From IMG/VR virus record IMGVR_UViG_3300023119_000095, positions 1 to 27,654 of that record: a stretch of DNA of 27,654 bases; one strand, written 5' to 3'. Positions 1-27,654 of the stretch are shown here, piece by piece. How positions within the stretch are numbered: position 1 is the first letter of the stretch; each line of letters starts with the position of its first letter. The notes beneath the pieces are model-generated. The model worked only from the letters and a program-made list of their open reading frames with translations. It was not told where the DNA came from and made no database searches. This stretch comes from a virus. A program made the position numbers and the translations under genes.

Positions 1-85
1 CAAGTACGGTACCGAGATGCCCAGCAACCAGCTGTTTGCGGACAAGTCGCTTGCATACTATGACATAGGTGCAAGCGAACACTAA
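1..85 (+). CDS. C-terminal end of an upstream gene (partial)
   Basis: An open frame enters from the left edge (first complete codon at position 2) and stops at TAA 83-85. Only 27 residues are visible, ending in SLAYYDIGASEH. The fragment has no recognisable motif, so no function can be given. It lies on the same strand as the amidotransferase gene and is separated from it by 69 bases that hold a repeated C-rich element, so the two may be separate transcription units. The frame is open across the whole fragment and codon use looks normal, but with so little sequence it could be a chance frame. Confidence 0.55.
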   Translation, partial: KYGTEMPSNQLFADKSLAYYDIGASEH

Positions 86-91
86 GTGTGG

Positions 92-135
92 GTGCGTCAA
101 TAGCACAAGCACTAGTACCCCCCCCCGAGTAGAAC
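92..135 (+). promoter_or_regulatory. C9 upstream element, copy 1
   Basis: The 18-base string CCCCCCCCCGAGTAGAAC lies at 118-135 and recurs exactly at 1411-1428. A second shared word, GTGCGTCAA, lies upstream of it at 92-100 and recurs at 1358-1366. The spacing between the two words differs: 17 bases here and 44 bases in the other copy. Both copies sit directly upstream of a ribosome binding site and a + strand start, here GAAAGGAG at 141-148 and ATG at 155. Placement resembles the start-associated sequences known in some actinophages, but the sequence is different and its function is unknown. It could be a promoter part, a translation element or a slippery tract. Confidence 0.6.
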
Positions 136-154
136 TAATAGAAAGGAGCCGCCT

Positions 155-1204
155 ATGTGTGGTATTGCAGGGTTCAGCTTGACACCCAATTCCAAAGTCA
201 AGTCCCGCCAGCTAGCTAACGCTATGTTGACGGCTATCGAAGACAGAGGCTACATGGCATCTGGCTTTGCCTATTCACATGACGGTGCTATGGGTTACCA
301 CTCAGCACCACAGCCCGGCAGTAGCTTGTCACTCAAGTTCATGCCTCGCAAAGCACGCACGGTTATCTTGCATACCCGTCTTGCTACCCACGGTTCAGTC
401 AATGACAACCGTAACAATCATCCAGTTATCTCGCCTGACGGCAACATTGCACTCGTACACAACGGTGTCATCTACAACCATGACCAAGTGCGTGAGACTA
501 TCTCATGCCAGTTGCCAGCTGTTGACACCAGTGTTATTCCAGCTACTATCGAGCAACACGGTATCTCTAGCCTTGACCGCCTTGACGGTGATGCAGCTAT
601 TGCATGGCTCGACAAGCGTGACCCTGACACCTTGCACCTTGCTAGGTATCAGCACTCACCGCTCTGTGTTGCACACATCGAGGACGGCTCGTTCGTCTTC
701 GCTAGTACCGAGCAGTTGCTATGGCGTGTACTTATTCAGCTTGACCTCGTGCCCACATGGATGCACGAGCCTAACGAGCTTGACTACTACACAATCAAGC
801 ACGGTGTTATCAACAGTACACAGATGCTACCCGAGCCACAGTTCTCAGGCTATGGCAACTACAACTACAACTACTACCGTCACCAGACTTCCGGTGCCAA
901 AGGCTCGGAGTCTGCCTACCTTGACAAGTACGACATGTGGGACGATGAGGAGGATTGGGAGTTCCCAAAAGTATTGGCTACCCCCGAGGTCTCTAGTCCT
1001 CCCAACAAGTATTGGATAGAGGTCAAGGAAGACATCGAGCAGGCCAGCAACTTCATCTACTACTCAGAAGAAGATAGAGAGTGGTGGGTCAACGAGCTAT
1101 ACTTCATAGCCCAAGAGCCAGGCGTCAGCCTGTTGGACTATGGCAATGTCACTAAGTCGGGCGACTTAGTGTCCACGAAGCACACGCATAGCGATGTGTT
1201 CTAA
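155..1204 (+). CDS. class II glutamine amidotransferase domain protein
   Basis: The protein has 349 residues. It starts MCGIAGF, so removal of Met would expose Cys2 as the N-terminal nucleophile of a class II (Ntn-hydrolase) glutaminase. The other family landmarks follow in order: HTRLATHG near 73-80 (substrate Arg), NHP near 88-90, HNG at 102-104 (oxyanion hole) and Asp124 in the AVDTS stretch. Known relatives (GlmS, PurF, AsnB) hydrolyse glutamine and pass ammonia to a second domain. Here the glutaminase fold ends around residue 200, and the remaining ~150 residues are acidic and rich in Tyr and Trp, unlike a sugar isomerase or phosphoribosyltransferase. The acceptor is therefore unknown and may be a separate protein or a nucleotide/DNA modification partner outside the window. 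The start is supported by GAAAGGAG at 141-148. The gene is followed by tandem hairpins. Confidence 0.85.
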   Translation: MCGIAGFSLTPNSKVKSRQLANAMLTAIEDRGYMASGFAYSHDGAMGYHSAPQPGSSLSLKFMPRKARTVILHTRLATHGSVNDNRNNHPVISPDGNIALVHNGVIYNHDQVRETISCQLPAVDTSVIPATIEQHGISSLDRLDGDAAIAWLDKRDPDTLHLARYQHSPLCVAHIEDGSFVFASTEQLLWRVLIQLDLVPTWMHEPNELDYYTIKHGVINSTQMLPEPQFSGYGNYNYNYYRHQTSGAKGSESAYLDKYDMWDDEEDWEFPKVLATPEVSSPPNKYWIEVKEDIEQASNFIYYSEEDREWWVNELYFIAQEPGVSLLDYGNVTKSGDLVSTKHTHSDVF

Positions 1205-1206
1205 CC

Positions 1207-1246
1207 ACAATCACAGGCACTTGTTGGGATTAGCAGCTGTGATTGT
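1207..1246 (+). terminator. hairpin directly after the amidotransferase gene
   Basis: ACAATCACAG (1207-1216) and CTGTGATTGT (1237-1246) are perfect 10-base inverted repeats around a 20-base loop, beginning two bases after the TAA stop. No T-run follows, so it is not a textbook intrinsic terminator. Actinobacteria often use hairpins without a U-tract, so a terminator or 3'-end stabiliser is a reasonable reading. Confidence 0.45.
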
Positions 1247-1249
1247 CAG

Positions 1250-1292
1250 CCTCACTACAGCAGTCTTTATCCTTTCTCCTGCTGTAGTGGGG
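1250..1292 (+). terminator. second tandem hairpin, possible terminator
   Basis: CACTACAGCAG (1253-1263) pairs perfectly with CTGCTGTAGTG (1279-1289). The stem extends outward to 1250/1292 with one G-U pair, giving about 14 pairs and a 15-base pyrimidine-rich loop. It lies three bases after the first hairpin. As before there is no T-run downstream (GGCACCCC follows). Two strong tandem stems after a gene suggest a double terminator or a processed structured RNA. Confidence 0.45.
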
Positions 1293-1311
1293 CACCCCAA
1301 TAATTAGAACT

Positions 1312-1342
1312 CTAGCTAGGTATCTAGACACTGCCTAGTTAG
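1312..1342 (+). other. third hairpin, CTAG-rich
   Basis: CTAGCTAGG (1312-1320) pairs with CCTAGTTAG (1334-1342), nine pairs with one G-U, around a 13-base loop. Four CTAG tetramers occur at 1312, 1316, 1324 and 1335. A smaller stem, GCCTGCG/CGCAAGGC with one bulged base (1382-1399), lies further on, just before the second C9 element. The whole 1205-1441 gap (237 bases) holds no convincing coding frame and no tRNA fold that I can make out; it is best described as structured non-coding sequence. Its role is unknown. Confidence 0.4.
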
Positions 1343-1357
1343 CGTGCGGTGGCTTGA

Positions 1358-1428
1358 GTGCGTCAAACTAAAGCAAGTCCTGCCTGCGGTACGCAAGGCC
1401 CAGGTGGGCACCCCCCCCCGAGTAGAAC
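1358..1428 (+). promoter_or_regulatory. C9 upstream element, copy 2
   Basis: GTGCGTCAA at 1358-1366 and CCCCCCCCCGAGTAGAAC at 1411-1428 match copy 1 exactly, with a 44-base spacer that contains a small stem-loop at 1382-1399. An AGGAG ribosome binding site (1429-1433) follows at once, then the ATG of the first small gene at 1442. A GTG inside the GTGCGTCAA word opens a longer frame into the gene, but the peptide it would add is just the translated repeat and spacer, so that start is rejected. Confidence 0.6.
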
Positions 1429-1441
1429 AGGAGTATTACCA

Positions 1442-1660
1442 ATGCAGATGTTTCATTTCAAAGTAATCAAGACGACTGTCCTCTTAGAGGACATAAGTGG
1501 AGAGAATTACGATGATGCCGTAAATACACTTGAAGCTAGGCTAAAGAACTACAAGTCCTACGACCGCTTCAAGGACACCGAATGGGATTACCACCTAATG
1601 AGCTCCAACCCAATGGAGCTAAATGAAGAACTACACATGTGGACGGAGGTAAAGCAGTGA
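1442..1660 (+). CDS. small hypothetical phage protein (72 aa)
   Basis: I do not recognise this protein. It begins MQMFHFKVIKTT and has an apparent beta-strand start followed by a helix (YDDAVNTLEARLKNY), then an acidic, Trp-containing tail. The layout of strand, strand, 'xxAxxxLE' helix is loosely similar to the small DpnD/PcfM-like proteins downstream, but identity is too low to claim homology. The ATG at 1442 is chosen because AGGAG lies eight bases upstream. The GTG at 1358 in the same frame lies in a regulatory repeat. It is the first gene of the tiny-gene cassette and its TGA stop overlaps the next start (GTGA). Confidence 0.7.
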   Translation: MQMFHFKVIKTTVLLEDISGENYDDAVNTLEARLKNYKSYDRFKDTEWDYHLMSSNPMELNEELHMWTEVKQ

Positions 1661-1887
1661 AAAAAATCACAGGCTTTGGCCTCAACGTCTGGATGAAAGT
1701 ACCCAACACTTGGGCTATGGCTGTCTACCCCGATTATGACGGCCGCACAGATTCAGATACATGGCTAACAGTAGAAGCTACCCACGACAGAGTTGCCCGC
1801 TATCTAGAGATAGCTGACGATGACGATTGGTGGGTATACGACAAAGACCCACAGTTTCACTACATCTTGTGGGGAGAGGAGAAATAA
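1657..1887 (+). CDS. small acidic hypothetical protein (76 aa)
   Basis: Unrecognised protein rich in Trp, Tyr and Asp: the motifs LNVWMKVPNTWAMAVYP and a central EIADDDDWWVYD run are notable. There is no signal peptide or membrane segment. GTG 1657 is chosen because GGAGG (1645-1649) lies seven bases upstream and because the start overlaps the previous stop as GTGA, indicating coupled translation. An in-frame GTG at 1639 would place the ribosome binding site inside the gene. Small, acidic, aromatic-rich early phage proteins often bind host proteins, but that is only an analogy here. The stop TAA overlaps the next ATG. Confidence 0.7.
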   Translation: MKKITGFGLNVWMKVPNTWAMAVYPDYDGRTDSDTWLTVEATHDRVARYLEIADDDDWWVYDKDPQFHYILWGEEK

Positions 1888-2060
1888 TGGCAACATTCAC
1901 AATCAAGATTGAGCAGATTGACAACGGCTTTGTTGTCGTAGATGCTGAGTCACGACAAGAAGCAAAAGATAAAGCCAGGGAGCTTTGGTATGAAGGCGTG
2001 ACCAATTGGACAGACGGCGACATCAAGCTCTCAGTAGCAGAGGAGGAGACAGTTGGGTAG
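1887..2060 (+). CDS. DpnD/PcfM-like small protein (57 aa)
   Basis: The sequence MATFTIKIEQIDNG, then VVVDAES, then QEAKDKARELWYEG and a final acidic strand fits the DpnD/PcfM-like pattern: strand, strand, 'A.s..EA...A' helix, 'D' strand. The biochemical role of that family is unclear. ATG 1887 forms a TAATG overlap with the previous stop and has a purine-rich GGGGAGAGGAG ribosome binding region just upstream; a longer frame from 1827 would overlap the preceding gene by 60 bases. A diverged paralogue appears to lie at 2626-2823. Family assignment is from pattern memory and is moderate. Confidence 0.65.
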   Translation: MATFTIKIEQIDNGFVVVDAESRQEAKDKARELWYEGVTNWTDGDIKLSVAEEETVG

Positions 2061-2157
2061 CCAGTATGAAGAAGATGAGGTAAACAGCCTGCACGAGTTT
2101 ATGCGAGAAGAAGCTGAAGCTCGTGAAAATGAAGATGAGCTAGAGGAGGAGGAGTAG
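2053..2157 (+). CDS. 34-residue acidic small ORF with strong RBS
   Basis: This frame begins at TTG 2053, six bases after AGGAGG (2041-2046), and ends at TAG 2155-2157. The peptide is extremely acidic: it starts GSQYEEDEVNSLHEF after the initiator and ends in a run of Glu, with MREEAEARENED between, probably a single charged helix. It overlaps the previous gene's 3' end by eight bases and its stop shares a base with the next GTG, so it fills exactly the space between two coupled neighbours. That placement and the strong ribosome binding site are the main support; the peptide alone is too short and too low in complexity to identify. Confidence 0.5.
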   Translation: MGSQYEEDEVNSLHEFMREEAEARENEDELEEEE

Positions 2158-2414
2158 TGCATAGATTTGTGTACCCCAAGATAGATGACGGGCCTGTCGA
2201 GGTCGAGTGCATCCACAATCGTGAGCTAGTCAAGACGGTTGACACCTCGCAACTATTCTTTGCTTTTGGCGAAGACTTCAACAAAAAGTTTGATATTGAC
2301 ACGAGGGCTGGTGAGCTGGCAGTATACTCACCAACCTTTGAAGAAGAACTCGGGTGTGCGTGGGTCGCTCAAGCATCCGATTTTATTGATAGCGACACAA
2401 GGAGACAAGAATGA
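2157..2414 (+). CDS. small hypothetical protein (85 aa)
   Basis: Unrecognised. It begins at GTG 2157, which shares its G with the TAG of the 34-residue frame, and lies just behind a GAGGAGGAGGAG purine tract that can act as ribosome binding site while also encoding the Glu run of its neighbour. The protein has alternating hydrophobic strands (VHRFVYPKID, LVKTVDTSQLFFAFG) and an acidic C-terminal half ending DSDTRRQE. It has one Cys and no metal motif or membrane segment. The TGA stop overlaps the next ATG (ATGA), so it belongs to the same coupled operon. Confidence 0.65.
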   Translation: MHRFVYPKIDDGPVEVECIHNRELVKTVDTSQLFFAFGEDFNKKFDIDTRAGELAVYSPTFEEELGCAWVAQASDFIDSDTRRQE

Positions 2415-2626
2415 CCAAGGGATACAAGAAGGTAGCTAAGTTCAACATTGAGCTACCGGACATTTGGCACCTCGGTCACCGCAAGGTTGGTAAGGCAGAG
2501 ACCTTGGCAATCATTAGCGGTGTTCGACCTGTCAAGGTTATGTTCACCAGCAAGGACGGCATCAGCGTACTCAAGGCTGAGGACGACACCTACTACACCA
2601 CCTCAGACCGCAGGCTAATTGTCTAA
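2411..2626 (+). CDS. small basic hypothetical protein (71 aa)
   Basis: Unrecognised. Unlike its neighbours it is basic, with Lys/Arg-rich segments (MTKGYKKVAKFNIEL at the start, TSDRRLIV at the end) and a probable beta-rich core (VRPVKVMFTSKDGISVLKAEDDTYYTT). This strand pattern is compatible with a small SH3-like or OB-like barrel that could bind nucleic acid, but no specific family is evident. GGAGACAAGA upstream supplies the ribosome binding site, the ATG overlaps the previous TGA, and the TAA overlaps the following ATG as TAATG. Confidence 0.65.
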   Translation: MTKGYKKVAKFNIELPDIWHLGHRKVGKAETLAIISGVRPVKVMFTSKDGISVLKAEDDTYYTTSDRRLIV

Positions 2627-2823
2627 TGCCGAGGTTCGAGGTAACTCTTACCGAAGATGTTTACCACACCATTGTCGTGGAGGCAGCCACCAAGAGCGTG
2701 GCTGCTGACATGGCATGGGAGATAATGCAGACTGAAGGTAAGGACAAGTTCAAGTCAGACGATTCGGAGTTTCAGGAGTATGCCCACATTGAAGAACTCG
2801 AAGACGAAGAAGCCTACAGCTAG
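2626..2823 (+). CDS. DpnD/PcfM-like small protein, paralogue (65 aa)
   Basis: The N-terminal half (MPRFEVTLTEDVYHTIVVEAATKSVAADMAWEI, shown here only as its pattern F.V.L.E...VVEA...A.dmA) lines up with the 1887-2060 product at Phe4, the two strands, the VV-x-A motif and the following Ala-rich helix. The C-terminal half is more acidic (SDDSEF, EELEDEEAYS). The two genes therefore look like a diverged tandem family. ATG 2626 overlaps the previous TAA. Function is unknown; the alignment by eye is suggestive, not decisive. Confidence 0.65.
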   Translation: MPRFEVTLTEDVYHTIVVEAATKSVAADMAWEIMQTEGKDKFKSDDSEFQEYAHIEELEDEEAYS

Positions 2824-2983
2824 CTTCACGAGCTACCGCACGCTAGAGCGTGCAGTCAAGTTCATCTTTCCAGATGCAATTTTGACTACTGACCAAGATG
2901 GTGAGATAATCATTCTCACAGGCTATAAGGAGAAAAAAGATGGAAGAGTCAGAGCCTACGACTACCTCCCCAAAAAGGTTTGA
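2780..2983 (+). CDS. small hypothetical protein (about 64-67 aa)
   Basis: Unrecognised. The informative part begins after the overlap with the preceding gene: SFTSYRTLERAVKFIFPDAI, then a DQDGEIIILTGY strand-turn-strand and a basic C-terminus (YKEKKDGRVRAYDYLPKKV). The start is uncertain: ATG 2780 is only one base from AGGAG (2774-2778), whereas TTG 2789 has a ten-base spacing from it. Either way it overlaps the preceding gene by 35-44 bases. The strand-turn 'DG' and positive tail could suit a nucleic-acid or protein adaptor, but this is not evidence of function. Confidence 0.55.
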   Translation: MPTLKNSKTKKPTASFTSYRTLERAVKFIFPDAILTTDQDGEIIILTGYKEKKDGRVRAYDYLPKKV

Positions 2984-3203
2984 GTACTCAGTAAATACCA
3001 TTTACTCTGTTCACGCCGATGATGGCAGGACAGCTGACAAGCTGTTCGAAGATGCCAGGGATAGACAAATCTTTACTGACCAGGTAATCATTGCTCAAGA
3101 GATTGTCCGCAGGCTTGAGGAAATACCAGACGGAGGTGAAAGACATTGGGTATGGAACAACACCCTAGCGAAGTGGGAGCTAACGAGGTACAGCATGAGC
3201 TAA
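2940..3203 (+). CDS. small hypothetical protein (87 aa)
   Basis: Unrecognised. AAGGAG at 2928-2933 precedes ATG 2940. After a Ser/Thr/Pro-rich leader the protein has a strand pair and helix (FEYSVNTIYSVHADD, then TADKLFEDARDR), which again recalls the two-strand-plus-helix plan of the DpnD-like neighbours. A long helix (VIIAQEIVRRLEEI) and a C-terminal block, RHWVWNNTLAKWELTRYS, follow. That last block reads like a small beta-hairpin with Trp residues. It overlaps the preceding gene by 44 bases and its TAA overlaps the ATG of the helix-turn-helix gene. Confidence 0.6.
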   Translation: MEESEPTTTSPKRFEYSVNTIYSVHADDGRTADKLFEDARDRQIFTDQVIIAQEIVRRLEEIPDGGERHWVWNNTLAKWELTRYSMS

Positions 3204-3382
3204 TGACTTCAGCCGAAGTTAGTGCCTACCTAGGCGTCACGCTCAACACGCTACAAAAGTGGCGTAGCCGTAACCGTGGCCCCAAATACTTCAAATACGG
3301 CGGTGCCAACAGTGCTGCCGTTCGATATGACAAGAAAGATGTGGAGCTTTACCGGACTTCACACACGATTCCAACTAAATAA
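3203..3382 (+). CDS. excisionase-like helix-turn-helix protein (59 aa)
   Basis: MTSAEVSAYLGVTLNTLQKW is a MerR/excisionase (HTH_17) DNA-binding core: helix, turn at LGVT, and recognition helix ending in KWR. It is followed by a wing-like RNRGPKYFKYGG and a VRYDKKDVELY strand, the usual ending of this family. Such proteins act as phage repressors, excisionases or recombination directionality factors. No integrase is visible, so a transcriptional role for this operon is as likely. ATG 3203 is chosen because it forms the TAATG junction seen at neighbouring genes and fits the domain start; a TTG at 3146 with GGAGG upstream would add 19 residues. Confidence 0.75.
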   Translation: MTSAEVSAYLGVTLNTLQKWRSRNRGPKYFKYGGANSAAVRYDKKDVELYRTSHTIPTK

Positions 3383-3390
3383 GGAGACAG

Positions 3391-3657
3391 ATGCGCAAGA
3401 ACAAGTACAAACTTAGTAAGAAAGATAGCGACACCGCCAGGAGCATAGTCGCGGAGATTGCCGTCAGGTACGACATTGACACCGACCGCATTACCTCAAC
3501 GATAGCGGTGAGACGTGACATTGAGGACGATGAGCTTATGTTGCGCATTGGACAACAGGTGCAGAAGTGCATGGTTACAGTGATGCCTTCTTTCAAGGAA
3601 AAGATGGAGCTTATCGACAGCATGCTTGCCAAGATGCCAGATGCCGAAGATAGCTAA
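3391..3657 (+). CDS. hypothetical helical protein (88 aa)
   Basis: Unrecognised. AAGGAG at 3381-3386 with a four-base spacer defines ATG 3391. The protein starts with a basic stretch (MRKNKYKLSKKDS), then appears largely helical (TARSIVAEIAVRYDI, MLRIGQQVQKCMVTV, FKEKMELIDSMLAKM) and ends with an acidic tail. There is a single Cys. It directly precedes the WhiB-like gene, and its stop overlaps the likely WhiB-like start by 17 bases, so the two are probably co-translated. Confidence 0.65.
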   Translation: MRKNKYKLSKKDSDTARSIVAEIAVRYDIDTDRITSTIAVRRDIEDDELMLRIGQQVQKCMVTVMPSFKEKMELIDSMLAKMPDAEDS

Positions 3658-4003
3658 GGCTTTCCTCCGTACTCGGCGTCACTATGAAATGTGGCAAGAG
3701 CTGCAGGATGCCATTGACGAGGCCCCCGAGCAGGTGCCCTGCACCAGCTACCCAGACCTCTTCTTTGGTGACGATTGGAACTCAGCAATTTCAGACTTAC
3801 GCATGGCTAAGAACATGTGCAAGAGGTGTCCTATAATGCTGCAGTGCGCCCAGTACGGACTAGAGGCAGAAGAAGAACACGGCGTTTGGGGTGGACTCAC
3901 CCCACTAGACAGAAAGAAACTCAGAAGACAACATGGCTCCTACGGGCAAGCTTCCAAAAATATCTCACTTCGTTTTAGACAGTCTAGGAGAGATGGGCTT
4001 TAG
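3641..4003 (+). CDS. WhiB-like iron-sulfur transcription regulator
   Basis: The four Wbl cysteines are present with the family spacing: C34, then C60-x2-C63 (MCKRC) and C69 (LQC), followed by the GVWGGLT turn and a basic tail (DRKKLRRQHG) that binds DNA. These proteins carry a 4Fe-4S cluster and in Actinobacteria interact with the primary sigma factor. Phage copies can down-regulate host whiB genes and affect superinfection. At about 120 residues it is a normal length. The start is uncertain: ATG 3641 overlaps the previous gene by 17 bases, while TTG 3626 or ATG 3689 are possible, and none has a good ribosome binding site. The 3' end overlaps the next gene by 71 bases. This gene is the best clue to an actinobacterial host. 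Confidence 0.88.
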   Translation: MPKIAKAFLRTRRHYEMWQELQDAIDEAPEQVPCTSYPDLFFGDDWNSAISDLRMAKNMCKRCPIMLQCAQYGLEAEEEHGVWGGLTPLDRKKLRRQHGSYGQASKNISLRFRQSRRDGL

Positions 4004-4313
4004 GCCAATCTCAGGGAGACCCTATGAATTTATTGGCACGGTCAAATCACAGTCCAGCGATTACGACATGGCTGCTTTGTTGACAGTGATGCCACTAAAG
4101 CTTCAGAATGATACATATGTTATCTCTCTGGAGATGAACGGAGAACAAATGGTCAAGTCACGGCTAGCAAAGCTAGATGACATAGCAAACCTCGTTGGCT
4201 ATGCTGGCGTGATGAAGGACATTTTGTCCACGGTTGACGGAAAGGAGAATGATGCCAACCATAAAAGAAGCAACCAAGGTGGCGGCCACCCCACAAACGG
4301 TGGTGCCAAGTAA
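3933..4313 (+). CDS. hypothetical protein (126 aa)
   Basis: Unrecognised. The middle of the protein has a beta-rich, plausible fold (RPYEFIGTVKSQSS, AALLTVMPLKL, TYVISLEMNGEQM) followed by a helix (RLAKLDDIANLVGY). The C-terminal 21 residues are Gly/Asn-rich and lie over the start of the next gene. The N-terminus overlaps the WhiB-like gene by 71 bases; an ATG at 3993 would reduce this to 11 bases, but its AGGAG is only two bases away. Long overlaps at both ends make the exact limits uncertain, although the central part is not shared with any other credible frame. Confidence 0.6.
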   Translation: MAPTGKLPKISHFVLDSLGEMGFRPISGRPYEFIGTVKSQSSDYDMAALLTVMPLKLQNDTYVISLEMNGEQMVKSRLAKLDDIANLVGYAGVMKDILSTVDGKENDANHKRSNQGGGHPTNGGAK

Positions 4314-4611
4314 CAAGGCCACCATGGTCAAGAACCTAATCAAGCAGTACAAGCAGCTTGGTGAGGAAGAAACTAAGATTCAGGAGTCTCGTGCTGCAGT
4401 GCGCGAGATGCTTGTCAACATGTTTGAGGAGGGTGCGGGTGAGCTGGTCGTAGGCAAGAAGGCTTACGCCACGCTCGCAAAGGAGAACCGCACTCTCCTC
4501 AATACAGCTCTTATCAAGAAGAGCTTCCCCCAAGAGAAGTTCTCGGACTTCTACGTGGACAGCCAAGTGACCGTGCTTCGTCTTACCAAAGAGGCGAGGT
4601 CACTTAGCTAA
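4252..4611 (+). CDS. hypothetical coiled-coil protein (119 aa)
   Basis: Unrecognised. The N-terminus is a flexible Thr/Val/Pro-rich stretch, then NLIKQYKQLGEEETKIQESR and the following residues form a helix with heptad-like hydrophobic spacing (roughly residues 28-60). A compact C-terminal part contains LVVGKKAYATL and a YVDSQVTVLRL strand pair. ATG 4252 has AAGGAG at 4242-4247. Its TAA overlaps the helicase ATG, so it is likely produced with the helicase and might be an accessory factor for replication. It overlaps the preceding gene by 62 bases. Confidence 0.7.
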   Translation: MPTIKEATKVAATPQTVVPSNKATMVKNLIKQYKQLGEEETKIQESRAAVREMLVNMFEEGAGELVVGKKAYATLAKENRTLLNTALIKKSFPQEKFSDFYVDSQVTVLRLTKEARSLS

Positions 4612-6122
4612 TGATTACTGACATCCTTTGGGAACCACAGAAAGAAGCTGTTGGTTTCATCGTTGACAACAGGCGGGTATTGCTAGCAGACCAGCCTGGC
4701 AGCGGTAAAACCTTGATGAGCCTGGCAGCCCTTGAGGTTGATGGGTGCTTCACGAACGGCGTGAGTCTTATCCTTGCTCCGAAGTTCCCAGCTAAGACCA
4801 CATGGCTAAAAGACCATGTCATGAGGTTCGTGGCCCCATTGGGTGTAAACGTATACGACCTGACAACTGGTACCGCTCAGGTCAAGAACGACAGGCTGCG
4901 GGGCGTAAAAAGCCCCGCGGTCATTGTCGCTAACCACGATGCACTCGCCATTTCCCCTAACGGCGAGCGCCGAGTACCGGCACTATTCGAACAGATTTAT
5001 GACGCCATTGTGATTGACGAGTCACACCGAGTTCTGCCAACGGCGACAGACTCGACGTATAACATGACACAATTCTGGCGTGGGCTGAAGAAGCTCAAGA
5101 CCAGCCAAGACCCACTGCGTGTTGCTGTCAGCGGTACGCCTGACCGCAGCAAGTTGGAGAACCGTTACGGCACACTCAAGTTTCTTTTCCCAGAGGTGTA
5201 CACCAATCATCAGTACTGGATGTACACAAACTTCATTATGCGTAACCAGACAATCAGACTTCCTGGCGGCCGAACTCGGGACATCGTTGTGCCCGAGCAG
5301 CTCCGCTCCCCCTCGGACTGGGTCGCCAGGGACAAGCTTTACCTCATCCGCCGTACCAAGGCAGAGATTCAAAAGGGCAGGCCACCCAAGCAGTACATCA
5401 ATGTGGTGCTTGACATGGAGAAACCTCAGAAGAAGTCATACATGGAGATGTTCAAGGCCTTCTTCTCTGGTCGCTCAAAGCAATCAGCAGCCGTCACTGC
5501 TCTTCGCAGTAGGCAGCTGGCAATTACTTCTGGATGGGACTTTGACAACAACCAAGTTGGCAACTCCTTTTCCAGCAACAAGTTCAACTGGTTAGTTGAA
5601 TGGCTCGAAGCTAGAGGCTACATGGAATCCGTTGCTTCTTCCGAATCCGATGGCGACATCTCTTTCCCGTCAAAGGTGGTAGTAGCCTCTAGCTTCGTTG
5701 CAGTACTCAACTGGCTCAAGCGAGAACTCGCTAAGCTAGGCGTCGAGGCCGAGATACTTGACGGCTCTACGTCTCAGACAGAGCGTGCTCGCATTCAGGC
5801 AGCATTCCAAGACCAGTCAAATAGTCTGAGGGTAGTGCTACTATCCATGAACATGGGAGTTGGCATCGACTTGGACGCAGCGGACGACTTAGTGTTCTTT
5901 GACGTTCCGTATTCGTCTGACGATGCAGAACAGGTAGAAGACCGCATCGACCGCCTGTCCCGAATCCACCGTGTAACTATCTGGTGGTTGCTGTCAAGCG
6001 ACAGTATTGACCTCGCCATAGCTGGCGAAAACTCAGAGCGATTCACTCTGTCCCGAGAGCTGCTTGACGGCTCTCGTGGCATTGACTTTGCCAGACAAGT
6101 GCTCGCTCAACTAAGGAGATAA
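4611..6122 (+). CDS. SF2 DEAD/SNF2-like DNA helicase
   Basis: This 503-residue protein has the two RecA-like lobes of superfamily 2. A Q-motif-like WEPQKEAV opens the protein, Walker A is DQPGSGKT (27-34), Walker B is VIDESH (134-139, a DEAH/DESH box) and motif III is SGTP (174-177). The second lobe contains KVVVASSF, the MNMGVGIDL segment (motif V) and EQVEDRIDRLSRIH (motif VI), the usual arrangement of SNF2/SWI2-type phage helicases. Its likely work is ATP-driven DNA translocation or unwinding at replication forks or recombination intermediates in the host cytoplasm. It starts at a TAATG junction and is followed with no gap by the next ATG, opening the replication module. Confidence 0.88.
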   Translation: MITDILWEPQKEAVGFIVDNRRVLLADQPGSGKTLMSLAALEVDGCFTNGVSLILAPKFPAKTTWLKDHVMRFVAPLGVNVYDLTTGTAQVKNDRLRGVKSPAVIVANHDALAISPNGERRVPALFEQIYDAIVIDESHRVLPTATDSTYNMTQFWRGLKKLKTSQDPLRVAVSGTPDRSKLENRYGTLKFLFPEVYTNHQYWMYTNFIMRNQTIRLPGGRTRDIVVPEQLRSPSDWVARDKLYLIRRTKAEIQKGRPPKQYINVVLDMEKPQKKSYMEMFKAFFSGRSKQSAAVTALRSRQLAITSGWDFDNNQVGNSFSSNKFNWLVEWLEARGYMESVASSESDGDISFPSKVVVASSFVAVLNWLKRELAKLGVEAEILDGSTSQTERARIQAAFQDQSNSLRVVLLSMNMGVGIDLDAADDLVFFDVPYSSDDAEQVEDRIDRLSRIHRVTIWWLLSSDSIDLAIAGENSERFTLSRELLDGSRGIDFARQVLAQLRR

Positions 6123-6521
6123 ATGTCAGAAGAAGATGAAAAAGAATTATTTCTTTCAGACGATGCGCTGTTGGCGCTAGTCAGCACGCTAGCCACCGAG
6201 GTAGTTCGTTACGGCGAGGCCGAGTCGACGCTTCTCGATAACAAGAAGCTTTCTGATGAAGACGTAGTAATCGTGATGAAAGCCAATACATTGCTGACTG
6301 TATTTGCAATGTTCTTGGTCAAGGTGGTAGAGTCTAAAGATATCGACATGGCAACGAAAGTTGTCGAGGCATGGATATCCCCATCCATTCAGGACATGGT
6401 TCAGATAGCCTTCGCTGAAGAGATACAGGATGCTGCCGAAGTCGTGACTCAGGGCATTTCAAACCTTGAGGACATTGCGAACAAGGAGACAGGTGAGCCA
6501 CCCAACGAACAAGGCGATTGA
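6123..6521 (+). CDS. acidic hypothetical helical protein (132 aa)
   Basis: Unrecognised. The ATG follows the helicase TAA without a spacer, and AAGGAG (6113-6118) lies in the end of the helicase gene. The protein is mainly helical and strongly acidic at both ends (MSEEDEKELFLSDD at the start). It has a hydrophobic central helix, IVMKANTLLTVFAMFLVKVV, which might be a membrane segment but carries Lys residues and is more likely a buried helix. Its position between helicase and nuclease suggests a replication or recombination accessory role. The last 29 bases overlap the nuclease gene. Confidence 0.7.
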   Translation: MSEEDEKELFLSDDALLALVSTLATEVVRYGEAESTLLDNKKLSDEDVVIVMKANTLLTVFAMFLVKVVESKDIDMATKVVEAWISPSIQDMVQIAFAEEIQDAAEVVTQGISNLEDIANKETGEPPNEQGD

Positions 6522-7254
6522 AGAAGTAATCTTTGACGCCATCGTCAACGCTCCACGCTCGCTGCAAAAGACAATCGGCCCAAGTGAGATTGGTGCTGAT
6601 TGCGTCCGCTGCCTAGCTCGCAAACTAATGGGCGTCGAGAAGATGCCAATAGACTCAATCGGGGACATGCCTTGGTTGCCGTTCATCGGTACCGCTGTCC
6701 ACGCTCAGCTCGAAGAAATCTTTAGAGCAGCCAACGATAAGCAAGAAGAAGTTCGTTGGCTTATCGAAACAAAGCTTCCTATTGGTCAGGTTGGCGGTGT
6801 CGAAATCTGGGGGTCATGCGACCTCTTTGACAAGGAGACCGGCACTGTCATCGACCATAAGGTTGTGGGTGCGACCAAGCTAAAGTCGCTACCCAAAAAA
6901 GGCCCAGGCAATACCTACAAAATACAGGCTCACCTGTATGGGTATGGCTGGACTAAGCTCGGCTTCGAGGTCAACGAGGTGTCTGTGAAGTTTTATCCTC
7001 GCAACGACATCTCGATGAACTCGGGCTACTTCTGGTACGAGAAGTACGATGAGAATGTGGCAATTGAGGCTCTTGACAGAGTGAACAAAATCTATGAGGA
7101 GGCCTCCCAAGCTAAAGACTTGGACGAGTTCCTCAAGATATGCGCCACTTCCGAGGATTGTTTCTCGTGCCATGATTACCCACCGCTGGACGATGGTCAG
7201 TCTTTGTATGAAGACGACATGTTCGCCCAACCCACCCCTTACAACAAAAGATAG
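6493..7254 (+). CDS. Cas4/RecB-like PD-(D/E)XK exonuclease
   Basis: This 253-residue protein has the ordered motifs of RecB/Cas4-type nucleases: His70 (TAVHAQLEEIF), Asp110 in WGSCDLFD, the catalytic Asp121-x-Lys123 in VIDHKVVG, and the QAHLYGYGW helix with Gln145. Cysteines lie before the nuclease core (C37, C40) and at the C-terminus (C217, C223, C226). This matches the one-plus-three cysteine plan that holds a 4Fe-4S cluster in Cas4 and AddB. The likely function is metal-dependent exonuclease activity in recombination or replication. GTG 6493 is chosen because AAGGAG (6483-6488) lies four bases upstream; the longer TTG start at 6466 would place it inside the gene. There is no cas1/cas2 nearby, so a CRISPR role is unlikely. 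Confidence 0.82.
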   Translation: MSHPTNKAIEEVIFDAIVNAPRSLQKTIGPSEIGADCVRCLARKLMGVEKMPIDSIGDMPWLPFIGTAVHAQLEEIFRAANDKQEEVRWLIETKLPIGQVGGVEIWGSCDLFDKETGTVIDHKVVGATKLKSLPKKGPGNTYKIQAHLYGYGWTKLGFEVNEVSVKFYPRNDISMNSGYFWYEKYDENVAIEALDRVNKIYEEASQAKDLDEFLKICATSEDCFSCHDYPPLDDGQSLYEDDMFAQPTPYNKR

Positions 7255-7262
7255 GAGACGAA

Positions 7263-7841
7263 GTGACTTACTTCGAAGATAACTTCTCCCAGCCTGCAGC
7301 AGGCAGCACTTTCCGCCCTGCAGACTACCAAGGTCACCTATTGCTAGTGTGGCCAACTGAACACCGTACGGGCATCAAGACCGACTACGGCGAGAGCGAT
7401 GCAATCGCTGCCCGTGTCGTCGTGCTCGACGGCGAGAACGGATATGAGGAGCACGACAACGTGCTGTTCTTCCAGTCCGCTCTGATTGGTACGCTCAAGC
7501 CATCCGTTGGCAACAGCAAGCCAGTACTAGGCCGACTAGGTCGAGGCACAAGCAAGCCCGGCCAGTCAGCTCCATTCATCCTTACTCCGTTTACGGAAGA
7601 GGACGCTCAGGCTGCACGTGCATACTTTGCACAAGACCAGTTTGATGCGCCAGCAGAAAAGAAACCTGCTGCCAAGTCCACTCCAAAATCCAAGGGCAAG
7701 TCAGGACTCTCTGGCTATCCAGCGGACAAGGTAGACCTCGCCAAGAGCCTCGCAGCTTCAGGTGTATCTGCCGACCAGATTGCTCTGGCCACTCAAATAC
7801 CTCAGGACATCGTTGAGTCGGAAGTTCTAGAGCTAATCTAA
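7263..7841 (+). CDS. probable single-strand DNA-binding-like replication protein
   Basis: This 192-residue protein has an N-terminal beta-rich domain (residues ~22-110: GHLLLVWPTEHR, AIAARVVVLDG, VLFFQSALIGTLK, VLGRLGRG). A Lys/Pro/Ala linker (near 130-145) and a small C-terminal helical domain (YPADKVDLAKSLAASG to the end) follow. The pattern is familiar from replication modules of actinophages, where such proteins are treated as DNA-binding, but I cannot prove an OB fold from sequence alone. GTG 7263 follows AGGAG. The position between nuclease and primase agrees with a role in ssDNA handling. The gene is followed by a strong hairpin. Confidence 0.6.
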   Translation: MTYFEDNFSQPAAGSTFRPADYQGHLLLVWPTEHRTGIKTDYGESDAIAARVVVLDGENGYEEHDNVLFFQSALIGTLKPSVGNSKPVLGRLGRGTSKPGQSAPFILTPFTEEDAQAARAYFAQDQFDAPAEKKPAAKSTPKSKGKSGLSGYPADKVDLAKSLAASGVSADQIALATQIPQDIVESEVLELI

Positions 7842-7858
7842 TTTGCTACACTAGGGTA

Positions 7859-7894
7859 GACCCCGAGAGTTTCGTCTCCTTTTCTCTCGGGGTC
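7859..7894 (+). terminator. hairpin between DNA-binding gene and primase
   Basis: GACCCCGAGAG (7859-7869) and CTCTCGGGGTC (7884-7894) form a perfect 11-base GC-rich stem with a 14-base pyrimidine-rich loop. The sequence after it (ACTCTCTTCT) is pyrimidine-rich but not a clean T-run. It may terminate or attenuate transcription before the primase gene, or mark an RNA processing site. Confidence 0.55.
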
Positions 7895-7915
7895 ACTCTC
7901 TTCTAAGGAGTTAAA

Positions 7916-10405
7916 GTGAACGACAGACCCATTCTGGAACTGTTCACGAGGCTAGGAAAAACCGAGGCAGACAAGATAACCGTCTGCTACTTTGGCCCCC
8001 AAAATTCGTGGACTTCTAAAATGCTTCCGCTATCTAACGCGGATATCTTTGCCCAGACGCTAACCGCTAACGGCATGAACGTCTATACGATGGTCAACTC
8101 TGTAGACGAATCAACAATTACTTCAAACAACACCCGAGGTGACGTCAACGACATCACTAGGCTGAACGCCCTGTGGGCTGACCTCGACTTCAAGGACGAG
8201 GGCATCAATGACGAGAAGACAGCTCGGGAAGTTATAGCAGCACTATCAGACATTTTAAATTGCCAGCCTGTAGCCGTTGTCCATTCTGGGCACGGCCTTC
8301 AGCCCTACTGGGCTGTCGAAGACGGCGAAGTTGATGACCTCAACCGCTCCATGGTTGCCGGAATCTCTCGCAGGTTCGGTCAGCTTGTCCAGAGAACGGC
8401 AGAAATCTTTGGAGGCAAGGTTGACAATGTGTCAGACCTACCCCGTGTTCTCCGTGCTCCAGGTACAATAAACCACAAGGACGCAAGCAATCCCGTCGAT
8501 GTGAAGGTTGAGTTCAATGACCACACCTACCCACTACAACTATCCGAAGTTGTTGAGGCGCTCGAATCGTACGGATTTGTATCTGACAACACGACTGTTG
8601 GTGAGTTTGTCGTTGTATCGCCACCAGAAGATTGGCGAGTTGCGTCAGAGGACTGCTCGTGGACTCTATCACTTGTGGATACCATCGATAAGGCAAGACC
8701 AAAGGCGCGTCATCCCTGGCTTGTTTCAACTGCAATTAAACTCTACGCTTCTGTCAGGCACGGGTGCTTCACTCAGGATGGGTTTACTGAAGCGTCTAAG
8801 CTTGTCGAAGCAAAGTTCCTAGACCTATTAGATTCCGGCGAGCGCCGTAAACCGAATCCAGGAGAGGTTCAGACGGCGTTCCGCTGGGCCAAGCAGCTCG
8901 TCTCAACCTTCGATGAAGCCAAGGTTGCAGCAGAAGTCCGTAACCACGTACACAAGCTTCACCTCAGTTCGGTTCCCGACCTCCCAAAAGAGCGCAGCTC
9001 CGAGCACTCAGCTACAAACGGTAGCTTGGCCTTGTCCACTCAGCCAGCAGAAATCGTGCTGCCAATGGACTCGTTTAAGTACACCGATGTCGCAAATGCT
9101 GAGCGACTAGCTGACGCTGCACGGGGCAAGTACATTTACGTCCCAGAGCTGGGATGGCACAAATGGGACACAGGCTCATACAAGCTGGACAGCTCCCGAG
9201 GCATCGAGAGGCTCGCCGCCGAAACGGCGCTCGCTTTCGGAGCGAAGGACGCCTCTAAAGCTGGCCTTGACTGGACAAAAAGGTCTTTGTCTCGAGCCTC
9301 TATCAACAGCGCTGTCGGCTTAGCCGAAGCTGTTCCGGACATCATCGTCGAACCCCATATTCTTGACAACAACCCCACAGAACTTTGTACGCCAAATGGA
9401 ATTGTAGATTTGGCGACAGGCACCCTGCGTGATGCTGACCCTTCCGAGGACTTCAATACCATGCAGACGGCTGTGTCGCCAGCCAAGTCAGCCACGCCCA
9501 AATGGGAGGAGTTTCTGAAGCTCGTCATTACTGACGAAGACAGAATTTCTTACATACAGGAGCTTCTGGGCGTGGCCCTTATTGGAGAGGTCAGGTGGCA
9601 CGTGCTGCCAGTTCTCGTAGGTGTCGGTGCTAACGGTAAGTCAACCTTGCTTGACATTGCTGCAAAGGTGCTTGGCTCATACGCCAGAACAATGCCTGAG
9701 AACTTCTTGCTAGACAGCAACACAGTGCAGCACTCCACAGAGATTGCAAACCTTCGTGGTGTTCGACTAGCCATTGCCTCTGAGACAAGACCAGATGGCA
9801 GGTTCAATGAGTCACGAGTCAAGATGCTGACAGGTGGAGACATTATCTCTGCACGTAAGATGTACAAAGACTTCTTCGACTTCAAACCTTCCCACACTCT
9901 GTTCCTTGCTCTGAACCACTTGCCATCCGTTCGTTCTGGTGGCTCTGGTTTCTGGAGGCGACTAAGGAAGATTGACTTTAGCTACCAAGTACCCGAGGCA
10001 CTACAGAAGCAGGGCTTGGCAGAAGAGATTGTAAAAGAAGAGGGCGCTGGGGTTCTAGCGTGGATGATTGAGGGAGCTAAGCGAGTTCTTGCACAAGGAC
10101 TTACTGAGCCTAACTCTGTCAAGCTAGCTACTACCGAGTACCGCTTCGAGGAAGACCACATCTCCAAGTTCATCGAGGACTGCGTGCAGCAAAACGCTCT
10201 CGCCTCTGTCACTTCCTCCGACTTGCTCCACGCATACAGACAGTGGTGCCAAGCAGAAGGAGAGACTCCAATTGCTATGACTCCGCTTATCCGTGAGCTT
10301 CGCATGCGACTTCCTATCTCCCCAATACGAGGAGCTGGTGGGCGTCGAGCATACAGTGGAATCTTCCTCTACAGAGTAGAATTTGGAAGAGATGACGAAG
10401 AGTAA
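7916..10405 (+). CDS. primase-polymerase / SF3 (D5-like) helicase
   Basis: The 829-residue protein fuses two replication enzymes. The N-terminal part is archaeo-eukaryotic primase/prim-pol-like: the metal-binding Asp89-x-Asp91 in WADLDFK, HSGHGLQPYW at 123-132, and LPRVLRAPGTINHK. The C-terminal part is a superfamily 3 helicase: Walker A GANGKST (571-577), Walker B ending at Glu623 (LAIASE), a sensor Asn667 (LALNHLP), then a final winged-helix-like region typical of D5/phage primases. The enzyme would prime and unwind DNA at the phage origin. GTG 7916 is supported by AAGGAG (7905-7910). It is the largest gene of the module. No replicative polymerase gene is visible in this window. Confidence 0.88.
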   Translation: MNDRPILELFTRLGKTEADKITVCYFGPQNSWTSKMLPLSNADIFAQTLTANGMNVYTMVNSVDESTITSNNTRGDVNDITRLNALWADLDFKDEGINDEKTAREVIAALSDILNCQPVAVVHSGHGLQPYWAVEDGEVDDLNRSMVAGISRRFGQLVQRTAEIFGGKVDNVSDLPRVLRAPGTINHKDASNPVDVKVEFNDHTYPLQLSEVVEALESYGFVSDNTTVGEFVVVSPPEDWRVASEDCSWTLSLVDTIDKARPKARHPWLVSTAIKLYASVRHGCFTQDGFTEASKLVEAKFLDLLDSGERRKPNPGEVQTAFRWAKQLVSTFDEAKVAAEVRNHVHKLHLSSVPDLPKERSSEHSATNGSLALSTQPAEIVLPMDSFKYTDVANAERLADAARGKYIYVPELGWHKWDTGSYKLDSSRGIERLAAETALAFGAKDASKAGLDWTKRSLSRASINSAVGLAEAVPDIIVEPHILDNNPTELCTPNGIVDLATGTLRDADPSEDFNTMQTAVSPAKSATPKWEEFLKLVITDEDRISYIQELLGVALIGEVRWHVLPVLVGVGANGKSTLLDIAAKVLGSYARTMPENFLLDSNTVQHSTEIANLRGVRLAIASETRPDGRFNESRVKMLTGGDIISARKMYKDFFDFKPSHTLFLALNHLPSVRSGGSGFWRRLRKIDFSYQVPEALQKQGLAEEIVKEEGAGVLAWMIEGAKRVLAQGLTEPNSVKLATTEYRFEEDHISKFIEDCVQQNALASVTSSDLLHAYRQWCQAEGETPIAMTPLIRELRMRLPISPIRGAGGRRAYSGIFLYRVEFGRDDEE

Positions 10406-11054
10406 AGAGACCTGTCTTGCATGTAAAGCTGGCTACCATGATGAGTGCCAAGAGATGTGGGACGCCAACCTTGCAGAAGACGCATTTTGCTGCTGCAATG
10501 GCGCTTTCTCAATCGATGGAGGAAAGGGGCCGGTAGATGCGGTTCAGGAAGAAATCGAAGCCTACTTCGAAGGCTATACTGGGTCGAAAGCTTTGGATGA
10601 ATATGCTGACCCTATTTCTACTGGGCGCAAAGAGGCAGCTAAAAAGTTCCCTATCAATCCAGGGATGGTCTGCGAATGGGCCTGGCTTCGTTACGCTGGC
10701 GGAGGTGTTGAACCAATCATTGGCTGCCCAGGGCATCCTGCTGAGGCTATACACCACGGCCCCGATAAGAACACGATGCGCAATGTTGAGGGAAACATAC
10801 ACCGTATTTGCGCTGAATGTCACAATCGTTGGCATGGTGCAAATGATAAATATTACGGGGAAAGACCAGTCACAGAGGATGGGAAAGTCGATGCTTCTGT
10901 TCCATTCTGGCCTTTAGACGACGACGGTACCCCAATGGAGCCAATCCCCCACGACACAGTCACGCTAGCTCCAGACGAAGAAGTTCACGCTGAGGACAAG
11001 AGAAGGCGGGACGAGGCTCGTCGCCACGGTAGTTTGCCTAAGCTCGACGATTAG
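10392..11054 (+). CDS. HNH endonuclease with N-terminal Cys/His cluster
   Basis: The 220-residue protein (from ATG 10392; a TTG at 10383 is also possible) begins with a zinc-finger-like cluster, CLACKAGYHDEC plus a later CCC. The central HNH nuclease has CEW, then AIHHGPDK (catalytic His pair), a central Asn in VEGNIHRIC and the closing CAECHNRWH. The C-terminus is Pro- and acid-rich, then basic (KRRRDEARRHG). HNH proteins nick or cut DNA; in many phages one next to the terminase assists packaging, but this one lies at the end of the replication module. It overlaps the primase end by 14 bases, and its 3' end runs 17 bases into the convergent metallophosphoesterase gene. Confidence 0.8.
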   Translation: MTKSKETCLACKAGYHDECQEMWDANLAEDAFCCCNGAFSIDGGKGPVDAVQEEIEAYFEGYTGSKALDEYADPISTGRKEAAKKFPINPGMVCEWAWLRYAGGGVEPIIGCPGHPAEAIHHGPDKNTMRNVEGNIHRICAECHNRWHGANDKYYGERPVTEDGKVDASVPFWPLDDDGTPMEPIPHDTVTLAPDEEVHAEDKRRRDEARRHGSLPKLDD

Positions 11055-12024
11055 CCTTAAAGCGCTTCCCTCTAAACCAAGCTTCACCGTCCTGTATCTG
11101 GACAAGCTCAATGAACGGCTTATCGCCTTCAAGGACTACTACAGCTACGCCTTGCTGCCAGTTCTCTTGGTGCCTCGCTGGCGACCCGTCCGTATGCGTG
11201 CTGCTGCCAAATGAAGGCACCGCTCCATCTGTTCGGCAAAGGCAGCCAGGGCTGACGGCGATGCTTCGGATAGCTTCATCACGGTTGAAGACTGTTTTGG
11301 ATTGGATTTCCAAACGATGTGAGTGCCCGAAGATGGTACTAATGTGAGGTTCAGCATTGGTGTACGCTGCTGCTGTTGACCCGTTGCTTCTTGCTTTTGT
11401 TCCGTGGATTGCTCTGAGCGTAGGGGTGAGCCAGTAGGCTCCTGCGGGGTACGCGTCAATGTACTCAACTCCAATCTCGTCTAGCCGCAACAGGTAAGGA
11501 ATACTCATTACCGGCAGCTCGTCCATGTTTGCTCGCTTTAACCCCCAGGCTGCAGCAGAGTTCGTTAAGATAAACTTCTCCATACGGCGGTCGTGGTTAC
11601 CCTCGATTAGCACCATCTCTGCCTTTGGGCCAGCAGCAGCTCGCTGCTCTTGAAGGAACAGATGCCCACGGTCGATTGCCTTCTGTGTCGTACCGGCAAA
11701 AGCTGGCTCCTGCTCAAAGCGACCTTGAGACGGTAAATCTAAAAAGTCTCCAAGGTTTATGACGTAATCAACCCTGTCAGTTTCTTCGAGGTAGGCGACA
11801 ATCTGCAAAGCCACGTCCATGGCAGCTTCGTCGTGAAAGGTGTCCCAACCTTTATCAAAAATATGCCTGTACCCAATTTGAGGGTCAGGCAGGGCTACAG
11901 CAACCTTGTGTTTAGTCTTATAGGTCTTAGGCTCCTTGGGAGCGTTTATCATCACAGGCTGGGCTTGATGAATCAAGTCCCACTTAGGTTCTGGCTTTAG
12001 GCTACCCAGCATAATGGCAAGCAC
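11038..12024 (-). CDS. calcineurin-like metallophosphoesterase
   Basis: The five metal-binding blocks of the family occur in order (numbered from GTG 12024): PDPQIG (D47-x-Q49), GDFLD (92-96), GNHDRR (from 142), IHG (His207) and GHSH (233-236). The first block has Gln where most members have His (D-x-H). Family enzymes hydrolyse phosphoesters, including nucleic-acid ends and cyclic nucleotides; the substrate here is not evident. With ~328 residues the domain is complete. GTG 12024 and ATG 12012 are both possible starts, overlapping the helix-turn-helix gene by 23 or 11 bases. It is the last gene of the inverted island, and its 3' end overlaps the HNH gene. Confidence 0.85.
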   Translation of the reverse strand: MLAIMLGSLKPEPKWDLIHQAQPVMINAPKEPKTYKTKHKVAVALPDPQIGYRHIFDKGWDTFHDEAAMDVALQIVAYLEETDRVDYVINLGDFLDLPSQGRFEQEPAFAGTTQKAIDRGHLFLQEQRAAAGPKAEMVLIEGNHDRRMEKFILTNSAAAWGLKRANMDELPVMSIPYLLRLDEIGVEYIDAYPAGAYWLTPTLRAIHGTKARSNGSTAAAYTNAEPHISTIFGHSHRLEIQSKTVFNRDEAIRSIAVSPGCLCRTDGAVPSFGSSTHTDGSPARHQENWQQGVAVVVLEGDKPFIELVQIQDGEAWFRGKRFKANRRA

Positions 12025-12232
12025 ACTTCTTTACTCTGTGCCTGCGAACTTGCGTTTCCGTAGCCTTAAAGCCCCTCTCAGTAAGGGACTCAGCTAGGCC
12101 GTTATTCGAAAAACGCCTATCGTCCAAGGCATTTACAAGGATTTCTAGGTCAGCTGAGTCAAGCTCTTCAGCAGCCTTCAGCATCAAAGAGCAAATGTGT
12201 TCTCTCTGTTTAGGTGCAAGTCCTTCTAACAT
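12002..12232 (-). CDS. small helix-turn-helix DNA-binding protein
   Basis: The 76-residue protein has an N-terminal helical part (LAPKQREHICSLMLKAAEEL, LEILVNALDD) and a C-terminal helix-turn-helix: NGLAESLTERGFKATETQV followed by RRHRVKKCAC. This resembles short actinophage proteins that end in an 'HR..C.C' recognition-helix motif. Such proteins could be regulators or, in some phages, small terminase subunits; no other small terminase candidate is obvious beside the large subunit. The ATG (12232-12230) has AAGGAG on the minus strand just upstream. Both lie inside a 9-base inverted repeat, suggesting translational control. The following metallophosphoesterase overlaps it. Confidence 0.7.
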   Translation of the reverse strand: MLEGLAPKQREHICSLMLKAAEELDSADLEILVNALDDRRFSNNGLAESLTERGFKATETQVRRHRVKKCACHYAG

Positions 12233-12263
12233 TCAAGTTCTCCTTAAAGGTTTGCTTGAATGT
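12229..12263 (-). promoter_or_regulatory. hairpin enclosing RBS and start codon of the HTH gene
   Basis: ACATTCAAG (12229-12237) and CTTGAATGT (12255-12263) are perfect inverted repeats. On the minus-strand RNA the loop contains the AAGGAG ribosome binding site, and the 3' arm contains the AUG of the helix-turn-helix gene. Folding would hide the start. The arms could equally be an operator half-site pair for a dimeric DNA-binding protein, possibly the gene's own product. A TATAGT hexamer just upstream on the minus strand (12269-12264) is a possible -10 box, weakly supported. Confidence 0.45.
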
Positions 12264-12273
12264 ACTATAACAG

Positions 12274-12516
12274 CTACTTTGACTTTTTTCTAGACTTCTT
12301 CACTGCTTTGACTTTTTGCTCGGCAGTTAGCTCGGTGCCCTCTGGACGCTCAAAGGGAGTTCCGTCTTGGACAAGACCGTCTCCATCGCCATCTGTAGCG
12401 TCAGACTTGTAGCCGCTAGTGTCCACTTCCTCGACTAGCTCATATGGGTACAGACCCACGTAACGAGCTGGAAGCTCCTTGACGACTCCTGTTACTACGT
12501 TTCTTAGCTTAGGCAC
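12274..12516 (-). CDS. small protein with DxDxDG calcium-loop motif (80 aa)
   Basis: The product starts VPKLRNVVTGVVKELPARYVGLYPYELVEEV and is shown by its motif DATDGDGDGLVQDGTPFE, which has the D-x-D-x-D-G pattern of EF-hand-like or dockerin-like calcium loops. A Lys-rich tail (KKSRKKSK) ends it. Similar loops occur in small actinophage proteins near tail genes. GTG 12516 is chosen because AGGAGG lies six bases upstream on the minus strand. A longer open frame to 12771 only mirrors the neighbouring gene in another frame. It overlaps the preceding gene by eight bases. A structural or tail-accessory role is likely but not shown. Confidence 0.7.
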   Translation of the reverse strand: MPKLRNVVTGVVKELPARYVGLYPYELVEEVDTSGYKSDATDGDGDGLVQDGTPFERPEGTELTAEQKVKAVKKSRKKSK

Positions 12517-12817
12517 TTGGCTCCTCCTCTGGGGCTGGTATCCACTGTCCGTTATAGTCATCTGCAACCCAAACTGTGCCATCCTCAGGCGGAGGGTCGC
12601 TTGGCATTGGAAGCACAAGGGGCCTATCTGGGCCAGGCCCTCCAGTGCGCTGAGTTGGGTCTTCTCTGTGAGCCGCAAAAGCAACAGCCCATTCGGTCGC
12701 CTGCTCTTCACTTTCCCATGGAGTTCCGTCCGGCCATGTGGGCTGATGCGCGAACAGGACGCCGTCATCAAAAATAGTTAGCCCGTTTTCTGGACTAAAT
12801 TCACTTGAAATAGTCAT
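12509..12817 (-). CDS. small tail-associated hypothetical protein (102 aa)
   Basis: Unrecognised by name. Residues 1-50 (GVLFAHQPTWPDGTPWESEEQATEWAVAFA region) resemble the short 'PDGTPW' modules seen near phage tail-fibre genes, followed by a Pro-rich linker and a C-terminal VWVADDYNGQWIPAPEE. It starts at ATG 12817 in an ATGA overlap with the large fibre gene, with AAGGTGG upstream, so it is translated with that gene. A tail-fibre assembly or chaperone-like role is possible from position only. Confidence 0.65.
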   Translation of the reverse strand: MTISSEFSPENGLTIFDDGVLFAHQPTWPDGTPWESEEQATEWAVAFAAHREDPTQRTGGPGPDRPLVLPMPSDPPPEDGTVWVADDYNGQWIPAPEEEPSA

Positions 12818-15246
12818 TCGACCACCTTAAATTTGGTTGAAAGAAGCTGAAATAAGCTGTATGTTTGCCAATTCAAATCGTAATAATCGCTGGCCCCAAT
12901 GTCTAAACCTCCAGGAACCGAATCGTTGGCACGCGATGTTACTTGAAATAGTCCAAACTCAGATAGGCCTTGATTTTCGCTATCTCCTGCGCCAAATGAC
13001 CTTTGTCTAGTAACTCTGGAAACTAGAGAACCATCACCGCTCAACAAGTCGATGCGAGTGCCCCCTGTGGTGTCTGTACTAACCATAAAGTAATAGGTAC
13101 CTAACACTGCGATTATTTCCGTTCTCGCAGTGAAGCTGAAGGTATACCAGTTGCTTTGCAAGATGAAGCCATCTGGCGTCATCTCTGCTCGGTAAACATT
13201 CGAGCCACTCATTCCATGGAAGTAGCATTTTCCATTTACGATTCTGGGCCCAAGAGAATAATAAGTGCTACTCCAGGTACTACCGGTTCCTACCTCGCTC
13301 AACTGCTGAAGAGTACCATCGCTAGTTGCTACCGTTACATATGCACCGTAATTCTGGTTTGCCCCCCAAAGAGCATAGACTTTTTCGGGGTCGTCAGGGT
13401 CAAAAGCAGGATAATTGAAATAAGCGTTACCACCTGAGTACTCAGTAAAGTTATTCCCATCATAATATCCGCCAGGATGGCTGCTGTTGTAGCCAGAAGA
13501 AAATAGATACTTTTCATTTGCTATAAACTGGTAACTGTAGTACCAGTTGGTGCTTTTGCTGCTGCCTACATAAGTAGACCCATTCCACCAGTAGCGGTAG
13601 TCGCTGTTGGAAGCCCATTGGCTGACGTAAAAAGCTTGCTCTTTTGGGTACCAGCAAAGGCTTTGTTTGCTGGTACCACTCCAGTAAATAATTCGCCAAG
13701 TTCTACCGTAGTCAGCACTTAGGCAGTCCCTATTGTCTCCGGATAATGCGCAGATAAACTGACCTGTAGGGTCAGAAGCCACACGATTACTGTACAAGGG
13801 GCCGTTGTACTTTGGCGCTGCAAAATACACATCGTTATCATCAACGTGGAAAATGTGCGGAGGATATTCCGAATAACCCGCAATGCCAGCTATGTCACCG
13901 TTTCTGTCCTTGAAGGTTACAGAATTACCGTAAACGGTAGTGGCAAGGCTGCTTTCATAATTGTATTGACTTGTGTGGTTTACTTGAGTAAAGGTACTCG
14001 AAGAAGTTGCATACGCTGCCTTAACGCCAGTTGTGTAGCCAGTCACCATGACCACAGTCTTGCCGGCAGTTACTTGAGGCTGTGCGCAATAAGTCCCCGT
14101 GGTGCTGGCAATAAGACGGCTAGTCCAAGCTCCGCCCAGTGTGTCTGCGGTGTAAACTTTGTTGTCGTTGATTTGCGTTGTAGTCCAAAAGTCACCCACG
14201 CTGTTGTAAACAGGCTTAAACCATGAAGCGGTAGACGGCATCGACCAGTCGCTAAAGCTAGCGCCATTATCAGTGGAGTATTTTATGACGTTGGCGGCGT
14301 TGCTACCCGCCCTTAAGAATACAACACCATTTTCAACGTCTAAAACTTCATAGGTACTGGTACCAACGGCTGCTCCCTGGCTCCAGTTAAGGCCATCATC
14401 ATCCGAATAAAAAAGGTCTGTATCCGTATTTGAGAATACGTAATGGCGACCGTTTACTCCGACACTCGGGTCATATTCAAAGCTAAGAACGCCGCTAGAG
14501 GCCAAGCCTGAAATAGTGATAGTGCCGCCGGCTGAGTCCCAACCAAAAATATTTTCGTCAGCGTTGTAAACATATCTTTTTATCTGGTTGGTGTTAGCAG
14601 TGTGTGCAGTAAGAAGAGAAGTGTTACTTACGCTGAAATCACCATAAGTCGTATAACCATAATCGTAATCCCCAGTAGACCCTGTGTAGCCATAGTGGCG
14701 CTGCCGATAGGTGCCGTCATTTTTGTCGTACCCGATTATCCAGCTGGTACTTCCAAAATTGGTTAGGCCGCGGTTGAAGAACACAAAATTGTCATTTTCT
14801 TTTACCCTGCCATTCATCGTAGTGAATTGAGGATATTCGCTGTAGTGTTGGTCCCACACCAAATGCCCGTAGCCCTCGTAAGAAAAAAACTTTAGCGAAG
14901 CAGGAGTGGCCGCTACATCAAATTGGGCAATTGTAATAAAGCCCCCAGTTACGCCCGAAAAGAAAAGCTTGGCAAAATTTCCTGAAGCTGCTAAAGAAAA
15001 CCCGCTTTTACCTGCAGCATCAAGAGTTACAGTGCTAAGGGGGGTTGGCGTTTCGTCGGCATTGACTCCCGAAATTGAAACAGAATCCCCCGCAGCGCCC
15101 TGAATATCAATCCAATAAGTTTGTCCCGAGGCAATATCGACAGATATCGTGCCAGCGCCATTTAAGCTTGCAGCAGCAAGCACCGTCCATCCAGTGTCGG
15201 TTCCACCGGCCCCGCCCGCTCCGGGCTTAAATGTACTTACTGCCAT
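12814..15246 (-). CDS. large Asp-box (BNR) tail fibre / receptor-binding candidate
   Basis: The 810-residue protein has a Gly/Ala-rich beta N-terminus (to about 110) and a long Tyr/Trp/Ser/Asn-rich body. The body contains Asp-box repeats of the S-x-D-x-G-x-T-W type: SDDDGLNW (281-288), STDNGASF (324-331) and SADYGRTW (510-517), with a degenerate one near 366-375. Asp boxes mark beta-propellers of the sialidase (BNR) type and other extracellular sugar-binding proteins. This suggests host-surface glycan binding, perhaps cleavage, though no catalytic set can be assigned. It lacks a signal peptide, as expected for a virion protein. It starts at a TAATG junction after a small beta protein and is the most likely specificity determinant in the window. 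Confidence 0.75.
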   Translation of the reverse strand: MAVSTFKPGAGGAGGTDTGWTVLAAASLNGAGTISVDIASGQTYWIDIQGAAGDSVSISGVNADETPTPLSTVTLDAAGKSGFSLAASGNFAKLFFSGVTGGFITIAQFDVAATPASLKFFSYEGYGHLVWDQHYSEYPQFTTMNGRVKENDNFVFFNRGLTNFGSTSWIIGYDKNDGTYRQRHYGYTGSTGDYDYGYTTYGDFSVSNTSLLTAHTANTNQIKRYVYNADENIFGWDSAGGTITISGLASSGVLSFEYDPSVGVNGRHYVFSNTDTDLFYSDDDGLNWSQGAAVGTSTYEVLDVENGVVFLRAGSNAANVIKYSTDNGASFSDWSMPSTASWFKPVYNSVGDFWTTTQINDNKVYTADTLGGAWTSRLIASTTGTYCAQPQVTAGKTVVMVTGYTTGVKAAYATSSSTFTQVNHTSQYNYESSLATTVYGNSVTFKDRNGDIAGIAGYSEYPPHIFHVDDNDVYFAAPKYNGPLYSNRVASDPTGQFICALSGDNRDCLSADYGRTWRIIYWSGTSKQSLCWYPKEQAFYVSQWASNSDYRYWWNGSTYVGSSKSTNWYYSYQFIANEKYLFSSGYNSSHPGGYYDGNNFTEYSGGNAYFNYPAFDPDDPEKVYALWGANQNYGAYVTVATSDGTLQQLSEVGTGSTWSSTYYSLGPRIVNGKCYFHGMSGSNVYRAEMTPDGFILQSNWYTFSFTARTEIIAVLGTYYFMVSTDTTGGTRIDLLSGDGSLVSRVTRQRSFGAGDSENQGLSEFGLFQVTSRANDSVPGGLDIGASDYYDLNWQTYSLFQLLSTKFKVVE

Positions 15247-15578
15247 TATGCAATCTCGCTTCCGAATGCTTGGAACGTAAGGGCATCAGCCGTGCCAGAC
15301 TGCACGGTGATTACATCTGTGGCTGCCAAGGTGATACCAACTGTGACAGCAGTAAAGTCGTTTGCGGTAACTGAGCCGTCGTACACTAGCGCATTGCCAG
15401 CAGCTGCAGCAGCTCCGGCAACTCGGACGAAAATTCGGCAGGTTGCGTCGGTGGCAGTGACATTGCTTACCACAATTGTGGAAATCACCGCCTCGGTGCT
15501 AGCTGGGACGGTGTACAGGTCAGCGTTTGCGGTGTCAGCAGGTGCTGCCTGTCCTAGTACTTTGTATGTAGTTGCCAT
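15246..15578 (-). CDS. small beta-rich virion protein (110 aa)
   Basis: The Ala/Thr/Val-rich sequence (LYTVPASTEAVISTIVVSN, ATCRIFVRVAG, DVITVQSGTADALTFQAFG) has regularly spaced beta strands and resembles small fibre- or decoration-like proteins found beside phage tail fibres. There is no catalytic motif or membrane helix. It is joined to both neighbours by TAATG overlaps, so it is made with the Mtd-like protein and the large fibre. It may attach or trimerise the fibre; this is inference from context. Confidence 0.7.
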   Translation of the reverse strand: MATTYKVLGQAAPADTANADLYTVPASTEAVISTIVVSNVTATDATCRIFVRVAGAAAAAGNALVYDGSVTANDFTAVTVGITLAATDVITVQSGTADALTFQAFGSEIA

Positions 15579-15865
15579 TAGCTTCCCATCAACATGAAGT
15601 GATTTTCAAGACCTGGAGGTGTGTAGTCCGTAATGTCTGCCATAACGTGAGTGTGAGCAGAAGGGGTGAAGGTGCTGGGCACGTTCTCCAGCTTTGACCA
15701 GTCGGTTGCGTAGCCCAAAGAAGTCCAGGCGGTTGAGCCATCACCAATCTTAAACTGAAGAGTGTCAGTCTCAACGCCGATTTCACCTACTGAAAGAGTA
15801 GGGTCGGCGCTAGTCCATTCGGCGGCTGTTCCTCGCCGCTGTTGCATCAGATTTACTGCAGGCAT
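15578..15865 (-). CDS. Mtd-N-like fibre attachment protein (95 aa)
   Basis: Residues 5-60 (LMQQRRGTAAEWTSADPTLS, GEIGVETDTLQFKIGDGSTAW) match the pattern 'QRRGTAAEWTSANP.L..GEiG.EtDTgkfKiGDGsTaW' of the N-terminal domain of the major tropism determinant and many fibre proteins. The C-terminus has SAHTHVMADITDY, a short histidine-containing collar often seen in fibre proteins. With only 95 residues the receptor-binding C-terminal domain is missing, so it is probably an adaptor between tail and the large fibre. AGGAAG precedes ATG 15865 on the minus strand. A 36-base gap separates it from the previous gene. Confidence 0.8.
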   Translation of the reverse strand: MPAVNLMQQRRGTAAEWTSADPTLSVGEIGVETDTLQFKIGDGSTAWTSLGYATDWSKLENVPSTFTPSAHTHVMADITDYTPPGLENHFMLMGS

Positions 15866-15901
15866 TAGACCTTCCTAGGGGACAAGATAATTCTACACCA
15901 T

Positions 15902-16489
15902 CTATAGCTGAACGTGGTATACACCAGCTATGTGAAAATTATCTGCTATGTCGAGGGTAACAGGCACATTGTAGGTAAAAGGGACGTCGCGCCCGTTAGA
16001 AGCAGTGCTGTAAAGCTTTAGTACATCAGACCCAGCATCAACGTGGCCGCTGATTGCGTACTGGTCACTGCCCGAAATGTCGTGGAGGCACCCGTCGCGC
16101 ACTAAGAAAGCGTGGTCTGCAGCGAATGGCAGGGTTAGGTAGTACTGCCCGCTACCGAAGCTTGTGATGTTGTCGAAGTCCACGTCAATCTGGAAGTGGC
16201 ACAGGTTGCCAAAGATGGTGTAGCTGCCGGTAATCAGCGGGTCGCCAGTAAACGTTGGCTGGGTGCCATCTGTCCCGCCCAATGGAACGTAAACAGTGTC
16301 GCTGGCTGGGTCAAGGTCGGAAAGCTTTATCTTGTGCGAGTCTGTTCCGTCGTGACGGTGACTTCCTGGACTAGCCTGAAAAGCTTCTGGGCCTAGTGTA
16401 TGATGTATAGCAGTAATGCCACTATCTACGTCCGTTACTAACGGCTCATTAGATTGCTGCAGATTTCGGTCGCGAGGTGAAAGTGGCAT
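15902..16489 (-). CDS. fibre-like structural protein (195 aa)
   Basis: The N-terminus (MPLSPRDRNLQQSNEPLVTD) leads to a HHTLGPEAFQASPGSHRHDG segment and a beta-rich body (YTIFGNLCHFQIDVDFDN, YYLTLPF, VPVTLDI) ending in a short strand. The 'HRHDG' turn is common in fibre and baseplate proteins. It is the first gene of the inverted island. ATG 16489 is the only start downstream of an in-frame stop at 16501-16499, and no ribosome binding site lies in the 24 bases upstream, so it may be translated from a leaderless mRNA. Confidence 0.7.
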   Translation of the reverse strand: MPLSPRDRNLQQSNEPLVTDVDSGITAIHHTLGPEAFQASPGSHRHDGTDSHKIKLSDLDPASDTVYVPLGGTDGTQPTFTGDPLITGSYTIFGNLCHFQIDVDFDNITSFGSGQYYLTLPFAADHAFLVRDGCLHDISGSDQYAISGHVDAGSDVLKLYSTASNGRDVPFTYNVPVTLDIADNFHIAGVYHVQL

Positions 16490-16495
16490 GAAATA

Positions 16496-16501
16496 ACTTT
16501 A
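16496..16501 (-). promoter_or_regulatory. possible -10 box for a leaderless transcript
   Basis: TAAAGT on the minus strand lies six bases before ATG 16489. A start of transcription 6-8 bases after it would fall at or next to the A of ATG, giving a leaderless mRNA, which is common in Actinobacteria. No good -35 box was found (TTTAGC upstream is weak). This is offered because the gene has no ribosome binding site and must have a promoter in or near the 24-base divergent spacer. Confidence 0.25.
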
Positions 16502-16513
16502 GCAGAGGAGACC

Positions 16514-16948
16514 ATGAGTAAGGCTAAAGCAATAGGGACTCGCGCAGAAACTGCTGTACGAAATTATCTTCTATCAGTTGGGTACTCAGAGCTGGATGCG
16601 CACAGAAATGTGCTTACTGGCTCTGAAGACCAAGGAGACGTATGGCTCAGAGAAGCCAAGTGGGGTCTTATCGTCTTTGAAATCAAGGGCGGCAAAATGG
16701 CTAAGAACGCTAGCCATGAACAGTGTGTTAGGTGGCTTGAAGAAGCCGAAAGAGAGAGGGATAATGCTCAAGCCAATTTTGGCTTTGTTGTTACTCAGCG
16801 GGCTGGTGTGGGTTACCCACGTGCTGGCGAATGGTGGGCGTATGCCAGACTGGATGACGTACTTGCTCTATGCGGGAACGATTCTCGTCTTTACCCCCAT
16901 GTCGTTAGGCTTAGCCTTAGGGAGCTAGTAGACCTAATAAATGCCTAG
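16514..16948 (+). CDS. PD-(D/E)XK nuclease, Holliday-junction-resolvase-like
   Basis: The 144-residue protein carries the resolvase/VRR-like core: Glu12 in GTRAETAVRNYL, Asp42 in QGDVWL and Glu56-x-Lys58 in VFEIKGG, followed by a helix and a strand (FGFVVTQRAGVG). Such small nucleases cut branched DNA during replication or before packaging. GAGGAG (16505-16510) precedes ATG 16514. It lies immediately upstream of the large terminase gene, overlapping it by eight bases, in the place usually taken by the small terminase subunit. A role in resolving concatemer branches for packaging is therefore plausible. Confidence 0.8.
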   Translation: MSKAKAIGTRAETAVRNYLLSVGYSELDAHRNVLTGSEDQGDVWLREAKWGLIVFEIKGGKMAKNASHEQCVRWLEEAERERDNAQANFGFVVTQRAGVGYPRAGEWWAYARLDDVLALCGNDSRLYPHVVRLSLRELVDLINA

Positions 16949-18455
16949 GCAACAGAAGATAAATCCAGCCGAGCTGCTCTACCAGATGTCGGAGCAGATT
17001 CGCACGACATCTATCATGCCTAATCTAAACCGCTACAAGCCTCACCAAAAGCAAGAAGACTTCGCAAAAGACCAGCACAAGCACAGGCTGTACATTGGGG
17101 GTAACCGTTCCGGTAAGACCGTTGCTGGCGTGGTAGAGGATATTCGCTACCTAAAAGGTGAGCATCCACACCGCAAAGTTCCAGAAGCCCCTGTCCGTGG
17201 CCGTGTAGTTGGGGTTGACTTTGCCTCTGGTATCGACAAGATTCTCTTGCCTCAGTTCGCTCAATGGACGCCAAAGAGCCTGCTAGTCAATGGCTCTTGG
17301 GAGGACAGCTACAGCAAAGAGCGAAGAGTCCTAAAGCTTGAAAACGGCTCCTTCGTCGAGTTTATGTCCTACGACCAGGACTTGCAGAAGTTCGCTGGAA
17401 CCTCTAGACATTTCGTCCATTTCGACGAGGAGCCGCCAGAATTAGTGTACGACGAATGCCGTGCTCGTTTGGTCGATACAAACGGAGATTGGTGGATGAC
17501 GCTAACTCCAGTTGAGGGTATGGAGTATATCTACGAGCAGGTGTACTTGCCAGGCAAAGAAGGCCACGACCTGTTCGGCGTTACCGAAGTAGAGATGTCG
17601 GACAACCCCTACCTAGAGCGTTCAGCAATCGAGGAGTACCTTGCCTCCCTAACGCCAGAGCAACGAGCCATTCGTGAAAAAGGGCAGTTCATTCAGGTTG
17701 GCGGTGCCGTCTTCAAGGACTTTAACCAGCTAACCCACACCATACCGCCGGAGCACTTCAAGCTGACGCCTAAGCACCGCATATATGTCAGCGTGGACTA
17801 CGGCTGGCGCGACCCTACTGCAATTCTTTGGCACGCAGTCGCCCCCAACGGCCACATCGTTACTTTCGCTGAGCACTATCAGTCCCACATGACTATTGCA
17901 GAGCACGTCGAGGTCTTCCATAAAAAGAACGCTGAGATGGGAATCCAGCCTTACCTTGTGGTTGGAGACCCAGCACTTGCTCAAACAAACGGCATGAAGG
18001 GCACTAGCTATCAGCAGGAGTTCAACTTGCACGGGATGAATATCATCATTGACATTATTCCTAAGAAGATTGGTGTTGGTCTAAACAAGATGCAGCAGTA
18101 CATGAAGACCAACCCCAACACGGGCAAGCCGTTCTGGCAGGTTACAGACGACTGTCCCAACCTGATTTCTGAGCTAGGAAAACTTAAATACAAGCGGCGT
18201 GCCAACAGGCAGCAGGAGTTCACGCTAAACAAACTAGAGGAGATACAAGACAAAGATAACCACGCATTTGATTCATCAAGATACTTTTTTACACTTATGG
18301 ATGACTTGACACCTGATACGATAAAGGGACTAAAGGAGAGACTTATGGACTTTGATGATACGCCTCCAATAGCTCAGTTCGATAATCGAAGAGACCCTGG
18401 CTATTCGGGATGGAAGTTCAGGTCATCCTCCGATGATGCTGTAGGATGGGAATAA
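16941..18455 (+). CDS. terL: large terminase subunit
   Basis: The 504-residue protein has an N-terminal ATPase with Walker A GGNRSGKT (53-60) and Walker B HFDEEP (160-165), where Asp162 and Glu163 coordinate Mg and activate water. The C-terminal RNase H-like nuclease has VSVDYGW (Asp286), VVGDPA (Asp343) and NHAFDSSRY (Asp444) as acidic metal ligands. It pumps DNA into the procapsid through the portal and cuts the concatemer. Length is usual for the family. ATG 16941 overlaps the resolvase stop by eight bases; no strong ribosome binding site is near, so translation is probably coupled. Its TAA overlaps the next ATG. Confidence 0.93.
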   Translation: MPRQQKINPAELLYQMSEQIRTTSIMPNLNRYKPHQKQEDFAKDQHKHRLYIGGNRSGKTVAGVVEDIRYLKGEHPHRKVPEAPVRGRVVGVDFASGIDKILLPQFAQWTPKSLLVNGSWEDSYSKERRVLKLENGSFVEFMSYDQDLQKFAGTSRHFVHFDEEPPELVYDECRARLVDTNGDWWMTLTPVEGMEYIYEQVYLPGKEGHDLFGVTEVEMSDNPYLERSAIEEYLASLTPEQRAIREKGQFIQVGGAVFKDFNQLTHTIPPEHFKLTPKHRIYVSVDYGWRDPTAILWHAVAPNGHIVTFAEHYQSHMTIAEHVEVFHKKNAEMGIQPYLVVGDPALAQTNGMKGTSYQQEFNLHGMNIIIDIIPKKIGVGLNKMQQYMKTNPNTGKPFWQVTDDCPNLISELGKLKYKRRANRQQEFTLNKLEEIQDKDNHAFDSSRYFFTLMDDLTPDTIKGLKERLMDFDDTPPIAQFDNRRDPGYSGWKFRSSSDDAVGWE

Positions 18456-18985
18456 TGGCTAGAACATTTAGACTGGTTGAGCGCGGGCAATATGCCCCGC
18501 ATCGCTGTATTGTCACGGGAATAACGGGTAAAGCCGATACTCCGTTGATTGATTTGGGTGCTGAGCCTGAGTACTATGGAAGGGTGTACTTGAGCTACGG
18601 AATCCTTGCGGCGCTCGCAGACCAGTTTGGTTTTGCGACACCAGAAGTAGCAAATGCGCTACGCACAGAAAACGAACAACTGAAAAAGAGACTAGACCGC
18701 GTACCTGCGGTGACCGAAAGGCTTGTAAATGACATTAGAGACATCTCTATTAGTGTTACTGCTGACCTTCTTAGTGAGCCTACCCCTGTCGTTCTGGCTG
18801 ATGACAAAAAGCCTGAACAAAGCAACGCAGGGGCTAATCTCGACTACTTTGGAGACGACAAACCTCTTGAAGACAACAGTGAACCTGCTGTCGTCGAGAG
18901 ACCCGCTAGCGTTCCAGCAAATAATGGCAGCAAGCGGAGTACCAACAGCACCAAACCCAGAACAGGCAGTTCTGGTAAACGATAA
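18455..18985 (+). CDS. hypothetical protein between terminase and portal (176 aa)
   Basis: ATG 18455 forms a TAATG junction with the terminase stop. The N-terminal 75 residues may be a small folded domain (PHRCIVTG, then GRVYLSYGILAALADQFGF) that recalls zinc-ribbon proteins at this position in actinophages, but only one Cys remains, so metal binding seems lost. A helix with heptad character follows (ALRTENEQLKKRLDRV), then VNDIRDISISVTADL and an acidic then basic, disordered tail (SKRSTNSTKPRTGSSGKR). Its last 257 bases also carry a second reading frame that looks genuine. Function is unknown; a packaging or head-assembly role is suggested by position. Confidence 0.75.
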   Translation: MARTFRLVERGQYAPHRCIVTGITGKADTPLIDLGAEPEYYGRVYLSYGILAALADQFGFATPEVANALRTENEQLKKRLDRVPAVTERLVNDIRDISISVTADLLSEPTPVVLADDKKPEQSNAGANLDYFGDDKPLEDNSEPAVVERPASVPANNGSKRSTNSTKPRTGSSGKR

Positions 18986-19052
18986 CTATCCTGAGGTAGA
19001 TGAAGATGAGTATGATTTCGACGCCGTCCGAAAGGAATATGGCATCCAGTGA
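18729..19052 (+). CDS. overprinted small membrane protein (107 aa), candidate
   Basis: This frame is +1 relative to the 176-residue gene and overlaps it for 257 bases, then continues alone to TGA 19050-19052 just inside the portal gene. It begins ATG 18729 with GAAAGG (18716-18721) seven bases upstream. Residues 4-26 (ETSLLVLLLTFLVSLPLSFWLM) form a credible transmembrane helix. A soluble part follows with LSSRDPLAFQQIMAASG and an acidic DEDEYDFDAVRKEYG tail, an organisation I associate with small membrane proteins near actinophage terminase and portal genes. The tail lies partly in otherwise empty sequence, which argues against pure chance. A shorter product from ATG 18924 (42 residues) is an alternative. 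Confidence 0.55.
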   Translation: MTLETSLLVLLLTFLVSLPLSFWLMTKSLNKATQGLISTTLETTNLLKTTVNLLSSRDPLAFQQIMAASGVPTAPNPEQAVLVNDNYPEVDEDEYDFDAVRKEYGIQ

Positions 19053-21078
19053 CCTAGTCGCTGAACTTGAAATTGAAGTTGAAGAAACGGCCAACACTGG
19101 CCTTCTTGACGATGCAGCGCTCAAGCAGCTGCAGGATTCTAAGAAGGGCAAGAAGCTCGTCGACTACCTAAAGAAGGAATACCAGAAGTCGAAGGACGCC
19201 AAGCAGTGGCGTGTACGTCAGTGGTACATGAACATGTCCTTCGAGCGTGGTAAGCAGTACGTGGCCTGGGACTCGACCAAGAGTGGCTTGTCCCAGCTCC
19301 CACGTGGCGACAAGAACACGCCAAGAATTACCATCAACAAGATTCGCCCTATTGTCAGGACGGAAATAGCTAAGCTGACCTCGCAGAAGCCCACCGCTGT
19401 CTGCCTGCCAGCTTCGAACGATGTAGAAGATGTATTTGCTGCTACTGCCGCTACACAGGTCTGGGACAGTCTTTATGACCGCCTCAACGTAGGGCGTAGC
19501 ATGCGCCTAGTGGCCAGAGACGTTTCTGTCCTTGGTTTGGGATATCTCAAGGTCTACTGGGACTCAGGCAAGTATGACGAATGGAGCGACCAAGAAGGTG
19601 ACGTCTGCATTGACCACATTTCTCCATTCAACATCTTTGTCCCAGACCTATCAATCGTTGAGCACGACGAGCAGCCATACGTGTTGCACGTTTACACAAA
19701 GCCAATTGAATGGCTAAAGATGACCTACGGCGACCTTATCCCAAAGGACAAGCAGCCTACCGTCGTTGCAGCAACTGAGATTGCCGACATCTCTTCTGCA
19801 CTTGACATTAGAGAGAACAACAGCAAGCCAGACGCTAGCCTTGTTATTGAGGCGTGGGTAAAGCCAGGAACTACCGAGCTTCTTCCTCAGGGTGGCTACG
19901 TCACAATTGTTGACGACATCATCGTTGAGGCTTCGCTCACAGGCTTCCCTGCAGGCTACAAGAACTACCCAATCGTTAAGTTCGAGCACATCCCAAGCGG
20001 ACAGTACTACCCAGCTTGTGTTATTGATGATGTGATTCCGCTGCAGCGTGAGGTAAACAGAACCCGCTCTCAGCGCATTCAGGCCAAGAACATGATGGCT
20101 AAGCCACAGGTTTACTACCGAGAAGGTTCGCTGACTGTCTCAAAGATAAACACATCTCCGGGACAGTACATCGGAGTTCGCCCAGGGTTTGAGTACCCAG
20201 CCGCAGCTCCAATGCCACAGCTACCTCCTTACGTGTCAGAGGAGCTGCAAGCTCTAGACACCGACCTAGAGAACATCTCTGGTCAGCACGAAGTCTCAAA
20301 GGGAACCACACCTCCAGGAGTTGAGGCAGCTACTGCTATTGCTTACCTGCAGGAGCGTGACGACAGCTACCTTGCACCTACTTTCGCATCAATCGAAGAG
20401 GGCCTTTCAAGGACAGCAAAGTGCGCCCTGATGCTTGCTGCCGAGTACTGGACTGGCGAGCGCACGGTGAAAGTTGTTGGAGACAACAACGGCTTCTCAG
20501 CTGAGATGTTTAGCGGTGCAGACATAGCGCGTGGTACCGACATCAAGATTGAAGCAGGCTCCGCACTACCAACATCAAAGGCTGCCAAGCAGTCATTGGT
20601 AATGGACATGATGCGCCTTGGCCTAGTTCCGCCAGAAGAGGGACTTGAGCTTCTAGACATCGCTACCCTAAGCCGTTACACAGACAACCGTGGCACTCGC
20701 CCAGATGAGCTGCGTGCTCAGCGTGAAAACGTTATGTTCAAGGCTCTAGGTGAAATGGACGTGATGCGTCACTACCAGAGATGGCAGCAGGGCGTCGAGC
20801 AGGGTAACCCTGAGATGCTCAACCCAGACACTGGTCAGCCACTGAAGCCACCAGCAATCATCCCAGTAAACAAGTGGGACAACCACGCTGTTCACATTCA
20901 GGAGCACGACAACTTCCGCAAGAGTCCTGCGTACGACTTGCTAAGCAACAGCCAGAAGGCCGAGCTAAACAAGCACATCGATATGCACGAAATGGCACTT
21001 GCTGCTCTGCAAGCTGCTCAAATTCAGCAGATGCAAATGGGCGCAATGCCGCCACAACAGGCAAAACCACAACAGTAA
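19039..21078 (+). CDS. portal protein (P22-like podovirus type)
   Basis: About 679 residues, in the size range of P22-type portals. Features include an N-terminal helical region with many Lys residues, RQWYMNMSFERGKQYVAWD, the stem/wing segments PRITINKIRPIVRTEIAKL and VLGLGYLKVYWDSG, and later VNRTRSQRIQAKNMMAKPQV, PGVEAATAIAYLQERDD and SIEEGLSRTAKCAL, which are typical portal helices. A Gln/Met-rich tail (QIQQMQMGAMPPQQ) ends it. The protein forms the dodecameric DNA gate at the capsid vertex, the docking site for terminase and then the tail. The start is uncertain: ATG 19039 has AAAGGA only two bases away, whereas ATG 19006 has GAGG nine bases upstream. Confidence 0.88.
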   Translation: MASSDLVAELEIEVEETANTGLLDDAALKQLQDSKKGKKLVDYLKKEYQKSKDAKQWRVRQWYMNMSFERGKQYVAWDSTKSGLSQLPRGDKNTPRITINKIRPIVRTEIAKLTSQKPTAVCLPASNDVEDVFAATAATQVWDSLYDRLNVGRSMRLVARDVSVLGLGYLKVYWDSGKYDEWSDQEGDVCIDHISPFNIFVPDLSIVEHDEQPYVLHVYTKPIEWLKMTYGDLIPKDKQPTVVAATEIADISSALDIRENNSKPDASLVIEAWVKPGTTELLPQGGYVTIVDDIIVEASLTGFPAGYKNYPIVKFEHIPSGQYYPACVIDDVIPLQREVNRTRSQRIQAKNMMAKPQVYYREGSLTVSKINTSPGQYIGVRPGFEYPAAAPMPQLPPYVSEELQALDTDLENISGQHEVSKGTTPPGVEAATAIAYLQERDDSYLAPTFASIEEGLSRTAKCALMLAAEYWTGERTVKVVGDNNGFSAEMFSGADIARGTDIKIEAGSALPTSKAAKQSLVMDMMRLGLVPPEEGLELLDIATLSRYTDNRGTRPDELRAQRENVMFKALGEMDVMRHYQRWQQGVEQGNPEMLNPDTGQPLKPPAIIPVNKWDNHAVHIQEHDNFRKSPAYDLLSNSQKAELNKHIDMHEMALAALQAAQIQQMQMGAMPPQQAKPQQ

Positions 21079-21087
21079 GGGAGCAAT

Positions 21088-21957
21088 ATGTCTGACGACG
21101 AGCTAACACTAGACGATGTAACAGAGGACATTGAGCCTCAACTAGACGACGAAGAATTGGAGGAAGTTGACAATTCTGAGGAAGATGCTGAAGACGGAGA
21201 CGATACTGAAAAAAGCAATCCAGCGTGGGACGAACTTTACGAAGTACTTCCTAAGTCTTTGCATGGCATGGTTCAGCCAGTTATCGAGAAGTGGCAATCA
21301 GGCGTTGATTCGGAGTTTGAGAAGATTGCCCCATACCGCAAGTTCGCGGACGCTGGCGTCAACCCTCAAGTTATCGAAGCGTCGATGGAGCTGGCCAAGC
21401 AAGTAGCTAGCAACCCTAAGGCTGTCTACGACGAGCTAGCTGAGCGCTACGGATGGCAGCAAGCCTCCGCAATGGTGCAGCAAGCTGTCTCTGATACAGA
21501 GGATGCAATCGAAGACGCAGAAGAGTCAGACCTTTTCGAGGACGACGAAGAGACAAGCGGTGAGCTAAAGGCCCTGAAGGCTGAGCTTGACGCTCTTAAG
21601 TCAAACCTTGCAGAGCAAGAAGAGGTCGCTTATCAAGCACAGCTACAAAACGAGATTGAGGATTCTCTTGCCGCAATCAAGAAAGAGGCTGGCGACGTAG
21701 ACGAAGAGGCCATTGTCCGCAGGGCAATGCTTCTTGCTGACGACTACCCAGACGCTGAGATTGACCAGCTTATTAATGCTGCTTATGAACAGTATTCTGG
21801 CGAGCTTGAGAAGATGCGCTCTAGCGTGAAGAAGGCCCCAAAGGTGGCAGGTGGTAACGCAAACAAGGTGCCAGCAACGCCTCCTAAGACGCTTTCGTCT
21901 AAGGAAGACCGCGTTAGCGCCATTGAGGACATTGTAAAGCGCACCCTGAATCTGTAA
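21088..21957 (+). CDS. capsid scaffolding protein
   Basis: The 289-residue protein has the composition of phage scaffolds: a very acidic N-terminus (residues 1-48, mostly Asp/Glu), an ordered helical middle (WDELYEVLPKSLHGMVQPVI, FADAGVNPQVIEASMELAKQ), a coiled coil near 165-200 (LKALKAELDALKSNLAEQEE) and a basic C-terminal helix (KEDRVSAIEDIVKRTLNL) that would bind the capsid protein. It lies between portal and major capsid genes, the classic scaffold position. It would direct procapsid assembly and leave before or during packaging. GGGAGC precedes ATG 21088. No protease motif is visible. Confidence 0.82.
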   Translation: MSDDELTLDDVTEDIEPQLDDEELEEVDNSEEDAEDGDDTEKSNPAWDELYEVLPKSLHGMVQPVIEKWQSGVDSEFEKIAPYRKFADAGVNPQVIEASMELAKQVASNPKAVYDELAERYGWQQASAMVQQAVSDTEDAIEDAEESDLFEDDEETSGELKALKAELDALKSNLAEQEEVAYQAQLQNEIEDSLAAIKKEAGDVDEEAIVRRAMLLADDYPDAEIDQLINAAYEQYSGELEKMRSSVKKAPKVAGGNANKVPATPPKTLSSKEDRVSAIEDIVKRTLNL

Positions 21958-22016
21958 AGATTTACATTTCTAGTGTGATAAACTGCTGAATAGTAGTGAG
22001 TACGGCCATTTATGGC
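21953..22016 (+). promoter_or_regulatory. palindrome and hairpin upstream of the capsid gene
   Basis: The 108-base gap before the capsid gene is the second longest in the window. TGTAAA-GA-TTTACA (21953-21966) is a perfect 6-base inverted repeat with a 2-base spacer, overlapping the scaffold stop, and could be an operator. GCCAT-TT-ATGGC (22005-22016) is a second short one. TGTGATAAACT (21974-21984) resembles an extended -10 region, but no good -35 lies at the right distance. A dedicated promoter for high capsid expression would be expected here, but is not proven. Confidence 0.35.
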
Positions 22017-22065
22017 TAGGGCGAACGAAGTGAAGACCTTATTTATCTAAGCACTAGGAGTGTGA

Positions 22066-23313
22066 ATGTCCGAAGGACAGAATCTCGCTATTGCCAACGT
22101 CATCCTGAAGGATGTCTACGGCGACATTAACGAGCAGATTAACAACGCAACTCCTGCGCTGGATGGTATTAAGTCAACCGCACGCAACATTACTCAGGTT
22201 GGTGGTCTCGGTGTCAAGTTCGTTGCACACGTAGGCCGTAACACTGGTATTGGCGCACGCGCTGAGGACGAAGACCTACCAGAGGCAGGAAACCAGCAGT
22301 ACGTCGACGGTCAGACCGGCCTCAAGAGCTTCTACGGCTCTGTCCGCCTGACTGGTCAGGTAATGGCTCAGGCTAGCCAGAACTACCAGACCTTCGCAGA
22401 CGTAACTGCAGAGGAAATCGAGCGCATCCGCGACGACATTGCAAAAGACCAGAACCGCCAGGTATTCGGTGACGGAACTGGAACTCTTGCATCCATCGCT
22501 GTAGCTCCATCCGCATCTACCACCGTAACCATGGACGTCGTCAAGTACCTACACGTAGGTATGCGCGTTGACGTTGTAGACGTTTCCGCTACTGGAAGCA
22601 GCTCAACCCCAACCGTCCTAAACACTGGTGGCTACCTAACCATCACTGGCATCAACAAGACCACAAAGGTCGTTACCTTCGACAGCGCAGTAACTGCTGC
22701 TGTTGGTGACGCCATTGTTCGTTCGAACTCAACCGCTTCTTCAGTTGTAAACAACTGGCGCAAGGAGTGGACTGGCTTCGACGCTATCGTTGACGACAGC
22801 TCGACTCTCCACGGAATCGACCCAGCAACCACCCCAGCATGGGCTGCTCACCTACGTGACATCTCTTCTGGTGGCGTTGCTCAGCAGATTACCGAAGAGG
22901 ACATGATTGGTCTTGTGACCGACATTGCCGAGGATGGCGACAAGCCAGACGTAATCTGGACAGACCACGGTTCCTGGAACGGATACTGGAAGGCTCTGGA
23001 GGAGAAGCGTCGCTACGTAAACAAGGTTGACCTAGATGGTGGTAACCGTGGACTTGGTTTCGCAACCATGTTCGGTGACCTGCCATTCAAGGCTGACTTT
23101 GACGCCCCAGAGGGCAAGATGTGGTTCATCAACTCCTCAAAGGTAAACCTCAACACCAACCGCGGTTGGGAGTGGATTGACGAGGACGGCTCCAAGTGGA
23201 AGCAGGTTCCTCGCCGTGACGCATTCATTGCTTACCTACGCAACTACTCTGAGATTTCGACCTACCGTCGTAACACTCACGGTTGCATCACCGGTATTGC
23301 ACCAGGCGTCTAG
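22066..23313 (+). CDS. major capsid protein
   Basis: The 415-residue protein follows the scaffold gene. Its N-terminal helix (LAIANVILKDVYGDINEQI), the E-loop-like GIGARAEDEDLPEAGNQQYV segment, VRLTGQVMAQASQNYQTFAD and the spine helix around EEIERIRDDIAKDQNRQVFGDG fit an HK97-fold capsid protein. A beta-rich stretch (about residues 150-225, Thr/Val-rich) looks like an inserted surface domain. The C-terminal half has PDVIWTDHGSWNGYWKALE and RNYSEISTYRRN, typical of the A-domain. The start has TAGGAG five bases upstream. The gene sits between its own upstream palindromes and a downstream hairpin, so it may be transcribed at a different level from its neighbours. Codon use is cleaner and C-ending, as expected for a highly expressed gene. 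Confidence 0.88.
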   Translation: MSEGQNLAIANVILKDVYGDINEQINNATPALDGIKSTARNITQVGGLGVKFVAHVGRNTGIGARAEDEDLPEAGNQQYVDGQTGLKSFYGSVRLTGQVMAQASQNYQTFADVTAEEIERIRDDIAKDQNRQVFGDGTGTLASIAVAPSASTTVTMDVVKYLHVGMRVDVVDVSATGSSSTPTVLNTGGYLTITGINKTTKVVTFDSAVTAAVGDAIVRSNSTASSVVNNWRKEWTGFDAIVDDSSTLHGIDPATTPAWAAHLRDISSGGVAQQITEEDMIGLVTDIAEDGDKPDVIWTDHGSWNGYWKALEEKRRYVNKVDLDGGNRGLGFATMFGDLPFKADFDAPEGKMWFINSSKVNLNTNRGWEWIDEDGSKWKQVPRRDAFIAYLRNYSEISTYRRNTHGCITGIAPGV

Positions 23314-23326
23314 TAAATAACCAGCG

Positions 23327-23356
23327 AAGGGGCGTAGGATAATACCTGCGCCCCTT
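23327..23356 (+). terminator. hairpin after the capsid gene
   Basis: AAGGGGCGTAGG (23327-23338) pairs with CCTGCGCCCCTT (23345-23356), 12 pairs including one G-U, around the loop ATAATA, followed by TACTC. The last T residues are part of the stem, so the U-tract is short. It is a strong candidate for a terminator or attenuator that sets capsid mRNA abundance above that of the tail genes. Confidence 0.65.
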
Positions 23357-23374
23357 TACTCATAAGGAGAGACA

Positions 23375-23842
23375 ATGGCCATTGAGTATTTAAATCAAAA
23401 AAACTCTATCCCTGACCTTAGCGAGCTTGACAGGTTGCGGGACGTGCCGCCAAAGGCTTACCGTCTAGCAAGGATGCTAGCGGACTATGACCCATCTATT
23501 TACATCAAAAAGCTTGGGCCAGGACACCCTCAGTTTGATAAAGACCGCCCATACAGCATCGTTGTAGCAGGCGATAAAGACCGTTACGTCCTAAAAAACT
23601 TTGCAGAATGGCAGCTAGACGAGCGAATTATGGCAGAAATCATTCAGTCAGACGTCACAAATGCAGGCATGTCAATTAGCGACATGGAGGCCCTAAATGC
23701 TGCAAACGCCATGATGAAGGCAAAGGAGCGCGAAGAACTCGACGCTGAGCGCAGGGAAATGGCCAGAGATGTTGCTAAACTAGGATTTACGAAGAACTAC
23801 GCTCGCCATAACGGAAAGTTGCTATTCGACCCAAATGCCTAG
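23375..23842 (+). CDS. hypothetical head-associated protein (155 aa)
   Basis: Unrecognised. AAGGAG precedes ATG 23375, the first gene after the capsid hairpin. The N-terminal part (LDRLRDVPPKAYRLARMLAD, then YIKKLGPGHPQFD) may be a small mixed fold with strands SIVVAGDKDRYVLK. The C-terminal half is a long helix (MEALNAANAMMKAKEREELD and on) with high Glu/Arg content, ending in KLLFDPNA. The position between capsid and adaptor genes suggests a head-completion or decoration role. The stop overlaps the next ATG by eight bases (ATGCCTAG). Confidence 0.7.
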   Translation: MAIEYLNQKNSIPDLSELDRLRDVPPKAYRLARMLADYDPSIYIKKLGPGHPQFDKDRPYSIVVAGDKDRYVLKNFAEWQLDERIMAEIIQSDVTNAGMSISDMEALNAANAMMKAKEREELDAERREMARDVAKLGFTKNYARHNGKLLFDPNA

Positions 23843-24494
23843 AGATTATTACACAAGGACTGGCGATGACGTCGCAACTGACGTCAAGCGCATCTTTGGC
23901 GATGAGGCTCTTGTAGAGCTAAAGAACACAGACATCTTGCGCTGGACTAACGCAGCTCAGCGAGAGATTGCATCAAGCCACACCGTGCTAAAGGGCAAGG
24001 CTAACCACAACTTGGTAGAGGGCCAAAGCCTTTACACCATTCCGTTGGACAGTCCAGTTGCTCAAGTTCAGGGAGTACACATTGAGGGCATCCCGCTAAA
24101 GGGCGTAAGCTTCCAGACAGCGCAGGAGACCATTCTCAAGGACGACCCGGAGCTAGAAAGCAAGGGCGAGCCTAAGATGTGGTACGAATGGGACGGCGAC
24201 CTGTACATTTACCCCGCCCCAGCAGACACCGTTACAGACGGCTTGACTCTTTACTATCTCGCGTACCCTGCAACTTTGACCGCACTGAGCCAAACACTTG
24301 GCGTTCCAGACCGCTTCTACAATCAGATTGTGGACTACGTACTAGCTCAGGCGTACCGACTAGACGAGAACTGGCAGGCGACTGCATACCAAGACGCACG
24401 GTTCCGCGACTCAATGAACAGACATCTTGCAAAGGAAGACATTGTAGATAGCCAGTTCTACCCCACAAAGGTAGTTCTGCCAGAGGATGAGTAA
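23835..24494 (+). CDS. head-to-tail adaptor (P22 gp4-like)
   Basis: The 219-residue protein has the plan of podovirus adaptor proteins: an N-terminal helical part with DILRWTNAAQREIASSH, a beta part (QSLYTIPLDSPVAQVQGVHI, PKMWYEWDGDLYIYPAP, LTLYYLAYPATL) and C-terminal helices (FYNQIVDYVLAQAYRL, FRDSMNRHL). Adaptors form a ring under the portal, close the filled head and receive the tail hub. The order portal, scaffold, capsid, small gene, adaptor and hub agrees. The ATG overlaps the previous stop and the TAA overlaps the following ATG. Confidence 0.78.
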   Translation: MPRDYYTRTGDDVATDVKRIFGDEALVELKNTDILRWTNAAQREIASSHTVLKGKANHNLVEGQSLYTIPLDSPVAQVQGVHIEGIPLKGVSFQTAQETILKDDPELESKGEPKMWYEWDGDLYIYPAPADTVTDGLTLYYLAYPATLTALSQTLGVPDRFYNQIVDYVLAQAYRLDENWQATAYQDARFRDSMNRHLAKEDIVDSQFYPTKVVLPEDE

Positions 24495-26056
24495 TGGCTA
24501 GAGAAGGTCTTGTTATTGAAGACTTCTCGGGTGGTCTAAATAACGTAGTAGACCCTTCGCTAATTGCCGAGAACGAGGTCGCAGACCTCCGCAACCTAGT
24601 TATTTCTAGGACTGGCAAGCTAATCAGCCGCCCACCAATCTATAAAGTTGCCGACTATCCAGTCACTGTAGCCTCCGCTAAGGCGTTGGGGTATTACCGC
24701 AACGAGGACAGTGTGGTCTTTCTTGTCGTTGCGACGGATGTCGGCACTTACATCTATGACTTAGTTGCCGACACTTGGACACTTGTCTGGGCCTATGAAG
24801 CACTAGACATCGCCGTGTACGCAGAGCGCCTGTATCTAATTAACGACACCCAAGGGGGCGGATACTGGTCAAAGGTTGCTGGCACGTACCAGTGGACAGA
24901 CGTGGCAGCAATGCCAGAGGGTAACCAAATACACTTTACGAAAGGCAGACTCTATGTTTCTAGTAGAGCTAACAACAACACCTCGACCCTTAGGTACAGC
25001 GCTATTGACAGTATTGGTCTTGGCACCACTATTGATGACTGGCCTAGCGATAATTACATTGATATCAATGAGGGCGACGGAGACGAACTCATTAAGATTA
25101 TCGAGGGCAATAGCGAACTTTTTCTATTCCGCTCAAACTCGACTTACCGACTGGCTTACAGCGCTTCGGCAGACCCGTCGCTAGGAACCCTTACAGCAAT
25201 GTCGCACAACATTGGTGCGGATTGCTCACGCAGCGTTGTAGAGTTCGAGAACACTCTCGCCGTACTGCACGCCGGTACTTTGTACCAGTTTGCTGGCTAC
25301 AACTTCTACCCATACAACCCATCGAACAAGGTTGAGTTTAAAGTTCGAGAAGGCTTTACTGGCCAGAAGCAGGGCGTTACAAAGGTAGGGCAGTACTTGT
25401 TGGTCTGGCACCACGGCTACATGTATTCTTACGACACCGATACAGGACTATGGTCTGAGTGGGAGTCCGACACAGGCGCTGCTCACTTTATCGAAGCCCC
25501 TCGTGGAACTTTCCTAGATTCTGCTGCTGTTCCTACGGCTTACGGTGTGCCCCACACCGATTACGCTACTCAAGGACTGCTGAAATTTGCTATCGAGTAT
25601 CCAGAAACAGGCACTGAAACAATCAGGTGCCAGGTTGTCACAAGGACTTACGACATCGGACAGCCGTCTCTATTTAAGAGGCTATTTGGCTGGGAGCTGC
25701 TAGTAGTAGCAGTTAACTGGCTCGAAGGTGGCCTTACGCCTATCGATGCTTTCCGTGACATAGAAGAAATTATCACTTGGGAGGAGCTGCAAACCTACAC
25801 TTGGGAAGGCGCAGAAGCTGCAAGCATCGCTTGGCTGCCCGAGGGAGCTATCGAGCCTGTCATTGTTACCGGCTTCAGGAGCGACAACCCTCGCCCCCGT
25901 GTAGTTAAAATTAGCGGTAAGCAGACCTTTAAGCGAGGCTACTTCACTATTAGGTTCCAGAACGACGGCACTGCAAGCACCGCACCTAGCCGTCTTGACG
26001 GAATTGTTCTTTACCTCACAAACGGAAGACGCATGGCACAAGGCAGGACAGCATAA
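24494..26056 (+). CDS. tail hub/nozzle protein (P22 gp10-like)
   Basis: The 520-residue protein begins VIEDFSGGLNNVVDPSLIAENEVADLRNLV, of which GGLNNVVDPSLI followed by 'NEV.DLRNL' and 'G.L..RP' is typical of P22 gp10-like stabilisation and podovirus nozzle proteins. The body is a beta-propeller-like series (VVFLVVATDVGTYIYDL, LYLINDTQGGGYWSKV, FTKGRLYVSS, GNSELFLFRSNSTYRL). A C-terminal domain ends in a basic ITNGRR-like tail. It would form the tail tube below the adaptor and close the virion. The TAATG start couples it to the adaptor gene. Confidence 0.8.
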   Translation: MAREGLVIEDFSGGLNNVVDPSLIAENEVADLRNLVISRTGKLISRPPIYKVADYPVTVASAKALGYYRNEDSVVFLVVATDVGTYIYDLVADTWTLVWAYEALDIAVYAERLYLINDTQGGGYWSKVAGTYQWTDVAAMPEGNQIHFTKGRLYVSSRANNNTSTLRYSAIDSIGLGTTIDDWPSDNYIDINEGDGDELIKIIEGNSELFLFRSNSTYRLAYSASADPSLGTLTAMSHNIGADCSRSVVEFENTLAVLHAGTLYQFAGYNFYPYNPSNKVEFKVREGFTGQKQGVTKVGQYLLVWHHGYMYSYDTDTGLWSEWESDTGAAHFIEAPRGTFLDSAAVPTAYGVPHTDYATQGLLKFAIEYPETGTETIRCQVVTRTYDIGQPSLFKRLFGWELLVVAVNWLEGGLTPIDAFRDIEEIITWEELQTYTWEGAEAASIAWLPEGAIEPVIVTGFRSDNPRPRVVKISGKQTFKRGYFTIRFQNDGTASTAPSRLDGIVLYLTNGRRMAQGRTA

Positions 26057-26280
26057 TGTACAACATGGGCGGAGCGGGATTTAACAAGTACGCTGCGGGA
26101 GCTAAGCGATACGGAATCGGCATTATTGGGCCAAATACGGGCATGAAGCTAAACAAAGAGGGATACAAGGAAAGAAGCGCTAAGCAACGTGCAAAGAACG
26201 CTGCAATGCTAAAATGGGTACAGGGCAAACGCGGCGCTCGCTACTTCGCCAAACCCTCGGGACAGATAGGTAAGAAATAA
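26056..26280 (+). CDS. small basic glycine-rich virion protein candidate (74 aa)
   Basis: Unrecognised. MYNMGGAGFNKYAAGAKRYG and IIGPNTGMKLNKEGYKER are Gly/Lys/Tyr-rich and the C-terminus is strongly basic (KQRAKNAAMLKWVQGKRGAR). There is no membrane segment. TAATG junctions join it to both neighbours, so it is made with the tail genes. A small basic protein next to ejection proteins might bind DNA or line the ejection channel; this is only a positional guess. Confidence 0.65.
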   Translation: MYNMGGAGFNKYAAGAKRYGIGIIGPNTGMKLNKEGYKERSAKQRAKNAAMLKWVQGKRGARYFAKPSGQIGKK

Positions 26281-26939
26281 TGGTACTAGGGCCAATTATT
26301 CCAGGCAAGCCTACGCCTGCAAAACCTGTCGCACGCTACATCCCAGCAGGGGCTAATGATACGGCACGTGCTCGGCAAGAGCGCCAAAATCAAGCAGCTA
26401 TAAAAAAGGGAATTATCCCCAAGCCAACCAGAACAACCCTCGGCACGGGCAGTATTGAGAGCAAGTCCGCAAACACGGCAGATGGAACGACGTACAGAAA
26501 GCCAAAGACCGACACTGGTACCGGTACAGACACAGAGACTAAGGCTAGTAAGCCATTAGACGTAACTCTAGGCCAAGAAGAGATGGACGCTGCGCAGCAA
26601 GCAGCAGACGCTCTACGCACTTTTCAGGAGAATCAAGCCAAGCTTCAGCTTCAGCAGACCTTGGGAAAGATTGACCGTGCTGCTATTGAACAGTACAAGG
26701 GCATCTCTGAGGACTACGCTGCACGTGGCCTCGCAAGAAGCGGTGGCAAGCTACAGACCGAGCAAAAGGCTATCGACGAGCGAGACAGGGCTGTCGGTGA
26801 GGCAAAGCAGGCAGTAACAGACTTTATCAACGAGCTTAAGCTCACAGGCAACTTCGAGCAGGCAAGCACTAACCTAGCCAAGAGTCAGGCATTCCAAGAG
26901 TACATTACGGGCAGACTCAGCCCAGCTATGGGAGAGTAA
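26280..26939 (+). CDS. probable internal virion/ejection protein (219 aa)
   Basis: The first ~100 residues are Pro/Thr/Lys-rich and disordered (PIIPGKPTPAKPVARYIPAG, TGTGTDTETKAS). The rest is helical with coiled-coil character (EEMDAAQQAADALRTFQENQ, QLQQTLGKIDRAAIEQYKGI, VGEAKQAVTDFINELKL). The YAARGLARSGGKLQTEQ segment, often seen in phage internal or tail-tip proteins, lies in the middle. It follows the nozzle gene, where podoviruses keep their ejection proteins. No peptidoglycan hydrolase motif is present. The ATG lies on a TAATG junction. Confidence 0.68.
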   Translation: MVLGPIIPGKPTPAKPVARYIPAGANDTARARQERQNQAAIKKGIIPKPTRTTLGTGSIESKSANTADGTTYRKPKTDTGTGTDTETKASKPLDVTLGQEEMDAAQQAADALRTFQENQAKLQLQQTLGKIDRAAIEQYKGISEDYAARGLARSGGKLQTEQKAIDERDRAVGEAKQAVTDFINELKLTGNFEQASTNLAKSQAFQEYITGRLSPAMGE

Positions 26940-26940
26940 C

Positions 26941-27654
26941 GTGGCAGAATACAATCCAGATTGGGACGTTTTCAACCCCGCATACGTTGGGCAAAAGGTA
27001 ACAAAGCCCGCTCCTACTTACAGCACCATGGGGGCAAGAAGCCGCGACTTTACTTCAGCAGCGACTACCGGCGCTTTGCGACCAAGTATTACCCAGGGAA
27101 CTTCATCGCCAAAGAGCGCTCTTGATGCTATTGCCGCTGAATATATGGGCGGTACTGGGCTTGTTCCCGAAGGGCTGCCCCAACAAGACGCTGAAAAAAT
27201 CCAGCAAAAGAAGGGCGAATACGCAATGCAAAACGCGCTACAGGAAAGGAGCGCTTTGCAGGAGTCCCTCGATGCAATGATGTACAGAACAGTTGGTGGC
27301 CCCAATGCTGCCCTAATTGCAAATCTTCAAGCTCAAAAGCAGCAGCTGCAAACAAACTACGGACAGAACAAGGCAGACGCTAACAACCTTTACGGTGAGC
27401 TTTCCAGCGACATTGAGGCTTATGGTGCTGGCCTTCAGGAGCGCTACACCACCAGCATCGACGAGATGGGTGCAGCCCAGACAGCAAGGCAAGGGGAAAT
27501 TGCAGGGCTTCAGTCTCAGCGTGATGCCGACAGGGCTAGGGTTGCTGCTTCTCTGGGCATTGGGGTTGAAGACGCTCAGACACCTCAGAGCACAGCGCTA
27601 CAAGAGATTGCGGGACTATCTTCTGCTGCTGCAGGCAACTGGGAGAACCTGTTT
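26941..27654 (+). CDS. probable internal virion protein, cut by the window end
   Basis: An uninterrupted frame runs from GTG 26941 to the window edge (238 codons, no stop seen), preceded by GGGAGAG at the end of the previous gene. The start reads AEYNPDWDVFNPAYVGQKV, followed by a Ser/Thr/Ala-rich part. Long Gln/Ala-rich helices then follow (ALQERSALQESLDAMMYR, LIANLQAQKQQLQTNYGQN, DRARVAASLGIGVEDAQ) with coiled-coil spacing. Such composition and position fit large ejection or tail-internal proteins of short-tailed phages. Any enzymatic domain would lie beyond the window. Confidence 0.7.
   Translation, partial: MAEYNPDWDVFNPAYVGQKVTKPAPTYSTMGARSRDFTSAATTGALRPSITQGTSSPKSALDAIAAEYMGGTGLVPEGLPQQDAEKIQQKKGEYAMQNALQERSALQESLDAMMYRTVGGPNAALIANLQAQKQQLQTNYGQNKADANNLYGELSSDIEAYGAGLQERYTTSIDEMGAAQTARQGEIAGLQSQRDADRARVAASLGIGVEDAQTPQSTALQEIAGLSSAAAGNWENLF

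Follow-up and report, generated by a model that had tools for sequence, protein, structure and literature searches.

The sequence C9GAGTAGAAC, found twice in the 27,654-base stretch of viral DNA analysed here (the window), would belong to an RNA leader that separates two genes on a single polycistronic phage mRNA. We put at roughly even the chances that this is a clade-specific, low-copy start-associated leader, in which an intercistronic RNA hairpin is joined to the translation-initiation region. By sequence, the conserved order runs from the upstream stop codon through a hairpin at a fixed position, a C-rich or mixed linker, the purine-rich box GRRTAGAAM and the Shine-Dalgarno sequence (SD) to the ATG. 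Within this layout, the box would be the conserved part and the C-run only loosely constrained, and the upstream word GTGCGTCAA would be just a stem-loop part at one site. The sites are few, and the leader reading is built on sequence and predicted folds.

The window, a virus record that is linear in IMG/VR, is probably a fragment of a larger genome. It encodes TerL, a D5-type primase, an SNF2-type helicase, WhiB, an HTH protein and a class II glutamine amidotransferase (GATase). Among cultured phages the best TerL identity is 47%, to Arthrobacter phages, a comparison that identifies the window as a putative piece of an uncultured actinophage. The presence of WhiB points to an actinobacterial host. 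Neither a tRNA nor an Rfam RNA was found in the window, and no Rfam 15 covariance model matched anywhere in it at gathering score. The gene behind the second site, orf1442, gave no match in the Pfam and PHROG profile comparison.

Table 1. Features of the two leaders and of the primase leader in the window.
Feature	Position	Strand	Evidence or comparison
Hairpin 1, begins at the upstream gene's stop codon (83-85); loop GUCAAUA	81..116	+	MFE -15.3, z -2.2
C9 run, site 1, directly 3' of hairpin 1	118..126	+	sequence; C8 in G002
Box GAGTAGAAC, site 1	127..135	+	family consensus GRRTAGAAM
Extended Shine-Dalgarno AGAAAGGAG of the GATase gene	140..148	+	sequence; ATG at 155
Gene 1: GATase (GATase_6/GATase_7)	155..1204	+	Pfam 1.8e-23; phrog_14519 1.4e-36
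Hairpin A, after the GATase stop; loop end GGATTAGCAG common to G002 despite different stems	1207..1246	+	sequence comparison, fold
Hairpin B: 15-position stem, 14 Watson-Crick pairs, loop TCTTTATCCTTTCTC	1249..1293	+	fold, G002 comparison
Degenerate extra copy CACCCCAATAATTAGAAC, directly after hairpin B	1293..1310	+	sequence; G002 has C8GAGTAGAAC here
Segment missing from G002, bounded by GGGCACCCC direct repeats	1311..1410	+	window/G002 comparison; fold z -0.5
C9 run, site 2	1411..1419	+	sequence; C8 in G002
Box GAGTAGAAC, site 2	1420..1428	+	same in G002; GAATAGAAA in G003/G009
Shine-Dalgarno AGGAG, abuts site 2 box	1429..1433	+	sequence; ATG at 1442
Gene 2: 72-aa protein, head of small-gene run	1442..1660	+	92% identical ORF in G002
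Intercistronic hairpin before the primase gene; pyrimidine loop TTTCGTCTCCTTTT	7859..7894	+	7850-7915 z -3.7

Exactly two copies of C9GAGTAGAAC are present, at 118-135 and 1411-1428, both on the + strand and both ending a few bases 5' of an SD and start codon. This confirms two exact 18-base copies before ribosome binding sites, as the sequence-only reading had reported; the sequence did not occur in 100 dinucleotide shuffles, and its repetition is far above chance. Allowing 3 mismatches gave no further copy in the window. The two C9 runs of Table 1 are the only runs of C or G of at least 7 in the window, for which 0.05 runs of at least 9 are expected. Exact identity between the copies extends over 19 nt including a leading A, with flanks beyond that show no homology, and a recent segmental duplication was rejected as the source of the repeat because identity stops at 19 nt. 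A GTG ORF (1358-1660) running through the C9 into gene 2 was also discarded, as it has no SD and is absent from G002. The SD of site 1 fits what we take to be the actinobacterial 16S 3' end, CCUCCUUUCU.

The closest record holding this region, G002 (IMGVR 3300018041_000024; GATase 94% and helicase 92% identical), carries before its GATase gene the hairpin of site 1 with GTAAATA as its loop, followed by C8 and, at the box position, GAATAGAAA; this position reads GGATAGAAC in G003 and GGATAGAAA in G009. Before its 72-aa gene, G002 has a hairpin GCCCCTATCGCAAG-loop-CTTGCGATAGGGGC, then A, C8 and GAGTAGAAC. In G003 and G009, with GATases 62% identical to that of the window, the gene is preceded by a hairpin, GTC, GGATAGAA, C or A, and the SD, and followed by strong hairpins, a C-rich stretch, CGAATAGAAA and an SD. 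The relatives at 94% and 62% GATase identity thus share the same two starts with hairpin, C-rich stretch, GRRTAGAAM, SD and ATG. In all four genomes the box stands at homologous starts, always on the + strand and 5' of the SD, at 13 to about 29 nt from the ATG. Site 2 precedes orf1442 in the window and G002 and an orf2157 homologue in G003 and G009, and these different genes tie the box to the operon-head position rather than to one gene. The C-run measures 9 at both window sites and 8 at both G002 sites, and is short in G003 and G009; the 9/9 versus 8/8 difference is ordinary homopolymer divergence. Near-identical records (L006, L016-L019) are 99.0-99.9% identical over overlaps that all lie outside both C9 sites.

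The window and G002 differ in length before site 2. After hairpin B the window reads GGGGCACCCCAATAATTAGAAC and G002 reads GGGGCACCCCCCCCGAGTAGAAC, and about 110 bases past GGGGCACCCCAATAATTAGAAC the window has GGTGGGCACCCCCCCCCGAGTAGAAC. Since GGGCACCCC repeats bound the extra segment, the simple account would be recombination between them that either deleted it from G002 or inserted it into the window. The strong hairpins before site 2 of the window end 118 nt 5' of the C9, and no significant fold was obtained for the segment adjoining the site (1312-1428; z -0.5). These bounding repeats, the exact 19-nt identity without longer homology and the differing gene content at site 2 would all suit a relic of recombination or mosaicism, that is, a short sequence shared by the borders of modules, which exchange has distributed and which has no regulatory role. 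We find such a relic rather improbable, given that the box is kept at corresponding starts, on the same side of the SD, at only 62% GATase identity, and that the flanking noncoding DNA is not kept where the box is.

Start-associated copies number two in the window and about three in each of G002, G003 and G009. A lack of further copies would have counted against the sequence-only reading, but relatives do have them, as homologous sites and as a third GAGTAGAAC in G002, at 1038 in the control region. The control regions of G003 and G009 contain a looser GGGTAGAAA; in these relatives the third copy or GGGTAGAAA precedes the first genes, and the corresponding region lies left of this window. The G002 control region (L094/L095, oriented; 640-1050) also has several TTATCCACA DnaA-like boxes and, just 5' of the third GAGTAGAAC, CGAACATTTGTTCG, a LexA/SOS-type palindrome of Gram-positive bacteria. 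Other box occurrences in G002, G003 and G009 are few and mostly coding or on the opposite strand. In G006 and G008 (46%), long hairpins precede the GATase gene and the box is absent before it; box occurrences in G004-G008 were rejected, being only inside predicted ORFs.

Pattern scans for C7GAGTAGAAC, CCCCYCGARTAGAAM-N0-22-AGGAG and C8GARTAGAA in IMG/VR and for C9GARTAGAAC in GTDB returned clade members plus a handful of unrelated isolated matches. As judged from these scans, the combination is limited to this small clade and the motif is not a widespread family. One match (L196) lies inside a predicted tail-type coding ORF, another (L001) looks coding, and single sites in unrelated contigs (L192, L194, L197-L199, L002) were treated as chance. 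In L192 (IMGVR 3300035520_000350, 243 kb), an unrelated large phage contig, C11GAATAGAAC (3989-4004) stands before an SD, and a further long G-run lies near the next ORF's start. CCCCGARTAGAA had no match in G011, a record that is 99.9% identical over most of the overlap and extends past the window's right end.

The upstream word GTGCGTCAA was proposed by the sequence-only reading to form, together with C9GAGTAGAAC, a bipartite promoter or regulatory element for two accessory units, possibly phase-variable by slippage. Both words do occur at both sites (GTGCGTCAA at 92-100 and 1358-1366), and the C-run length differs between relatives (9 versus 8). However, the sharing is not meaningful because GTGCGTCAA is lost at both G002 sites, with GTGCGTAAA in its place at site 1 and no counterpart at site 2. 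Chance can also explain it, as the two upstream regions have some 9-mer in common in 11% of shuffles (P about 0.11), or 1.2% within the nearest 45 and 75 nt only. At site 1 the word is the top stem strand and loop of hairpin 1, and its second occurrence falls within the segment missing from G002, without significant fold. On the + strand, no sigma-70 pair (TTGACA-N16-18-TATAAT-like) was found near 118 or 1411, and TAGAAC was rejected as a -10 for having no -35 and missing the final T (position 6). With the box of G003 and G009 standing without any long C-run, a bipartite element is very unlikely. Of the proposal there remains an element that recurs at gene starts and heads both accessory units; neither its bipartite structure nor a control of transcription is supported.

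Short repeats at gene starts have been described in cultured actinophages as Start-Associated Sequences (SAS) with Extended SAS (ESAS) in Cluster K mycobacteriophages (PMC3203893). Like the Cluster K SAS, the element is a short asymmetric conserved sequence in the ribosome-binding zone, in one orientation and one phage group, which precedes nonstructural genes from different families and in many cases directly follows an inverted repeat (PMC3203893). The location rule of the SAS, starts of unrelated genes in one orientation, holds here for GATase and for orf1442 or the orf2157 homologue. In contrast, the Cluster K SAS, GGGATAGGAGCCC, includes the SD and occurs 11-19 times per genome (PMC3203893), whereas GRRTAGAAM lies outside the SD, at about three sites and with a C-run. 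Microbacterium cluster EF phages have the SAS GGGAAAGGACCCC in 10-12 copies and ESAS centred on GTAGAG, with no C-run reported; GTAGAG is close to GTAGAA, though in 5/6 bases only, and lies beside start-associated sites in an actinophage (PMC7302621). Neither 13-bp SAS consensus is present at the two sites, where the box is followed by a separate SD. Copies number 2 in the window and about 3 in relatives, against about 10-19 per genome for SAS. A conserved 17-bp ESAS inverted repeat was not found, and the hairpins present have stems that differ between sites and relatives. Inverted repeats of ESAS have a conserved sequence and do not support pairing as RNA (PMC3203893), whereas here the stem is free and pairing is kept. 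From these sequence comparisons, the element would act as start-associated sequences do, yet it is no SAS, from which it departs in sequence, copy number and conserved inverted repeat.

Another option, one that has been proposed for ESAS repeats, is a DNA operator, stoperator-like, for a phage or host regulator, with C-run and hairpin as neighbours or half-sites. An asymmetric intergenic box in one orientation, at about three sites per genome, is consistent with it, as are the WhiB and HTH proteins encoded in the window, the DnaA-like boxes and LexA-type palindrome near the box in the G002 control region, and the GTAGAG centre of the cluster EF ESAS (PMC7302621). Nonetheless, copies are very few, the box has no dyad and is close to the SD, sites 1 and 2 offer no promoter to regulate, and hairpin stems diverge with pairing kept, so that we regard an operator as unlikely.

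The hairpins lie between the upstream stop codon and the SD in 6/6 GATase-bearing genomes. The significant folds range from z -2.2 to -5.8 against shuffles. The fold of hairpin 1 also forms in G002 (z -3.6), and hairpins stand at the same place in G003, G009, G006 and G008. Positions 1205-1300 of the window reach z -5.2 and the G002 counterpart z -5.8. Hairpins A and B have arms that for the most part differ between window and G002, with nearly complete pairing and similar loops; at the position of hairpin B, G002 has a different 14-bp stem with loop TTATTTATCCTTTTCTC. No intrinsic terminator was found on the + strand in 1-4700 by a scan limited to loops of 3-8, and the stems at the sites lead into C-runs or mixed sequence, not a T-run. 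The C-run and box might be what is left of arrays of intrinsic terminators behind the upstream gene, with only the hairpins mattering, as could be suggested by C6 runs in relatives' hairpin loops and by the strong hairpins that follow the GATase stop in every relative, one of which, in G006, has a T8 tail. This is most improbable, however, with a C-run rather than a T-run coming after the stem in this clade and the G009 box staying 5' of the SD regardless of hairpin sequence.

Mechanistically, in the leader reading, the hairpin would shield the downstream cistron from upstream translation, partly terminate transcription or block decay. The segment 3' of it would be where the ribosome docks and initiates, perhaps with a factor bound there, and what the box itself does we infer within this scheme. 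Predicted unpaired probabilities are 0.49-0.78 for the box and 0.42-0.61 for the SD; accessibility is predicted to be moderate, without a clear prediction of an open docking site, which holds our confidence in the leader reading at about even. Base pairing of the site 2 box with the region of the GATase stop (GUUCUA:UAGAAC, seen in the G002 fold) is conceivable and would be another kind of RNA function; the site 1 box has no such partner.

Phage mRNAs have intercistronic hairpins that act as terminators or as processing or stability hairpins. The present leaders resemble these in their strong stem between stop codon and next ribosome binding site, and differ from them in the conserved downstream box or conserved pyrimidine-rich loops; a literature search on phage intercistronic hairpins or poly-C leaders found nothing closer. 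In the primase leader, 7 sequences are 100% paired with 4/11 pairs changed on both sides (covariation score 0.303 versus 0.103 +/- 0.034 in shuffles), and hairpins stand at the same place down to 42-44% primase identity. Quasipalindrome correction can give matching stem changes without selection, so covariation alone is no proof of RNA function. By eye, the clade's intercistronic pyrimidine loops were assigned to the mRNA-sense strand, an argument for RNA rather than DNA.

Primase leaders (window 7859-7894; L007-L014, L043, L046) vary in stem and have an invariant loop core GTCTCCTTT before the SD AAGGAG; L043 and L046 have the loop TTTTTCCTCCATTTCTC, or one closely similar, at this position. 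Their CTCCTT is complementary to this SD and resembles the 16S anti-SD tail. Further intercistronic hairpins (window 1249-1293; L008 3403-3560; L014 3313-3560; L013 4050; L106-L108 from G006) have unrelated stems and TTTCCCCCCTTTCTC-type loops on the mRNA-sense strand. We consider it doubtful, if conceivable, that all belong to a family with changing stems, whose conserved pyrimidine single strand (loop CUCCUUU / CCCCCCUUUCUC, or the C-run just outside the stem) would mimic the 16S anti-SD and pair with the next SD or be read by a factor, making starts switchable, with C9 as one variant.

In another phage lineage (L118, L120, L122, L124, L126, L127, L129, L131, L133, L134), the GATase leader lies 3' of TTGACA-N17-TAAACT promoters and contains a hairpin of 5 bp with a GGAY tetraloop, whose stems covary (GGCTC, GACTC, GAGCC, GAGCA, GACCC). 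That hairpin is directly before the start, with a GGA near the SD directly 3', a layout that recalls CsrA-type sites.

Start-associated repeats are known in several cultured actinobacteriophage clusters, where their function is not established, and a case from an uncultured clade in which the box is kept, the C-run varies and the stem is free to change narrows the roles that such leaders may have. The anti-SD-like loops in intercistronic hairpins may provide a separate lead on how the translation of neighbouring genes is set.
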